The notes below the pieces were generated by a model. The model worked only from the letters and a program-made list of their open reading frames with translations. It was not told where the DNA came from and searched no databases. A DNA stretch of 64,000 nt from Desulfosudis oleivorans Hxd3. Its GTDB lineage: Bacteria > Desulfobacterota > Desulfobacteria > Desulfobacterales > Desulfosudaceae. Positions 1 to 64,000 of the stretch are shown here, in pieces (within the stretch, counting starts at the first letter, position 1; each line of letters starts with the position of its first letter). The position numbers were made by a program, and so were the translations under genes. The DNA lies in NCBI RefSeq assembly GCF_000018405.1, contig NC_009943.1, positions 1,925,001 through 1,989,000 on the forward strand. The letters are read 5' to 3'.

Positions 1-581
1 CCGGTAACCGTCACGTTGGTCATGGTCAGGTCCCCGTAGACGGCAAGGACACGGGCCTCAATACCATCCCCGCAGCGGATGGTAATGCCCGCCGGCAGGG
101 CGGACGCGTCGATAACAACGTCCCTGGCGGCATATAACGCGGAGGGCCCGTAATCGCGTTCCACATAGCCTTTGAGCACGCTGACGGGAATGCCCGTGTC
201 CGGGTCGGTCTCCATCTCCATCCACTCTCCCACCAGCACCGTATGAGCCTGGCCGACCACGGAGAGTTCGATGGTGCCGCCGTTCAGCGACGGGTCAAAG
301 ACGATCTTCTGCCCGGATTGTGCCATGGCCAGGGCGGACCGAAGGGTCACGGTCTCCGCTTCCGCCATTTCCGCATCGGCCAGGGTGTTGACAACAATGT
401 CGGGAAGGGCCGGCTCGACCGGCTCGGAAGGCTCGGAAGGGGAGGGGACCGCTTTTTCAGGCGGTACATATCCGCCGCCGCTGTCGCAGCCTGTTCCCAT
501 AACCACCATCAGGCCGGTCAGAACAACAATTGCCAGGCAGCCATGGCAAACCGTATGGAAAAAATTCTTTTTTTGTTTCAT
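1..581 (-). CDS. Lipoprotein with CSLREA-like N-terminal segment (3' end outside window)
   Basis: The reading frame starts at ATG 581 behind a good ribosome binding site (GAGGAG) and stays open to the left edge, so only about 193 residues are visible. The N-terminus has Lys residues, a hydrophobic stretch and a lipobox-like end (VMGTGC at about residues 26-31), so export and lipid anchoring are likely. A Pro/Glu/Ser-rich linker follows. The segment VNTLADAE...VTLRSALAMA at about residues 58-80 resembles the CSLREA-type motif that precedes right-handed parallel beta-helix domains in secreted proteins. The remaining sequence reads like the start of such a helix. The ligand or role is unknown. 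It is divergent from the marR gene, sharing a 320-base gap. Confidence 0.6.
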   Translation of the reverse strand, partial: MKQKKNFFHTVCHGCLAIVVLTGLMVVMGTGCDSGGGYVPPEKAVPSPSEPSEPVEPALPDIVVNTLADAEMAEAETVTLRSALAMAQSGQKIVFDPSLNGGTIELSVVGQAHTVLVGEWMEMETDPDTGIPVSVLKGYVERDYGPSALYAARDVVIDASALPAGITIRCGDGIEARVLAVYGDLTMTNVTVT

Positions 582-840
582 GCAGCTCCTCGTTTTTTTT
601 GCAGACCGGAAACCGGTAACTGGAAACACAGATCATCAATAACAATGCTTGTATCATATATCAACAGGTCGCTGTTTCACAGTTAACAATATTGGATCTT
701 CTCCGATTTGGTGGTTGCGCAGGGTTCAGGGATTCAAGGGGTCGAGGGTCCAATGGCTTGTTTTTGAAAGACTTATAAAGGCCCTACATCTGTTTTTGTC
801 GCTGTTTTATTATTATCCCAAGAGGTTTTGTCTTTTTCTG

Positions 841-886
841 TTGACAGAGGGCAGGCAGGAGCCTTATGGTTTGCATACTAACCATA
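841..886 (+). promoter_or_regulatory. marR promoter with overlapping palindromic operator
   Basis: TTGACA at 841-846 is followed by TTATGG at 864-869 (17 bp spacing). Overlapping the -10 box is a perfect 7-bp inverted repeat, TATGGTT (865-871) and AACCATA (880-886), with an 8-bp spacer. Size, symmetry and place, 17 bp before the marR start codon, fit an autoregulatory MarR dimer site. I see nothing else in the 582-902 gap. Confidence 0.6.
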
Positions 887-902
887 TTTAAGGATTTTCC
901 GA

Positions 903-1325
903 ATGACGACAGATACCGCCCAGGCCCCGGAGTGTATGATTTTTCTGCTTTCCAAGGCCTATCAGAAAGGCCACGGCCTGGTGAAAAAACGGCTTTTGCC
1001 CTTCGGCCTCACCAACATGCAGTACGTGATCCTGGAAACCCTCTGGATGCAGGACGGCCTGACCGCCGTGGAGTTGAGTATGATCCTGGCCATTGACAAG
1101 GCCACACTTTCCGGGGTTCTGGAGCGGATGGCCGAAGGCGGATGGATAGAGAAACAAAATGATGACAGGGACCGTCGCGCGATCCGGGTGTTTCTCACCG
1201 CCAGGGCGAACCGTATGAAAGAATCCCTTCAAAAAGAGCGGCAGGCGGCAAACGATGAGCTGCTCTCCATGTTCACGATCGAAGAAAAGGTGCTGCTGCG
1301 CAGGCTGTTAAAAGACATGGCGTAG
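903..1325 (+). CDS. MarR-family transcriptional regulator
   Basis: This 140-residue protein has the usual MarR length and layout: a helical N-terminus, a winged helix-turn-helix at about residues 36-100, and C-terminal dimerisation helices. The recognition region reads GLTNMQYVILETLW...ATLSGVLERM and the wing carries the typical DDRDRRAIRV at 87-96. MarR proteins are usually repressors released by a small ligand or by thiol oxidation. The only early Cys is Cys11, so a redox role cannot be judged. The gene lies behind a palindromic operator and 59 bases before a molybdopterin oxidoreductase on the same strand. Joint transcription and control of that enzyme are therefore likely. Confidence 0.88.
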   Translation: MTTDTAQAPECMIFLLSKAYQKGHGLVKKRLLPFGLTNMQYVILETLWMQDGLTAVELSMILAIDKATLSGVLERMAEGGWIEKQNDDRDRRAIRVFLTARANRMKESLQKERQAANDELLSMFTIEEKVLLRRLLKDMA

Positions 1326-1384
1326 CCGTTTCTTTCTATTTGTATACAAACCAAACAGGTGATCTTCACCGCTGGAGGTTTCCA

Positions 1385-3625
1385 ATGGAACAGTGGCACA
1401 AAACAGGATGCGTGCTCTGCGCCCAGAACTGCGGGTTGCAGGTTTTGGTGGAAAACAACCGCATGGTCAAGGTAAAGCCGGATAAAGACAACCCCCGCAG
1501 CCGGGGCTATGCCTGCCGAAAAGGGCTGAACGTTATTTATCATCAATACCCCGCCGACCGGATCACCACCCCCCTGAAACGGGTCGGCGCGGAGTTTGTG
1601 CCGATCTCCTGGGACCAGGCAGCCACGGAGATCGCGGAAAAACTGCGCGCCACCGTTAATGCCCACGGGCCCAGAAGCGTGGCGTACATGGGGGCCAGCT
1701 CCCAGGGCGGCCACATGGAGGCGGCCTTTGGCCTGACGATACTGCGCGCCCTGGGCTCCCAGAATTTTTACTCTTCCGCGGGCCAGGAGTTTTCAGGCCA
1801 CTGGTGGGTGTTCGGTCGCATGCTGGGCCGGCAGTACAGTGTCACCGGCCCGGACGAGCACAACTGCGACATGCTGGTGGCCTGGGGCTGGAACGGTATG
1901 GAAAGCCACCAGGTGCCCCGTGCCCCCATCGTGTTAAAGGAGGTCGCCGACAACCCGGACAAGCTCCTGGTCGCCATCGACCCCCGCCGCAGCGAAACCG
2001 CCCAGATCGCCAACATTCACCTGGCCTTGCGGCCGGGCACTGACGCCCTGCTGATCAAGGCCATGATCGCCCTGATCCTGGCCGAAGGATGGGAAAAGCG
2101 CGACTATCTTTTACAGCACGTGGAAGGATGGGACGCCATTCGCCCCTGGTTTGAAAATTTTGACATTCGGGCCGCCATTGCCGTGTGCGGACTGGATTAT
2201 GGGGAGGTGCTTGAGCTGTGCCGCCTGATGGCAACAAGGCAGTGGGGCGTTCACCCGGACCTCGGGGTGTTCATGGGCCGCCGTTCCACGCTCACCTCCT
2301 ACCTGCTGATGGTGCTGCAACTGGTGTGCGGCCGGCTGCTGGTGCCGGGCGGCAACATCGTACCCGGCATGGTCATGCCCATGGGGTTTCACGCCGACGA
2401 GCGGGACGAAAAAACATGGCGCACCGTGGCCACCCACATGCCGCCGGCCGCGGCCGGGGCGTTTCCCCCGTCGGTGCTGCCCGAAGAGATCCTGACCGAT
2501 CATGCAGACCGGGTCCGGGCCGTGTATGTGAGCGCCTGCAATCCGTTGCGGTCCTATCCGGACACCACCGCCTACGAGACCGCTTTTAAAAAGCTGGACC
2601 TGCTGGTGGTCAATGAGATCGTCATGAGCGAGACGGCCCGGCTGGCCCATTACGTGCTGCCGGCCTGTACGTTTTACGAGTCCTGGGACACCACGTTTTT
2701 TCCCATGTCCTACCCGGAAGTCTACCTGCAACTGCGGCGGCCTGTTGTATCGCCGCCCGGGGAATGCAAAGAGCTGGCTGAAATTTTTACCCTGATCGCC
2801 GACCGGCTGGGCCTGATCCCGGAAATCCCGGAGGCCCTGCACCAGGCCGCTGCCGAAGACAGCCTCACATTCGGGGCAAAGCTCATGGAGTGGGCCATGA
2901 CCGAGCCTTCGGCCCTTGCCGCCATGCCCTTTGTGCTGGCCAAAACCCTGGGCCGCCAGTGGAAAAGCGCTCACAAGGCCGCCATCTGGGGCATGATGAT
3001 GACCGCGCCCAAAGCCTTTTACAAAAACGCCATGCGGGCCGGGTTCGCGCCGGGCCCGGACCTGGGGGACCGCCTGTTTGCCGCCCTCCTGGACAATCCC
3101 CAGGGCATCTGGGTGGGAAAGATTGACGACAGCAATCCCATGGCCGTGTTAAAAACCCCTTCCGGAAAAATCGAAGCCTTTATTCCCGAGCTGGAAGCAG
3201 ACGTTAAGGCCCTGGACGCGGCTGCCGAGGCCGAAGCCTTGAAAATGCCGGCGGACTTTCCCCTGGTGCTCAACGCCGGCCGGCACATGAGATACAACAT
3301 CAATACCATGATGCGAAACCCGGAGTGGAACAAGGGGAAAAGGGCCTGCACCATCGCCGTCAGCCCTTCGGATGCCGATAAACTGGGGTTTGCCGACGGC
3401 GAGATCGTCCGGATGGTCACCGAAGCGGGAGCCGAGCAGGGCGAACTGGAGGTGTCAGACAGGGTCCGGCCGGGCATGGTGCTGATCCCCCACGGGTTCG
3501 GCCTGAACTACAACGGCAGCGTCTACGGGCTCAACGTGAACCGGCTTACCAAAAGCACCAACCGGGATCCCATAGGCACCCCGCTTCACCGGTTTGTGCC
3601 CTGCCGTCTGGAAAAGATAGAATAG
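1385..3625 (+). CDS. Molybdopterin (DMSO reductase family) oxidoreductase
   Basis: ATG 1385 is chosen because GGAGG lies just before it; an in-frame TTG at 1340 has no site. The 746-residue product starts with the [4Fe-4S] ligands Cys9-x2-Cys12-x3-Cys16-x27-Cys44, followed by the Mo-bisPGD catalytic body and a C-terminal dinucleotide-binding domain (HGFGLNYNGSVYG near the end). There is no Tat signal, so it is probably cytoplasmic. In the segment where the protein ligand to Mo usually sits (YSSAGQEFSGHWW, about 129-141) I see no Cys or selenocysteine. The substrate is unknown. It stands alone without FeS or membrane subunits, behind a MarR gene, which suggests an inducible soluble enzyme. Confidence 0.88.
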   Translation: MEQWHKTGCVLCAQNCGLQVLVENNRMVKVKPDKDNPRSRGYACRKGLNVIYHQYPADRITTPLKRVGAEFVPISWDQAATEIAEKLRATVNAHGPRSVAYMGASSQGGHMEAAFGLTILRALGSQNFYSSAGQEFSGHWWVFGRMLGRQYSVTGPDEHNCDMLVAWGWNGMESHQVPRAPIVLKEVADNPDKLLVAIDPRRSETAQIANIHLALRPGTDALLIKAMIALILAEGWEKRDYLLQHVEGWDAIRPWFENFDIRAAIAVCGLDYGEVLELCRLMATRQWGVHPDLGVFMGRRSTLTSYLLMVLQLVCGRLLVPGGNIVPGMVMPMGFHADERDEKTWRTVATHMPPAAAGAFPPSVLPEEILTDHADRVRAVYVSACNPLRSYPDTTAYETAFKKLDLLVVNEIVMSETARLAHYVLPACTFYESWDTTFFPMSYPEVYLQLRRPVVSPPGECKELAEIFTLIADRLGLIPEIPEALHQAAAEDSLTFGAKLMEWAMTEPSALAAMPFVLAKTLGRQWKSAHKAAIWGMMMTAPKAFYKNAMRAGFAPGPDLGDRLFAALLDNPQGIWVGKIDDSNPMAVLKTPSGKIEAFIPELEADVKALDAAAEAEALKMPADFPLVLNAGRHMRYNINTMMRNPEWNKGKRACTIAVSPSDADKLGFADGEIVRMVTEAGAEQGELEVSDRVRPGMVLIPHGFGLNYNGSVYGLNVNRLTKSTNRDPIGTPLHRFVPCRLEKIE

Positions 3626-3690
3626 CCACTTCATCGAAACCGAAAAGGCCTGAGCCTTAATCGTGCAGAGGGTTCACGCGGCGCATCCTC

Positions 3691-3720
3691 CCGGGAGCGC
3701 CGCACCCCAGTGCGGCAACT
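3691..3720 (+). repeat. Dispersed GCCGCAC/GTGCGGC palindrome, copy A
   Basis: This copy reads CCGGGAGC followed by GCCGCACCCCAGTGCGGC, a hairpin with 7-bp arms. The same unit recurs at 4934-4961 in the same orientation and at 8587-8613 inverted, always between genes. Confidence 0.7.
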
Positions 3721-3733
3721 TCCTCCACGTCAT

Positions 3734-3756
3734 CCGAACCCGAACCCGATCCCGAT
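3734..3756. repeat. CCCGAA/CCCGAT hexamer tract
   Basis: A short run of CCGAAC and CCGATC hexamers of the kind that recurs at five more intergenic sites in this window (8665, 10759, 13321, 52224 and 57571). Confidence 0.6.
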
Positions 3757-3899
3757 ATGGATAAAGGCAGGAAGAGGAAGCCGCAATGATATTGACACCC
3801 CTCCCCGGCCTTGCTATAGGTGATGGCCAGGCATGTTTCTGATTGCTGCCCTGCTGCGTGCGCAGTCGTCTTAACATTCACCCGAAAAGGGGTTGGTAA

Positions 3900-4238
3900 A
3901 TGGCCGGAGCCGAGCGAAGAAAAAGCCCCAGGACGCCTCTGAAATTTGAAATCAACTATCTGCAGGAAGGTGATTTTCTGATTTCTTATTCAAGGGATAT
4001 TTCCGCGGATGGTATGTTTATCAATACCGAAAATCCCCTGTCTGTAAAGGAACGGGTCACCCTGACATTCTCACTGGAAGGTTCGGACCCCTTCAATGTG
4101 GACGCAAGGGTCATGTGGACCAATCGGGAGGGCGAGAAAAAAGACAAAGGGATGGGGGTTAAATTTATCCAGCCCACAAAAAGACTGCAAAGCGCCATCC
4201 TGTCAATTGTCAACAAGGTGGCCGTGACCGGGTCCTAG
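3900..4238 (+). CDS. PilZ-domain protein (putative c-di-GMP receptor)
   Basis: This is a single-domain 112-residue PilZ protein. The N-terminus carries RRKSPR, matching the RxxxR phosphate clamp, and DISADGMFI matches the (D/N)xSxxG loop, so both c-di-GMP contacts are present. The rest is a beta-barrel ending in a helix. PilZ proteins bind c-di-GMP and change motility, attachment or polysaccharide output. No attached effector domain is seen, so it would act by protein contact. The next gene, 102 bases downstream, is a DUF2378-like protein. An exopolysaccharide operon lies far away at 40-49 kb, and a link to it is only a guess. Confidence 0.88.
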   Translation: MAGAERRKSPRTPLKFEINYLQEGDFLISYSRDISADGMFINTENPLSVKERVTLTFSLEGSDPFNVDARVMWTNREGEKKDKGMGVKFIQPTKRLQSAILSIVNKVAVTGS

Positions 4239-4340
4239 CCGGAACATTTCATGAAATTTTTCGATATGGATGAATATCCATAGCCAGGGCATTCCCGTTC
4301 AGGCAGAAAAAATCGGGGTAAACTTCAAGGGGGAGCAGTT

Positions 4341-4904
4341 ATGACTGTTCAGGTGAAGGGCGTCTTTCTGATTGACCTGGTCAAACAGGTAAGGGCCCAA
4401 AAAGACAAAAACTGGACTGACTACCTGACCGCCGATGACATGGCAATCATCAATTCGCAGGTGCTGCTGTCTTCCTGGTATCCGGAAGACTTCTTTTTTC
4501 GCCTCTGCATGGCAAATTTTAAGGTGATCGGGCAGTCAAATCTGGAGACCTGTTTCGCCTATGGGCAACTGAACGCCCACAATCTGGCCGAGGTATACAA
4601 AATAAGCATGATCGTCCAGAACGATCCCGCTGAAACCATTCAACGGCTGGTCACGCGACGGCAAGCGATGTTCACCACCGATTACCAGGGAGCGGAAAAA
4701 ATTACCGTGGTAAAAGAGGGGAACCGCGCCACTATCCATTCCTTTATGGACCCACAAAAACAGGATGCTGAGCTGGCCGATGTGATCCATCATTCGCTGC
4801 TGGGCATCGTCCACGAACTGGCTGTCATGGTCGGTGGCAGCAACGTACGTTCCGAGATATCCCGGGATGGTGATGTCTACAAACTGACAGTGATGTGGGA
4901 TTAA
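4341..4904 (+). CDS. DUF2378/TIGR02265-like protein of unknown role
   Basis: The start has a strong site (AAGGGGGAG). The 187-residue soluble protein has the pattern SSWYPEDFFFRLCMANFKVIG at about 44-64 and ends in YKLTVMWD. This recalls the DUF2378 (TIGR02265) proteins known mainly from myxobacteria, which are related in fold to haem-NO-binding-like domains. A haem role is not supported: the His pair HHS at about 150 is not in a clearly recognisable ligand setting. It follows a PilZ gene and precedes an intergenic palindrome and the cassette island. The family call is tentative and no function is assigned. Confidence 0.7.
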   Translation: MTVQVKGVFLIDLVKQVRAQKDKNWTDYLTADDMAIINSQVLLSSWYPEDFFFRLCMANFKVIGQSNLETCFAYGQLNAHNLAEVYKISMIVQNDPAETIQRLVTRRQAMFTTDYQGAEKITVVKEGNRATIHSFMDPQKQDAELADVIHHSLLGIVHELAVMVGGSNVRSEISRDGDVYKLTVMWD

Positions 4905-4933
4905 GCGGAAGCTCACACCCCGCAAGCGCCACC

Positions 4934-4961
4934 CCGGGAGCGCCGCACCCCAGTGCGGCAC
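4934..4961 (+). repeat. GCCGCAC/GTGCGGC palindrome, copy B (left flank of island)
   Basis: Same unit and orientation as the copy at 3691. It lies 7 bases before the inferred left junction of the cassette island. An inverted copy sits 43 bases after the right end. Confidence 0.7.
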
Positions 4962-5266
4962 TATCTTGTTGAGTTTTTAATACACTGCCCCAAAAGATCG
5001 TCCCCGAAGATCCCCTCATAAATATCCATGGTATATTTTTTACTGAAAAAAACGAGAAGCGGTATAATCTTCCAATAGGCACAAAATCCCGCAACAGATC
5101 AAAGTCCACACGGGCATCACCAGCCAGACAAAAAATTGAAATAATTAATAATTATTAAAATTTGGCCGGTCGATTCAATGTTCTTGTCACCGCTTTCTTT
5201 TGAAAATTATATAAATGATTTGCCATCTAACTCTTAATGCCCTTATTTTGTTTGACTTTTTATATG

Positions 5267-5295
5267 TTGACAATCAATTTTCAATTGTATTAAAT
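5267..5295 (+). promoter_or_regulatory. Candidate promoter of the HNH gene
   Basis: TTGACA at 5267-5272 and TTAAAT at 5290-5295 are spaced by 17 bp. The spacer holds the inverted repeat CAATT-TTC-AATTG, a possible operator. It lies 92 bases before the start codon inside an AT-rich leader, suggesting this cassette carries its own promoter. Confidence 0.45.
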
Positions 5296-5386
5296 GCTTA
5301 AGGGGATATTTTTCTGGTCGAAAAACAAGAATCACAATAATATTAATGTTATGTGTGAATAAGTAATACAAAGTGGAAAAATAAAT

Positions 5387-6868
5387 ATGGCAAAAATATT
5401 GAACATTTTTGAAGCGGCTATTTTACTGAAAATGTCACCCCTCCTTTTAAAGTGGTTCATTTCATATTCTCCAAAGTACAAAGAAAAAAGAAAACTTTCA
5501 TATGCAGATCATAAAGATGAAATGTACTTTTTCGATAAACACGAATTGCTGAATTTTAACAAGTATTTAAGTATGCCGTGGCCTGCAAAGAAAGAAGATC
5601 AACGACCAATTGTTCCAAGCGGCATTGAGAATGAGATTAAATCAGAGTGCAAATTCAGATGTGTTATATGTAATCATGCATCTGGTCATATAGCCCATAT
5701 TGATCCAATTCATAACAGCAAGAACAACCATCCCCATAATCTGATTTATTTATGCCCGAATTGTCACGATTTGTATGATAATAAAAAAACTATAAGTAAG
5801 AATCAAATTGCAAATTTGAAAAAGAACTTGTTGCATACGAAAATCGTCATATGGAAAAGCTATTTATTTCTAATAGATTCAGTATCTTCATTAATTAAAG
5901 AGCTGAAAATAGTTAAGCATGAGGACTTTACTAATAAGGAGCTAAAAAAAGAAACAATATCTGAGCTTCTACACGAAATTAGAAAGCATGCTTCTGAAGA
6001 ATTTGATACACATCCCAGTGACATAAAAGAGAATGGGACAGAAAAGATATTCGAGGGCTACAGGAAGAGGGTTAGGGAAATTATAGATGAAAATATTGAT
6101 GTAGAAGAAAAGCTCTTCGCTGAAAGAGATACCTATATATTGGAAACTGGAAAAGCTGAATGCCCTCTATGTAATGGCACAGGTGTTCACAATGCTTGGG
6201 AGTGCCCGGTATGCCGGGGCGTTGGCACTGTGGATCAAGAGGCTGTTAATGAAATAGATTTAACTCCATTCAAGCAGGATGAATGTCCCCTGTGTGAGGG
6301 CTCTGGGACTCACAATGCCTGGGAGTGCCCGGTATGTCGGGGCGTTGGCACTGTGGATCAAGGGGCTGTTAATGAAGTAGATTTAACTCCATTCAAGCAG
6401 GAGGAATGTCCCCTGTGTGAGGGCTCTGGGACTCACAATGCCTGGGAGTGCCCGGTATGCCGGGGCGTTGGCACCGTGGACCAAGAGGCTGTTAATGAAA
6501 TAGATTTAACTCCATTCAAGCAGGATGAATGTCCCCTGTGTGAGGGCTCTGGGACTCACAATGCCTGGGAGTGCCCGGTATGTCGGGGCGTTGGCACTGT
6601 GGATCAAGGGGCTGTTAATGAAATAGATTTAACTCCATTCAAGCAGGATGAATGTCCCCTGTGTGAGGGCTCTGGAACTCACAATGCCTGGGAGTGCCCG
6701 GTATGCCGGGGCGTTGGCACCGTGGACCAAGAGGCTGTTGATGAAATAGACTTAACACTGTTTGAACAAGTTGATTGCCCAGAATGCAACGGCACGGGAG
6801 TTGACAATGAGTGGGAATGTCGGGCTTGCAGGGGGATAGGCACTACAGATAGACGTAACTTAGAATAG
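5387..6868 (+). CDS. HNH-nuclease-like protein with helix-turn-helix and six Cys-rich repeats
   Basis: The 493-residue protein has three parts. Residues 1-65 look like a MerR/excisionase-like winged helix (ILNIFEAAILLKMSP...EMYFFDKHELLNF). Residues 84-131 hold an HNH-type zinc nuclease core: Cys92-x2-Cys95, HIAHIDPIH at 101-109, and LCPNCHDLYD with Cys123, Cys126 and His127. A charged helical region follows. From residue 258, six 41-residue repeats each carry CPLCxGxGTHNAWE plus CPVCRGVGT, two CxxCxGxG-like knuckles of the DnaJ zinc-finger type that probably bind Zn and nucleic acid or protein. Codon use is AT-rich until the repeats. The gene has its own promoter-like site and ends 8 nt before an attC-like site. 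It plausibly cuts DNA or RNA; a defence role is inferred only. Confidence 0.82.
   Translation: MAKILNIFEAAILLKMSPLLLKWFISYSPKYKEKRKLSYADHKDEMYFFDKHELLNFNKYLSMPWPAKKEDQRPIVPSGIENEIKSECKFRCVICNHASGHIAHIDPIHNSKNNHPHNLIYLCPNCHDLYDNKKTISKNQIANLKKNLLHTKIVIWKSYLFLIDSVSSLIKELKIVKHEDFTNKELKKETISELLHEIRKHASEEFDTHPSDIKENGTEKIFEGYRKRVREIIDENIDVEEKLFAERDTYILETGKAECPLCNGTGVHNAWECPVCRGVGTVDQEAVNEIDLTPFKQDECPLCEGSGTHNAWECPVCRGVGTVDQGAVNEVDLTPFKQEECPLCEGSGTHNAWECPVCRGVGTVDQEAVNEIDLTPFKQDECPLCEGSGTHNAWECPVCRGVGTVDQGAVNEIDLTPFKQDECPLCEGSGTHNAWECPVCRGVGTVDQEAVDEIDLTLFEQVDCPECNGTGVDNEWECRACRGIGTTDRRNLE
6158..6862 (+). repeat. 123-bp in-frame tandem repeat (6 units)
   Basis: Units begin at 6158, 6281, 6404, 6527, 6650 and 6773, an exact 123-bp period. 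Units 2-5 are nearly identical at DNA level, including silent sites, while units 1 and 6 are more diverged. Even units share QGAVNE and odd units share QEAVNE or QEAVDE. This suggests recent growth by two-unit duplication. Confidence 0.95.
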
Positions 6869-6876
6869 GGATTGTG

Positions 6877-6936
6877 ACATAACAATTTGCTGCACGGGAG
6901 CGCAAAAAGCCGCGCCCCATGAGCAATACGTTGGGC
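6877..6936 (+). other. attC-like site 1 (integron cassette end)
   Basis: The 60-base element starts with ACATAAC (R'' core AAC) and ends with GTTGGGC, a perfect GTTRRRY. Inside, TTGCTGCACGGG and CCCCATGAGCAA can pair with unpaired bases left out, as in folded attC sites. The GCTGCA...TGAGC pair is a common attC L''/L' form. It starts 8 nt after the HNH stop codon. Confidence 0.7.
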
Positions 6937-6978
6937 CATACGCACAAAATGAGAATATAGGTTATTTGTGGTGATGAA

Positions 6979-7851
6979 ATGAAAAAAGTTGATGGAAATT
7001 GGACAGGGCGTATTACAGGAACAAATAACGCGAATGTGTTCGTCGAAATTAAGCAAGATGGGTCAAAGCTATATGGAATAAGTAGAATAAACGATCCTCA
7101 ATATGGAACATCGGTATACAACTTCACGGGTGTTATAGAGGAAAACATCGTCATTCTATCAATGGTTCCTGATAATAAATTTATCAATAAGCAGGAGACC
7201 CAAGAGGTAATTATAAATGGTCGCAAGATGACGATTACTGCAAATATGGTCAGGTACGGAAATGTAAGCGTGAAGGCAAAGCTTGTAAATAATAGCACTA
7301 TAGAAGGGAAGTGGCAATCAACCATCGGCACAGGCGGAAATCTATTTCTTATAAATGAAAAAGAAAAATCCGCTGCCCCTCAAGAAACAAGCACAACTGG
7401 AAAGAAAAATACAGTTTTTATAAGTTATAGCCATGAAGACCAAAAACACTTAAAAAGGCTACATGTTCACATCAAGCCTTTGGAGAAAAAGGGCCTTGTA
7501 GACGTATGGGATGATACAAAACTGATAGCTGGTGATAAATGGCGAGAGCAAATTACATCGGCTTTATCGAAGGCAGCCATTGCAGTGTTGATTATTAGCG
7601 CCGATTTTTTGGCATCTGACTTTATAGTAGATAATGAATTGCCTCCTATCCTAAAAAAAGCAGAATTGGAGGGGACTCTCGTACTTCCTGTAATACTGAA
7701 GCCCTGTAGATTTTTAAGAGAAGATACGCTTTCTCGATTTCAAGCATTGAATCCTCCAGATAAGCCTATTTTATCAATGCCTGAAGTTGAACAAGAAATA
7801 ATGTGGGACAAACTGTCTCAAAGAATAGAAATAGAACTAAATAGATCATAA
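6979..7851 (+). CDS. TIR-domain protein with N-terminal beta-rich domain
   Basis: Residues 1-125 are beta-rich (repeating GNWTGRI, EIKQDGSKLYG, TIEGKW patterns) and have no family I can name; they could sense a ligand. A Ser/Thr/Lys linker leads to a TIR domain at about 144-285: VFISYSHEDQ, VDVWDDTKLIAGDKW, IAVLIISADFLASDF, VDNELPPIL and PVILKPC. Glu220 in NELPP sits where TIR NADases keep the catalytic Glu. Bacterial TIR proteins of this type cleave NAD+ or make signal nucleotides in anti-phage defence. The start follows attC-like site 1 by 42 bases. A metallopeptidase-like gene follows after 64 bases in the same cassette, so the two may work together. Composition is AT-rich, unlike the chromosome. 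Confidence 0.85.
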   Translation: MKKVDGNWTGRITGTNNANVFVEIKQDGSKLYGISRINDPQYGTSVYNFTGVIEENIVILSMVPDNKFINKQETQEVIINGRKMTITANMVRYGNVSVKAKLVNNSTIEGKWQSTIGTGGNLFLINEKEKSAAPQETSTTGKKNTVFISYSHEDQKHLKRLHVHIKPLEKKGLVDVWDDTKLIAGDKWREQITSALSKAAIAVLIISADFLASDFIVDNELPPILKKAELEGTLVLPVILKPCRFLREDTLSRFQALNPPDKPILSMPEVEQEIMWDKLSQRIEIELNRS

Positions 7852-7915
7852 ATTTCATGAGACATTTCGAATGTAATGCGTTTCCTTAATCAAAATAGCT
7901 TTGTGGTTTTGCCAT

Positions 7916-8470
7916 ATGAATCAATTTGACCTCATAGAAAGATTTCGATCCATTTTGCCAATAGTCGAGAAATGGATCGAAGATACATTAGAAAAACATA
8001 ACGCCGATGCAAGACCTGTGATCAGTCTCCCATTTTCACGTTTGAAAGCCATTTTCCCACCTGATTTACTTAATAAGGCGAAGTCAGTTGTAGTCAAAGG
8101 GATGGTGCCTTTTCCACCCCTCAGCCGTATGGGCTTGCCCGAGCTTTCCAGCATGGAAAATATGCCGATGGTAGGTGTTACTTACAAAGATACATTTTTT
8201 GTCAATCATCTTTATCAATCAGAAAGTTTGCATTTTCATGAAATGGTTCATGTCGTGCAGTGGGAAAGACTCGGAATTGAAAATTTCCTGCTTGCTTACG
8301 GATATGGTCTTATTCAATTTGGTTATCAAGGTAGTTCATTGGAAAAAATGGCATATTCTTTACAGGCCAAATTTGACAACGGTGAACTTCCTGGTGACAT
8401 TGTAAGTATTATCCAACAGGAGACAGATGCCATTTGGGATAAAGTGTATAAGTTTATTGCAACGGTATAA
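7916..8470 (+). CDS. HExxH metallopeptidase-like protein
   Basis: ATG 7916 is preferred over the in-frame TTG 7901. The 184-residue protein has HFHEMVHVVQWERLG at about 113-127, a zincin HExxH, followed after about 28 residues by SSLEKMAYSLQ, where a Glu could be the third zinc ligand. The layout resembles DUF4157-type minimal zinc proteases. There is no signal peptide, so it should act in the cytoplasm. It shares a cassette with the TIR gene and ends 8 nt before attC-like site 2. One reading is that it is a protease activating or limiting the TIR effector, but that is inference. The active-site residues look intact. Confidence 0.72.
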   Translation: MNQFDLIERFRSILPIVEKWIEDTLEKHNADARPVISLPFSRLKAIFPPDLLNKAKSVVVKGMVPFPPLSRMGLPELSSMENMPMVGVTYKDTFFVNHLYQSESLHFHEMVHVVQWERLGIENFLLAYGYGLIQFGYQGSSLEKMAYSLQAKFDNGELPGDIVSIIQQETDAIWDKVYKFIATV

Positions 8471-8478
8471 AAGTTTTT

Positions 8479-8544
8479 GCCTAACCATTCACGGGTGCTG
8501 ACCCGGCCAAAAAGCGGCCGGGCCGCACAGTTCAGGCGTTCTGC
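8479..8544 (+). other. attC-like site 2 (end of array)
   Basis: The 66-base element begins with GCCTAAC, a perfect R'' core, and ends CAGGCGTT then CTGC. The centre pairs CCCGGCC with GGCCGGG around AAAAAGC and continues GTGC/GCAC across a bulge. The final core GTTCTGC matches only GTT of GTTRRRY. It begins 8 nt after the stop codon. The outer stem is weaker than at site 1. Confidence 0.55.
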
Positions 8545-8586
8545 CACAAACCCCACGAACAGATTCTGCTCCCCTGGCTTTTTTTA

Positions 8587-8613
8587 GCCGCACTGGGGTG
8601 CGGCGCTCCCGGG
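8587..8613 (-). repeat. GCCGCAC/GTGCGGC palindrome, copy C (right flank of island)
   Basis: This is the inverted copy of the units at 3691 and 4934. With copy B it brackets the AT-rich cassette island. Confidence 0.7.
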
Positions 8614-8664
8614 AAGTGCTGAAGATTTTGGGGTACAATATTCAGGTTTTTGCCACGGGCGGGT

Positions 8665-8700
8665 TTCGATCCCGATCCCGATCCCGATAGCGATTTCGAT
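8665..8700. repeat. ATNNCG hexamer tract
   Basis: Six consecutive hexamers of the form ATCCCG, ATAGCG or ATTTCG lie just after the stop of macB. Confidence 0.75.
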
Positions 8701-8713
8701 GGGGCAGGGAGGG

Positions 8714-10690
8714 TTATTCGTACCTCAACGCTTCCACCGGGTTGAGGTGGGCGGCTTTGCGGGCCGGCCACAGGCCGAAGCCGATGCCCACGGCCACGGA
8801 AAAGACGGTGGCCAGCAGGATGCTGTCCGGTCCCACCAGGGTGGTCCATCCGGCAAAGTGGGACAGGGCCATGGCCGTGCCCACGCCCATCAGGGTGCCC
8901 AGCAGGCCGCCCCAGAAGGTCATGACCACCGACTCGATGAGAAACTGCATCAGGATATCTCTTGACCGGGCCCCGATGGCCATGCGCAGGCCGATCTCCC
9001 GGGTTCGCTCGGTCACCGATACCAGCATGATGTTCATGATGCCGATGCCGCCCACCAGCAGGGAGATGGCGGCAATGGCGCCCAGCAGGATCCCCATGGT
9101 CCGGGTGGTGGCGGTCAGGGTCTCCTGAATATCGCTCAGGTTCCGAATGGTAAAGGTATCGTCCTGGCCCCGGGACAGTCGCTGGCGCGTACGCAGCAGG
9201 GAGCCCACCTCCTGTTCGGCCGTGGCCATCAGCTCCTGGTTGAGGGCTTCGGCGTACATGAAATCCAGGTGGGTTTTGCCCAGCACCCGGTACATGGCCG
9301 TTGTCACCGGCATCAGCACCACGTCGTCGTTGTCCCGCCAGGCATTGGAACCCTTGGGCGGCAGCACGCCGATGACGGTGAAGTTGATGCGGTTGAACTT
9401 GACGGTCTTGCCGATGGGGCTGGTCTCGCCGAACAGCTCCCTTGCCACGGTGGTGCCCACCAGCAGCACCTTGGCCCGCCGGCGCAGTTCATCTTTTGTA
9501 AACCAGCGGCCCACCACCGGCAGGGAGGCCCGCATCACGCCGTAGTCGTATCCCACGCCTTCCACCCGGGTGCTCCAGTTCTTGTTCTGAAAGACGATCT
9601 GGCCGGCGCCGCCCACCATGCCCGTGGAATAGCGGATGGAGGGCAGTTTTGCCACGGCGGTCACGTCGGCATCGGTAAACTGGGCGGTATCGCCGCCAGC
9701 GGTGTGCACGCCGCGCATGATGGAAGTGCCCGGCCGAATGGCCAGCAGGTTGGAACCCAGGGATTTCAAGCTCTCTTCAATGGAGGACTTGGCGCCCCGG
9801 CCCAGGGCCAGCATGGCGATTACCGCGGCCACGCCGATGAGAATGCCCAGGATGGAGAGAAAGGAGCGCATCTTGTGGGAGAAGACCGAGGCAAAGGCCT
9901 GCCTCAGGTGGTCGGTAAAGGCGATGCGGCCGGCCCCGCGGTCGGGCAGGTCCGGTGCCGGCGGCGGGTCGCCGGGGACCGGGGCCGCCTTTTTTTCATC
10001 CGACACGATTTTTCCGTCGCGCATCAGAATGATCCGGCCGGCATGTTCGGCCACCTCCTTTTCGTGGGTAACCATGATGATGGTCTTGCCCCGGCGGTTT
10101 AAGTCCTTTAACACCGCCATTATGTCGGCTTCGCTTTTGGTGTCCAGGTTGCCGGTGGGTTCGTCGGCAAAGATGACGGCCGGGTTGTTGACCAGTGCCC
10201 TGGCAATGGCCACCCGCTGCTGCTCGCCGCCGGAGAGTTCGCCGGGCCGGTGGCCGGAGCGGTGGGAAAGGCCCACCTCGGCCAGCCGCTTTTCGGCCCG
10301 GTCCTTTTTTTGCCGCCTGCCCGCGTAGACCAGGGGCAGGGCAACATTGTCAAGGGCGGATGAACGCTGAAGCAGGTGAAACTGCTGAAACACGAACCCG
10401 GCCAGGTGGTTGCGCAGGGTGGCCAGGGTGTCGTCATCCATTTTTGTGGTGTCCCGGCCGAACAGGGTGTAGGTGCCGCTGTCGGGCCGGTCCAGCAGGC
10501 CCAGGGTATGGAGCAGGGTGGACTTGCCCGAGCCGGACGGCCCCATGATGGCGATAAATTCACCGGCCTCGATGGTCAGGGAGATGTCGCGCAGGGCGTG
10601 AACCTCTATATCGCCGCTGCGGTAGACCCGGCATAAATTTTCAAGCCTGAGTATTTCATGAGATTTTTCGACAGCAGTTGGCGTGTTCAT
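8714..10690 (-). CDS. macB: MacB-like ABC efflux protein (ATPase-permease fusion)
   Basis: ATG 10690 gives 658 residues, the normal MacB size; a TTG at 10714 is in frame. The N-terminal ATPase has Walker [10 protein letters not shown] at 50-58, signature LSGGEQQR at 152-159 and Walker [14 protein letters not shown] first membrane segment near 285-305 leads to a large periplasmic MacB core domain, then three C-terminal membrane segments of the FtsX fold. MacB pumps move peptides, toxins, lipoproteins or drugs from the periplasm through TolC by a mechanical cycle. It is the last gene of a tolC-macA-macB operon, with a hexamer tract in the 150-base gap before it. The substrate cannot be told. 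Confidence 0.92.
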
Positions 10691-10758
10691 ATATTCCAGT
10701 TCATTATTGTCCAAAAACGGTTTTAATCATGGCAGGACAGATCTCCGGCTGTTTATCC

Positions 10759-10790
10759 AAATCGAAATCGCTATCGGGATCGAAATCGAA
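10759..10790. repeat. ATNNCG-type hexamer tract
   Basis: A run of CGAAAT, CGCTAT and CGGGAT hexamers (the complement of the ATNNCG form) lies between macA and macB inside the efflux operon. Confidence 0.75.
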
Positions 10791-10840
10791 TTCTATTTAC
10801 GGCGGTGCTCAAACAGCCTGCCCGTTTTTTCCCGAAAAAA

Positions 10841-11821
10841 TCATTTGCCCTGGGGTTTTTTCCGCGACCCGAACGGCGAAAAGGGGTTTCCCCCGGTCTG
10901 GCCGGCGGGCAGTTCATAGTGCTGCCGGCGGATCACCACAACCGTGTCCGGGTCGATGCCGCTGGTGATGGCCACCTGTTCGGTGTTGGCAAGGCCGGTG
11001 GAAACAACGGTTTCCACCGGGGTGTTGGCGCCGGCCGGTTTGACCAAAAGCTTCTTTTCACCGTTTTCCTCAATCAGGGCGTCCACCGGCACCAGCAGGG
11101 CGTTTTCCTGCTCTTTTACCGTGACATCAACATTGGCGCTCATGCCGGAACGGAAAAAGTCGGGCAGGGTGCCGGGCAGGATATCCACCTCGTAGACCGT
11201 GACATTGTTGACCACTGTGGACTCGTAGGCGATGTGGTCCACCACGCCCGCCACGGCACTGTTGGGGTAGGCGTCCAGGGAGATCACCGCCTTCTGGCCC
11301 GGCCGCACCATGCCGATGTCGGTTTCATCCATCTGGGCGCCCACGATCAGCCGGTCGGACAGCACGATCACCGCGTCCTGGGTGGTCACGGTCTGGCCCG
11401 GCTCCACGGCCCGGACAATCACTTCGCCGTCGATGGGTGACATCAGGGGCGTGGCCTTGTAAACGTCCTGCCAGTAATCCATGGATTCGCCCTGGCCCAG
11501 GGCCGCGTCCAGCAGGGCGGCCCGCTCCGTGGAGCTCATGCGGGCCACCACCTGGCCCTGCTTTACATGATCGCCTTCGCGGACCCGTATCTCCTCAATC
11601 CGGCCGTTGATGGCCGGCTTGATCTCCAGCCGGTTTTTGGGCTTGACCACTCCTGTGGTGGAGATGGTCACGGCAATGGTGCCCACCTCCGGAAGAATTT
11701 CTTCCAGGACAAAGTCTTTGGCCGGTTTTGTGGCCGGGGAGTAGAAAAAATACCAGGCCCCGCCGGCTGTTGCCATCACCGAAAGGATCAGAAGGAGAAT
11801 GTTAGTTTTTTTCAAGGTCAT
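10841..11821 (-). CDS. macA: MacA/HlyD-like periplasmic adaptor of efflux pump
   Basis: The 326-residue protein has an N-terminal membrane anchor (about 8-27), then the lipoyl half-motif GRIEEIRVREGDHVKQGQVVA, a second half PIDGEVIVRAVEPGQTV, a beta-barrel and a membrane-proximal domain. In MacA the two lipoyl halves are separated by a long coiled-coil hairpin. Here only about 35 residues intervene, so the hairpin that reaches TolC is nearly absent and the protein is about 45 residues shorter than usual. The Gly/Pro/Lys-rich C-terminal tail is unusual. The gene starts 20 bases inside the tolC-like gene and precedes macB, so it is one transcription unit. Confidence 0.88.
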   Translation of the reverse strand: MTLKKTNILLLILSVMATAGGAWYFFYSPATKPAKDFVLEEILPEVGTIAVTISTTGVVKPKNRLEIKPAINGRIEEIRVREGDHVKQGQVVARMSSTERAALLDAALGQGESMDYWQDVYKATPLMSPIDGEVIVRAVEPGQTVTTQDAVIVLSDRLIVGAQMDETDIGMVRPGQKAVISLDAYPNSAVAGVVDHIAYESTVVNNVTVYEVDILPGTLPDFFRSGMSANVDVTVKEQENALLVPVDALIEENGEKKLLVKPAGANTPVETVVSTGLANTEQVAITSGIDPDTVVVIRRQHYELPAGQTGGNPFSPFGSRKKPQGK

Positions 11822-13118
11822 GCTCCAGTGTTACGCCCTTTGCCTGAACCCAGTAAGCTTCAGCCACCAGGGCGTTGGCAAGGAAGGTAAGATAGTTTTT
11901 CCGGTCCCGCTCCAGGTCGTCTTCAATGATGGCCCAGGTGTCAAAGGTGATCAGGCCGTTGGAATATTCCACCTGGGCGATTTTTGCCCGCTCTTCAGAG
12001 GCTTCAACAAAGGCCCGGCCCACGGCCACCCGGTCCACGGCGTTTTGAAAAGCAATCCAGGCGTCGCGCAGGGTGTGCAGGGTTTCAGCCCGGCCGCTTG
12101 TCGCCTGGGCCTCGGCCTGGCGCACCCGTGCCCCGGCCTTTCTCATCTCGGCAAACCGGCTGCCCCCTTCAAACAGGGGCACCGAGACCGACAGGCCCAC
12201 GGACCACTGGTCCCGGTCCGGGGGCCAGTCCGAATCGCTCCTGCCGGCCGATGCATCGGCATAGACCTGGGGAAAGAACCCGGACTTCACGGCATCCCTG
12301 CTCGCCAGGGACACCTCTTTTTGAGCGATCAGCTCTTTTAAAAAGGGATTGTCAGCGGTCAGGGCTTCAAAATCGGGCATGCCGGCATCGGCTGGCGGCA
12401 CGGAAAGCTCTCCGGCAACGGTTACTGACGCGGTCCCGTCTCTTCCCAGCTCCCTGGCCAGCCGCCACATGGCAAGGGAGACCTCGCGCCGGGCCGAGCG
12501 GATCTCGTATTCGGCCTGGGCCACGTTGGCCCGGGCCGACAGCAGGGAGCCGCGATGCTCCCGGCCGGCGTCGTGGCGAAGCCTTACCAGTTCCAGGTTC
12601 TGCCGCCGCCGCCGGGCGATCTCTTCAGAGATGTTTAACAGCTCCCGCGCGTGGAGCAGGTCGACAAAGGCGGTGCGCAGTTGCAGGCGAATGCGGGAGG
12701 AGGTGACATCATGGGTGTACTGCCGGGAGGTGACGGCTGCCTCGGCCGCGGAAACCTGGTGGGTGGTCTTTTTCCCGTCATAGAGCATCTGCCGGGCGCT
12801 GATGCCGAAGCTGTGGGAGGTGGTTGCCGCGGCGTCGTCCCGGTCGCCGCGGCTGCTGGACGCGTTGGCGGCCACCTGGGGCCGGCCCGGGCTTTTGGCG
12901 ATGTCCCTGTCTGCCAGGGCCTGGTTTAAAGACTCCCTGGAGACGGCCAGTTCCGGATGGCGGGCCAACGCCTCCTGAACGCAGTCCTGCCACGTGAGGG
13001 TCTCCGCGGCGGACGAATGCCCGCACGGCAGTATGGTTGCAAAAAGGACGGCCGCTGCAAGTGCGAAAAGAACCGGCAGCCGCCGGGTTAACTGCTGAAT
13101 GCGGAATAAATATTTCAT
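11802..13118 (-). CDS. TolC-family outer membrane efflux protein
   Basis: The 438-residue product has a signal peptide (cleavage after about residue 38, HSSAAE) and two OEP repeats rich in long helices. LTWQDCVQEALARHPEL is the typical start of the first repeat. VSVPLFEGGSRFAEMRKA is the conserved turn in the second. It would form the outer-membrane beta-barrel and periplasmic tunnel for the MacAB pump encoded just downstream, overlapping by 20 bases. It is the first gene of the operon. The upstream gap 13119-13385 holds no gene but carries a hairpin repeat and a hexamer tract. Confidence 0.9.
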   Translation of the reverse strand: MKYLFRIQQLTRRLPVLFALAAAVLFATILPCGHSSAAETLTWQDCVQEALARHPELAVSRESLNQALADRDIAKSPGRPQVAANASSSRGDRDDAAATTSHSFGISARQMLYDGKKTTHQVSAAEAAVTSRQYTHDVTSSRIRLQLRTAFVDLLHARELLNISEEIARRRRQNLELVRLRHDAGREHRGSLLSARANVAQAEYEIRSARREVSLAMWRLARELGRDGTASVTVAGELSVPPADAGMPDFEALTADNPFLKELIAQKEVSLASRDAVKSGFFPQVYADASAGRSDSDWPPDRDQWSVGLSVSVPLFEGGSRFAEMRKAGARVRQAEAQATSGRAETLHTLRDAWIAFQNAVDRVAVGRAFVEASEERAKIAQVEYSNGLITFDTWAIIEDDLERDRKNYLTFLANALVAEAYWVQAKGVTLEHDLEKN

Positions 13119-13235
13119 TTACGAGAAGTTCTACAAATTAAAATTCACCGCAAAGGCGCAAAGTACGCAAAGAAAAATAAAGAAAACTACCAAAAATCAT
13201 AATTAGTTTTTCTGCATGGGAAGAAGGCCCAAGGT

Positions 13236-13309
13236 CATTGCGAGGAGCGAAGCGACGCGGCAATCTCCTTCGCATAAGGCCAGGATTGCTTCGCCTTCGG
13301 CTCGCAATG
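13236..13309. repeat. CATTGCGAG hairpin repeat
   Basis: The 74-base element begins CATTGCGAGGAGCGAAGCGA and ends GGCTCGCAATG, giving terminal inverted repeats plus an inner GGCAATC/GATTGCT pair. It is of the widespread REP-like class built on GCGAAGC and GCAATC. Related arms occur at 31353-31406. Confidence 0.75.
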
Positions 13310-13320
13310 GCGGCCTGTTC

Positions 13321-13356
13321 CGATCCCGATCCCGATCCCGATCCCGATTTCGATTC
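13321..13356. repeat. ATCCCG hexamer tract (longest pure copy)
   Basis: ATCCCG is repeated four times, then ATTTCG and ATTCG. It lies between the tolC-like gene and the bepA-like gene. Confidence 0.8.
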
Positions 13357-13385
13357 GTCTAGTATGGGGTAGGGGCTGAAAACCG

Positions 13386-14810
13386 CTATCTCATGCTCCT
13401 TCGCTGTTCCTTTAAAAACGCCTGAATATCGGCCAGCATTTTTTCTATCTGCTCTTTTCGTTTTTCGTCTTTGGTCAGTTCCAGGGCCTTGTTGAGATGA
13501 AACAGGGCCGTGTCCGCCTCCCGCCGGTTGTTGTGGTAGATGCCCAGGTAAAAATGGGCGTCGTCCAGGTTGCCCTGTTCGCCGGCGACCTTGCCCAGTT
13601 CGTAAAGGGCCGGCAGGTAGCGGGGTTCCTGCTGAATGATCCGCTTGTAAAGGGTGATGCTTTTGTCGTGCAGGCCCAGCTTTTCAGCGGCCATGGCCGT
13701 GTAAAAGTACCGCTCGGTGTTGTAAAAGTCGGTGGGCGGAACCCGCTCCAGAATCGAGAGCGCCTTTTCATAGGCGCCGGTAAAGTAATGGGCCTTGCCC
13801 AGGTCTGTTAAGGCGTGCGGGTGAAAGGGACTTTTTTCGGCCACCTTTTCCAGGTGGGCAATGGCATCGGCAGGGCGGTTGTTCTGCAGGAGGGCCAGGC
13901 CCAGGCCGTAGCGGGCCGACGGATCAGCCGGGTTCTGTTCCACAAGGGCGGTAAAATGGCGAATTGCCGCGCTGTCGCCGGGGCAGAGGGCCTCCATTTT
14001 TGTTTTGATAACGGCAAAGGCCGCTTCGTCGGCAGCGCTTTTTTGGCCGCAGCGGGCAAATTCCGGTGAGTTCATCAGAGTGTCGATGTACATCAGGCGT
14101 TCGTCCGTGCCCGGATGGGTGGAGAGATAGGTGGGAAACTCCTTGTCCGAGAACCACTGCTTGCTTTTGATTTTCTGAAGGATCTCCATCAGTCCCCGGG
14201 CGCTGTACCCGGCTTCGCACAGGTAGGTGACCCCGATCTGATCGGCCTGCCGCTCGTCTGCCCGGCTGTAGGCAAGGGCCGCTGCCTGGCCCGCGGCCGC
14301 TGACCCGATCATCACGGCATCACCGGGCACGGCCCCGCCGGCCCCCAGAAAGATGCCGGCGGCGATGCCCGCCAGTGTGGCCAGGCCGATCTTTTTTGAT
14401 TTTTCAATTTTTTCAGATATGTGGCGGCAATACACATGGGCGATTTCATGGGTCAGAATACCGGCCAGCTCCGCTTCCGAATTCATGGCCTTGATCAGGC
14501 CGGTGTTGACAAACACGTATCCGGCCGGTGCGGCAAAGGCGTTGTAGGTTTCATCCTCGATAATAAAAAACCGGTATTCAAACATGGGGTCGGGAAAAAC
14601 GGCGGCCAGCCGCTTGCCCAGGGCCTCAATGTAGTGGCGGGCAAAGGGGTCCTCAATAAACCGGTACCGGTGTTGAACGTATTTAAAGAACTCTTTGCCC
14701 AGCTCCTCCTCCTCGCCCAGGGTCAGGGCATGGGCTGAAGGTGCTGTCAGAAGGCCGGCCAGGTAGGCGGCCAGGCACATAATGGCAAGAAATTTTTTGT
14801 AAAATGGCAT
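13386..14810 (-). CDS. M48-family periplasmic metalloprotease with TPR repeats (BepA/YfgC-like)
   Basis: ATG 14810, with AGGA upstream, is favoured over TTG 14825. A signal peptide ends near SAHA-LTLGEEEELG. The M48 zinc site HEIAHVYCRH lies at about 132-141, with the helical GYSARGLMEIL segment and downstream ADERQADQIG supplying the third ligand. From about 290 to the end several TPR units follow. BepA-type proteins check outer-membrane protein assembly and degrade stalled LptD or BamA in the periplasm. The length (474) matches. It is alone and divergent from parA, sharing a 143-base promoter region. Confidence 0.9.
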   Translation of the reverse strand: MPFYKKFLAIMCLAAYLAGLLTAPSAHALTLGEEEELGKEFFKYVQHRYRFIEDPFARHYIEALGKRLAAVFPDPMFEYRFFIIEDETYNAFAAPAGYVFVNTGLIKAMNSEAELAGILTHEIAHVYCRHISEKIEKSKKIGLATLAGIAAGIFLGAGGAVPGDAVMIGSAAAGQAAALAYSRADERQADQIGVTYLCEAGYSARGLMEILQKIKSKQWFSDKEFPTYLSTHPGTDERLMYIDTLMNSPEFARCGQKSAADEAAFAVIKTKMEALCPGDSAAIRHFTALVEQNPADPSARYGLGLALLQNNRPADAIAHLEKVAEKSPFHPHALTDLGKAHYFTGAYEKALSILERVPPTDFYNTERYFYTAMAAEKLGLHDKSITLYKRIIQQEPRYLPALYELGKVAGEQGNLDDAHFYLGIYHNNRREADTALFHLNKALELTKDEKRKEQIEKMLADIQAFLKEQRRSMR

Positions 14811-14953
14811 TATTCTGTCCTGCAAGGGGGCTGTAAGGTCCCGGCAGAAGATAATTGAATGTTAAAAGAACTGCGGTTTTCCGGCCCGGCCGGATTTTAC
14901 TACAATAGTATATCTTCTTTTCAAAGACAATGTTTTATGGTATCAGACGGTTT

Positions 14954-15721
14954 ATGTCTCAAACCATATGCATAGCCAACCAGAAGGGCGGGGTGGGCAA
15001 AACCACCACATCGGTCAATCTTGCCGCGGCCCTGGCGTCGCTTGCCAGAAAGGTGCTGCTGGTGGACTGCGACCCCCAGGCCAATGCCACCACCGGTGTG
15101 GGCGTGGACAAGGCCGGGCTGGAAAAGACCCTTTACCACGTTCTGATCGGCGATACCCCGGCGGCCCGTGCCGTGATTCAGACCCCGGTGAAAAACCTTT
15201 CGATTCTGCCCTCCCGGGTGGAGCTTTCCGGGTTCGAGGTGGAGATGGTGGACGAGCCGGGCAAGGAGAAGCTGCTGGCAGCGGTTCTGGCGCCGGTCCG
15301 AAACGATTATGACTATGTGATTCTGGACTGCCCGCCTTCCCTGACCCTGCTGACCATCAACGCCATGGCCGCCGCTGATTCGATCCTGATCCCCCTGCAA
15401 AGCGAGTTCTATGCCCTTGAAGGCCTGGGCCAGCTGCTGCAGACCGTGCGGCGCATCAAGCAGTCCCTTAACCCGCCGTTGAAGATCGCCGGCATTCTGC
15501 TGACCATGTTTGACCAGCGCACCAACCTCTCCAACCAGGTTACCGAGGACGCTGAAAACCATTTTGCCGACCTGGTATTTAAAACACGGATTCCCAGAAA
15601 CGTGCGGCTGGGCGAGGCCCCCAGTTTCGGGCTGCCCATTCTGCTTTACGACCCCGCCTCGGCCGGCTCAAAAAGTTATATGGCCCTGGCAAGGGAGCTG
15701 ATAAAACGAGACCAAGGGTGA
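14954..15721 (+). CDS. parA: ParA/Soj chromosome-partitioning ATPase
   Basis: The 255-residue start at ATG 14954 gives the usual Soj N-terminus (SQTICIANQKGGVGKTT); ATG 14930 is also in frame. The deviant Walker A KGGVGKTTT lies at 11-19, Walker A' VLLVDCDPQAN follows and Walker B is YDYVILDCPPS. There is no N-terminal HTH, so it is of the chromosomal Soj type. It should bind DNA non-specifically as an ATP dimer and move ParB-parS complexes. The stop touches the parB start region, with translational coupling likely. I found no parS-like TGTTTCACGTGAAACA in the window. Confidence 0.95.
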   Translation: MSQTICIANQKGGVGKTTTSVNLAAALASLARKVLLVDCDPQANATTGVGVDKAGLEKTLYHVLIGDTPAARAVIQTPVKNLSILPSRVELSGFEVEMVDEPGKEKLLAAVLAPVRNDYDYVILDCPPSLTLLTINAMAAADSILIPLQSEFYALEGLGQLLQTVRRIKQSLNPPLKIAGILLTMFDQRTNLSNQVTEDAENHFADLVFKTRIPRNVRLGEAPSFGLPILLYDPASAGSKSYMALARELIKRDQG

Positions 15722-15723
15722 AT

Positions 15724-16641
15724 ATGAAAAAAAAGGGACCTGTCAAAAAGAACAAAGAGCAGCCCCGGGAGCCGAAAAAGAAACGGGCCCTGGGCCGGGG
15801 CCTGGACGCCCTGTTTCCGGAGATGTCCCGGGCCGATGCCGCCGGAGGGGACTATTTTTATTGTGATCTGGACGTTATTTCTTCCAACCGGTTTCAGCCC
15901 CGGTCCCGTTTTTCAGAAGAGGAGCTTGCCGCCCTGGCCGAGTCCATCAAAAAAGAGGGCGTGATTCAGCCGGTGATTGTCCGGAAAACCGACACCGGCT
16001 ACGAGCTGGTGGCCGGCGAACGCCGGCTCCGGGCCGCCCGGCTGGCCGGTCTCTCCCAGGTGCCGGTGGTGGTGAGGGACATCTCGGACCAGCAGCACCT
16101 GGTCTACTCCATCGTGGAAAACGTGCAGCGCGAGGACCTGAATCCGCTGGAAGAGGCCCAGGGGTATCACATGCTGGTAAACACCTTCGGGTTTTCCCAG
16201 GAGGAGGTGGCCGCGGCCGTGGGCAAGAACCGGTCCACCGTGGCCAACATGCTGCGGCTGCGCAACCTGCCCGACCCCATCAAGGAACGCATCACCGACG
16301 GGTCCATCAGCACGGGACATGCCCGGGCCCTGCTGGCGGCCAAAACCCCCCAGCAGCAGAACACCATTTTTCAGGCCATCCTGGCCAAAGGTCTTTCCGT
16401 GCGCCAGGCCGAGGCCATGGTCAAGGCGCCGGACAAGGCCGGTTCGTCTTCATCCGCAGGGCCCCTGAAAAAGCCGGCCCCGGCGGACGCGGCCCATTTT
16501 GCCGACATGACGGAAAGCCTGGCCCGAATCTTCGGTACCCGGGTCCGCATTCAGCGGAAAGGCAAGCGGGGAAAGATCGAGATCGAGTTTTACAGCGACG
16601 CCGACCTGGACCGGGTTCTGGAACTGCTGCTGAATATCTGA
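15724..16641 (+). CDS. parB: ParB/Spo0J chromosome-partitioning protein
   Basis: ATG 15724 has AAGGGTG before it; a GTG at 15718 is in frame. The 305-residue protein has a Lys-rich leader, the ParA-activating motif LGRGLDALF, a CTPase/ParB domain with VAGERRLRAA, a central HTH (FSQEEVAAAVGKNRSTVANMLRL) for parS, and a C-terminal dimerisation domain ending DLDRVLELL. It should load on parS as a CTP clamp and stimulate ParA. It directly follows parA. Confidence 0.95.
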   Translation: MKKKGPVKKNKEQPREPKKKRALGRGLDALFPEMSRADAAGGDYFYCDLDVISSNRFQPRSRFSEEELAALAESIKKEGVIQPVIVRKTDTGYELVAGERRLRAARLAGLSQVPVVVRDISDQQHLVYSIVENVQREDLNPLEEAQGYHMLVNTFGFSQEEVAAAVGKNRSTVANMLRLRNLPDPIKERITDGSISTGHARALLAAKTPQQQNTIFQAILAKGLSVRQAEAMVKAPDKAGSSSSAGPLKKPAPADAAHFADMTESLARIFGTRVRIQRKGKRGKIEIEFYSDADLDRVLELLLNI

Positions 16642-16705
16642 TGGGCTTCCTCTTTCAAAGTAAAACGACCTGAAACGGGCAGCACGGGCCAGGGCCCGCA
16701 GACGG

Positions 16706-16859
16706 CCCGTTTGTAGTGACGCCGTCAGGCGTTTAACGACTGACCAGAAACAATGCCCTTACGGGCACCAGGGCCGCAGACGGCCCGTTTGTAGTGACGC
16801 CGTCAGGCGTTTAACGACCGATCAGAAACAATGCCCTTACGGGCACACTACAAACAGGG
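16706..16859. repeat. Double-hairpin element with terminal inverted repeats, 1.5 copies
   Basis: The full copy 16784-16859 begins CCCGTTTGTAGTG and ends CACTACAAACAGGG. Inside are two hairpins, ACGCCGTCAGGCGT and TGCCCTTACGGGCA. A copy lacking its right end (16706-16768) precedes it directly. Others lie at 17475-17549 and 19821-19967. Confidence 0.85.
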
Positions 16860-16930
16860 ATTTTGCCTGTTTTCCGTCACCCCGGGCCTGACCCGATTAG
16901 ACCCTTTTCTGTTTTTCGGAAATCCCGATC

Positions 16931-17458
16931 ATGTCCCTTCACATCATCATCGACGGGTACAACCTGATTCGCCAGTCTCCGGTGCTGAGCCGCATTGAGC
17001 AGGAGAATCTTCAGGCCGGCCGGGAGGCCCTGGTGGCCAGCCTTGTCTCCTATAAACGGATCAAGGCCCATACCATCACCGTGGTGTTTGACGGCACGGA
17101 CGCGCCTTCCTACTATTCCCACAGGGACCGGGTGGGCGGTATTGACGTGCGGTTTTCCGGGCCGGGCCAGACCGCCGACAGCGTGATCCGGAAAATGGCG
17201 GCGGAAAAACGGGAAAAGGCCCTGGTGGTCAGCTCGGACCGGGGCATTACCGATTTTGCCCAGTCCGCCGGTGCCGCCATTATCGCGTCCCGCGAATTTG
17301 AAGACCGCATGGCCCAGGCCATGATGATGGATGCCGCCGGCATGGCAGAGGAAGACGGGGCTTTTTCTCCCTGGTCCGGCACCACGAAAAAAAAAGGCCC
17401 TGGTCACAGACTCTCCAAAAAGCAGAGGAAAAGCCGGACCAAGGCGGAAAAGCTGTGA
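16931..17458 (+). CDS. NYN-domain (YacP-like) predicted RNase
   Basis: The 175-residue protein starts LHIIIDGYNLIRQSP, the acidic first strand of NYN/PIN-like nucleases. It keeps VVFDG, ADSVIRKMA and VVSSDRGITDFA, giving the acidic residues of the metal site. YacP (Rae1) of Bacillus is a ribosome-associated endoRNase of this fold. The C-terminal tail is strongly basic (KKKGPGHRLSKKQRKSRTK), suited to RNA or ribosome binding. It lies between two copies of a double-hairpin repeat, downstream of parB, and looks monocistronic. Confidence 0.85.
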   Translation: MSLHIIIDGYNLIRQSPVLSRIEQENLQAGREALVASLVSYKRIKAHTITVVFDGTDAPSYYSHRDRVGGIDVRFSGPGQTADSVIRKMAAEKREKALVVSSDRGITDFAQSAGAAIIASREFEDRMAQAMMMDAAGMAEEDGAFSPWSGTTKKKGPGHRLSKKQRKSRTKAEKL

Positions 17459-17474
17459 ACAAAGGCAGCGGTGG

Positions 17475-17549
17475 CCCGTTTGTAGTGACGCCGTCAGGCG
17501 TTTAACAACCGATCGAAAACAATGCCCTTACGGCACACTACAAACAGGG
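17475..17549. repeat. Double-hairpin element with terminal inverted repeats, full copy
   Basis: Same ends and hairpins as 16784-16859. One base of the second hairpin is lost (CCCTTACGGCA), and the link region reads AACAACCGATCGAAAAC. Confidence 0.8.
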
Positions 17550-17603
17550 ATTTTGCTTATCTGTCCGTGGCACCCGTTAAAGTAAGGAGCAATGGATAAA
17601 AAA

Positions 17604-17638
17604 AACGGGCAGGGGCATGAACCATGCCGCTGCCCGTT
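17604..17638. terminator. Hairpin, probable terminator
   Basis: AACGGGCAG (17604-17612) pairs with CTGCCCGTT (17630-17638), with GGCAT/ATGCC continuing the stem. An A-run lies on the left, which gives a T-run when read on the - strand. Confidence 0.6.
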
Positions 17639-17644
17639 GAATTT

Positions 17645-17683
17645 AAAAAGGCGGCGGCCGTCACACGACCGGCGCCGCCTTTT
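17645..17683. terminator. Bidirectional terminator after the HAO-like gene
   Basis: AAAAAGGCGGCGGCCG and the complementary CGGCGCCGCCTTTT form a strong stem with A- and T-runs on its two sides, 5 bases past the HAO-like stop. Confidence 0.8.
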
Positions 17684-17688
17684 GCGTT

Positions 17689-19080
17689 TTATTGTTTCGG
17701 AAACACCGCTTTGGGCTTTTCCGTGGATCCCGTGGCATTGGGAAAATCCGGGTATTTGTAAGCCTTCTGGCCGGTCTCGATCAGGTGGCGGGCCTCTTCC
17801 ATAAACCGGTTGTACCGGTTTTTGCACTCGTAGAAGCCGTGCCACCAGGCGTAGTCCGGCGCCATCATGGCCGTTCCCATGCGGGCCCGGCGGCCTTCGT
17901 GGTGCCACAGTTCATAATACTCCACCTCCAGGGCCTCGTCGAAAAAGCGGCTCTTGTCCAGCAGCCCCTTTTCATACAGGGAGTCGAGCATGGCCTTGGC
18001 CGGTTTGAAGTAAACCTCGTTATACTCGTTGACCACCTTGTCGGTTTTTTCATAATGATCAACCACCCAGGTCTTGCCGTGGCACTGCATGCAGATAGCC
18101 TGCATCTTTTCCCGCTCCTGCTGCCAGTTGGTTTTTGCGGGAAAGGCCGCGAAATCTTCGGGCCGAACGGTGAGGGGGGCCTGAAGTTCCCAGGAGAGCC
18201 GTTCGGTCACGTCATGGGTGGTGCGCACCGCGCCCGCGCCGGACATGTGACAGGAGGCGCAGGTGGGGCTGCGAAAATCCACGCCCGGGCTCCAGGTGCC
18301 GGGGGCGGCGGTCCAGTTGTATTCGTCGGCAAAGGCCGCGTACATGGCGCCGTGCTTGGACTCGGTATAGATCTCAATCTGGGGATGGTCCGGGCCCAGG
18401 TGGCACTGGCCGCAGGCCTCGGGTTTTCTGGCTTCCATCAGGGAGAAGCGGTGGCGGGTGTGGCAACTGGTGCAACTTCCCTTGCTGCCGTCCAGGTTGA
18501 TCCGGCCCACCCCCACATTGGGCCAGGTCTCCGGGGTCAGGTTGCCGTCCCTGTCCTTTTCCAGCACCGTGCCGTGGCAGTAAAAACAACCTGAGGTCCG
18601 CTCCAGGTCGCTGTTCATACCGTCATTGAGCCAGGGGTCGATCTTCCAGATGATTTCGATGGTGTTGGCGTGTTTGCTTTTCGCGTACTGCTCAGCCTCG
18701 TTGGGATGGCACCGGGAACAGTCCTTGGGCGTGACCACGGCGCTGACCGGTACCCGGTATTTCTTCTGAGCCCAGGGGTCTTTTGAATTTTCATACTGGG
18801 TGTAGTGGGCCTTGCTCACGTCCGCATCATGTTCCTGGGCCTGGTGACAGTCGATGCAGGTGATGTTGGCGTTGGCGTGCCGGCTGTTGGCCCAGTCGGC
18901 AAACAGGCCGGGATGTTCCCGCTTGTGGCACTGAATACAGGCGATGCCCGCCTCGGAGATGCTGCGCTCGATGCGGAACTCCTTTTCCTTGCTCATGTCC
19001 GCCGAACCGTCGGCAGCCCATGCCGTACCCGCCAGCAGGCACACAACAGCAACCGCAAACCATTTTACCGTTGTTTTCAT
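17689..19080 (-). CDS. Octahaem c-type cytochrome of the hydroxylamine oxidoreductase (HAO) family
   Basis: The 463-residue precursor has a signal peptide (cut near AWAADG) and eight CxxCH haem sites, at Cys48, 75, 121, 165, 203, 223, 274 and 330. The length and spacing, and the C-terminal region MMAPDYAWWHGFYE, fit the HAO-like octahaem family. Some members oxidise hydroxylamine or hydrazine; others, such as epsilon-HAO with its HaoC partner, work in reduction of nitrite or hydroxylamine. Presence of the P460-forming Tyr cannot be settled by eye. The start has a perfect site (AAGGAGG). A NapC/NrfH-type gene lies 20 bases upstream in the same operon, which points to electron flow from quinol and a reductive role. 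Confidence 0.88.
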   Translation of the reverse strand: MKTTVKWFAVAVVCLLAGTAWAADGSADMSKEKEFRIERSISEAGIACIQCHKREHPGLFADWANSRHANANITCIDCHQAQEHDADVSKAHYTQYENSKDPWAQKKYRVPVSAVVTPKDCSRCHPNEAEQYAKSKHANTIEIIWKIDPWLNDGMNSDLERTSGCFYCHGTVLEKDRDGNLTPETWPNVGVGRINLDGSKGSCTSCHTRHRFSLMEARKPEACGQCHLGPDHPQIEIYTESKHGAMYAAFADEYNWTAAPGTWSPGVDFRSPTCASCHMSGAGAVRTTHDVTERLSWELQAPLTVRPEDFAAFPAKTNWQQEREKMQAICMQCHGKTWVVDHYEKTDKVVNEYNEVYFKPAKAMLDSLYEKGLLDKSRFFDEALEVEYYELWHHEGRRARMGTAMMAPDYAWWHGFYECKNRYNRFMEEARHLIETGQKAYKYPDFPNATGSTEKPKAVFPKQ

Positions 19081-19100
19081 ATACCCTCCTTGTTCACCGG

Positions 19101-19634
19101 TTACAGCTTTTTGAACTGCTTGTATTGATAAAATTCAACCGTGTTGTGCACCAGGTCCCGGTGGCAGTCCACGCACCGTTTTTCCCGGCCGGGCAGGGCG
19201 TTGACCACGTCCCGGTGGGCCAGCATGGCGCCCCGCTTGTCCGGAATATAGAGAATGTTGCGGTGACACTTCATGCACTGGTCGTTTTTAAATGAGGCAT
19301 AGGCCTTTTCCCTGTTTTCTTCACGGTCATATTCGTCCATCACAAAATGGGCGATCACGTCCTTGAGGCCGTGCAGGGTCTTGGTGTAAAAAAAGTCGGC
19401 GGTGTTGTGGGGGGCGGGCAGGTGACAGTCCATACAGTCCGCCACAAACCCCTGGGCGTTGTTTACGTGGGTGGAGGTGCGCCAGGCATCCACCGCCGGC
19501 TGAATCTCGTGGCACGAGGCGCAGAACTCCGGGGTGGAGGTCCGTACCATGGTGTAATAGGTCATGCTGAAGACCGGAAAGCCCAGAAGCACACCGACGC
19601 CGATGAGAATCAGGCCTTTGATGTGTTTTTTCAT
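19101..19634 (-). CDS. NapC/NirT/NrfH-family tetrahaem quinol dehydrogenase
   Basis: The start MKKHIKGLI at 19634 gives 177 residues; in-frame ATGs lie 6 and 9 bases earlier, and the frame opens at 19679. One N-terminal membrane anchor (about 7-27) is followed by four CxxCH sites (CASCH, CMDCH, CMKCH, CVDCH), the NrfH-like form. Such proteins take electrons from menaquinol and pass them to a periplasmic cytochrome. The partner is almost surely the octahaem protein encoded just downstream. The region upstream, 19635-20026, has no other gene; it carries a double-hairpin repeat. Confidence 0.9.
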   Translation of the reverse strand: MKKHIKGLILIGVGVLLGFPVFSMTYYTMVRTSTPEFCASCHEIQPAVDAWRTSTHVNNAQGFVADCMDCHLPAPHNTADFFYTKTLHGLKDVIAHFVMDEYDREENREKAYASFKNDQCMKCHRNILYIPDKRGAMLAHRDVVNALPGREKRCVDCHRDLVHNTVEFYQYKQFKKL

Positions 19635-19820
19635 AAGCATCATCCACTGGTTTGGTATACAATGGCCAGCGACAACCACAGGAAAACACGTTTTGTGGCC
19701 TGTTGCTGGAAAATTTGGAAAACAAGGAAGCGGCCCCCTGTTGCCGCCATGAGTTGAAGCCTACAATACCACTGTCAGGGCCGTCAAGAAATTTGTGAAC
19801 GCTCTGGTGTTGAAAGATGA

Positions 19821-19967
19821 ATGCCCTTACGGGCACACTACAAACAGGGATTTTACTTGTTTGTCCGTGGGAAAATGGTCAGCGCAGTTGGCCCGTTTGT
19901 AGTGACGCCGTCAGGCGTTTAAAGACCGATCAGAAACAATGCCCTTGCGGGCACACTACAAACAGGG
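19821..19967. repeat. Double-hairpin element, right-end fragment plus full copy
   Basis: A right end at 19821-19849 (TGCCCTTACGGGCA to CAAACAGGG) precedes a full copy at 19892-19967. The two are spaced by about 42 bases between the cytochrome operon and rsmA. Confidence 0.8.
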
Positions 19968-20026
19968 GTCCCGTGGCCCCCTTGAATCCTTGAACCCTTA
20001 TAAAAATTGATTTTTTGAAGCATTTT

Positions 20027-20896
20027 ATGACCTCTCCCAGAACCATTCTGTCCGGCCACGACATTGCGCCCAAGAAGAGCCTTGGCCAGAACTTTCTCTG
20101 CGACCCCCAGGCCGCGGAAATGATTGTGAGAAAATGCGGGCTTTCAAAAGCGGACGTGGTGGTGGAGGTGGGGCCGGGCACCGGGGCACTGACCATTCCG
20201 GCTGCCGGGCAGGCGGCGTGGGTTTACGCCATTGAGACAGACGGCCGGCTGATCGAACCGTTAAAAGAGACGGTAAGGGCCGCCGGCCTGGACAACGTGA
20301 CAGTGCTGCATAGAGATATTATGAAAACCGATATTCGGGAGATATGCCGGGAGGCCGGCCGAAAACTGGTGGTGCTGGGAAACCTTCCTTATTATATCTC
20401 CTCCCAGATTCTCATGGACCTGGTGGAAAAGCGGGAGGCCGTGGACCGTGCCGTGCTGATGTTCCAGCAGGAGCTGGCCCGGCGCATCGCGGCCCCGCCC
20501 GGCAACAGGGAGTACGGCCGGATCTCCGTGGCCCTTCGCTATTGCGCGGAGTTGAGCACCGTGGCCCGGCTGAAGCCCAATCTTTTTTTTCCCCGGCCCG
20601 GCGTGGATTCCGAGGTGGTGCGTATTGTTTTTCGCCCCTGGCCCGGGAACAGGGATTGCGACGAGGCGCTCTTTTTTGCTATGATCAAGTCCGCTTTTGC
20701 AACGCGGCGCAAAACCATTAAAAATGCCCTGTCCGCGGGAATGACGAAAATTTCCCCATCCGCCTGGGAAGAACTGCTGGTCCGGGCCGACGTTGCGCCC
20801 ACGGTAAGGGCTGAGACACTGGATGTGGGCGATTTTTTAAACATCTGCCGGCATTACAAAGCAATGTCGGGCAACATTTCAACAAAGGAGGCGTAA
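20027..20896 (+). CDS. rsmA: 16S rRNA dimethyladenosine transferase RsmA/KsgA
   Basis: ATG 20027 gives 289 residues; a TTG at 20015 is in frame. The protein has KKSLGQNFL at the start, the SAM loop [11 protein letters not shown], and the adenine-N6 catalytic motif NLPYYIS. The C-terminal helical domain contains [14 protein letters not shown] and RRKTIKNAL. It dimethylates two adjacent adenines near the 3' end of 16S rRNA. It heads a + strand run with an unknown gene (2-base gap) and a radical SAM gene. Confidence 0.95.
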
Positions 20897-20898
20897 CA

Positions 20899-21306
20899 AT
20901 GGAAACAGCCGAACTGACTCAGTTTATCGACCAATGGAGAACGGACGGCGCAGGAACGCGGGACGCGTTTATCACCTTCAAGGGGCACCTTGAAAACATG
21001 CCTGACGCGGTTCTTTCCTTCAAAGCCCGGCCCGGTATCAGCTATTCGCTGCGGGCGGCCCGGCCCGGTCAGCAGCGGGAGCTGTTTGTCATGGTGGACG
21101 TGATCGACGATGATCCGGACAACCGGTGGCTGTCGGTCTGCTTCTATGGCGAAATGATCACCGACCCGGATGAACTGGGGGACCTGATTCCCGGCGGGCT
21201 TCTGGGGGAAGACGGCCATTGCTTTGACCTCAACGAATCGGACGACGCAATGGCCGCCTACCTTCAGAAGCGCATGGATGAAGCTTATCAGGCGGCTGTG
21301 GCATGA
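20899..21306 (+). CDS. Conserved-looking protein of unknown function
   Basis: The 135-residue soluble acidic protein has a strong ribosome site (AAAGGAGG) inside the end of rsmA. It overlaps the next gene by 4 bases (ATGA), so it is clearly expressed as part of an operon. The sequence has alpha/beta character (YSLRAAR, ELFVMVDVIDDDPDNRWLSVCFY) and a C-terminal FDLNESDDAMAAYLQKRMDEAY helix. I do not recognise a family. No catalytic Cys-His set or metal motif is visible. The link to rRNA methylation or radical SAM chemistry is positional only. Confidence 0.8.
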   Translation: METAELTQFIDQWRTDGAGTRDAFITFKGHLENMPDAVLSFKARPGISYSLRAARPGQQRELFVMVDVIDDDPDNRWLSVCFYGEMITDPDELGDLIPGGLLGEDGHCFDLNESDDAMAAYLQKRMDEAYQAAVA

Positions 21307-22244
21307 CAGACAAAAGCAGCAACGCTTCTTTTATCTATGGACCGGTGCCCTCCCGGAGGCTGGGCCGCTCCCTGGGCGTGGACCTGATTCCCCTCAAGCT
21401 CTGCACCTATGATTGTATTTACTGCCAGCTTGGAAAATCGTCATCCAAAACCGTCAAGCGGCTGCCCTACCGGGACGCCGACACTGTGCTGGCCCAGCTT
21501 TTCGAGCGGCTGGAAAAAATCGACCGGCCCGACTGCATCACCATTGCCGGGTCCGGAGAGCCCACACTCAACAGCGATATCGGCGCGGTTATTGCGGGAA
21601 TCAAGCAGAAAACCGACATACCGGTGGTGGTGCTGACCAACGGGTCCTTGCTTTCCGATCCGGAAGTGCAAAGCGACCTGTTGGCGGCGGACATGGTGAT
21701 TCCCTCTCTGGACGCGTGGAACCCGGAAATGTTTGCATCCATCAACCGGCCCTACCGCACCGTTGATTTTACCACCATGACGGAAGGGCTGGTGTCGTTT
21801 TCAAAAGCCTATGGCGGGCAGCTGTGGCTGGAGATTTTTATCATGGACGGCATCAACGCGTCCGTGGACGATGCCCGGGCCTTCAAGCCCCTGGTGGACC
21901 GGATCAACCCGGCCGTGGTTTACGTGAACACGGCGGTGCGGCCCCCGGAAGAATCCTTTGTAAAACAGGCTTCTCCGGCCATGATTGAGAACTTTTACCG
22001 GACACTGGGCCGGGCCCATCAGAAGGATGTGGTATTTGACGGGACCGGACCGGCTGAAGGCTCCGGCAACGTGGCGACCGATATCGTGGAGATGGTGGCC
22101 CGCCGGCCGGTAACCGCGACAGATATTGCCGCGGGCCTGAACCTGCCGGAGGCGGCGGTGCGTCCCCACATTGAGCAACTGGTGGCCGAAGGCCGGCTGG
22201 AGGCCGTTCCAAAAGGCGACCGGGTCTATTTTCGAACACCGTGA
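21303..22244 (+). CDS. Radical SAM protein (COG0731-like) with C-terminal winged helix
   Basis: The 313-residue protein has the cluster motif Cys34-x3-Cys38-x2-Cys41 (CTYDCIYC) after a YGPVPSRRLGRSLGVD leader, then SGEPTLN, the usual radical SAM GEP motif, and VVLTNGSLL. This set is typical of the COG0731 wyosine-enzyme-like family, whose bacterial members are mostly uncharacterised. The last 65 residues (ATDIAAGLNLPEAAVRPHI...GDRVYFRTP) look like a winged helix. It overlaps the preceding unknown gene by 4 bases. Confidence 0.88.
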   Translation: MTDKSSNASFIYGPVPSRRLGRSLGVDLIPLKLCTYDCIYCQLGKSSSKTVKRLPYRDADTVLAQLFERLEKIDRPDCITIAGSGEPTLNSDIGAVIAGIKQKTDIPVVVLTNGSLLSDPEVQSDLLAADMVIPSLDAWNPEMFASINRPYRTVDFTTMTEGLVSFSKAYGGQLWLEIFIMDGINASVDDARAFKPLVDRINPAVVYVNTAVRPPEESFVKQASPAMIENFYRTLGRAHQKDVVFDGTGPAEGSGNVATDIVEMVARRPVTATDIAAGLNLPEAAVRPHIEQLVAEGRLEAVPKGDRVYFRTP

Positions 22245-22264
22245 AAGCAAACAAAGGAGTCGGC

Positions 22265-23197
22265 ATGAGATTCGCACTTATTCCCGTACTGGCCCTGATG
22301 CTGGCAACAGGGGCCTGCGCGGGCAAAAAAGCCGAGGTCAACCTTGGTGACGAGTCGGTGACAGCGGCCAGGAACACCGTGCAGAAGGCGGTCGCCGATT
22401 ACAGTGCCGGGTGCAACGAACTGGCCCTTCGGGAGCTGAACCGGGCCCATGAGCTGTTCACCCTGGCCGATGACGTGGCTGGAGTGGCCATGTGCATGAA
22501 CAACATGGGCACCGTCTACCGGGCCGCGGATGACCCTGTGTCTGCCGCGGCCTTTTTTGATGAGGCCTTTTCCCTCTACCAGGGTCTGGGCGACAGGCAG
22601 GGCGCGCTTCAGGCGTTGGCCAACAAGGCGACGGTGCTGACGGAGACCGGGGACTATGACGGTGCCGGCGCGGTGCTGGACAGGGCCGACGCCCTGGCGC
22701 CGGACCTTGCAAAGAATTTTTTGCCCCTGCTCAACAACAGGGGCGTGCTGCTGGCCAAACAGGGGGCACTTGAGGAAGCAGAGGCGGTGCTGCGAAAGGC
22801 ACTGGGCGGCACAACGCAGGACACCCTTTCCGGCCATGCCACTGTCAACGCCAGCCTGGGCAATCTTATGCAGCAGCAGGACCGTTATGCCGAAGCGCTC
22901 GCTTTTTTCCAATCCGCCCTGGAGGCCGACACCCGGCTTGCCTATTACCGGGGCATGGCCGACGACCTGGCGGCCATGGCCGAATGCGGCGCGGCCCTGG
23001 GTAACAATGACCAGGCCGTTGAATGGCTCAAGCGCAGCATCAAGATAACGGCCCTCACCGGCGATACTATTCGTGCCCACAACCGGTTTGAAACCCTGGT
23101 TGCCCTGGCTGAAAAAGAGCAGACCGACATCACCATCTTCAGCCACCTGGTAAAGCAGTGGCTGAAGGGCGACCGGGTGAGAAGCTACTGCCGATAA
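22265..23197 (+). CDS. TPR-repeat putative lipoprotein
   Basis: ATG 22265 has AAAGGAG before it; the frame opens at GTG 22241. The 310-residue product begins MRFALIPVLALMLATGACAG, a signal peptide with a loose lipobox (TGAC), so a lipid anchor is possible but not certain. Helical TPR-like units follow from about 40 to 290 (CMNNMGTVYRAADDPVSAA, LLNNRGVLLAKQGALEEAE, LGNLMQQQDRYAEAL). It should be a periplasmic scaffold. It follows the radical SAM gene with a 20-base gap. Confidence 0.82.
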   Translation: MRFALIPVLALMLATGACAGKKAEVNLGDESVTAARNTVQKAVADYSAGCNELALRELNRAHELFTLADDVAGVAMCMNNMGTVYRAADDPVSAAAFFDEAFSLYQGLGDRQGALQALANKATVLTETGDYDGAGAVLDRADALAPDLAKNFLPLLNNRGVLLAKQGALEEAEAVLRKALGGTTQDTLSGHATVNASLGNLMQQQDRYAEALAFFQSALEADTRLAYYRGMADDLAAMAECGAALGNNDQAVEWLKRSIKITALTGDTIRAHNRFETLVALAEKEQTDITIFSHLVKQWLKGDRVRSYCR

Positions 23198-23265
23198 CCG
23201 GTGCTTCTTCAGCGGACCTGTCAGAGGAACCCTGATCGTAAATAATAATACGGGGAGTGTCCTGA

Positions 23266-24486
23266 ATGGAAAGTTTGTTGCATGTGTTGACTGATTCGAC
23301 CGGCTTGAGCGCTCTGGGCACGGGGGCGGTTCTGCTTCTGGCGGGTGTGCTGGCCTATTATGTTGCCAGGCTGGTTCTCATTCGGGTTATTCACCGCCTG
23401 GCCAGAAAGACCCAGTTCCAGTGGGATGATGTGCTGGTGGAGATGGGCGTGTTTTCCGCGCTGGCGTTTTTTGCGCCGGCCGTGGTTGTGTCTTATGGTG
23501 TGCGGATTTTCCCGGAATTCGACCAAACCCTTGTCCATAACGGGTTGACCGTCTATCTCACCATCGTGACCCTGGGGCTGATCAGCAGGACCCTCAACGC
23601 GGGCCTGGCCATTTACGAACAGTTTCCCGTGTCCGTGCGCCGGCCGCTGAAGGGGTATGTCCAGCTGGTCAAGATTTTTGTTTTTATCATCGGTGTTGTC
23701 GTGGCCCTGGCCCTCCTGCTGGGAATGTCGCCCTGGAAGCTGGTTTCCGGTATCGGGGCCATGACGGCCGTGATCATGCTGATTTTCAAGGACACCATTC
23801 TCTCTTTTGTGGCCAGTATTCAGATCGCCGGCAACGATCTTTTTCGCAAAGGGGACTGGATTGAGATGTCCGCCATGGGAGCGGACGGGGACGTGATCGA
23901 TATCGCCCTGCACACGGTAAAGGTCCAGAACTGGGACAAGACCATCGTCTCCATTCCCACCCACAAGTTTTTAGACCATACCTTTAAAAACTGGCGGGGC
24001 ATGCAGGAGGCCAAAGGCCGCCGGATCAAGCGGTCGGTGCTGATCGACCAGTCCAGCATCGGGTTTCTGGAGGGCCGTGTCCTGGAGCGGGTCAAAAAAA
24101 TCGGGTTGCTTTCCGGTTACCTGGAAAAGAAAGAAAAAGAGCTGGCCGAATGCAACAGGGATATAACGGACACCGATACCCTGCCGTTAAACGGCCGGCG
24201 GCTGACCAATATCGGAACATTGCGTGCCTACGTCCGGGCCTACCTGGAACATCATCCGAAGATCCGGCAGGACATGACCCTTCTGGTGCGTCATCTTCAG
24301 CCCGAGGCCGACGCCGGCCTGCCCCTGGAGATATACGCGTTTACATCGGACACGGCCTGGGCCGATTACGAGGCGGTGCAGGCGGATATCTTCGACCATA
24401 TCCTGGCCGTCCTGCCCCTGTTCGGACTGCGGGCCTACCAGCGGAACGCCCTTGTAGACGCCCGATCAAGCGCGCATACGGAATAA
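23266..24486 (+). CDS. MscS-family mechanosensitive channel (YbdG-like)
   Basis: The 406-residue protein has about five membrane segments, a pore helix region followed by KLVSGIGAMTAVIMLIF, and the MscS beta domain (GDWIEMSAMGADGDVIDIALH, VSIPTHKFLDH). A long C-terminal cytoplasmic part follows. Length and the DKTIVSIPTHK-KNWRGM pattern resemble the E. coli YbdG/MscM group rather than MscS itself. It should open under hypo-osmotic shock in the inner membrane. The start has GGGGAG upstream. It is not obviously linked with the neighbours. Confidence 0.88.
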   Translation: MESLLHVLTDSTGLSALGTGAVLLLAGVLAYYVARLVLIRVIHRLARKTQFQWDDVLVEMGVFSALAFFAPAVVVSYGVRIFPEFDQTLVHNGLTVYLTIVTLGLISRTLNAGLAIYEQFPVSVRRPLKGYVQLVKIFVFIIGVVVALALLLGMSPWKLVSGIGAMTAVIMLIFKDTILSFVASIQIAGNDLFRKGDWIEMSAMGADGDVIDIALHTVKVQNWDKTIVSIPTHKFLDHTFKNWRGMQEAKGRRIKRSVLIDQSSIGFLEGRVLERVKKIGLLSGYLEKKEKELAECNRDITDTDTLPLNGRRLTNIGTLRAYVRAYLEHHPKIRQDMTLLVRHLQPEADAGLPLEIYAFTSDTAWADYEAVQADIFDHILAVLPLFGLRAYQRNALVDARSSAHTE

Positions 24487-24516
24487 TCCGCCGGTACATC
24501 AATCAAGGGGGAAATC

Positions 24517-25281
24517 ATGAAAGTCATTGACCTGTCGGCCACCATCCGCTCCATGCCAAAGGAGAGCGCGGCCTTTGATGCCGTTCATATCGAATATTTC
24601 AACCACGCCCACGGTGCGGCCCAGGCTTCGGCCCTGCTCAACGCGCCCGCGTCGGCCTTTCGAAATGAGGAAGGGTGGGCCACCGAGGAGATCACAAAGC
24701 TTGGCACGCACAGCTCCACCCATGTGGACGCGCCCTGGCACTACAACAGCGCCATTGAAGGAAAGCCCGCCGCCACCATTGACCAGCTTCCCCTGGAGTG
24801 GTTTTTTTCCGACGGCGTGGTCCTGGACATGACCCACAAGTCCCGGGGCAATCCCATTGATGTGGCCGACATTGAAAAGGGGTTTTCCGATATCGGCTAC
24901 GCGCTCAAGCCCTTTGACATCGTGCTGATGCGCACCGGGTGTGACCAGCATTACGGCGCGCCCGACTATATTTTTCAGGGTCCCGGCGTCACGGCCGAGG
25001 CCACGGTCTGGCTGATCGACCGGGGTATCCGGGTCATGGGCATTGACGCCTGGGGCTGGGACGAACCCTTAGACCTTCAGGCCGCACGGGCCACGGAAAA
25101 AGGGGAAAAGGGCATCTTCTGGGCCGCCCACCAGGTGGACCGGGCTTACTCCCACATCGAGCGGCTGGTCAACCTGTCGGCCCTGCCGTCCCACGGATTT
25201 AAAGTGGCCTGTTTCCCTTTAAAGATTGAGGGGGCCAGTGCCGGCCCGGCCCGTGTGGTGGCCATGGTGGAGGGGGCCTGA
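24517..25281 (+). CDS. Cyclase-family (kynurenine-formamidase-like) metal hydrolase
   Basis: This is a 254-residue member of the cyclase/formamidase family. The signature GTHSSTHVDAPWH at about 63-75 fits HxxTHxDxPxH, giving the metal-binding His and Asp residues, and GIDAWGWDEP continues the active site. Family members hydrolyse N-formylkynurenine, isatin or related amides. No tryptophan-pathway genes are nearby, so the substrate is open. It has a strong site (AAGGGGGAA) and precedes an enoyl-CoA hydratase-like gene by 31 bases. Those two and the following dehydrogenase probably form an operon. Confidence 0.85.
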   Translation: MKVIDLSATIRSMPKESAAFDAVHIEYFNHAHGAAQASALLNAPASAFRNEEGWATEEITKLGTHSSTHVDAPWHYNSAIEGKPAATIDQLPLEWFFSDGVVLDMTHKSRGNPIDVADIEKGFSDIGYALKPFDIVLMRTGCDQHYGAPDYIFQGPGVTAEATVWLIDRGIRVMGIDAWGWDEPLDLQAARATEKGEKGIFWAAHQVDRAYSHIERLVNLSALPSHGFKVACFPLKIEGASAGPARVVAMVEGA

Positions 25282-25312
25282 TCTTTTGACTTTTGATAAG
25301 CAAGGAGCGCCC

Positions 25313-26350
25313 ATGACCTACAGGTATCTCAAGACACGACAGGTCAATCAAACCCTGTGGGTGGAGATTCACAACCCGCCGGTCAATTTTATCATCACCG
25401 ACATGCTGGCCGAGATGCACCACCTGATCAGGAAGGTGAGCAGGGACGATTCAATCCGGGTGTTTATTCTGACCGGAGGCCGGGAAGACTCTTACATCAT
25501 GCATTTTTCCATTGGCGAGCTTGCGGCCCTGACCTCCCACCTGCGGCGGCTGATGCTGCACATCCTGGTCCGCTATCGGCTCACCAGCGCCCTGCTCAAA
25601 TATTACATGACCTTTTCCAACTGGCTCATGGACCTGTTCCCCTGGTATGAGACCCTGATGCTGTGGCAGGCCAGGGCCATACGCGGGTACTCGTCGGGTA
25701 TGTTGCTTTGGGTCCAGATGACGCGCACCTATTTTGCCATCGAACGCATGAATAAGGTGACCATTGCCGCCATCAACGGCTCCTGCAACGGCGGCGGCAC
25801 CGAGATGGCGGCCTGTTTTGATTTTAGGTTCATGGTGGGGGACCAGGGTTTTACCATGGGCCAGCCCGAGGTGCTGGTCAATATCGTGCCCGGCGGCGGC
25901 GGCACCCAGCGGCTGCCCCGGCTGATGGGCCGGGCCAGGGCACTGGAGCTGATGCTGCGCGGTTGCCAGTGGACCCCGCAGGAGGCCAGGCAGGCCGGCC
26001 TGCTTACCGACATATTTGACAAGGCGGAATTTGTCCAAAAGGTCCAGTCGTTTGCCGACAGGATGAGCAAGCGGCCTCCTGTGGCCATTGATGCGATCAA
26101 AAAATCGGTGGTCCAGGGAGAGAGTACCACGCTGCGCCACGGCCTGAGCATCGAGCTTGAGCAGAGCGTGCGCTGTTTTGACACCAAAGACACCGAGATG
26201 GCCCTGAAAAATTATCTGGCATACATTGAAAAGAACATCATGACCCTGGATCATGAAAACGCCACCACCAAAGAGATTGTGGACCTGCTGCACAAGACTC
26301 TGGACGTGATGGAAAATGCCAAAATCTTTGACCGGTTCGAGGGGAAATAA
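25313..26350 (+). CDS. Enoyl-CoA hydratase/isomerase-like protein with a large insertion
   Basis: ATG 25313 follows AAGGAG; the frame opens much earlier without a site. The 345 residues exceed the usual 260. The fold is typical at the start (VNQTLWVEIHNPPVNF, IRVFILTGG) and from residue 148 on (VTIAAINGSCNGGGTEMA, then MGQPEVLVNIVPGGGGTQRLP), with Glu164 and Glu186 at the catalytic places. Between them about 70 residues (72-140) form a hydrophobic, Trp/Tyr/Met-rich insertion that could bind membrane or a large acyl group. It ends at the start of a saccharopine-dehydrogenase-like gene. Confidence 0.85.
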   Translation: MTYRYLKTRQVNQTLWVEIHNPPVNFIITDMLAEMHHLIRKVSRDDSIRVFILTGGREDSYIMHFSIGELAALTSHLRRLMLHILVRYRLTSALLKYYMTFSNWLMDLFPWYETLMLWQARAIRGYSSGMLLWVQMTRTYFAIERMNKVTIAAINGSCNGGGTEMAACFDFRFMVGDQGFTMGQPEVLVNIVPGGGGTQRLPRLMGRARALELMLRGCQWTPQEARQAGLLTDIFDKAEFVQKVQSFADRMSKRPPVAIDAIKKSVVQGESTTLRHGLSIELEQSVRCFDTKDTEMALKNYLAYIEKNIMTLDHENATTKEIVDLLHKTLDVMENAKIFDRFEGK

Positions 26351-26370
26351 TGAAGGATCTGGGAGGCATC

Positions 26371-27498
26371 ATGGACAATCAGAAAATCGTACTTTTTGGC
26401 GCTACCGGCTATACCGGAAAGCAGGTGGCCCAGGAGCTGGTCAGGCGGGGCCTTTTGCCGATTCTGTGCGGCCGCAGCCGTGAAAAGCTGGAGTCTGTGG
26501 CCGCGGAACTGGGCGGCCTGAAAACCGCGGTTGTCGATGTTGCCGACCCGGCCGGTCTGGCGGCCCTGGTGGGGAAAGGGGATATTCTGGTCTCCACGGT
26601 GGGGCCGTTTGCAAAGTACGGCACAACCGCGGTTTCCGTTGCCGCTGAAAAAGGCGCTGTTTATATCGACTCCACCGGTGAACCCTCCTTTATCGCCCGG
26701 GTGTTTGAAACTTACGGACCGCAGGCCCGTTCCACCGGCGCCACTCTGCTGACCGCCTGCGGGTACGACTATATTCCGGGCAACTGCGCGGCCGGCATTG
26801 CCTTGAGCGCATCGGGCAAGAAGGCGGTGCGGGTGGACGTGGGCTATTATTCAAAAAAGAAGGGCAGGGTCCAGCCCCTTGACATGAGCCAGGGGACCGC
26901 CTCTTCCCTTCGTCTGGCCATGATCGATCCCGTCAAGGTATGGCAGTCGGGGAAGCTGGTGGAGCAGACCGGCGGTATCCGCACGCGCACTTTTGATCTG
27001 GACGGCCAACCCCATCCCGGTCTGACCGTGTCGTGTACCGAACATTTCTCCCTGCCGCGGGTTTTTCCCGAGCTGCGGGAGATCAATACCTACCTGGGAT
27101 GGTTTGCCGGCAAAACTTATATCATGCAGAAGGCGGCCCTGTTCCAGTCGGTTGCCGGAAAAATCCCAGGATACCGTTCACTGGCAAGGGCCGCGCTGTC
27201 CATGCTGCCGGAGAGCACAGGCAAAGGACCGTCACCGGAAATACTGCAACAGCACCAGACCCACGTGGTGGCTGAAACCTTTGACGAAAAAGGCCGCCTG
27301 CTGGCCCGGGCCGATCTTGTGGGTGTTGACGGTTACTCGTTTACGGCGAAAATGATGGCCTGGGCCGCTCACCGGGCCGCCGTCCAGGGGTTTCGGGCCA
27401 CCGGCGCTGTCGGCCCCATCGAAGCCTTTGACCTGGACGGCCTGATCGAGGGGTGTGAGGCATGCGGATTGACGCCGTCGGTGCATCTGGGAAAATAA
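26371..27498 (+). CDS. Saccharopine dehydrogenase-like NAD(P)-binding protein
   Basis: ATG 26371 is chosen for the strong GGGAGG; an ATG at 26350 overlaps the previous stop. The 375-residue protein begins with a Rossmann motif (IVLFGATGYTGKQVAQEL) and has STVGPFAKYG and ACGYDYIPGN, hallmarks of the trans-acting enoyl reductase / saccharopine dehydrogenase-like group. Such proteins in bacteria often reduce lipid-linked or polyketide substrates rather than making lysine. Together with the enlarged hydratase and cyclase genes upstream it suggests an unassigned acyl or lipid modification route. Confidence 0.82.
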   Translation: MDNQKIVLFGATGYTGKQVAQELVRRGLLPILCGRSREKLESVAAELGGLKTAVVDVADPAGLAALVGKGDILVSTVGPFAKYGTTAVSVAAEKGAVYIDSTGEPSFIARVFETYGPQARSTGATLLTACGYDYIPGNCAAGIALSASGKKAVRVDVGYYSKKKGRVQPLDMSQGTASSLRLAMIDPVKVWQSGKLVEQTGGIRTRTFDLDGQPHPGLTVSCTEHFSLPRVFPELREINTYLGWFAGKTYIMQKAALFQSVAGKIPGYRSLARAALSMLPESTGKGPSPEILQQHQTHVVAETFDEKGRLLARADLVGVDGYSFTAKMMAWAAHRAAVQGFRATGAVGPIEAFDLDGLIEGCEACGLTPSVHLGK

Positions 27499-27508
27499 GG
27501 GCAATTTT

Positions 27509-28141
27509 ATGCTGATCCGCATCGAGACCATTGTCCGTGGCCTGCTTGAAAACACCGGCGGCAGCCACGACTGGGAACACACCCGCCGGGTAGTGGGCTT
27601 AAGCCGTACCATCGGTGCCGCTGAAGGGGCTGATATGGAGGTGGTGATCGCCGCCGCCTTTCTTCATGACATCGGCAGAAACCACCAGGACGGCTCAAAT
27701 GGAAAGATCTGTCACGCGCAAAAGGGCGCGCGCATGGCTGAAGAGATACTAGAGAATTTCCCCTTGCCTGCCGAGCGGAAGGCAAACATTCTTCACTGTG
27801 TGGCGGCCCACCGGTTCCGGCGGCCCCCGGAGCCCGAGACCCTTGAGGCAAAGGTGGTGTTTGACGCGGATAAAATCGACGCCATCGGCGCCGTGGGCGT
27901 GGCCCGGGCCTACCTGTTTGCCGGGGAACTGGGCGCGAAACTTCACAATCCCGACATTGATGTGGAAAAGGCCCCGGCTTATTCAAAGGACGACACGGGA
28001 TTCCGGGAGTACCGGGTGAAGCTTCGGCTGATCAAGGACCGCATGCTCACCAAAACCGGCAAAAAAATGGCCGAGGCCCGCCACCGGTTCATGGAGACCT
28101 TTTTTGAGCAGTTCCTTACCGAATACAGCGGTGAGGTTTAA
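27509..28141 (+). CDS. HD-domain phosphohydrolase
   Basis: The 210-residue protein carries the HD metal residues: His24 in SHDWEHTRRV, His53-Asp54 in FLHDIGR, and a distal Asp in VVFDADKIDAIG. This compact form resembles the YedJ/YpgQ group, which acts on nucleotides or other phosphate esters. The substrate is unknown. It lies 10 bases after the saccharopine-dehydrogenase-like gene and 37 bases before purN, so it is part of the same run. Confidence 0.85.
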   Translation: MLIRIETIVRGLLENTGGSHDWEHTRRVVGLSRTIGAAEGADMEVVIAAAFLHDIGRNHQDGSNGKICHAQKGARMAEEILENFPLPAERKANILHCVAAHRFRRPPEPETLEAKVVFDADKIDAIGAVGVARAYLFAGELGAKLHNPDIDVEKAPAYSKDDTGFREYRVKLRLIKDRMLTKTGKKMAEARHRFMETFFEQFLTEYSGEV

Positions 28142-28178
28142 CCTTGAATCTTTTGACCCTACCCATTATATTGACCCT

Positions 28179-28937
28179 ATGATACGAATCGGCGCACTGA
28201 TTTCAGGCAGTGGCACCAACCTTGCCGCCGTCATGCGGGCCTGCGACGCAGGCCGAATCGACGGTAAAGTGGTGTTTGTCGGATCAGACAACCCGGCGGC
28301 CGCCGGCCTTGAAAAGGCGGCAAACCAGGGCATTGCCACTTTTGTGGTGGATTACAGCCGGATCCTCGGAGCTTTCAAGGCAAAGCCCGACAGCCTGCCC
28401 CTGCCATCCGATTTTGATCTGCAAAAAACCGCCGCGTCTCTGCCGGACAAAAGCCAGTCCTTTTTAAAAACCAGGGCCATTGCCGAGGCCACCCTGCTGA
28501 GCCACATGGCAGGCCACCCTTTTGACCTGCTGATCCTGGCCGGGTTCATGCGTAACCTCACGCCGTACTTTATCGACCATGTCAACCCCGACCCGGCCCG
28601 GCCCCGCATCATGAACATTCATCCGGCCCTGCTGCCCGCCTTTCCCGGCACCGACGGCTATGGCGACACCTTTCGCTACGGCTGCAAGGTCGGGGGCTGC
28701 ACCGTCCACTTTATCGACTACGGTGAAGACACCGGCCCCATCATCGGCCAGAAATCCTTTGCCATTCTGCCGGACGACACCATCGACACCATTCGGGAAA
28801 AAGGCCTCAAACTGGAGTGGGAGCTCTACCCCCAATGCATTCAGCTTTTTGCCGAAAACCGGCTTAAAATAGAAAGCCGGGAAATAGGGGAGAAGGACGG
28901 AGAACCGGTTACCAGAAACGTGGTGAGGGCGGTTTGA
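28179..28937 (+). CDS. purN: Phosphoribosylglycinamide formyltransferase-like protein
   Basis: ATG 28179 gives 252 residues; the ribosome site is weak. IGALISGSGTNLAAVM matches the phosphate loop, and the formyltransferase core has MNIHPALLPAFPG with the catalytic His and HFIDYGEDTGPIIGQ with the catalytic Asp. PurN transfers formyl from 10-formyl-THF to GAR in purine synthesis. The protein is about 45 residues longer than usual because of a segment at about 75-110 (PLPSDFDLQKTAASLPD) and a C-terminal tail, so a related formyltransferase is possible. Confidence 0.87.
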   Translation: MIRIGALISGSGTNLAAVMRACDAGRIDGKVVFVGSDNPAAAGLEKAANQGIATFVVDYSRILGAFKAKPDSLPLPSDFDLQKTAASLPDKSQSFLKTRAIAEATLLSHMAGHPFDLLILAGFMRNLTPYFIDHVNPDPARPRIMNIHPALLPAFPGTDGYGDTFRYGCKVGGCTVHFIDYGEDTGPIIGQKSFAILPDDTIDTIREKGLKLEWELYPQCIQLFAENRLKIESREIGEKDGEPVTRNVVRAV

Positions 28938-29106
28938 TATAACCTTTACGAGCTACTCAAACAGTTCCACTGGAACCAGCCACAGCATCAATACCGGCCG
29001 GATAAAAGCAGTTCCGCCTCGCTTTTTACCTATTATTCGATCGATTATGATGATCGGTACCCACATAAAGACACCCAAAGGATATTCATGTCAGCACGGT
29101 ACATAA

Positions 29107-31332
<2,226 letters not shown>

Positions 31333-31352
31333 TTATGGAAGAAAGCCAAGCC

Positions 31353-31406
31353 GGCGACGAAGCAATCCCGGCCGAAACACACATGCCATAAGATTGCTTC
31401 GTCGCC
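31353..31406. terminator. Long inverted repeat between convergent katG and gdhA
   Basis: GGCGACGAAGCAATC (31353-31367) is perfectly complementary to GATTGCTTCGTCGCC (31392-31406). The 15-bp stem lies between two converging genes and lacks a T-run, so it may act as a two-way terminator derived from the GCGAAGC/GCAATC repeat class. Confidence 0.65.
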
Positions 31407-31430
31407 CAGCTCCTTAATGACGATAAAGTA

Positions 31431-32807
<1,377 letters not shown>

Positions 32808-32840
32808 TTAACAGGGTTGATATTTTTTGATCCGCATATG

Positions 32841-32871
32841 ACACGCGTCCCGCCGGTAGCGGGACGCGTGT
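32841..32871. terminator. Strong hairpin upstream of gdhA
   Basis: ACACGCGTCCCGC (32841-32853) pairs perfectly with GCGGGACGCGTGT (32859-32871) around a 5-base loop. It lies just after the stop of the 32891-33472 gene and before gdhA, both on the - strand. There is no T-run, so transcription stop or mRNA protection are both possible. Confidence 0.6.
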
Positions 32872-32890
32872 AAACTTGTGTATGAGCGGG

Positions 32891-33472
32891 TCAGTCTTTC
32901 ACGATATAAATTTTTCCCACCGACTCCGGCGGAATGGTGCCGTACCAGTTTTTTTTGAAAAAATGGAAATCCTGGTCGGTGATGCCGTCGATGTCTACAA
33001 ATTCCTTTTTCAGCTCTTCCATGCTGTCGAAACCGGCACCAAAGAAAGGCAGTTTGGAGAAAAAGGGCCGGGCGCTGTTGGTGTCTACCAGGGAGGCAAA
33101 ATGCCTGGGAAACAGAGGGTCGCCCACCACCAGCAGGTAGCGCTCCGACGATTCGGTGATGCGGTAATGGATGGGCAGGGCCGCCTGCCGGATTTCGGTA
33201 AAATGGTCTTTTAAAAAGGCCGCGGCCTTTTGCGCGTCCATCTCTTCCGCGGACATCAGGTCCGGGCAGTCGAAAAATCCCAGGGTATAAAGCGCGATGC
33301 TGAAGCTGCTGATCTGTTCATAAACAGGCTGGTCCCGGTCGCACATCATCATCACTTCGTCAATGCGTTCGGACGACCGAAGTCCATCGGGGGCCATGCC
33401 CGCACTTTTGGGTACCAGTGTTCGTGTGGCGGGAAAATCAAGATTGATATCGTGAATAAGATTGTTTCTCAT
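32891..33472 (-). CDS. Unknown protein of about 193 residues
   Basis: The start has a strong AAAGGAGG. The protein is soluble, with no signal peptide or membrane segment. Notable stretches are ERIDEVMMMCDRDQPVYEQISSF, a helical region, and ALPIHYRITESSERYLLVVGDPLFP followed by HFASLV. I do not recognise a family. It precedes gdhA on the same strand across a strong hairpin, so co-transcription is doubtful. The upstream gap 33473-33746 holds nothing I can name. Confidence 0.75.
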   Translation of the reverse strand: MRNNLIHDINLDFPATRTLVPKSAGMAPDGLRSSERIDEVMMMCDRDQPVYEQISSFSIALYTLGFFDCPDLMSAEEMDAQKAAAFLKDHFTEIRQAALPIHYRITESSERYLLVVGDPLFPRHFASLVDTNSARPFFSKLPFFGAGFDSMEELKKEFVDIDGITDQDFHFFKKNWYGTIPPESVGKIYIVKD

Positions 33473-33746
33473 GCGCGGACCTCCTTTTAAAGCGTTTACC
33501 TGTATTCTGCATAAACCCGGTTTTCGGGTTTATGGTTTTCCAGCAGAGCTGGAACATCGTTTCGACTGTTACCAACGCAACTAGTGTGCCGAAAGCCGTC
33601 GCAGTTTGAAGCAAAATTTAAACTACTGTATTAATATTGGTTTTTTTGAATGGTAAAAAAATAGAGACTGGGAAGGTGTCCTGATGCTGTTCAAGGTTTG
33701 AGCAGGATGATCAGAAGCTGCACAGGCGACGGGGAGGCAGGTCAGG

Positions 33747-35195
33747 TCAGGCAGGGTCCTGCTGTTTTTTGAGCCGCTGGCGCAGGGTATTGCGGCTGAT
33801 GCCCAGCAGGGCGGCGGCCTGGACCTGGTTGTTGTCACAGGCGTCCAGGGCGTGGGTGATGGCGGCGGTTTCGACCACCTCCACAAGGTGGGCATGCAGG
33901 CCCTGGCCGGGTCGTTTCAGCAGTTGGGGCAGAATGTCGTCCAGCATGGCCCGCAGCCGGGCCATGAGTTGCGCGGTGTCCAGGTCGCCGGGCAGGGGCT
34001 CGGTTTCGGCATCGGGAATCATGAGACTGCCGTCGGGAATCACGTCCCCGGCGGTAAGCAGCACGGCCCGGCGAATGCAATTTTCAAGTTCGCGCACGTT
34101 GCCCGGCCAGGAGTAGGCGGTGAGTTTGGTCAGCGCTGATTCGGAAAGATAACACTGGGGCCGGTTGTATTCAGCGCAGAACCGGGCCAGAAAGTAGTCG
34201 GCCAGGTGGGGAATGTCCTCCCTACGCCGGCGCAGGGGCGGCAGGTCAATGGTGATCACCTTGAGCCGCCAGTAAAGGTCTTTTCGGAACCCCCCGGTTT
34301 CAATCTCCTGTTCCAGGTTCCGGTTGGTGGCGGCGATGACCCGGACGTCCACCTTGATGGGGCCGGACCCGCCCACCCGTTCGATCTCCCCTTCCTGAAG
34401 GGCCCGCAGCAGCTTGGCCTGAACGCCGGGAGCAAGTTCGCTGATTTCGTCGAGAAACAGGGTGCCATGGTCGCACCGCTCCATTTTGCCGATATAGGTG
34501 CGGTCCGCTCCGGTAAAGGCGCCCCGCTCGTGGCCGAACAGTTCGCTTTCAAACAGGTTGTCCGGAATGGCGGCGCAGTTGACCGCGATAAAGGGCCGGT
34601 CGTTGCGGTGGCTGTGGTGGTAGAGGGCCCGGGCCACCAGCTCCTTGCCGGTGCCGCTTTCGCCGGTGATCAGTACCGGCACGTCATTGGCCGCCACCTG
34701 GCCGATGCGTTTGAAGATTTCCTGCATCTGTTTGCCGTGGCCCACCATTCGAATGGACCGGCTATCAACGGCTTCGGCCGCGGTGAACGGCCCGGTGCCG
34801 ATGCGGACCCGCTCCTTCATCTGGCGGTTTACGGCCAGGGCCTCGGTGACGATGCGGGAGAGGTCCTTGCGGTCAAAGGGTTTGGTCAGGTAGTCGTAGG
34901 CCCCCAGTTTCATGGTCTCAATGGCCAGGTCGGTGGTACCGTAGGCGGTCATGAGAATCACCGGGGTTTTTATCTCGATGCGCCGGATTTCAGCCAGCAT
35001 GTCCAGCCCATTGATGTCGGGCATCTTGTAGTCCAGCAGGATCAGGTCGAAGCTCTGTTTCGGAATGGCGGCCAGGGCCTCCCTGCCGGTGAGGCAGGCG
35101 GTGACGTCGTATCCCTTGCGCTGGAAAAACCGGCGAAGGAAATGGACCAGCCCTTCGTCGTCGTCGATGATCAGTATGTGTGCCATGTCGCTCAT
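33747..35195 (-). CDS. Sigma-54-dependent response regulator (NtrC/AtoC type)
   Basis: The 482-residue protein has a receiver domain (IDDDEG acidic pair, phospho-Asp in LLDYKMPDING near 57), then an AAA+ domain with Walker A GESGTGKE, the sigma-54 contact loop GAFTGA, and Walker B TLFLDEISEL. A Fis-type helix-turn-helix closes it (NNQVQAAALLGISRNTLRQRL). It activates sigma-54 promoters after phosphorylation by the histidine kinase whose gene overlaps it by 4 bases (ATGA). The target operon is not evident from position. Confidence 0.95.
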   Translation of the reverse strand: MSDMAHILIIDDDEGLVHFLRRFFQRKGYDVTACLTGREALAAIPKQSFDLILLDYKMPDINGLDMLAEIRRIEIKTPVILMTAYGTTDLAIETMKLGAYDYLTKPFDRKDLSRIVTEALAVNRQMKERVRIGTGPFTAAEAVDSRSIRMVGHGKQMQEIFKRIGQVAANDVPVLITGESGTGKELVARALYHHSHRNDRPFIAVNCAAIPDNLFESELFGHERGAFTGADRTYIGKMERCDHGTLFLDEISELAPGVQAKLLRALQEGEIERVGGSGPIKVDVRVIAATNRNLEQEIETGGFRKDLYWRLKVITIDLPPLRRRREDIPHLADYFLARFCAEYNRPQCYLSESALTKLTAYSWPGNVRELENCIRRAVLLTAGDVIPDGSLMIPDAETEPLPGDLDTAQLMARLRAMLDDILPQLLKRPGQGLHAHLVEVVETAAITHALDACDNNQVQAAALLGISRNTLRQRLKKQQDPA

Positions 35196-37030
35196 GCAAA
35201 CGGTTCCGAAAAATTCAGGGGAAGAAAAACGGAAAAGGTTGTTCCTTCCTTTAACTTGCTTGTGATACGCAGGGAGCCGCCGTGACTTTCGACAGTATGT
35301 AACACAAGGGGCAGGCCCAGTCCAGTGCCGGACGCCTTTGTGGTGAAAAAAGGCTCAAAGATCGTATTGACACGATCTTCGGCAATGCCGTGGCCTGTGT
35401 CCTTGACATCAATGCGAACGCACGGGGTGCGGACGCCCTCCTTTTCAAAATGGTCGGTTGTAGCTGAGACGGTCACGGTGCCGTGGTCCGGCGTGGCCTC
35501 CAGGGCGTTGACGATCAGGTTGATCAGGGTTTCGGAAAGCAGGGGCCGGTCCCCGGTGACAGGCGGCAGGTTTTCTTCCGTGTGGACATGAAGCGCGCAC
35601 TCCTGGCGATTGGCCAGGGGCCTGATCATCATCACCACGCTGGCGACCAGGTCGGCCATATCGATTTCCGAAAACACCGGTTCCCTGGGCCGGGCAAAAT
35701 CCAGAAACCGGTTGATGGTGCCCTCCATGCGCTGAATTTGCTCCATGGCGATGCGAAAATCCTCCTGGTCTTCGGCAGAGAGCCGGGCCAGGTCCTGAAC
35801 GGACTCCAGGAAAAGCTTGAGGGAGGTCAGCGGAGTCCGGATTTCGTGGGCCACGGCCGCGCCCATGCGGCCCATGGCGGCAAACTTTTCAGACCGCTCG
35901 GCAATCAGCCGGGTCTCGGCAAGCATGGTGTCGGTTTCCCGAATGCGGGCGTCCTTTGACACCACCTCCTGCTCCAGGTCCTCCTGTCGGGCCTTGAGCT
36001 TTGCCAGCATGTTTTCGACAGACCGGTAGAGCATGCCGATTTCGTCGCGCCGGGTGGTTTTCAAATCCGCCTGGTCAAACCGGGACTCGGCGATAAAACC
36101 GGCGGCCCGGCTCAGGCTGCGAATGGGCCGGACAATGTGATGGCCCACGATCCAGGTCAGCACCATGGCAATGGCAATGGCCAGAAAAAGGGTCATGTAG
36201 ACGATCAGCTTGAGCTTTTTCGCGCTTTCAAAGGCCTCGGCCTTGTCCTGCTCCACCACGACAAACCAGTCGGTGCCGCCAACCCGCAGGGATGTGCCCA
36301 GCACCTCAATGCCCCGGTAGTCCAGGTAGGCCTTTTTGCCGTCCCGCTTTTCAAAGATGTTTTTAAAGCTGCCGGTCTGGGTAATGTTTTCCGCAAAGAT
36401 GCGGGCCGGGTCCTTGTGCGCCAGGAAGCGGCCCTCCCGGTCCACCAGGTAGCACTCCCCGGTTTTGCCCAGGGAGACGTTGAGAACGAAAAAAACGATG
36501 CGGGCCGTGCCCACCCGGCCGTACAGGGTGCCGGCCAGTTGGCCGGCGTCGTTGATTACCGGCGCGGCAATCAGAAAGGTGGATTCTCTTTCGCCGGACA
36601 ACAAAGTAATATCGGACATGAACAGGTCGGGCCGCACCGCGTACCGGCCTGAAGCAGGGGCCGGCCCCATGGCAAAAACCGTCTCCCCGGAGGCCGACAC
36701 CAGGGTAAAGTCCCGGTACACCCCGTACTTTTCCCGCATCAGCTCCAGGTAAGGCCCGATCAGGGCAGGGTCCATGGATTTGACAATAGAGGTTCCGGCC
36801 ATCACCGTGATGTCGGCCTTGCGTTCCCCAAGCCAGTGCTCCAGCAGGGCCGCCTTGTCCTGGGCCAGGTTCTGAAGCTGGCGCAGTACCATGCGGCTGA
36901 TCAGGGCCTCGGTGGTGGTGATGGAAAACCACCCCATGATCACCAGGGGCACAAGGGCCACGGCCAGGAAAATAATCAGCAGCCTGGCGCGCAGGGTTTG
37001 AGTGGGGCGTGGTGTCATGGTTGCAAGCAT
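35192..37030 (-). CDS. Membrane sensor histidine kinase with dCache-like sensor
   Basis: The 612-residue protein has a first membrane helix (about 15-37), an extracytoplasmic Cache-like sensor (LVSASGETVFAMG...ESTFLIAAPVINDAGQLAG), a second helix near 280-302, then HAMP, a coiled coil, a HisKA domain with AAVAHEIRTPLTSL and a HATPase with NLIVNALEATPDHG, DTGHGIAEDRV and GTGLGLPL. ATG 37018 is an alternative start. It should sense a small extracellular ligand and phosphorylate the sigma-54 regulator encoded right after it. Confidence 0.94.
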   Translation of the reverse strand: MLATMTPRPTQTLRARLLIIFLAVALVPLVIMGWFSITTTEALISRMVLRQLQNLAQDKAALLEHWLGERKADITVMAGTSIVKSMDPALIGPYLELMREKYGVYRDFTLVSASGETVFAMGPAPASGRYAVRPDLFMSDITLLSGERESTFLIAAPVINDAGQLAGTLYGRVGTARIVFFVLNVSLGKTGECYLVDREGRFLAHKDPARIFAENITQTGSFKNIFEKRDGKKAYLDYRGIEVLGTSLRVGGTDWFVVVEQDKAEAFESAKKLKLIVYMTLFLAIAIAMVLTWIVGHHIVRPIRSLSRAAGFIAESRFDQADLKTTRRDEIGMLYRSVENMLAKLKARQEDLEQEVVSKDARIRETDTMLAETRLIAERSEKFAAMGRMGAAVAHEIRTPLTSLKLFLESVQDLARLSAEDQEDFRIAMEQIQRMEGTINRFLDFARPREPVFSEIDMADLVASVVMMIRPLANRQECALHVHTEENLPPVTGDRPLLSETLINLIVNALEATPDHGTVTVSATTDHFEKEGVRTPCVRIDVKDTGHGIAEDRVNTIFEPFFTTKASGTGLGLPLVLHTVESHGGSLRITSKLKEGTTFSVFLPLNFSEPFA

Positions 37031-37084
37031 ACTATGGGGACAGGGATGGCTGTCAAGACATAAGAATGAGGGGCCAACAACGGG

Positions 37085-37915
37085 CTATTCCGTGTTGTGG
37101 GTATGAAAATCCCCGCCATGGGCATGGCGCCCGGTAAGGGCCTCCTGTTCCTGTTTGCGTTCCAGCCTGGGAAACACCACCATCTGGCCCCGGTGCTGAA
37201 TGATCTCCACGGGTACCTCATAGACTTCATGGATCATGTCCGGGGTCAGGTCCTCGTTTCGGCCGTAGTGCAGCACCCGGCCGTCCTTGATAAAAATAAA
37301 GGCGTCGGAGAACCGGAAGGCCATGTTCAGGTCGTGCATGGTCATGACCGCGGCCAGTTTGTGCTCATGGACCACGTGGCGGATCAGGCGCAGGATTTCC
37401 AGCTGGTTTTTCAGGTCCAGGCTGCTGGTGGGCTCGTCCAGCAGCAGCACGGACGGTTCCTGCACCATGGCCCTGGCAATGCACACCTTCTGCAGCTCGC
37501 CGCCGCTCATTTCGTCAATGTACCGCAGGGCCAGGTGCCCCAGGTCAAGCTGGTCTAAGGCCGCGCTCACCTTTTTCAGGTCGGCAACGGATGCGTTCCA
37601 GTGAATGTGGGGCTTGCGGCCCAGCAGCACGGCGTCAAAGGCGGTCATGCGACCGGCCTCGCTGCGCTGGGCCACGTATCCCAGGCGCCGGGCGATTTCT
37701 CCGGCCCGCATGCCAAACAGGTCGGCCCCTTCCACCAGTACAGCGCCGGTTTTCGGCTTCAGCATGCCGTTGATGCAGCGCAGCAGGGTGGTTTTGCCCA
37801 CGCCGTTGGGCCCCAGAATCGCCAGGGTCTGGCCCCGCTCCAGGGTAAATCCCAGGTCGTGCAGCACCATGCGGCCGTTGTAGCCGATGGATATGTCTTT
37901 GACCGAGAGCATCAT
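37085..37915 (-). CDS. FecE/BtuD-type ABC importer ATPase with His-rich tail
   Basis: The 276-residue ATPase has Walker A GPNGVGKTT, signature EMSGGELQKV and Walker B VLLLDEPTSSLD. It overlaps the permease gene by 4 bases. After the usual fold end, the C-terminus carries GRHAHGGDFHTHNTE, with four His in 15 residues, uncommon in this family and fit for metal binding. With the neighbouring permease and binding protein it forms a type II importer for Fe-siderophore, cobalamin or another metal chelate. Confidence 0.93.
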   Translation of the reverse strand: MMLSVKDISIGYNGRMVLHDLGFTLERGQTLAILGPNGVGKTTLLRCINGMLKPKTGAVLVEGADLFGMRAGEIARRLGYVAQRSEAGRMTAFDAVLLGRKPHIHWNASVADLKKVSAALDQLDLGHLALRYIDEMSGGELQKVCIARAMVQEPSVLLLDEPTSSLDLKNQLEILRLIRHVVHEHKLAAVMTMHDLNMAFRFSDAFIFIKDGRVLHYGRNEDLTPDMIHEVYEVPVEIIQHRGQMVVFPRLERKQEQEALTGRHAHGGDFHTHNTE

Positions 37916-38985
37916 GTGTGCCGTCTCCCGATTAAAAGGTAAAGAAACATGGGCGCTCCGAAAAAGGCCGTGAGAATGGCCACCGGCAGCATTCTCGGCG
38001 CCAGCATCAGCCGGGCGCCGATGTCCGCGGCCAACAGCAGGCAGGCCCCGGTCAGGGCCGAGGCCGGCAGCAGGAACCGGTGGTCATCGCCGATGACCCG
38101 GCGCACGATATGGGGGCAGACCAGGCCCACGAACCCGATGATGCCCAGAAACGACACGATCACCGCCGTTATCAGGGAAGCGACCAGCATGCCGATCATG
38201 CGTACCCGCTCCACCCGGACCCCCAGGCTTCTGGCGGTTTCATCCCCGGCGTCAATGGCGTTGTAGTTCCAGCGGTTAAACATGAAAAACAGAAGCGCAC
38301 CCGCCACCACCACGGCCATGAACCAGACTTCCGGCCATCCGGCCCGGCCCACGTCGCCGAAGGTCCAGAACACCATGGCGGCCAGCTGAATGTCGTCGGC
38401 AAAGTATTGAAGAAACATGGTGGCCGCGGAAAACAGGGCGCCCAGGGCCACGCCGCTGAGCACCAGCACTTCCGGGCTGGCCCCCCGAATGCGGGCAATG
38501 GCGATGATGATCAGGGAGGTGATCATGCAGAAGACAAAGGCCAGCAGGGTGGTGAGCCAGGGATTGATGACGCTGACCGCGCCGGCCTGGGTGCTCTGCA
38601 TGGCGCCGGCCCCCAGGATCATCACGGAAAAGGCGGCGCCGAAGGCTCCGGCCTGTGAGATGCCCAGGGTGAAGGGAGAGCCCAGAGGGTTGCGCAGGAT
38701 GGACTGCATGGCCGCTCCGGCAACAGCCAGGCCAGCCCCGGCCAGCAGGGCGGCCAGGGCGTGGGGAAGGCGGATGTTGCGGATGATCAGGGCAAAGCGC
38801 TCATCTTCGCCCAGGCCGAAAAAGGCCCGGACCACTTCCGCGGCGGGAATGCGCACCGCGCCCAGGGAAACGGCCATTACCATCAGCAGAACGGCGGCCG
38901 CCAGCAGACCGGCCAGAAAAAACAGTTTGCGGCCGATATAGGCGGTGTATTCTGCCGGCACCTGGCCGTGGTCAAAATGGGACAT
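37912..38985 (-). CDS. FecCD-family ABC importer permease
   Basis: The 357-residue protein has about ten membrane segments and the FecCD landmarks RNIRLPHALAALLAGAGLA, QSILRNPLGSPFTLGIS, SFLGIIGFVGLVCPHIVR and DIGARLM. It forms the inner-membrane channel as a homodimer. It lies 14 bases after the binding-protein gene and overlaps the ATPase gene, so the operon is binding protein, permease, ATPase. Confidence 0.95.
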   Translation of the reverse strand: MSHFDHGQVPAEYTAYIGRKLFFLAGLLAAAVLLMVMAVSLGAVRIPAAEVVRAFFGLGEDERFALIIRNIRLPHALAALLAGAGLAVAGAAMQSILRNPLGSPFTLGISQAGAFGAAFSVMILGAGAMQSTQAGAVSVINPWLTTLLAFVFCMITSLIIIAIARIRGASPEVLVLSGVALGALFSAATMFLQYFADDIQLAAMVFWTFGDVGRAGWPEVWFMAVVVAGALLFFMFNRWNYNAIDAGDETARSLGVRVERVRMIGMLVASLITAVIVSFLGIIGFVGLVCPHIVRRVIGDDHRFLLPASALTGACLLLAADIGARLMLAPRMLPVAILTAFFGAPMFLYLLIGRRHT

Positions 38986-38999
38986 GACAACTCCTGCGG

Positions 39000-40160
39000 T
39001 TAAGGCAATACAATTTTCGCAAATCCCAGGTTGTCATATCCCTGATTAATGGCGGCAAAGGCCGGGCCGCCGTTTAAAAAGACGGCAATCTCTTCGGCCC
39101 TGGTCATGGGATCGATGTCGGCAAAAGCCCCGGGGTATAATGTCTTTCCAATAAAATAGGCGTTGGCGAAAATGGATTCAAAGTTCTGGGTGTAAAAATT
39201 ATAGGGAAACACACCGAACACCCGGCCTTTTTTTACGGCTGTCAGGGCCTGGTATGCGGGGTCGGACCGAAGTTCCTCCAGGCCGTTGGCCCCTGCCTGA
39301 AGCTTGGCCGAGGAGATGTCCAGAAAGAGAATCTCCGGGTTCCACATTAGAAGCTGCTCTTTGGATACCACGGCATGGGAGTCGCCCTTGCCTGATTTCG
39401 CCAGCTTCCCGGCCACGTTGCGGGCCGACAGAAAAACAAAGGGTGCGTAGGCCGGTTCTGTGGAGGCAAAACCATGGCCCCCGCGCTGGGCCAGGCCTCC
39501 GATATAGGTGGTGGGCCGGTCGGCATCGGCAACTGTTTTCACCCGGCGTTCCAGGTCGGCGGCAAGCCCGTCAAAAAAGGCGATCACTGCCCCGGCCCGG
39601 TCTTCGATGCCCAATACCTGGCCCATGATCCGCAGGCTCCGGTCCAGTTCCTGCCGGTTTCTGGTCAGATCCCCGTAACCCAGCCCCACTACCGGAATAC
39701 CGGTTTTAGCGAAAAGGGACTCGGCTCCGCCGTCCCGGGCCGCGTAGGTTTTGAAAATCACCTGGGGCCGGGGCGAAAGGGCGGCAATCAGTTCAGGGTT
39801 GTCGTGGCCCCGGAACTCGCCGAACAGGGGAAGCGCTTGCAGCTCCGGATGGGCCACGGCATAGGGCCGGGCCTCCACGGAAAAGGGAAGCCCGCCTTTT
39901 TCCGCGCTGTCCACGGCAACAACACGGTCCTGAGCCTGAAGATAAACCAGCAGCCGCAGGCACCCGGAGCCAGAGCAGATCACGCGCTCCACCCGCTCCG
40001 GAACCGTCACCTGCCGGTCCAGCATGTCTGTAATGACGCGGGTGTCGGCGGCAAGGGTCGTGCCCGAAAGCAACAGCCCCACAAAAGCGATCAGCAGCAC
40101 CCTGGCGGCAGGCCGTGCGATGTGATTTGTTTTCCTCGTTTTTTCAAAATGTTTATTCAT
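39000..40160 (-). CDS. Periplasmic metal/metallophore-binding protein
   Basis: The 386-residue protein has a signal peptide (cut near TLAADTR) and a FecB/BtuF-like type III binding fold: ITDMLDRQVTVPERVERVIC at the start, ALSPRPQVIF and GRVFGVFPYNFYTQNFESIFANAYFIGK later. The phrase CSGSGCLRLLVYLQAQDRVVAVD is characteristic of a subgroup of such proteins in anaerobes. The ligand may be an iron, cobalt, molybdenum or tungsten species, which cannot be told by eye. It heads the importer operon, behind a leader with a terminator hairpin. Confidence 0.92.
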   Translation of the reverse strand: MNKHFEKTRKTNHIARPAARVLLIAFVGLLLSGTTLAADTRVITDMLDRQVTVPERVERVICSGSGCLRLLVYLQAQDRVVAVDSAEKGGLPFSVEARPYAVAHPELQALPLFGEFRGHDNPELIAALSPRPQVIFKTYAARDGGAESLFAKTGIPVVGLGYGDLTRNRQELDRSLRIMGQVLGIEDRAGAVIAFFDGLAADLERRVKTVADADRPTTYIGGLAQRGGHGFASTEPAYAPFVFLSARNVAGKLAKSGKGDSHAVVSKEQLLMWNPEILFLDISSAKLQAGANGLEELRSDPAYQALTAVKKGRVFGVFPYNFYTQNFESIFANAYFIGKTLYPGAFADIDPMTRAEEIAVFLNGGPAFAAINQGYDNLGFAKIVLP

Positions 40161-40181
40161 TTTTTACTCCTTTCGGCCAAT

Positions 40182-40303
40182 AAAAAAGCCATGAAAGTTT
40201 TTCAGGCACTGCCGGCCTGATCACCTTCATGGCTCTATTTTTTAAAAATTTTTTGCGTACCGCGGTTACCCCGGTATGCGGGGCGGGTCACCTTCGTGGC
40301 GAC
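40182..40303 (-). promoter_or_regulatory. Structured leader with attenuator-like terminator before the importer operon
   Basis: Read on the - strand, a promoter-like TTGACC/TATAAA pair (40341-40336 and 40320-40315, 15 bp apart) precedes two elements that share GCCAYGAAGGTGA (from 40300 and from 40233). The second folds into a stem of AGCCATGAA with TTCATGGCT, holding an inner TCAGGC/GCCTGA hairpin, and ends in TTTTTT. This is a terminator just before the ribosome site and ATG 40160. It looks like ligand-controlled attenuation, perhaps a riboswitch, but it matches no class I know. The rest of the gap, up to 40542, holds a degenerate ATTACCCGG-type repeat around 40365-40460. Confidence 0.5.
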
Positions 40304-40542
40304 AATAGTTTTTGTTTATAATGGATTTGCAGTCCGGTCAAGGCTTTTAAAGTTTTCTCAGCCAGTTTATACTGGATTATCCGGCCTACCCGTCTATGTA
40401 GCCCTCATTGTCCAAGTTGTTTGGATAATCCAGTATGCCGTAATCCAGCGTAAAATTGCCCTTCTGCTTTATTGAGAGAGGCGTCCGAAGACGCTTGAGG
40501 ATTGTTTCTCTTCGTTCGCAGGAACACGAAAAAGCAAAAACC

Positions 40543-42807
40543 CTACCGCTGAAGGGCTTTGAGGCGTTGTTCGGTGTCGCGGTAGCCGGGGGAAAGAAGC
40601 TGGAGCTTTTTATAGAGGTCCAGGGCCTTGTAGGATATATGGTTCTGTTCATAGGTCCGGGCCAGCAGGTAAAGCAGGTAGGGGTTGTCCGGCAGGCGGG
40701 CAACGCCACGCTCCAGAACGGTGATGGCCTGGTCAGGGTCCTTTTCCCGCAGGTAGAGATGGGCCAGGCCGGTATAGGCCCACGGCACGGGTTCAGCTTC
40801 CTGATCGGCGGCCTCCACGGCTGCGGTAAGGATGGCTTTTCGCATGAAGTCGTAACCGGTGTCTTGAACATGGGCTGCAAATTTTGTCAGCACCAGGGAG
40901 TGGGCGGGCAGGGTGGTAAACATTTCCGCCGGGGAGAGACCGGTATGGGCCATGAGGGCAAAAAACAGGTCGGCCTGGGCAGGATGGGCCTCGAGGCCGG
41001 ACCGGATCACGGACAGGGCTTTTGCTTTTCGATCGGTTTCAAGCAGAAACCCCGCATACGCTCCATAAGCGCCGGGCCGCATGGGAAAAAGGGTGACGCC
41101 GGCGGCCATCAGGGCCTCGGCCCGGGAGACGGGCAGGCCGGCCTTCAGGGCGGCTGTGCCGGTTTTTTGAAGCAGGGCGGATCGCGTCGGGGAAAAACCC
41201 AGGGCCTGCTGGTAGTTTTCCAGGGCCGTTGACGGCAGGCCTGCAGCCAGGGCCGTATCACCAGCAGCAATGTGAGGATCGGGGCTCCAGAGATCAAAAG
41301 CGGGAATTGTCCATCGGCCAAGGGCCAGGCCCGCCAGGGCAAGCCAGATCAGAAGAATTGGAACGGTTATTTTTTTGGCAATGCCCGGAGCGTGGGCTTG
41401 CAGATAGGTGACGGGAGTTACCCGGTCGCGCAGGCGCGTGTGGGCCGCGGCTGCCAGTAAACCGCAGAGAAAGGCCAGATAAAGGGCGTTGGCCGGAATA
41501 TGCAGGTTGAAGTCGGTGACGCCGTGCAGCAGAATGGCCAGGATCCCGGTGGCGGTTCCCGCGCAGACCAGGATGGTATAGGGCTCTTTGCGTTTTTTCA
41601 GGACTTTTCGAACAGTTTTAAAAAGGCAGATAAAAAACGCCAGGGCCAGTACCACACCGGGAATACCGCCCTCTGCCAGCAGCTCCAGGTAGTCGTTGTG
41701 GGCATGGTCCAGGATGCGGCCCAGGTAGCGGTTCTGGTAAGCGGGGATCACATTACCGAAGGCCCCGAACCCCACGCCGGTGGCGGGAAAGTCGGATACC
41801 ATCTTCAGGCTGTCAGCCCAGAAATGGAACCGGCCCTCGCTGTCTGTAAAGTTATCCGCCGCATAGATTTTTGCAAAACGGTTGTCGATTCTTTCCCAGC
41901 CGAACCATGTGACGGCCGCGATTACGGCGCACAGCAGCAGCACGGCGCTGGCGCGGCGGTTGATGCGCCGGTCCGGAAAGGCTCTGCCGAAAAGGGCCAG
42001 GGCGAAAAAAAGCATGGACGCGCACAGGCTGAGGATGCCGCCCCTGGAGAGGCTGGCGAAAATTGACATGGCAATGACCGCGGCTGACACGATCAGCAGT
42101 ATGAACAGGGGGGTCTCTTCTTCTTCAAAAAAACCCAGTACTTTTTCCCGCGGGGAGCCGAACTGGCGGGGCGGGCGATGGGCCAGAACCAGGGCCAGCA
42201 CCGGGCCGAAGATCATGGCCATAAGGCCGGCGTAGTGGTTGTGGCAGACATAGGACCCAAACACCATGGAGTTGTCAGGAACGTAGCGGAACCAGAGCGC
42301 ATGATCTTCGGTGAAAATGTTCTGAAGAATGGAAGAGAGGGCAAACAGGCCACCAAAAAAAGCCAGAAAAAGCAGGGTGCGGCGCAGCATGGTTTTGTCG
42401 GACAGAAGCTGAACGGAAAGCCAGTAGAAGCCGACCCACAACAGCCAGCGGCAGAGCTCGAACAGGGTGGCGTGAAGATTCAGTGTAAGGGGCCAGGCCT
42501 GGTCCGGCAGAAGGATACCGATGGTGGCCTGGCGAAGGGCCGCAGCCCTGGGCGAAACCAGGGAGAGGAAGGGCTGGGGCAGGGGAACGATCTGGAAAAG
42601 GATGTAAAGGCCCAGCAGGGCCAGGGGCAGGAGGCAGGGCACCCGGTAGAGAGGGGTGGCATGGCGCAGGGTGTCGGCCAGGAAAAGAGTGATGGCGGCG
42701 CCGACCAGCAGCACCAGCACGAAGAATGCCCATGGCTCCACGCTGCCGAATGCCAGGGGCGCAAAGGCCAGGGTTGCTAAAAACAGAAACCGGCTTATTG
42801 AAAGCAT
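40543..42807 (-). CDS. O-antigen ligase/polymerase (Wzy/WaaL-like) with TPR C-terminus
   Basis: ATG 42807 has AAGGA upstream; an ATG at 42831 lies within a palindromic repeat. The 754-residue protein has about twelve membrane segments to residue 480, with the ligase loop HNHYAGLMAM and a second loop with SEGRFHFWADSL, GVGFGAFGNVIP and HAHNDYLELLAEGG. The last 250 residues are TPR-like helices (AGLPSTALENYQQALGFSP, ITVLERGVARLPDNPYLLYLLA). It should polymerise or ligate surface polysaccharide. It is the most distal gene of the EPS cluster, but separated from it by repeats. Confidence 0.9.
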   Translation of the reverse strand: MLSISRFLFLATLAFAPLAFGSVEPWAFFVLVLLVGAAITLFLADTLRHATPLYRVPCLLPLALLGLYILFQIVPLPQPFLSLVSPRAAALRQATIGILLPDQAWPLTLNLHATLFELCRWLLWVGFYWLSVQLLSDKTMLRRTLLFLAFFGGLFALSSILQNIFTEDHALWFRYVPDNSMVFGSYVCHNHYAGLMAMIFGPVLALVLAHRPPRQFGSPREKVLGFFEEEETPLFILLIVSAAVIAMSIFASLSRGGILSLCASMLFFALALFGRAFPDRRINRRASAVLLLCAVIAAVTWFGWERIDNRFAKIYAADNFTDSEGRFHFWADSLKMVSDFPATGVGFGAFGNVIPAYQNRYLGRILDHAHNDYLELLAEGGIPGVVLALAFFICLFKTVRKVLKKRKEPYTILVCAGTATGILAILLHGVTDFNLHIPANALYLAFLCGLLAAAAHTRLRDRVTPVTYLQAHAPGIAKKITVPILLIWLALAGLALGRWTIPAFDLWSPDPHIAAGDTALAAGLPSTALENYQQALGFSPTRSALLQKTGTAALKAGLPVSRAEALMAAGVTLFPMRPGAYGAYAGFLLETDRKAKALSVIRSGLEAHPAQADLFFALMAHTGLSPAEMFTTLPAHSLVLTKFAAHVQDTGYDFMRKAILTAAVEAADQEAEPVPWAYTGLAHLYLREKDPDQAITVLERGVARLPDNPYLLYLLARTYEQNHISYKALDLYKKLQLLSPGYRDTEQRLKALQR

Positions 42808-42897
42808 ACGCGGGTGGTCCTTACTCGTCATTACCCGGATTGAACCCCTATGTGGTCGTCATGACCCGGCTTGGCTTCCCTGCTCTGCCCGGCCGCC

Positions 42898-43235
42898 TAC
42901 GTAGTCGTCATTACCCGGCTTGACCGGGTAATCCAGCGTAAAATTGATTTTCCACCTTATTAACAGGGAACCGAGTCATTTTTATTCTGGACCCCCGGGT
43001 CAAGCCCGAGGGTGACGGCATAGGGTATTGGGTCAATCTTATTCTGGACCCCCGGGTCAAGCCCGAGGGTGACGGCATAGGATATTGGGTCAATCTTATT
43101 CTGGATCGCCGGGTCAAGCCCGGCGATGACGATGAGTGTGTCATGACCCGGCTTGGCTTCCCTGTCCTGCCCGGCCGCCTACGTAGTCGTCATTACCCGG
43201 CTTGACCGGGTAATCCAGCGTAAAATTGATTTGGT
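42898..43235. repeat. Cluster of ATTACCCGG and CCCGGGTCAAGCC palindromes
   Basis: Two copies of CATTACCCGGCTTGACCGGG plus TAATCCAGCGTAAAATTGAT bracket three units ending in GGGTCAAGCCCG(A/G), two of them nearly identical. Both types are near-palindromes. The 410-base gap between the wzy-like gene and the GIY-YIG gene is almost wholly repeat. Confidence 0.85.
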
Positions 43236-43242
43236 TCCTTAT

Positions 43243-43539
43243 TCATTCCCCCTTTAGCTCCTCATACAGATCCTCCCAGTATGGATTGTTTTGTTCAATC
43301 AAATCCAGTTTCCACTTCCGCTTCCATTTTTTCAACTCTTTTTCCCGGGAAATGGCAGACTCCATGGTCCCGTGAATTTCATACCACACAAGGGAGTGAA
43401 CATTATAGCGTTTGCTGAAACCTTCAAAGCAATCGTTTTTGTGTTCCCATACACGTTTAATCAGATTGGCGGTCACGCCGATGTAAAGCGTACCGTTACG
43501 CTCGTTTGCCAGGATATAAACTGCTGGCAGTCTTTCCAT
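43243..43539 (-). CDS. GIY-YIG domain protein
   Basis: The 98-residue single-domain protein has AVYILANERNGTLYIGVTANL, the GIY-YIG strand pair in the form VYI...LYIG, then RVWEHK and a Glu in AISREKELKKWKR. This small COG2827-type family is widespread in genomes; a repair or repeat-related nuclease role has been proposed but is unproven. It sits between two arrays of palindromic repeats inside the EPS operon, opposite to no gene, and seems inserted. Confidence 0.88.
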   Translation of the reverse strand: MERLPAVYILANERNGTLYIGVTANLIKRVWEHKNDCFEGFSKRYNVHSLVWYEIHGTMESAISREKELKKWKRKWKLDLIEQNNPYWEDLYEELKGE

Positions 43540-43559
43540 AGGAATTGTCTATATGAATA

Positions 43560-43730
43560 AACGGTATGGGGTCAATCTTATTCTGGCCCCCCGGGTCAAG
43601 CCCGAGGGTGACGGCATAGGGTATTGGGTCAATCTTATTCTGGATCGCCGGGTCAAGCCCGGCGATGACGATGAGTGTGTCATTACCGGCATGACCGGGT
43701 AATCCAGTGTAAAATTGATTTTTCACCTTA
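43560..43730. repeat. Second cluster of CCCGGGTCAAGCC and TTACCGGCATGACCGG palindromes
   Basis: Three units of the same family as 42898-43235. They run from the GIY-YIG start to the stop of the phosphatase gene. Confidence 0.85.
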
Positions 43731-44417
43731 TTAACACAGGATATACGCCAGGGCGTTGTCGCGGACGAGTTTCATGGAGTCGTCTTTTGCGGACGCCGGT
43801 ATGGATGCCAGGGCCGCGGACAGAAGGGGCGGGCGGGTTGAATCATCATGGGCGTCGGTGGCGATAAAGTCCACATGCCCTTTTTTCACCAGGTATCTGG
43901 CACAGGCCCGGGCGTCTTCCCCCATGCGGCCGGTGAGGCTATCTGTCGTGATCTGCACAAGAATGCCGGGTTTCAACAGGCTCAGGAGCCGCTCCGGGCG
44001 GTCCATCACTTCAAGATTGCGCTCCGGGTGGGCAATGATAACGGTATACCCAAGCACGCCTACCCGGTGGAACATGCCCTCGGCCACCGGGGGAACGGCA
44101 TGGGCCGGGAACTCGACCAGCAGGCATTTTGAGCCGGCCAGGCCGATCCAGTGACGCGCTTCTTCAAGCATGTAAAAAGGAATTTCAGCGCCGGCATGTA
44201 CCCGGACATGAATACCGTCGGCCGTCAGTTTGCTGTTTAACACTGAAACGCGTTCAAGAATGGCTGGCCGGTCCAGTTGCGGATCCATCAGATGAGGGGT
44301 GGCGACAATGTCGGTAATGCCGTCTTTTTCCGCCATGCGGGCCATGGCCAGGGACTGGCCAATGTCTGCCGCACCATCATCAATACCCGGCAGAATGTGG
44401 TTGTGAATATCGATCAT
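43731..44417 (-). CDS. CpsB/CapC-type tyrosine-protein phosphatase (PHP fold)
   Basis: The 228-residue protein starts MIDIHNHILPGIDDGA, the metal-binding HxH of the PHP fold. It keeps ATPHLMDP, HAGAEIPFY, IIAHPERN and ATDAHDD, the other metal ligands. Such manganese-dependent phosphatases remove phosphate from the Tyr-rich tail of BY-kinases and so control polysaccharide length. The gene overlaps the kinase gene by 4 bases, which supports that pairing. Confidence 0.94.
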   Translation of the reverse strand: MIDIHNHILPGIDDGAADIGQSLAMARMAEKDGITDIVATPHLMDPQLDRPAILERVSVLNSKLTADGIHVRVHAGAEIPFYMLEEARHWIGLAGSKCLLVEFPAHAVPPVAEGMFHRVGVLGYTVIIAHPERNLEVMDRPERLLSLLKPGILVQITTDSLTGRMGEDARACARYLVKKGHVDFIATDAHDDSTRPPLLSAALASIPASAKDDSMKLVRDNALAYILC

Positions 44418-46579
44418 TGCTCGGTATAATAGCCGGCATACCGGTAAGCACCATAACCATAATAATACCCCTCCCGCCGGGTGTCCACCGCATTGACGAT
44501 CTGCCCCATCAGCTTGCTGCCTGCTTCCTGGAGCCGCTTAATCTCACGGTTGACATCCTCGTACCGGGTCATTCGGGACCGGGTGACCAGCAGGGTTTTT
44601 TCGGTGCATGCGGCCAGCACCACGCCGTCGGAAACCGTTCCGATGGGCGGGGTGTCAAAGAGGATTACATCATAGTTTTCCGACAGGGCGGTGATAATGG
44701 CCTGGGCGTGGTTCGAGGAAAGCAGGTCGGACGGGTTGGGCGGCCGTTTACCCGAAGGCAGAACATCCAGGTTGGCAAGCCCTGTCTTTTGAATGACGTC
44801 GGCGGGTTCGTGCTGACCGGTAAGCACCTCAGAAAAGCCGGGCTGATTTTCTATACCAAAAGCAAGGTGAAGGGTGGGACGCCGCAGATCGCTGTCAATC
44901 ACCAGCACTTTGCGGCCGGCCTGGGCAATGGCCGCTGCCAGGTTGAGGCAGGTGAGGGTTTTGCCCTCACCGGGATAGATGCTGGTGATAACCATGGACC
45001 GGGGATAGCCGCCGGATGTTGAAAGCGATACGGCGGTGCGAGCCACCTTGTAGGATTCCGCCTCCTGGGAGGCCGGGTGGTCCGTCACAACGGTCTGCGG
45101 GTTTTTCTGGCTGCTGTCAATCAACGGAATGGTGGCGATGACCGGGACGCCGGTCTTTTCTTCAGCATCTTCGGCCGTGGAGATGGTGTTATCCAGATAT
45201 TCAAGGAAAAAGGCGCTTCCGATACCCCCCATGCAGCCCAGTACGGCTGCCAGCAGCAGGTTCCGGGGCAGGTTCTGGTTAGACGGGGCCTCGGGCAGCT
45301 TGGCCGCCTCTACTACGTAAACATCCACGTCCCGGATCTGCTTGGTCATGGTCTGCTCCTTGATGCGGGACACAAGAGCGTCGTAGAGCTGTTTCTTGGT
45401 TTCGATCTCCCGGTTGAGGATGTTGTACTGAATAAACTTTTCATTGAGCCGGGCGGCTTCGGTTTTGGTGTCTTCAAGCTGTTGTTTCAGGTTTTCCTGG
45501 TTGGTGACGGCCAGTTGATAGTCGTTGTGGATGCGTTGAACAATATTTTCGGTTTCCGCCGCCTTTTTTTCCTTCAGTTCATTGAACATGTTTTGCGCCT
45601 CTATACGCACCGGGTGCCTGGCGCCATATTTCTGACCCAGGGTAAGGATTTCCTGCTCGGCGGCACGGATCTGGCCGCGGATGGCCTGCAGGGAGGGCTC
45701 ACTGGCAATGGCGGGAATGGTGTCGAGGCTGTTTTTCGGCGTCCGGTCGATCTGCTCAATAACCGCTTCCAGCTCTTTTCTCCGGGTTTGCGCCTTTGTC
45801 AGTTCGGCGCTGATCTGGGAGAGTCGCTCCGGAATGATGGCGATTCGGTTTTCAATGGTTACAATGTCCTGGGCAATCAGGTAGTCCTGCAGCGAATGTT
45901 CCGCCTCTTCCAGCTTTGCCCGTTCCGTTGCCGCCTTTTTTTCCATCCAGTCCAGGGTGTATTCAGTGTTGGTCATTTTCATTTCCAGCAGCTGTTCAAT
46001 ATAGGCCCTGGGCAGCATATTACAGACCAGCGTGGAAAAAGCCGCGTTTTCAGAGGTGTAAGAGACCTGAAGAATCTGGCTATCCCGAATGCGTTCGATT
46101 TTCAGGCCATCCAGCATTCTTTTTGCCAGCTTTTCTTCAGGTGACATGGGCCGTGGCCCGGCCGCGTCGTTTTCAGCGGCGGTTTCTTCTGACCCTTTCA
46201 GCAAATTTTTGAAAAAATCGATTACCGGAGACTTTTTGTCCTGTTCCGGAAAATAGCGGGAGTAGGTGTCTTCAAGGTTCAACAGCACAACCACTCGTTC
46301 CATCACGGTCTGGCTGGAGATAATCTGAATCTGGGAGTTGAGAAACTCGGGGTCATGACGGATGTATCGGTATACATCATTAAGGGGATCCCCGTTTTTC
46401 TGTTCCACCTTGAGCCGGGTGGTGGCCGTGTAAAGCGGCGTGGACTGGAGCGTCGCCAGCAGCACCACCACCACGGTGGTGATGAAAAAAACAAGAATAA
46501 TCCGTTTTCTTTTCAGGATAACCTTCAGGTAATCGCGTAGATGGATGTCTTCGGTTTCCACGGGCTGCATCGGTTGCAT
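44414..46579 (-). CDS. Wzz-BY-kinase fusion (polysaccharide co-polymerase / tyrosine autokinase)
   Basis: The 721-residue protein has a Wzz domain with membrane segments near 30-50 and 440-460, separated by a long coiled coil. A C-terminal BY-kinase follows, with Walker A YPGEGKT, Walker A' VLVIDSDLRRP and Walker B VILFDTPP. The tail GYYYGYGAYRYAGYYTEQ holds eight Tyr in 18 residues, the autophosphorylation cluster. It governs chain length and export with Wza in the envelope. The adjoining PHP phosphatase should reset it. Confidence 0.95.
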   Translation of the reverse strand: MQPMQPVETEDIHLRDYLKVILKRKRIILVFFITTVVVVLLATLQSTPLYTATTRLKVEQKNGDPLNDVYRYIRHDPEFLNSQIQIISSQTVMERVVVLLNLEDTYSRYFPEQDKKSPVIDFFKNLLKGSEETAAENDAAGPRPMSPEEKLAKRMLDGLKIERIRDSQILQVSYTSENAAFSTLVCNMLPRAYIEQLLEMKMTNTEYTLDWMEKKAATERAKLEEAEHSLQDYLIAQDIVTIENRIAIIPERLSQISAELTKAQTRRKELEAVIEQIDRTPKNSLDTIPAIASEPSLQAIRGQIRAAEQEILTLGQKYGARHPVRIEAQNMFNELKEKKAAETENIVQRIHNDYQLAVTNQENLKQQLEDTKTEAARLNEKFIQYNILNREIETKKQLYDALVSRIKEQTMTKQIRDVDVYVVEAAKLPEAPSNQNLPRNLLLAAVLGCMGGIGSAFFLEYLDNTISTAEDAEEKTGVPVIATIPLIDSSQKNPQTVVTDHPASQEAESYKVARTAVSLSTSGGYPRSMVITSIYPGEGKTLTCLNLAAAIAQAGRKVLVIDSDLRRPTLHLAFGIENQPGFSEVLTGQHEPADVIQKTGLANLDVLPSGKRPPNPSDLLSSNHAQAIITALSENYDVILFDTPPIGTVSDGVVLAACTEKTLLVTRSRMTRYEDVNREIKRLQEAGSKLMGQIVNAVDTRREGYYYGYGAYRYAGYYTEQ

Positions 46580-46616
46580 GGAGTTCTCTCGTTGTTTATG
46601 GTTTAAGGTGTGGTAT

Positions 46617-46695
46617 CAATTTTACACTGGGTTACCCAATCAAGTTGGGTAATGACGACGTCGTGTGCGTCAATTTTACACTGGATTACCCGGGC
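46617..46695. repeat. ATTACCC palindrome repeat
   Basis: GGGTTACCCAATCAAGTTGG and GTAATGACGAC, flanked twice by TCAATTTTACACTGG, fill the gap between the BY-kinase gene and the Wza-like gene. They extend almost to the latter's stop. Confidence 0.75.
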
Positions 46696-46697
46696 GC

Positions 46698-47531
46698 TTA
46701 GAAAAAGCTTTCCGGTACCACGATCACATCTTCCGGCATAACCCGCTCGTCCATTTTCACTTTGCTCAACACCTGTTCAATACCATTTTCTTTTCGAATG
46801 ATCTGAATGTTGGTGGCCGATGCCCTGTCCGTAAACCCTCTGGCATTGGTGATGGCCTTGATCACGGTGAGTCCCTCTTCGTAGGGGTAGGCCCCGGCGT
46901 ACTTGACCTCGCCGGTTACATAAATTTTTTCCATACGGGAGATGAAAACACTGTCACCATTACTGATGAGAATATTCTGGGTGGTGTCGCCCTCTTCCAC
47001 CAGCTTTTTTATGTCGATCTTGATCACTTCCTGCCGCGGCGCGTCTCTCTCGCCGTTTTCCGAGAGTGTGCGAGTGAGATAGGCGTATTTGCCGGCATCG
47101 GCGGTGAGGCCGCCGGCAGTGGAGATCAGCTCCAGCAGGGTGGTGCGGCCCCTGAGTTCGTAGAGGGCCGGTGCATTGACCTGGCCGAGAATGGTGGCCT
47201 TGCGGCTGCGATACTCTTTTACAACAATGGCCACCTGGGGATTGACGATGTATCCGTCTGCCAGCTTTTTTTCAATGGCCTGGGAGAGTTCGGAGACATC
47301 CATGCCGGTGACCTCGAACTCGCCGATCAGGGGAAACCGAATCGCCCCGCCACCATCCACCTGCACCGTTGTGGTCAGATCCGGATGTTCGTATACATTG
47401 ATGCTCAGCGTGTCTCCAGGACCGACAATGTAGTTTTCGCATGTGCCCATGGGCGCAAACAGCAGAAGGTCCAACACCGAGATGACAAGCGGACCCCGGC
47501 AGGGTAGGGCCGGTAGCGAATATCCCCACAT
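46698..47531 (-). CDS. Polysaccharide export protein (Wza/OPX family)
   Basis: The 277-residue protein starts at ATG 47531 with AGGGAG upstream. A hydrophobic export signal at about 14-26 is followed by the PES domain (ENYIVGPGDTLSINVYEHPDL) and SLBB repeats (KATILGQVNAPALYEL, YVTGEVKYAGAYPYEEGLTV). It lacks an obvious C-terminal helix for an outer-membrane pore of the E. coli Wza kind. It should link the BY-kinase complex with the outer membrane for EPS export. Confidence 0.92.
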   Translation of the reverse strand: MWGYSLPALPCRGPLVISVLDLLLFAPMGTCENYIVGPGDTLSINVYEHPDLTTTVQVDGGGAIRFPLIGEFEVTGMDVSELSQAIEKKLADGYIVNPQVAIVVKEYRSRKATILGQVNAPALYELRGRTTLLELISTAGGLTADAGKYAYLTRTLSENGERDAPRQEVIKIDIKKLVEEGDTTQNILISNGDSVFISRMEKIYVTGEVKYAGAYPYEEGLTVIKAITNARGFTDRASATNIQIIRKENGIEQVLSKVKMDERVMPEDVIVVPESFF

Positions 47532-47699
47532 TTTTTAACTCCCTGGTTTGTGTAAATTCAATCTATTACAGGCCGGTCCACACATAGTCAAGAAAAAACA
47601 GGCGTTCGAAGAAGTCCCTATTGATGTGATGCATGGATGGCAGAATGGACGGTACAGCCGTTTCAACAGGATGGCGGGCCATACCGGATGCAGGTTTGT

Positions 47700-48959
47700 T
47701 TAAAAAGTGCCCCCTATCCTCAGTGTGTAATCGTTGGTGCTGTAGTCCATGGAGGCCAGGTCGGCAAAACGCTCAGTGTAAGAGTAGGCCAGTTCAATCG
47801 ACAGCCACCGCCGGGGCTTGAAGGTAAGGGCGGGCCGGATTATGTAGGTGTCGCACTCAAGGATAATACCTTCATAGTTGTCTTTGCCGTAAGAGAGCAT
47901 CATGTCACCCTTGAGCTTGGGGGTGAATGCCTGGCTGTACATGGCTGTGACGCGATCGGCGGTGTAGTAGTCGGCGGCCGCAATGTTGGTTTCGTGGTAT
48001 TTTCGGGAAGCCCCCAGCATGATGGTCGTGTCCGGGGTGATTGCATGCGTCAGGTCGATTTCACCGGCCCAGTCCGAGGGGTCGTCTATTCCGGGGGTAT
48101 CAAAATCCTTGGCCATATAACCGACCTTCAACGTACCCTGTGATTTGGCCGTCATCTTCCATGCAAAACCTGCATAATATTGATCTTCTGTATTTTCTTT
48201 GTCCGTGGAGAGAAAGGCATCGTAGCGAACGTCAATGTTTTTGTATTCGAAGAAAAGCCGTGTTTTTGCCGTTGGATGGAAGTTGAGGGAGCCGAAGTAG
48301 ACCCTGTCGTTTCTGTCACGGAAGTTTGTTTCCCGGTAGGAAATGGTGTGGGACGCACCGCCGGCACCGATGCTGAATTTCGGGGAAAAGGCAAATTCCA
48401 CAATGGCGTGGGCCACGTTGGAATAATAGGTGTCCGGGTCCGGGTTGCCGATTTCGCCCCGCATCTCCTGTCCGTATTTATAATGATCGGCGACATCAAA
48501 GGTCAGCCCGCCGGGGGCTTTATATTGAAATGCTCCCTTGACCTTGTGGCTGATAAAATTTTCACTGGAATTGTCATGATAGAACTCAAATTCCGGGTTG
48601 TAAACCAGCATGCCCTGGTAGCGCCGGGTGGTGTCCATTTTATAGCGGGACATGGCAAGACCGCCGGGGGCGCCGGTGGCGGTGTTCATTTTAATATCCA
48701 CCACGTCGGAGCCGGGAAGGGCCAGGGCCAGGCCAGGGGAAACAATACTGATCAGCTCTGATTCTTTGCTGGTTCTGGAATTGTAAAGGTTGTCCGTGTA
48801 TTTTTCGGTGACGTTAAGGAAGGTGTGAAAGACTCCCTGCTGAAGACCGAAAATATCTCCGCCGATGGTGCCGGAGGCGGCATGGGCCGGTAAATGTACT
48901 GTAGCCCCATAGATCAGCAACAGAAAGAGGCACGTTCCTGCCGTAAACAGCTGTCTCAT
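47700..48959 (-). CDS. Outer-membrane beta-barrel protein of the EPS cluster
   Basis: ATG 48959 lies behind GGAGGAG; the frame opens at TTG 48977. The 419-residue protein has a signal peptide (cut near AHAASG). Amphipathic strands alternate throughout, such as RLFFEYKNIDVRYDAFL and SIELAYSYTERFADLAS, and it ends NDYTLRIGGTF with a terminal Phe, the usual outer-membrane insertion signal. Similar barrels occur beside wza in exosortase-type EPS clusters and may form the exit pore. It would be the first gene of the EPS unit. Confidence 0.85.
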   Translation of the reverse strand: MRQLFTAGTCLFLLLIYGATVHLPAHAASGTIGGDIFGLQQGVFHTFLNVTEKYTDNLYNSRTSKESELISIVSPGLALALPGSDVVDIKMNTATGAPGGLAMSRYKMDTTRRYQGMLVYNPEFEFYHDNSSENFISHKVKGAFQYKAPGGLTFDVADHYKYGQEMRGEIGNPDPDTYYSNVAHAIVEFAFSPKFSIGAGGASHTISYRETNFRDRNDRVYFGSLNFHPTAKTRLFFEYKNIDVRYDAFLSTDKENTEDQYYAGFAWKMTAKSQGTLKVGYMAKDFDTPGIDDPSDWAGEIDLTHAITPDTTIMLGASRKYHETNIAAADYYTADRVTAMYSQAFTPKLKGDMMLSYGKDNYEGIILECDTYIIRPALTFKPRRWLSIELAYSYTERFADLASMDYSTNDYTLRIGGTF

Positions 48960-49215
48960 CTCTCCTCCAATGTGCAATTCTCCTTTTTGGGTTAAAGTGT
49001 ATATTGCAAAAAAAGAACTTTCATGTCAAGGAAAACAAGGGGTTTTTTTTAAATGGTATAATTTAATATCCTGAAATATTAGCATACTATCCCAGTAGGG
49101 ATTAACGCTGCGTCAAGCCGGGTAATGACGACGGGTATGCGGCCAGCCTCGGGCTTGCTTGCCCTTCGTCGCCTTGGCGGAGATGGGCCTGACGGGCTAT
49201 ACAGTCCCGACAATT
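48960..49215. other. Intergenic stretch before the EPS operon
   Basis: The divided gap 48960-49272 holds an AT-rich promoter-like part (48990-49100, - strand EPS genes), a fragment of the ATTACCC palindrome near 49110-49140, and the EF-G terminator. No gene is seen. Confidence 0.5.
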
Positions 49216-49250
49216 AAAAAAGCCGGGCCTGTCGCATGCGACAGGCCCGG
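49216..49250 (-). terminator. Rho-independent terminator of the EF-G-like gene
   Basis: CCGGGCCTGTCG (49223-49234) pairs with CGACAGGCCCGG (49239-49250), a 12-bp stem. The A-run at 49216-49221 becomes TTTTTT after the stem on the - strand. It lies 23 bases after the stop. Confidence 0.9.
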
Positions 49251-49272
49251 ATGGTTGGCCGCAGGTTGTGTT

Positions 49273-51348
49273 CTATGCCTGTTGATTTTCCGTTTCAGCC
49301 GCCTCAATCACCTTCTGGGCTTCCTGGGTGGGCATGATCTCGTAGTGGGAAAAGGTCAGGGTGAACTTGCCCCGGCCGCCGGTCATGGAGCGCAGGTCAG
49401 GGTCGTAACTCTGGAACTCGCCCATGGGTACATGGGCTTTGACGACCTGGTTTTTTCCCTTGCTGTCCATGCCCAGGACCCGGCCCCGCTTGCTGTTGAG
49501 ATGGCCCATCACGTCGCCCATGTACTCTTCGGGCGTGGTCACCGTTATCTCCATTATGGGTTCCAGAAGTACGGGCCCGGCTTCCACCGCCGCCTTTTTA
49601 AAAGCCAGGGAACCGGCGATCTTAAAGGCCATTTCAGAAGAGTCCACCGAGTGGTAGGAGCCGAAGTCCAGGATGGTCCGGAAATCCACGCACGGGAACC
49701 CGGCCAGGGGACCTTTTTCAGCAGCCTCGATGATGCCCTTTTCAACGGCCGGAATATAGTTTTTGGGAATGGCGCCGCCCACGATCTGATCCACAAACTC
49801 AAATCCCTCGCCCCTCTCCATGGGTTCCATCTGAATCCAGCAGTCGCCGAACTGGCCGTGGCCACCGGACTGTTTCTTGTGCCGGCCCTGGACCCGGACC
49901 TTTTTGGTAAAGGTCTCCCGGTAGGGAATTTTGGGCAGATCCAGCACCACTTCCACGTTGAACTTGCGCTTGAGCCTTTCAACCGCGGTTTCAATATGAA
50001 TCTGGCCCCGGCCGGACAGAATAATGGCCTTGGACTCCGCATCCCGGGAAAGCACCAGGGAGGGGTCTTCCTCGGTCAGCTTGGTGATGGAAGACTGAAG
50101 CTTGTCTTCATCCCCTTTATTTTTGGGCTGAACGGCAAATGAGACCACCAGGGGAAGGGGCTTGACGCAATCGAAAATCACCTTACGGGCCGGGTCGCAC
50201 AGGGTGTCGCCGGTTTTGGTCAGTTTGAGCTTGGGCACGGCAACGATAGCTCCGGGCACGGCCTCATTGACGCTGTCCTGTTTTTTCCCCTTGGAGACCA
50301 TGAGCTGGTTGAACCGCTCGTTTTCTTCCTGGATGGCGTTGAAAAGGGAGCCGTCCGACCCCAGGCTGCCGGAGACAACACGGACAAAGGAGAGCAGGCC
50401 GGAAAAGGCACTGACGGTTTTGAACACAAACCCGGCAAAGGGTTCGGCCGGATCGGGGGCACAGACCACGTCGTTGCCGTCGCCGTCCTTTGCCGTCCAG
50501 GGACCCCGGTCAGCCGGAGAGGGCATGCAGGTGGTGACAAAATCAGCCAGAAGGTCAATGCCGATGTTGGAGGTGGCAGCGCCGCAGAGCACCGGCACGA
50601 ACACCCGGTTCAGAATACCCTTTTTCAGTGCTCCGTTCAGCTCGGCGTCGGTGAGGGCTTCACCTTCCAGGTAGCGCTCCAGCAGGGTGTCGTCGGCCTC
50701 GGCGATGTTTTCGATCAGGGCCTCTTTTTCCGCCTCCACGGTCTCCTGCATGTCCGCGGGAATATCAATGGCGGTGCGGTTGCCGCTGCCGTCATAGGTG
50801 TAGGCCTTCATATTGACCAGATCCACCACGCCTTTCAACTCTTCCTTGGCACCGATGGGCAGTTGCAGAATGATGGGCCGGGGCTCCTGAAGGGAGGCCT
50901 TTGCGTCTTCAAGGGCCTGGGCAAAATCGGCCCGCTCTTTATCCAGCTTGTTCATAAAAATGACGCAGGGCAGGTTGTGGGTGGCGGCAAACTCCCATGA
51001 CTCCTCGGTCTGGACTTTGACCCCATCCACGGCGTCAATCACGATCACGGCGCTGTCGGCCGCCTGCAGGCAGCCGATGGCATCGGAAAAAAAGTTCTGG
51101 TCACCGGGGGTGTCGATCAGGTTGATGGTGTGTTTTTTCCATTCGTATTGAAACAGGCCGCTGGTGATGCTGGAGGAGCGCTTGACTTCTTCGGGCTCGG
51201 AATCCATGGCGGTGTTGCCGTCTTCCACCCGGCCCAGACGGTCAATCACCTTTGCGTTGAACAGCAGTGCCTCGGAAATAGTGGTTTTGCCGGATCCGCT
51301 ATGACCGGCCAGCGCGATGTTTCTGATTTTTTCAATTTTCTCACTCAT
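49273..51348 (-). CDS. Elongation factor G-like GTPase (EF-G paralogue)
   Basis: The 691-residue protein has EF-G domains in order. The P-loop is GHSGSGKT rather than the GHVDHGKT of canonical EF-G, and the switch region is SSSITS rather than GITI. These changes mark the EF-G-like paralogue group found in many bacteria (for example the second EF-G of Thermus), whose role is unclear and which may lack full translocase activity. DTPGDQNFF and NKLD are intact. There is no str-operon context here, so the main fusA should lie elsewhere. Confidence 0.93.
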   Translation of the reverse strand: MSEKIEKIRNIALAGHSGSGKTTISEALLFNAKVIDRLGRVEDGNTAMDSEPEEVKRSSSITSGLFQYEWKKHTINLIDTPGDQNFFSDAIGCLQAADSAVIVIDAVDGVKVQTEESWEFAATHNLPCVIFMNKLDKERADFAQALEDAKASLQEPRPIILQLPIGAKEELKGVVDLVNMKAYTYDGSGNRTAIDIPADMQETVEAEKEALIENIAEADDTLLERYLEGEALTDAELNGALKKGILNRVFVPVLCGAATSNIGIDLLADFVTTCMPSPADRGPWTAKDGDGNDVVCAPDPAEPFAGFVFKTVSAFSGLLSFVRVVSGSLGSDGSLFNAIQEENERFNQLMVSKGKKQDSVNEAVPGAIVAVPKLKLTKTGDTLCDPARKVIFDCVKPLPLVVSFAVQPKNKGDEDKLQSSITKLTEEDPSLVLSRDAESKAIILSGRGQIHIETAVERLKRKFNVEVVLDLPKIPYRETFTKKVRVQGRHKKQSGGHGQFGDCWIQMEPMERGEGFEFVDQIVGGAIPKNYIPAVEKGIIEAAEKGPLAGFPCVDFRTILDFGSYHSVDSSEMAFKIAGSLAFKKAAVEAGPVLLEPIMEITVTTPEEYMGDVMGHLNSKRGRVLGMDSKGKNQVVKAHVPMGEFQSYDPDLRSMTGGRGKFTLTFSHYEIMPTQEAQKVIEAAETENQQA

Positions 51349-51450
51349 GAAAAACTCCTATTCCTGCCAAGGGTTTACCTGTTCACGCCTGTGCCGCGTG
51401 CCATTTATTGTCCCGCACCCATTCATCTACCGGGTATAAACTCAAAATAC

Positions 51451-52209
51451 CTATCTTGTATTTTTAGAAAAATCAAGGCCAAACAGGTTAAAAAATTCCA
51501 CGTTTCCCTTGGGTCCGGTGATGGGGGAAACCACCGCGTCCGCGCACCAGAGTCCCTGGGTTTTGGCCCATCGGCAAAGGTCGTCGAGCACCTCCCGGTG
51601 CTGGCCCGGGTCACGCACCACGCCGCCTTTTCCCACCTTGCCCTTGCCCACTTCAAACTGGGGCTTGATAAGGGCCAGGATCACGGCTTCGGGCTTCATG
51701 AAGCCGACGACCGCCGGCATCACAATTTTCAGGGAGATAAAAGAGGCGTCAATGGTCACCAGGTCGACCGGGCAGGGCAGGGCGTCGGCGGCCATGTGCC
51801 GAATGTTGGTGCGCTCGATGACAACCACCCGGGGGTCCTGGCGCAGCTTCCAGGCCAGCTGGCCGTAGCCCACGTCCACGGCAAACACTCGGCGGGCTCC
51901 CCGGGTCAGCAGGCAGTCGGTAAACCCGCCGGTGGAGGCCCCCACATCAAGACAGACCTTGCCGGTGACATCCAGGCCAAACGCGTCCAGCCCGCCTTCC
52001 AGCTTCAGGCCACCCCGGCTGACGTAGGGGCAGGCGTCCCGGGTGACGATGGCGGCGGTCACCGGCACCTGAACGCCGGCCTTGTCCGCGGGGTGGTCAT
52101 CCACCAGCACGGCGCCGGCCATGATCATGGCCTGGGCCTTCTGCCGGGTGGGGGCCAGGCCCTTTTCCACCAGCAGCTGGTCCAGCCGTTTTTTAACTAC
52201 AGGGGACAT
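51451..52209 (-). CDS. tlyA: TlyA-family rRNA 2'-O-methyltransferase
   Basis: The 252-residue protein has an N-terminal S4 RNA-binding domain (RLDQLLVEKGLAPTRQKAQAMI) and a FtsJ-like methyltransferase with SAM loop CLDVGASTGGFTDCLL, DVGYGQLAWKL and IKPQFEVGKGKVGKGGVV. TlyA methylates ribose in 16S and 23S rRNA in some bacteria. It directly follows dxs, a common arrangement with xseAB-ispA-dxs. A hexamer tract fills the gap. Confidence 0.93.
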   Translation of the reverse strand: MSPVVKKRLDQLLVEKGLAPTRQKAQAMIMAGAVLVDDHPADKAGVQVPVTAAIVTRDACPYVSRGGLKLEGGLDAFGLDVTGKVCLDVGASTGGFTDCLLTRGARRVFAVDVGYGQLAWKLRQDPRVVVIERTNIRHMAADALPCPVDLVTIDASFISLKIVMPAVVGFMKPEAVILALIKPQFEVGKGKVGKGGVVRDPGQHREVLDDLCRWAKTQGLWCADAVVSPITGPKGNVEFFNLFGLDFSKNTR

Positions 52210-52223
52210 GAATGTTGCCTTTA

Positions 52224-52260
52224 AATCGGAATCGCTATCGAAATCGGGATCGAAATCGAA
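52224..52260. repeat. ATNNCG-type hexamer tract between dxs and tlyA
   Basis: Hexamers CGGAAT, CGCTAT, CGAAAT and CGGGAT follow one another, inside an otherwise conserved operon. Confidence 0.75.
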
Positions 52261-52294
52261 ACAACCAGGACGGATATTTTATGAAATGTCCGGG

Positions 52295-54175
52295 CTAGGC
52301 CATCAGCTCCTTTGCCGCCACCACAATGGCCCTGGCGTCAATGGCATACTTGGCCCGCAGGATCTCCTGGGAACCGTGTTCCACAAAGGTGTCGCCGATG
52401 CCCAGCCGTTTTACGGTCACGCCGGTTACCCGGTGATCATTGAGACACTCCAGAACGGCGCTGGAAAATCCGCCGGCCAGCATGCTGTCTTCCACTGTCA
52501 GTATCCGGGGGATGGCGCGGGCCAGGTCGCAGATCAGTTCCTCATCCAGGGGTTTGACAAACCGGCAGTTGACCACCGTGGCGGAGATGCCTTCGGTCTC
52601 AAGCTGCTGCCGGGCCGCCATGGCTTCGCATACCGTGCGGCCAATGGCCAGAATCAGAATGTCGCCGCCTTTCGTAAGGATTTTTGCTTTTCCGATGGAG
52701 ACCGGCAACAGGGGGTCGGCCAAGGCGGCACCCGTGCCTTTTCCCCTGGGGTAGCGGACCGCCGCGGGGCCGTTGTGGGAAATGGCGGTGACCAGCATGC
52801 GGCGCAGTTCGTTTTCGTCGGCCGGCGCCATGATCGTCATATTGGGCATGCTGCGCAGGTAGGAAAGATCGAACAGGCCGTGGTGGGTAGGGCCGTCCTC
52901 GCCCACGATGCCGGCCCGGTCAATGGCAAAGGTGACGGGCAGGGACTCCAGGCAGACGTCGTGGATGATCTGGTCGTAGCTTCGCTGCAGGAATGTGGAG
53001 TAGATGGCCACCACCGGTCGCAGGCCGTCCGCGGCCATGCCCGCGGCAAAAGTGACGCCGTGCTGCTCGGCAATGCCCACGTCGTAGAACCGGTCTGGAA
53101 ACCTTTGGGCAAATTCGGCAAGGCCCGTGCCTTCGGGCATGGCAGCGGTCACGGCCACGATGGCCGGGTCTTTTTCCGCCAGCTCCACCATGGTCCGGCC
53201 GAAGACCTGAGTGTAGGTGGACGGGCAGGGAGCCGCATCCGGCCGTTTGCTGCCGGTTGTGATTTCAAAGGCGCCCACGCCGTGGAAATAGGCCGGATCT
53301 CTTTCCGCCGGTTCATACCCTTTGCCCTTGGTGGTGGTGACGTGCAGCAGCACCGGCTCCCGGATTTCCCGGATGTTTTGCAGAATATTGACCAGTTGTT
53401 TGATTTTGTGGCCGTTAATGGGGCCGAAATATTCGAGGTTGAAAGCCTCAAACAGCATGCCCGGGGTGACAAAGGTTTTGAACGACTCTTCGGACCGCTT
53501 GGCAAACTGGTAGACATCGTCGCCGATGCCGGGCAGGGACCGCAGCAGTTCGCCCAGTTCTTTTCTCCAGTCCTGAAGATAGGTGGCCGACAGGGTGCGG
53601 CTTAAAAACGAGGAGAGGGCCCCCACGTTTTGAGATATGGACATGTCGTTTTCGTTTAAGATAACGATGAGGTTCTTGTCCTTGTGCCGGTCCCCTGCCT
53701 GGTTGAGTCCCTCGTAGGCAAGGCCCGCCGTCATGGAGCCGTCGCCGATCACGGCCACCACCTTGGACGGGTCGTTGCGCTGGTGCTTGGCGCAGAGAAA
53801 CCCCAGGCTGGCCGAAATGGAGGTGCCGCTGTGGCCAGTGGAAAAGGAGTCAAACGGGCTTTCGCTGCGTTTGGTGAACCCGGACAGGCCCCCGTGCTGC
53901 CGCAGGGTGGAAAACTGCTCCCGTCGTCCGGTGAGAATCTTGTGAGCATAGGACTGGTGGCCCACATCCCAGATCACCCGGTCGTTGGGTACGTCAAACA
54001 CGTAGTGAATGGCAATGGCCAGTTCCACGGCGCCCAGGCTGGAGGCCAGGTGGCCGCCGGTTTCAGAGACCACGCGAACAATCAGCTCGCGAATCTCCTC
54101 GGCCAGGGCCGGCAGGTCGGACACCGGCAGCTTTTTCAGGTCCGCGGGGGAGTCAATGGTTTCTAAGAGCCCCAC
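52295..54175 (-). CDS. dxs: 1-deoxy-D-xylulose-5-phosphate synthase
   Basis: The 626-residue protein starts at GTG 54175 with TAGGAG upstream. It shows the DXS hallmarks: DVGHQSYAHKILTGRR, the ThDP motif GDGSMTAGLAYEGLNQAG ending in NDNMSIS-like NENDMSIS, and the transketolase-like second half with FDVGIAEQH-like YDVGIAEQHGVTFAAG and DRAGIVGEDGPTHHG. It joins pyruvate and glyceraldehyde-3-phosphate at the start of the MEP isoprenoid route. It lies 10 bases after ispA. Confidence 0.97.
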   Translation of the reverse strand: MGLLETIDSPADLKKLPVSDLPALAEEIRELIVRVVSETGGHLASSLGAVELAIAIHYVFDVPNDRVIWDVGHQSYAHKILTGRREQFSTLRQHGGLSGFTKRSESPFDSFSTGHSGTSISASLGFLCAKHQRNDPSKVVAVIGDGSMTAGLAYEGLNQAGDRHKDKNLIVILNENDMSISQNVGALSSFLSRTLSATYLQDWRKELGELLRSLPGIGDDVYQFAKRSEESFKTFVTPGMLFEAFNLEYFGPINGHKIKQLVNILQNIREIREPVLLHVTTTKGKGYEPAERDPAYFHGVGAFEITTGSKRPDAAPCPSTYTQVFGRTMVELAEKDPAIVAVTAAMPEGTGLAEFAQRFPDRFYDVGIAEQHGVTFAAGMAADGLRPVVAIYSTFLQRSYDQIIHDVCLESLPVTFAIDRAGIVGEDGPTHHGLFDLSYLRSMPNMTIMAPADENELRRMLVTAISHNGPAAVRYPRGKGTGAALADPLLPVSIGKAKILTKGGDILILAIGRTVCEAMAARQQLETEGISATVVNCRFVKPLDEELICDLARAIPRILTVEDSMLAGGFSSAVLECLNDHRVTGVTVKRLGIGDTFVEHGSQEILRAKYAIDARAIVVAAKELMA

Positions 54176-54185
54176 CTGTTTACTC

Positions 54186-55091
54186 CTAAAGTTTTCTTTC
54201 GATTACATATTTTGCCACCGCACGTAGCGGATTTGCTTTTATACCAAGGGATTCAATCGCTTGCAAGCTCTTTTCCACCAGCTGGGCCGCAAACTTCCGG
54301 GAGGCGTCAATGCCCATCAGATTGGGAAAGGTGGCCTTGCCAAGGACATGGTCCGTGCCAATGGATTTGCCGGTGAGCAGGGGGTCTCCTTCCACGTTGA
54401 GCAGGTCGTCGGCCACCTGAAAGGCCAGGCCGATGTTTTCAGCGTATTCAATCAGCTTTCCGGTCTGTCGCACCGTTGCCTTTCCCGTAAGTGCCCCGGC
54501 ATGTACCGACGCCGTGATCAGTGCCCCGGTTTTGAGCCGGTGGAGCTCTTTTAACTGGTCCAGACCCAGGTTGCCGCCCTGGGCCAGGATGTCCCGCATC
54601 TGGCCTTCGATCATGCCGTGGTTGCCCGTGGCCCGAGAGATCAGGTGGATCAGGGCCAGCCGCCGCTTTCCCTGAAAAAAGATATACCGGTCCGATGAGA
54701 GTACCTCAAAGGCCAGGGTGTGCAGGGCGTCGCCGGCAAAGATGGCTGTGGCCTCGTCAAAGGCCGCGTGGCAGGCGGGCTGGCCTCTGCGCAGGGGGTC
54801 GTTGTCAATGGCGGGCAGATCGTCATGCACCAGGGAATAGGTGTGAATCAGCTCGATGGCGCAGCCAGGAAAGAGGGCATCCTCCCATGTGCCGCCGACG
54901 GCTTCCGCCGCCGCCATGCAGAGGATGGGACGAAGCCGCTTGCCGCCGGCCTTCAGGGAGTGGCGCATGGCGGAAAAAAGCCGGCCCCCGGGAACGCAGT
55001 CAGCAAGAATCCGGTCCAGGGCCTCGTTGACGGCCTTTTGACGACGGGCAAGGTAGGTCTCAAGATTCTTCACGGTCGTCGTCACTTGCAA
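54186..55091 (-). CDS. ispA: Farnesyl/geranyl diphosphate synthase
   Basis: The frame gives up to 301 residues from TTG 55091; GTG 55073 is a plausible start, both inside the end of xseB. The first Asp-rich motif is DDLPAIDND and the second is DDLLNVEGD, with GGKRLRPIL upstream, as in short-chain trans-prenyl synthases. It makes prenyl diphosphate from IPP and DMAPP and works with dxs next to it. Confidence 0.95.
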   Translation of the reverse strand: MQVTTTVKNLETYLARRQKAVNEALDRILADCVPGGRLFSAMRHSLKAGGKRLRPILCMAAAEAVGGTWEDALFPGCAIELIHTYSLVHDDLPAIDNDPLRRGQPACHAAFDEATAIFAGDALHTLAFEVLSSDRYIFFQGKRRLALIHLISRATGNHGMIEGQMRDILAQGGNLGLDQLKELHRLKTGALITASVHAGALTGKATVRQTGKLIEYAENIGLAFQVADDLLNVEGDPLLTGKSIGTDHVLGKATFPNLMGIDASRKFAAQLVEKSLQAIESLGIKANPLRAVAKYVIERKL

Positions 55092-55305
55092 AGGGCGCGC
55101 TGATGGGGTTGCCGTCTTTGTCCTTCATCAGGATGCGGACCTTTTTTTCCGCATCGTTTAGCAGGGCGGTGCACTCTTCCGAGAGCTTGACCCCGGCCTC
55201 GAACTTTTTCAACGCCTGTTCAAGGGGCAGGGCTCCGGATTCGATCTCTTCGACGATCTGCTCCAGTTTTTGAAGGGACTGTTCGAAGTTTTTTTGTGTG
55301 GCCAT
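55060..55305 (-). CDS. xseB: Exodeoxyribonuclease VII small subunit
   Basis: ATG 55305 follows AAAGGAA; the longer frame runs into a repeat. The 81-residue protein has FEQSLQKLEQIVEEIESG, LPLEQALKKFEAGVKLSEEC and a charged end, the standard XseB pattern. It coats the XseA large subunit. The xseA gene lies 180 bases upstream past a repeat element. Confidence 0.95.
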   Translation of the reverse strand: MATQKNFEQSLQKLEQIVEEIESGALPLEQALKKFEAGVKLSEECTALLNDAEKKVRILMKDKDGNPISAPFASDDDREES

Positions 55306-55316
55306 GACGTTTCCTT

Positions 55317-55435
55317 TACGGCTTCGTAAAAAGCCCAATTTCTGCGTTGCGCTGCATTCACTCGTCACTGCGGCGTACAACCAGTACGCCTCATTCCTCG
55401 GGATTTGCGCGCCTTGAACTTGAACTTTTTACTTT
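55317..55435. repeat. Dispersed element with GGCTTCGTAAAAAG end
   Basis: The element opens TACGGCTTCGTAAAAAGCCC, contains the inverted pair GGCGTAC/GTACGCC, and ends GAACTTGAACTTTTTAC. It separates xseA from xseB. It resembles a family I know from other deltaproteobacterial genomes; only one copy is in this window. Confidence 0.55.
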
Positions 55436-55485
55436 GCCGTTACTTGTGTTCGCTTAAGAGAATATGGTTCCTTGTTTCATATTGT

Positions 55486-56832
55486 TCACCGGTCAACGGT
55501 GCACCGGACTGATCCATCGGACACAATAATCGTCAATGCGTCTCCCGGATCGGCCTGGCCGGTTTTTTTAATGACCTGTCCGTCGGAGACTTTTTGCGTA
55601 ATACTGTAACCCCGCTCCAGCACGGCCCTGGGCGAAAGCGCAAAAAGCCGCTGGGTAAGACCGTCCACCCGGTGCCGGTTTTCCCGAAGATATGTGGTCT
55701 GCATGGCTGAAGAAAGGCGTTCTACAAGCCGGTCCGTTAATGCCAGGCCCTCTGTTGTCAGTCGCTCCGGCATGCGGGAAAAGAGCTGTTTCTGCTGCCA
55801 GGCCAGCCGTTCGGCCCGTTTGGCAATTTCCCGGTCAAGGGCACGGACCAGCCGCATGGCCAGTTCGTCCAGCCGGAGCAGGGCGTCGCCCAGGGCCCGG
55901 CGGGGGTCGATCAGCCGCTTGGCCATGTCGCGCAGTGCACGGCGCCGGTGACGGATGATGTTATCAAACCCTTTTACCATGCGGACCCGCAGGTTTCGGC
56001 AGTGGGCCAGGAGCTCTTTTTTTACCGGCACGATCAACTCTGCCGCGGCCGACGGGGTGGGAGCCCGCAGGTCGGCCACAAAATCGCAGATGGTAAAATC
56101 GGTTTCGTGGCCCACGGCCGACACCACCGGTATGGCGGATGCGGCCACGGCCCGGGCCACGGTCTCGGTGTTGAAGGCAAACAGATCTTCCAGGCTGCCG
56201 CCGCCCCGGGCCACCACGAGTACGTCGGCATCGGCCCGCCGGTTGGCCAGGGCCAGTGCCGCGGCGATCTCAACGGCCGCCTTATCCCCCTGGACCGAGG
56301 CGGGAAGAATTTCGATCTCAATACCGGGAAAACGGCGGGTCATCACATGAATCATGTCGTGGACAACGGCCCCGGTGGGAGATGAGATCAGGCAGACCTT
56401 GGCCGGCAGAAAGGGAACCGGTTTTTTCCGGCCCGGATCAAACAGCCCTTCGTCGGCCAGCTTTTTTTTCAACTGTTCAAAGGCGGCCACCAGCTCTCCC
56501 ATGCCCTGGGGCATGATGTGCTCAAAGATCACCTGGTAGTTGCCCCGGGGGGCGTAAACGCTGATCCTTCCCAGGCCGGTGATCTTCATGCCGTCTTCGG
56601 GCATAAACTTCAGGCCGCGGTTCTGGTTGACAAACATCACGGCCTGAACCTGGGCGGTGCTGTCTTTTAAGGTAAAATAGAAGTGGCCGGAGCCGGGCCG
56701 TTTGAAGTTGGAAATCTCGCCTTCCACCCAGATAATGGGAAACTGTTTTTCCAGCAGGACCTTGATTTCACCGGTGAGCCGGGAAACCGTGTAGATGCCG
56801 CTTTCCGGCAGGCTGGTGTGTGTTTGTGCCAT
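55486..56832 (-). CDS. xseA: Exodeoxyribonuclease VII large subunit
   Basis: The 448-residue protein has an N-terminal OB fold (YTVSRLTGEIKVLLEKQFP), the catalytic domain with VARGGGSLEDLFAFN and VVSAVGHETDFTICDFVADLRAPTPSAAAE, a helical domain and a C-terminal ALERGY-like AVLERGYSIT motif. It degrades single-stranded DNA with XseB. It heads the - strand block xseA-xseB-ispA-dxs-tlyA. Confidence 0.96.
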   Translation of the reverse strand: MAQTHTSLPESGIYTVSRLTGEIKVLLEKQFPIIWVEGEISNFKRPGSGHFYFTLKDSTAQVQAVMFVNQNRGLKFMPEDGMKITGLGRISVYAPRGNYQVIFEHIMPQGMGELVAAFEQLKKKLADEGLFDPGRKKPVPFLPAKVCLISSPTGAVVHDMIHVMTRRFPGIEIEILPASVQGDKAAVEIAAALALANRRADADVLVVARGGGSLEDLFAFNTETVARAVAASAIPVVSAVGHETDFTICDFVADLRAPTPSAAAELIVPVKKELLAHCRNLRVRMVKGFDNIIRHRRRALRDMAKRLIDPRRALGDALLRLDELAMRLVRALDREIAKRAERLAWQQKQLFSRMPERLTTEGLALTDRLVERLSSAMQTTYLRENRHRVDGLTQRLFALSPRAVLERGYSITQKVSDGQVIKKTGQADPGDALTIIVSDGSVRCTVDR

Positions 56833-57045
56833 TGCTGATTCCCATTTGTGGAGTTTGTCTGTTTTTTATCATACCCATGGAGCGGACTCAACAGGGAAGA
56901 AAGGCGCGTAGAATTCTGGCCCCCTTTCAATGCATCGACTGTATTATCATCTTGACGACATACGCTAAAATCTGGTTTTATGGACACCCTGGCGGTTTGC
57001 CGGAATGTTTTGCCGCCTGCGTGGAATTTTTGAGGGAAACGAAAA

Positions 57046-57552
57046 ATGAGAATCGGCACGGGATACGATCTGCACCGGCTGGTGAAAGGCCGCAGGCTGG
57101 TGCTGGGCGGGGTGGCCCTTCCGTTTGAAAAGGGACTGGACGGCCATTCAGACGCGGACGTGCTGGTGCACGCCGTTTGCGACGCCCTGCTGGGGGCTGC
57201 CGGCCTGGGCGACATCGGGGACCATTTTCCGGATACCGATGCCCGGTTTAAGGGTGTCTCCAGTCTCCTCTTGCTGACAGAGACGGGCCGGATGCTGAAA
57301 GAAAAAGGGTTTTTTGTGGTTAACATCGACGCTACCGTCCTGGCCCAGGCCCCGAAACTGGGAGCCCATAAAGCCGCCATGGCGGCCAATATGGCAACGG
57401 CCCTGGGCATTGATGCCGCCTGTGTCAATGTCAAGGCCACCACCACCGAGGGGCTTGATGCCGTGGGCCGGGGCGAGGCCATGGCCGCCATGAGCGTGGC
57501 CCTGATTATTGAGGAAGAGGCCAGGGATTCGAGGGGCCAGGGGGCCGGGTGA
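57046..57552 (+). CDS. ispF: 2-C-methyl-D-erythritol 2,4-cyclodiphosphate synthase
   Basis: The 168-residue protein begins MRIGTGYDLHRLVKGR, the metal-binding DxH of IspF. It has GHSDADVLVHAVCDALLGA, GDIGDHFPDTD and KATTTEGLDAVGRGEA, all hallmarks. It closes the cyclic diphosphate ring in the MEP route, the same pathway as dxs. The C-terminal tail RDSRGQGAG is a short extra. It is divergent from xseA and precedes cysS. Confidence 0.97.
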   Translation: MRIGTGYDLHRLVKGRRLVLGGVALPFEKGLDGHSDADVLVHAVCDALLGAAGLGDIGDHFPDTDARFKGVSSLLLLTETGRMLKEKGFFVVNIDATVLAQAPKLGAHKAAMAANMATALGIDAACVNVKATTTEGLDAVGRGEAMAAMSVALIIEEEARDSRGQGAG

Positions 57553-57570
57553 AAAGGCACGACAGACGGA

Positions 57571-57596
57571 ATCGATTTCGATCCCGATCCCGATTT
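57571..57596. repeat. ATNNCG hexamer tract between ispF and cysS
   Basis: A short run of ATTTCG and ATCCCG hexamers just before the cysS ribosome site. Confidence 0.7.
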
Positions 57597-57615
57597 GGAT
57601 GACAAGGATAAAATC

Positions 57616-59055
57616 ATGACACTTTCTATTTATAATGTGCTGACAGGCAAAAAAGAGCTGTTTGTGCCGGTAAATCCCGGAAAAGTGGGGATGTATGTGT
57701 GCGGCCCCACGGTGTATGGACCGTGCCACATCGGCCATGCCCGGTCTGTTGTGGTGTTTGACGTGATTGCCCGGTACCTGAGGGTTGCCGGTTATGATGT
57801 CACTTATGTGCGCAACTTCACCGACGTGGACGATAAGATCATTCACCGGGCCGCCGAAGAGGGGAAAACCTCGGAGCAGATCGCTGAAAAGTATATCGCC
57901 GAATTCTACCGGGACATGGACGCCCTTTTTGTTCAGCGGGCCACGGTGGAACCCAAAGCCACCGAGCATATTGATGACATTCTTGCCGTGATTCAGATAC
58001 TGGTGAACAAGGGGGTTGCCTACGAGGCCGGCGGGGATGTCTTTTTTTCAGTGGAGGCCTTTCCCGGCTACGGCAAGCTGTCCGGCCGGAAGCTGGACCA
58101 GATGGAGGCCGGTGCCCGCATTGAGGTGGATAAACGCAAAAGAAACCCTTTTGATTTTGTGCTGTGGAAGGCGGAAAAACCGGGCGAGCCTTCATGGGAG
58201 AGTCCCTGGGGCAGGGGACGGCCCGGCTGGCATATCGAGTGCACGGCCATGAGTTCCCGTTACCTGGGCCAGACCTTTGACATTCACGGCGGCGGCAAGG
58301 ACCTTATCTTTCCCCATCATGAAAACGAGATCGCCCAGTCCGAGGCGGCCTTTGGCCGGGAGTTTGCCCGGTTCTGGGTGCATAACGGGTTTGTTCAGAT
58401 CAACCAGGAAAAGATGTCCAAGTCCCTCAACAACTTCAAGATGATCAACGAGATTCTTGAGGCTTACCATCCGGAAACGGTGCGCCTGTTCCTGCTCTCC
58501 AGTCATTACCGGAGCCCCATCGATTTTTCCGATACCTCCATGGCAGAGGCCGGGGCCGGCCTGGACAAGCTCTACACGGCCCTGGGCCGGGTGGAGGCGC
58601 TGACACCTTCCGGGGAAAAACCGTCACCGGCCTCAGACGGCGATGCCGGTGAATACTGGAACAGTTTTTGCCAGGCCATGGACGATGATTTTAATACCGC
58701 CAGGGCCGTTGCCGCGCTGTTTGAGACGGCCCGCCATATCAACCGGCTGCTGGACCAGGCCGGGGATCTGCTTACCGCGGATGTATCGGCCCATTATGAT
58801 GTCATGCGAAAAAGCGGCGACGTGCTGGGGCTTTTCAACACACCGGCTCAGGTCTATTTCGAGGGGCGCAAGCAGGCGGCGGCTAAAAAGGATGCCGTGG
58901 ACCCGGCCGAAATCGACCGCATGGTGGCTCAACGGGTCGCAGCCCGCAAGGCAAAAGATTTTGCAAAAGCCGATCAGCTTCGCAAGCAACTGACCGACCT
59001 TAACGTGGTGCTTGAAGATTCGCCGGACGGCACCACCACATGGAAGTTTGCCTAG
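57616..59055 (+). CDS. cysS: Cysteinyl-tRNA synthetase
   Basis: ATG 57616 with AAGGAT upstream is preferred over TTG 57595. The 479-residue protein has CGPTVYGPCHIGHARS (HIGH motif and a zinc Cys), GRPGWHIECTAMSS, GGGKDLIFPHHENEIAQSE and KMSKSLNNF. It charges tRNA-Cys. The C-terminal domain is complete, with ARKAKDFAKADQLRKQL near the end. Confidence 0.97.
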   Translation: MTLSIYNVLTGKKELFVPVNPGKVGMYVCGPTVYGPCHIGHARSVVVFDVIARYLRVAGYDVTYVRNFTDVDDKIIHRAAEEGKTSEQIAEKYIAEFYRDMDALFVQRATVEPKATEHIDDILAVIQILVNKGVAYEAGGDVFFSVEAFPGYGKLSGRKLDQMEAGARIEVDKRKRNPFDFVLWKAEKPGEPSWESPWGRGRPGWHIECTAMSSRYLGQTFDIHGGGKDLIFPHHENEIAQSEAAFGREFARFWVHNGFVQINQEKMSKSLNNFKMINEILEAYHPETVRLFLLSSHYRSPIDFSDTSMAEAGAGLDKLYTALGRVEALTPSGEKPSPASDGDAGEYWNSFCQAMDDDFNTARAVAALFETARHINRLLDQAGDLLTADVSAHYDVMRKSGDVLGLFNTPAQVYFEGRKQAAAKKDAVDPAEIDRMVAQRVAARKAKDFAKADQLRKQLTDLNVVLEDSPDGTTTWKFA

Positions 59056-59077
59056 TACGAATATTTGTTTTGGCACG

Positions 59078-59330
59078 CGTCATTACCCGGCTTGCCGCAT
59101 ACGCACGTCTCACATTACCCGGTCGGCTGGTTTCTGCTGTAGATTATGGCCAGGCCAGGTCGTATAAGTGATCGTCATTACCCTGGCTGATCGCATACAT
59201 GTGCGTCATTACCCGGCTTGACCGGGTAATCCAGTGTAAAATTGATTTGATACCTTATTAATGCGGTACTGGGTCAATCCTGGGCTGGATCGCCCAATCA
59301 AGTTGGGCGATGACGGAGAGGTGTTGGGCG
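59078..59330. repeat. ATTACCCGG palindrome cluster
   Basis: The gap between cysS and the EcsC-like gene holds CATTACCCGGCTTG fragments at 59081, about 59113, about 59175 and 59211. The last is a full CATTACCCGGCTTGACCGGG unit followed by TAATCCAGTGTAAAATTGAT. A related GATCGCCCAATCAAGTTGGG palindrome lies at 59286-59308. Confidence 0.8.
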
Positions 59331-59358
59331 ATGACGAAGGGAGGTTGGATTCATTTAA

Positions 59359-60138
59359 ATGTCGCTTACTTTGTCTGAAATTGAAGAGCTCAGGCTCGCC
59401 AAAAACCTTCTGGAGCATCCCGGTCTTGCCGCGAAAATCAGCGACATGGTGGGGTCGCCTATTGAAAAAGGGTTTGCGCGGCTTCCGGAAAAGTGGGCCC
59501 TGGCGGTAAACGCGGCGGCATCCCGCTCCATTACCGCGGCCCTGGATGTCGCCCTGCGAACCCTGGACCGGAGCGGTCCCCGGCCGCCGGCCAACCGGTG
59601 GCACAAACTGGCGGCCGGAGCCTCCGGTGCCGTTGGCGGGGCATTCGGACTGGCGGCCCTGGCTGTTGAACTGCCGGTCTCCACCACCATCATGCTCCGG
59701 TCCATTGCCGATATCGCCAGAAGCGAGGGCGAAGATCTCGCGGTTCTGGAGGCCCGGCTTCAATGTATTCAGGTGTTTGCCCTGGGCGGCCGGTCAAAAA
59801 AGGATGACGGCACCGAGACCGGCTATTTCGCGACCCGGGCCGCCATGGCCAAGGCGGTGTCTGAGGCCGCGTCCCACCTTGCAAGACGGGGCGTGTCTGA
59901 CACCAGTGCCCCGGCCATTGTCCGACTGATTACCCGGATCGCTTCCCGGTTTTCTATCGTGGTGTCTGAAAAAGCGGCGGCCCAGGCCGTGCCCCTTGTG
60001 GGCGCGCTGGGCGGGGCCGCCATCAACACCGTGTTCATCAACCATTTTCAGGACATGGGCCGGGGCCATTTTATCATCCGCCGGCTGGAACGGCTTCACG
60101 GTCCGGACGCGGTGCGGCGGGTGTATGAAACAGTGTAG
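59359..60138 (+). CDS. EcsC-family protein
   Basis: The 259-residue protein matches the EcsC family by its Ala/Gly-rich helical centre (GASGAVGGAFGLAALAVELPVSTT), SIADIARSEGED and the late QAVPLVGALGGAAINTVFINHFQDMGRGHF. The family is named from the Bacillus Ecs region, but its molecular role is unknown. Amphipathic helices suggest membrane association. The ribosome site is distant (GGGAGG about 17 bases off). The preceding gap is filled with repeats. Confidence 0.88.
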   Translation: MSLTLSEIEELRLAKNLLEHPGLAAKISDMVGSPIEKGFARLPEKWALAVNAAASRSITAALDVALRTLDRSGPRPPANRWHKLAAGASGAVGGAFGLAALAVELPVSTTIMLRSIADIARSEGEDLAVLEARLQCIQVFALGGRSKKDDGTETGYFATRAAMAKAVSEAASHLARRGVSDTSAPAIVRLITRIASRFSIVVSEKAAAQAVPLVGALGGAAINTVFINHFQDMGRGHFIIRRLERLHGPDAVRRVYETV

Positions 60139-60492
60139 CCGGTCATGAGTATCCATCGGACTGTTTGACCGTTTTCCCGGCGCGATTCGGTTTGCAATCC
60201 CCCGATCCCGGTGATATGATCAGGCCATCTTTCGAGGCTTCTGCCCGCTGCCGCCAGTCTCTTTTTGAGCCTGTGATTCAATCTGCGGTTTTTCCTTCCC
60301 CCTTTCAGCCTCGACGTGGGATTTTTCGACTGTCACAGACCTCTATTCGTTTTGTAATGGAGGGACACCATGCAACTCAAACTCTGCCCACCACGGCTTC
60401 CAGCAACGCCTTTGCGCTGATGGAAGCCGGACACTTCTGTGAAGAGACGCAAGCCGTTTTTGTTTTTTAATCGCCTTTGCAAAGGGGGGCAT
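60139..60492. other. Intergenic stretch with a possible 16-codon ORF
   Basis: No clear gene lies here. A short frame at 60370-60420 starts ATG after GGAGGGACACC and encodes MQLKLCPPRLPATPLR. It could be a leader peptide for the GAF gene, but the only support is the ribosome site. Confidence 0.3.
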
Positions 60493-61101
60493 ATGAAAAA
60501 ACAACTGTTCAATTATGAAACGCTGCTGAAGATCACCAATGCCATTTCCCACTCCAAGGATCCGGAAGAGGTGGTACTGATCACGGTGGAGAGCATCAAG
60601 ACCGCGCTGAACGTAAAAGGGTGCACACTTTTTCTTATCAACCGGCAGACCGATGAACTGGAGGTGGCGGCATCCTTCGGCCTCAGTGAGGAGTATATCA
60701 ACAAGGGACCGTTGAGCGCGCTCAAGTCCATTGGCGACTCCCTGAAGGAGGGGCCGGTGGCGATTTTTGACGTGGCTGATGATCCGCGCATTCAGTATCC
60801 CGAGGCGGCAAAAAAGGAGGGTATCGCGTCACTGGTTTCCGTTCCGGTGGTCAGCGGTGGGCGCATCATCGGGGCACTGCGGATTTACACGGCTGAGCCG
60901 TGGGAGTTTACCCTGGAGAACTTGAATTTCATCCAGGCCATGGCAAACATCACCGGCATGGCCATCGGCATGGCCCGGCACTTGCGGGGAATGAAGGAGA
61001 GCATCGAAGTGCTCAAGACATTGAGAGACCCCAGGACACTGAAGTCTAAACGCAGGACGCCGTTTGAAGGGGTTCCCCGCAGTGTTTCGGTGGCTCATTG
61101 A
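60493..61101 (+). CDS. GAF-domain protein
   Basis: ATG 60493 follows the very strong AAAGGGGGG. The 202-residue protein is nearly all one GAF domain (about 8-165), with LLKITNAISHSKDPEEVVLITVE, GCTLFLINRQTDELEVAASFG and SLVSVPVVSGGRIIGALRIYT. It has no output domain and no chromophore Cys in an obvious bilin site, so it may bind a small ligand and act by contact. A strong terminator follows, so it ends its transcript. The neighbouring BLUF gene is another stand-alone sensor. Confidence 0.88.
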   Translation: MKKQLFNYETLLKITNAISHSKDPEEVVLITVESIKTALNVKGCTLFLINRQTDELEVAASFGLSEEYINKGPLSALKSIGDSLKEGPVAIFDVADDPRIQYPEAAKKEGIASLVSVPVVSGGRIIGALRIYTAEPWEFTLENLNFIQAMANITGMAIGMARHLRGMKESIEVLKTLRDPRTLKSKRRTPFEGVPRSVSVAH

Positions 61102-61134
61102 CCCGGGACCAGATTAGTGCACGCCCATCACGTG

Positions 61135-61176
61135 AACCGGCCGTGCCCTGTTTCAGGCGCATGGCCGGTTTTTTTT
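61135..61176 (+). terminator. Rho-independent terminator after the GAF gene
   Basis: AACCGGCC (61135-61142) pairs with GGCCGGTT (61163-61170) and runs into a T-run through 61176. Confidence 0.85.
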
Positions 61177-61298
61177 CGGCAGCAAACCGCCCGGTGCCGG
61201 ATGATGTGAAAAAAGAGTTGATTCTGAAACAAGGAACCCATAAACTTTTGTCAAACCCTGTGGATCAATCGACATATCATCATTGAAAGGTAAAACCA

Positions 61299-61745
61299 AT
61301 GTCCCTTGTCCGCCTGATTTACGCCAGCCAGTTGACTGAAGCCTGTGACCTCAAAGCCTTGCGCCAGATTCTCAAGGTCGCCCGTGAACGAAACAAAGAT
61401 CTTGCCGTCACCGGCGTGCTCTGTTACGACCCGCAATATTTTCTCCAGTGGCTTGAAGGCCCCATGGACCATGTAAACAGCCTGTATGTCGATATCGTAA
61501 AAGACCCCCGGCACGCAAACGCCACGATCCTGGACTACCGGCAGGTCAGTGCCCGTTCCTTTGAAAGCTGGTCCATGGCCTATGTCGCCATGAACGAGGT
61601 GGATGCCGCGGTTCTTTTTAAATATTCCGCAACCCGGCAGTTCAATCCCTTTGAGATGTCGGCCGACAGCGTGGTCGGATTCATCACTGACCTGGCAAGG
61701 GAAAAAGACGCTTTTTTCAACCAGTCGGAGACCGATATCGCCTGA
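61299..61745 (+). CDS. BLUF-domain blue-light sensor
   Basis: The 148-residue protein is a short BLUF photoreceptor. Tyr8 (LIYAS), Asn32 (RERNKD), Gln50 (YFLQWLEGP) and Trp91 (FESWSM) sit at the positions of the flavin hydrogen-bond network, with the same numbering as cyanobacterial PixD. His72 in DPRHANA is also kept. FAD binding and a red-shifted light state are thus expected. There is no output domain, so signalling must be by protein contact. The start has AAAGG and the gene follows a terminator, so it has its own promoter, perhaps the TTGATT/TAAACT pair near 61218-61246. Confidence 0.93.
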   Translation: MSLVRLIYASQLTEACDLKALRQILKVARERNKDLAVTGVLCYDPQYFLQWLEGPMDHVNSLYVDIVKDPRHANATILDYRQVSARSFESWSMAYVAMNEVDAAVLFKYSATRQFNPFEMSADSVVGFITDLAREKDAFFNQSETDIA

Positions 61746-62118
61746 TTCCCAAAGGTTTCGGCGATGGAATATCTTCGACGGTTGTCGGAGGTCAACGGTC
61801 CCTTTCGGTATTCAAGCCCCCCGTTTTTTGTCTGGAAAGACACCCATCCTGTCGGGTGTGATCTTGGCAGACCAAATCAAGATGCCTGTACACATTTTCT
61901 GAAACGTCACCTTTTTTTACATTTCGTCAATCCTGATTACACAATGTGGTATTTCGGCCTGCCGCCTGAAAAATTAATATTTAATCATTCCAAGTCATTG
62001 CCCTGCAATTAAGTTGAATTGTGGCGGCACGCCCCTTGCATAATGAAAAGCAGCACGGTCTGTGATGCACGGGCCAGACACAAGAACCGGTAATTTTATT
62101 TTCAAGGGGAGGTTTGCC
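61746..62118. other. Intergenic stretch, nothing recognised
   Basis: An 82-codon frame at 61764-62012 has no ribosome site and reads like noise. An AT-rich piece near 61960-61990 may hold the promoter of the next gene. Confidence 0.4.
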
Positions 62119-62769
62119 ATGCAAAACGCCAAGAAATTTAACGATCGAATTACCTTAGGGCTGGTTCCAAGTGCAGAAGACATCAAACAGCTAAAGGAGT
62201 TGGGATACAAGACGATTATTGACCTTCGAGACAACCAGGAGCTTTTTGGCGGCCTTGTTGCAAAAAGGGCAAAAGAGGCCGGTCTGACCTACATTCATAT
62301 CCCGGTTCAGCGGGACGCCATTCAGCTTGAGGATGTGAAGGCGTTTTATCGGGCGGTGTATGCCAGGGGAAGCGCACCTTTATATGTGTTTTCCCGCCTG
62401 GGTCGTAAGCCCCTGGTCTTTGTGCTCCTGTTTGATGCGGTAGCGCAAAGCAAGTCGCTGGTGAGGATTTATCGACAGGCCAACAGGCTTGGTTTTCACC
62501 TGGAGTGTGACTTCCCGATGCAGACCTTTCTGTACAACCTCTACAATTCAGGGGAGTTCAGGGAGATGGTGGACGAGATTCGCCGGTCCCGTTCCGATCT
62601 TTTTGAATCACTCGCGCCGTCGCCGCATCAGGTTGAGGAGGAGTATGACTTTGGTGTGGACGCCGTCACTGAAAAACTGCTTCAGATCACCAGCACCTAT
62701 TCACAGACAAAAGACAATGCCATGCTGCAGAAGGCCCTGGCCGATCTGTTGGCGACTGTAAAAAGGTAG
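62119..62769 (+). CDS. DSP/DUF442-like phosphatase fold protein, apparently catalytically dead
   Basis: ATG 62119 follows GGGGAGG. The 216-residue protein starts like a DUF442/dual-specificity phosphatase: FNDRITLGLVPSAEDIKQLKELGYKTIIDLRDNQE, then YIHIPVQRDAIQLEDVKAFY. At the P-loop place, where CxxGxxR is expected, it has VFSRLGRKP: Ser replaces the catalytic Cys and Lys stands near the Arg position. It therefore probably binds rather than cleaves phosphate. The C-terminal 100 residues are helical and of unknown role. It could be a phospho-protein adaptor. Confidence 0.78.
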   Translation: MQNAKKFNDRITLGLVPSAEDIKQLKELGYKTIIDLRDNQELFGGLVAKRAKEAGLTYIHIPVQRDAIQLEDVKAFYRAVYARGSAPLYVFSRLGRKPLVFVLLFDAVAQSKSLVRIYRQANRLGFHLECDFPMQTFLYNLYNSGEFREMVDEIRRSRSDLFESLAPSPHQVEEEYDFGVDAVTEKLLQITSTYSQTKDNAMLQKALADLLATVKR

Positions 62770-62806
62770 ACACGATTCTAAAAAAACGTTGACGCGGTTG
62801 ACCGGG

Positions 62807-64000
62807 TTACGGCTTTCCGTACAACTCCCGAATCTTGGCCCGCAGCATCTTGCCCACCGGGGAGAGGGGGAGCTCCTCCACCAGGACCACGGACCGGGGA
62901 ATCTTGAACCCGGCCAGCTTGCCCTTGCAGAAGGCAAGAATGTCGTCGGGGGCCGGGGTTGCGCCGGCCACGGGTTTGATCACGGCCCTCACGGTATGGC
63001 CCCACTCTTCGTCGGGTATGCCGATGATGCAGACGTCATCCACGGCCGGATGGTGATGCAGCACCTCCTCCACCTCCAGGGGAAAGACCTTTTCCCCGCC
63101 GGTGTTGATGCACTCCTTTTTGCGGTCCACCAGCCGCACTTCACCGTCTTCGTCGATGTAGCCGAGGTCTCCACCCTTGAACCACCCGTCCTGCATGGCT
63201 TCGGCGGTTTTTTCATCATCCTTGTAGTAGCCCTTCATGATCCAGCCGGACCGGTACATGATTTCACCGATCTCGCCCCGGGGCACCTCGTCGCCCTTTT
63301 CATCAACGACCCGGACATCGAGAATCGATTTGCCCACTGATCGTTCTTTAAGATTTTCCGGACCGGTGTCCACGCGAAAGCTGGTGATGGGGGTCATCTC
63401 GGTCTGACCGAACATGTCCAGCAAAAGCACGCCGGGAAACTTTGCAAACATTTTCTTTTTCAGGTCCACGGGGCAGACCCCGGCGCCGGTGGCAATGGCC
63501 AGCAGGGATTTAACGTTGTACTTGTGAAAGTCGGGAAAGCTGACCAGCTTTTTCCAGCCGGTTGGCACATTGGCCATGAACAGGGGTTGTTCGGCTTCCA
63601 CGGCGGAAAGGATTTTTTCCGGGTCAAAACTCAGGCCGTCGATCATGATCTGGCAGGTGTTGCCCAGCAGCACGCCCAGCATCAGGATCTGGTAAGAGGC
63701 ATCATGGAAAAAAGGCATGGACGGGGTCATAAACCGGACCGTGCTTTTGTATCCGATGCGGGTTGCCGGCGGATGGGTGAGCAGGTAGCGCACCGCCTTT
63801 TCTATGGAGGTATAGGCCTTTTTGCTGGACAGGATTTTTCTGGCAAGCCTGGTTTTCAGCAGTCCCGGCGCCAGCCCCATGCCCGGAACGGCTACGATTT
63901 TGGTGATCCCTTTCAGTTGCTCGGCAGTCAGGTTCACCTCGGCCGTGCGGGTGACAATGGAGGCAAACAGGTTGCAGAACATGTCCACGTGGCCGGCATA
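62807..64000 (-). CDS. AMP-forming acyl-CoA synthetase/ligase (5' end outside window)
   Basis: The frame is open to the right edge, so 397 C-terminal residues of an ANL-superfamily enzyme are visible. It shows GQTEM (A5-like), the SGWIMKGYYKDDEKTAEAM stretch, the hinge region GDLGYIDEDGEVRLVDRKKECINTGGEKVFPLEVEEVLHHHP and the catalytic Lys near SPVGKMLRAKIREL. The N-terminal P-loop is outside. The substrate is likely a fatty or aromatic acid. It is convergent with the phosphatase-like gene. Confidence 0.92.
   Translation of the reverse strand, partial: YAGHVDMFCNLFASIVTRTAEVNLTAEQLKGITKIVAVPGMGLAPGLLKTRLARKILSSKKAYTSIEKAVRYLLTHPPATRIGYKSTVRFMTPSMPFFHDASYQILMLGVLLGNTCQIMIDGLSFDPEKILSAVEAEQPLFMANVPTGWKKLVSFPDFHKYNVKSLLAIATGAGVCPVDLKKKMFAKFPGVLLLDMFGQTEMTPITSFRVDTGPENLKERSVGKSILDVRVVDEKGDEVPRGEIGEIMYRSGWIMKGYYKDDEKTAEAMQDGWFKGGDLGYIDEDGEVRLVDRKKECINTGGEKVFPLEVEEVLHHHPAVDDVCIIGIPDEEWGHTVRAVIKPVAGATPAPDDILAFCKGKLAGFKIPRSVVLVEELPLSPVGKMLRAKIRELYGKP

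Follow-up and report, generated by a model that had tools for sequence, protein, structure and literature searches.

HNH effectors have been described with several kinds of sensor, such as SAVED domains, ATPase partners and guide RNA. The cysteine knuckle that forms the second subject of this study is known from other settings: DnaJ has a J domain and a central domain made of two-zinc quartets, and Anti-TRAP (RtpA) is a lone small protein. The HNH nuclease of Cap5 is activated when its SAVED domain binds a cyclic nucleotide (PMC8568899), Septu is reported to cleave tRNA-Tyr (PMC13096335), and Anti-TRAP is reported to bind a protein (PMC2896485, PMC11255114). In a survey of B. cereus, calls of the candidate system PDC-M01 overlap Septu (PMC11811056).

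Here we describe a gene that joins these themes in a stretch of 64,000 nucleotides from Desulfosudis oleivorans Hxd3 (NC_009943.1, positions 1,925,001 to 1,989,000; hereafter the window, whose own numbering is used throughout). Its product carries a winged helix-turn-helix (wHTH), an HNH core and an array of knuckles. Our literature searches on this architecture found no paper combining HNH, CXXCXGXG knuckles and zinc, none joining HNH, a DnaJ-type zinc finger and anti-phage function, and no title on the architecture.

Domain order of the window protein

An open reading frame of 493 aa is present at 5387-6868 (+ strand), and the order of domains that the first-pass annotation gave for it (winged helix, HNH core, helical linker, knuckle tail) proved correct. 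The features discussed below are as follows.

5387..6868, + strand: wHTH-HNH-knuckle-array gene (open reading frame, 493 aa; full-length homologues share the domain order)
5387..5575, + strand: N-terminal winged helix, MerR/excisionase-like (residues 1-63; predicted model)
5654..5791, + strand: HNH core (residues about 90-135; Pfam HNH_2, model and alignment)
5798..6148, + strand: helical linker (residues 138-254; predicted secondary structure, modest confidence)
6161..6283, + strand: knuckle unit 1, 41 aa (motif scan and unit DNA comparison)
6284..6406, + strand: knuckle unit 2, 41 aa (motif scan and unit DNA comparison)
6407..6529, + strand: knuckle unit 3, 41 aa (motif scan and unit DNA comparison)
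6530..6652, + strand: knuckle unit 4, 41 aa (motif scan and unit DNA comparison)
6653..6775, + strand: knuckle unit 5, 41 aa (motif scan and unit DNA comparison)
6776..6865, + strand: knuckle unit 6, 30 aa, diverged, C-terminal (motif scan)
6979..7851, + strand: TIR-domain neighbour gene (Pfam TIR_2, 1.1e-13; TIR at residues 146-254)

By its sequence the window protein belongs to the HNH nuclease superfamily and is a predicted nuclease. Pfam HNH_2 fell just below its cut-off of 21 bits when the whole protein was scanned (8.2e-4, 19.6 bits) and above it when residues 1-160 were scanned alone (1.8e-4, 21.8 bits). The same profile matched five of five members of A3 at E <= 10 (best 1.3e-5) and, in a second scan, all six family proteins, four of them above the cut-off. 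The core comprises C92, C95, A103-H104-I105, P116, N118, C123, C126, H127 and D131. The Cys/His set that had been called intact (C92, C95, H104, C123, H127) is indeed unchanged, together with D131, in all seven aligned rows; C126 of the window is replaced by H in the remaining six, and N118, the HNH "N", is G in the two Methylobacterium rows.

Since the full-length model was too poor in the HNH core (overall pLDDT 64.5, about 80 over the tail), residues 1-180 were folded separately, giving a model of moderate confidence (pLDDT 76, pTM 0.72) with strands at 101-104 and 119-122 and a helix at 124-131. This model was closest to Cap5, with Z scores of 8.1-8.3 for the best four entries over 85-86 residues (rmsd 2.9-3.3), a value that by the tool's own warning may reflect merely a common arrangement; other Cap5 entries scored 5.6-7.8. 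After the best Cap5 entries came IscB and then EcoKMcrA (Z 7.2), and chains of retron-Eco7/Ec78 complexes, which from their size are taken to be PtuB, scored 5.7-6.6. Foldseek placed EcoKMcrA first (E 7.7e-4; its rmsd, at 14.3, is poor) and Cap5 next (from E 1.4e-3). Among PDB sequence matches of the family profiles, IscB and TagI were best, TagI being the top match for one profile (E 1.2e-3) and the second for another (E 4.8e-4).

Residues 1-63 of the model align with HiNmlR, BldC, RacA, BmrR and the excisionase RdfS (Z 5-6.8) and show a winged-helix fold of the MerR/excisionase type. Support from sequence is weak, with no Pfam call for this region of the window protein and HTH_17 matching one of five family members (E 0.07).

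The initial description of the protein as unlike any nuclease family can be kept for the whole, since no Pfam, PADLOC, NCBIfam or PHROGs profile among the matches listed covers all 493 aa. It has to be given up for the parts: the HNH fold is close to those of Cap5, IscB and McrA, and the PADLOC candidate PDC-M01B has a similar tail and perhaps, judged by eye, an HNH-like core.

The family and its knuckle array

Six further lineages have the same domain order; they are the Methylobacterium/Methylorubrum group, two other genomes, a frameshifted copy and two contigs predicted to be viral. The members are listed here with their locus handles.

L015, Methylobacterium aquaticum plasmid pMaq22A_1p: 519 aa, 6 units
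L017-L023, seven Methylobacterium/Methylorubrum genome loci: 6 units, except M. variabile with 5
L028/L042, genome G428: 487 aa, 5 units of 40-43 residues
L049, genome G1147: 501 aa, 6 units
L058, predicted viral contig: 510 aa, 5 units
L059, predicted viral contig: 444 aa, 4 units
L043, genome G633: broken by frame changes, five units across two frames

The N-terminal parts of seven tailed members, defined as the sequence before the first knuckle, are 31-40% identical to that of the window protein over 157-245 aligned residues. Since the same architecture is found in such distant lineages, it has probably been kept as a unit, and the comparison indicates that the domain combination is a family, which excludes a chance one-off fusion. 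The family tree has long branches and few supported forks, the only firm groupings being the L028-L059 pair and the Methylobacterium trio. The N-terminal 275 aa of the viral protein L059 are 63% identical to L028, the protein of a chromosomal island described below, so that within one subgroup there has been transfer between island and virus. A possible sister form was seen in the metagenome-assembled genome RBG_13_52_11 (L003:1066-1896 / L024:9995-10825), where a protein of 276 aa has a winged helix and HNH, a different C-terminus and no knuckles.

The tail of the window protein holds six CXXC...CXXC units, beginning at residues 259, 300, 341, 382, 423 and 464, where 1000 shuffled tails gave a mean of 0.11 units and a maximum of 2. 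The number six thus agrees with the first-pass annotation; the length of 41 residues given for every repeat holds for the five full-length units, the sixth having 30. The tail matches Pfam DnaJ_CXXCXGXG above its cut-off (3.4e-27) and, with scores summed over several units, Anti-TRAP (PF15777, 9.2e-12, 45.2 bits against a cut-off of 32) and NCBIfam RtpA (78.4 bits against 65). It also resembles an anti-termination Q-like PHROG (1.9e-20).

At the DNA level the array is a tandem repeat with a period of 123 bp, 4.6 copies and 95% matches (TRF). Units 2-4 are identical to one another at 117-121 of 123 bases (2-6 differences), unit 1 is identical to units 2-5 at 99-110 of 123, and unit 5 to the other four full units at 99-111 of 123. 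The near identity of units 2-4, set beside the up to 24 differences of units 1 and 5, implies that the array was recently enlarged or homogenised, and the window copy appears to be a fresh case of array growth. Intact tailed members have 4, 5 or 6 units, and the M. variabile copy has exactly one 41-residue unit fewer. Five units, an odd number, are present in L017, L028 and L058; such counts fit self-contained one-zinc units better than the two-zinc quartets of DnaJ, and we favour self-contained, putative one-zinc knuckles.

At E <= 1e-15 the array was found on no protein beyond its own family among the candidates scored, at most 15 per genome, of two sets of 180 and 178 genomes. The L049 tail, used as query at 1e-5, matched one of 72,556 plasmid records and none of the phage records. 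A two-unit query at E <= 1 matched 31 plasmid records, many of them annotated dnaJ; two further plasmid matches to this query are annotated "hypothetical protein" and "SEC-C domain-containing protein".

Distribution and surroundings of the family

The wHTH-HNH-array family is rare, patchy and mobile. Among 397 genomes of the order to which G396 belongs, three have a tailed member (G396, G428 and, as the broken copy, G633); among 398 genomes of its phylum there are likewise three (G396, G633 and G1147), and among the 30 genomes of G428's own family there is one. The window's class yielded one in 389 genomes and its phylum, in a single-sequence search, one in 395. None of the other HNH matches from the genome searches carries the array in the 24 of 26 that were read by script (all except L013 and L033); a single CXXC...CXXC stretch in L010 is the sole such case among the 24. 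Two queries failed to find the N-terminal part among 50,697 phage records, and neither the window protein nor A2 gave a match when first run against viral contigs. Later scans of viral contigs brought L058 and L059 along with weak partial matches, and further scans returned only one or the other of these two.

Around the window copy the GC content drops to 31-41%, an AT-rich islet shared with the TIR gene in which the array itself stands at about 50%; it is 63-66% downstream and 49-54% just upstream. The gene upstream has no confident Pfam match. Downstream, the TIR protein matches the PADLOC ThsB profile (6.1e-22) at positions 3-105 of 319 only; its first 145 residues have no Pfam match, and it could be a stand-alone effector. 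The next protein (7901-8470, 189 aa) has an HEMVH (HExxH) motif and a single weak match to a metallopeptidase toxin (E 0.23). When the TIR protein and the 7901-8470 protein were compared by tblastn with 13 homologue loci, nothing better than E 0.33 was obtained for either. The TIR gene was therefore rejected as an obligate partner, the 7901-8470 protein has no counterpart at these 13 loci, and the cassette named in the first-pass annotation is unsupported as a conserved unit. For the further proposal that the HTH autoregulates the cassette we found no evidence: the inverted repeats upstream of the window gene are AT-rich, and of three homologues examined one has inverted repeats unrelated to these while the other two lack them. 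With nothing consistent between the window and these three homologues, autoregulation by palindromes was rejected.

L042 lies in a chromosomal island in which SIR2-APAZ and short pAgo genes are followed by an XRE/P-loop gene, the family gene and a gene with partial PD-T7-1/PD-T7-5 matches, after which come genes whose matches are full to PD-T7-1 and near-full to Lit. Since 5 of 10 control ORFs had some PADLOC match at E <= 1e-5, loose matches were rejected as a basis for a defence label, and neighbours were counted only at profile coverage of at least 80%. By this measure four of the seven scanned L042 neighbours qualify (SIR2-PNTD, pAgo_I, PD-T7-1 and Lit), the seven having been chosen from the ORFs of the locus and the others left out, against none of the 10 randomly drawn ORFs, which were called by script from the window's genome instead of L042's and may include some that are not genes. 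The XRE-HTH protein (L042:6731-8959, 742 aa) ends 5 bp upstream of the family gene; a P-loop was seen in it by eye, its Pfam and PADLOC matches cover the HTH alone, and it is a possible partner within this island.

Other members lie in varied surroundings. At L043 two proteins were scanned, and their DUF262 and AbiEii matches span less than one third of most profiles and were not counted. Within about 7 kb of L049 lie genes for TniA, TniB, TniQ, a RES protein and an MBL-fold protein; PADLOC matches to the MBL gene span 60-75 residues and the RES gene has none. Candidate transposon ends around L049 were rejected, the best pairs agreeing at 17 of 30 bases. In a search for an empty insertion site, the neighbouring transporter was matched at 1e-100 in three of 16 genomes only, its own and two at 45% and 38% identity. 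At L022, the sole locus of the Methylobacterium group that was scanned, the neighbours that could be recognised serve metal efflux or other functions outside defence. Directly beside the M. aquaticum plasmid copy are IS200/IS605-type TnpA and TnpB genes (L015:7583-9116).

The viral copy L058 has a phage tail gene (phrog_52) on one side and a phage regulator gene (phrog_603) on the other, which we take to be gene D and ogr of the P2 type. A phage repressor-like XRE gene in the same orientation precedes it by 232 bp, and the tail genes are on the opposite strand; L059 likewise adjoins phage tail genes on the opposite strand. The position of L058 differs from the small hotspot between gpA and gpQ in which E. 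coli P2-like phages are reported to carry anti-phage genes (PMC9122126). The contexts examined share no partner gene, so that of the two properties singled out for a survey among homologues, repeat number and neighbourhood, the first varies from 4 to 6 and the second has no common element.

Proposed function and comparison with known systems

That the family is rare, patchy, found on mobile DNA and once in a dense defence island, and that its HNH is of the type seen in Cap5 and McrA, agrees with a role as an anti-phage effector. We consider it moderately likely that the window gene is a mobile, single-gene effector of this sort, in which the HNH is the cutter and the C-terminal knuckle array the sensor. 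The HNH core would cut nucleic acid as in Cap5 and McrA, DNA being likelier than tRNA. The array, which occupies the position of the sensor in other HNH effectors (SAVED in Cap5), would bind a partner made or exposed by the phage, most likely a protein; such binding would cluster or free the HNH domains and so lead to cutting. Since Anti-TRAP binds a protein, we infer that a protein is the likeliest trigger; that the tail reads a target, as the first-pass annotation had proposed, is plausible. The winged helix may either help grip DNA or set the geometry of a dimer, and the gain and loss of whole units by tandem duplication could tune avidity or specificity. Several observations speak against a role in defence: the neighbours of L022 are of other kinds, glycine replaces N118 in both Methylobacterium rows, the only defence-like neighbour in the window is a TIR domain matching a third of the ThsB profile, L043 and L049 have partial PADLOC neighbours only, the contexts examined have no partner gene in common, and the two queries of the 50,697 phage records gave no match. 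A bolder form of the proposal, which we put forward tentatively and with considerable doubt, is a single-protein immune effector whose expanding, anti-TRAP-like array directly senses a phage protein and licenses the HNH, its units being reshaped by duplication and gene conversion so as to track phage triggers.

The protein could instead be a restriction enzyme akin to type IV, in which the winged helix, the knuckles or both read modified or foreign DNA and the HNH cuts, no partner or signal being needed. The first place of EcoKMcrA in Foldseek, the standing of TagI among the PDB matches of the family profiles, the single gene and the DNA-binding-type fold in front would all suit such an enzyme. 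However, no SRA or other known modification reader appears among the Pfam matches at E <= 1, and we know of no counterpart of the array in EcoKMcrA, TagI or ScoMcrA; we regard this reading as rather unlikely. More improbable is a selfish or accessory gene of mobile elements (a homing-type or maintenance HNH, or a Q-like zinc-tailed phage regulator) with no role in defence. Consistent with it are the plasmid copy, the copies on viral contigs and the occurrence of transposition genes nearby, together with the Q-like PHROG match of the tail and the excisionase/MerR type of the winged helix, but the viral copies lie on the strand opposite to the neighbouring phage tail genes, not among them, and the chromosomal copy at L042 sits in a dense defence island.

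We give the lowest probability, and consider it quite remote, to an effector that cuts tRNA or other RNA with an HNH like PtuB of Septu and retron PtuAB, the array holding the RNA or a partner. The retron-Eco7/Ec78 chains are among the fold matches, Septu is reported to cleave tRNA-Tyr (PMC13096335), and PDC-M01B, whose calls overlap Septu in the B. cereus survey (PMC11811056), has the same kind of tail. Against this, Cap5, IscB and McrA are better fold matches, and no PtuA-type ATPase was recognised among the scanned neighbours of the window gene, L022, L049 and L058; the genes flanking the window gene are the upstream one lacking a confident Pfam match and the TIR gene. The XRE/P-loop gene 5 bp upstream of the L042 copy also bears on this question, and has no PADLOC match beyond its HTH.

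Under the preferred reading, a mobile HNH effector with the array as sensor, the nearest relative in fold is Cap5, which likewise has a C-terminal module behind its HNH. Cap5 carries SAVED, whereas the window protein has a winged helix in front and the knuckle array behind: PADLOC SAVED_HNH matches it at profile positions 73-114 of 387 only, the HNH part, and there is no SAVED. No CD-NTase was found among those neighbours that were scanned at the window, L022, L042, L043 and L049. EcoKMcrA, TagI and ScoMcrA, of type IV restriction, also are single proteins with an HNH fold and a DNA-binding-type domain in front; unlike them, the window protein has a knuckle array and, among its Pfam matches, no known modified-base reader, a part that its winged helix or knuckles could play.

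The closest likeness in the tail is to PDC-M01B, of which positions 289-363 of 366 match the window protein, L015, L049, L058 and L059, five of the six intact members with a tail that were scanned; the exception is L028. Its positions 1-288 are unmatched by the family and there is no full-length match. It belongs to a two-gene candidate (partner PDC-M01A) and has one short knuckle stretch, where the present family has 4-6 units. That PDC-M01B may contain an HNH is suggested by a protein of 361 aa at L070, outside the window in the same genome, that matches its positions 96-148; the HNH-like motif there was seen by eye and has no Pfam match, and the HNH of PDC-M01B is accordingly putative. The L070 gene follows one with an AAA_21 match (G000:C1, about 3,291,100-3,294,300), and the two form a possible Septu-like pair. 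A list of candidates may thus already include an HNH protein whose knuckle tail is short; for the wHTH-HNH-array form we found no existing model.

Finally, Anti-TRAP and the central domain of DnaJ share the CXXCXGXG...CXXC knuckle with the window protein. Neither is a nuclease or has an array of 4-6 units; Anti-TRAP stands alone, whereas the knuckle unit here is one of six in a protein of 493 aa. No J domain is among the Pfam matches of the window protein at E <= 1, and NCBIfam DnaJ_bact reaches 102 bits against a cut-off of 377.2. If our proposal is correct, defence nucleases would have a new kind of trigger, an array of small, countable zinc units within one compact protein, and immunity would be employing a knuckle familiar chiefly from chaperones and from a regulator of tryptophan genes.
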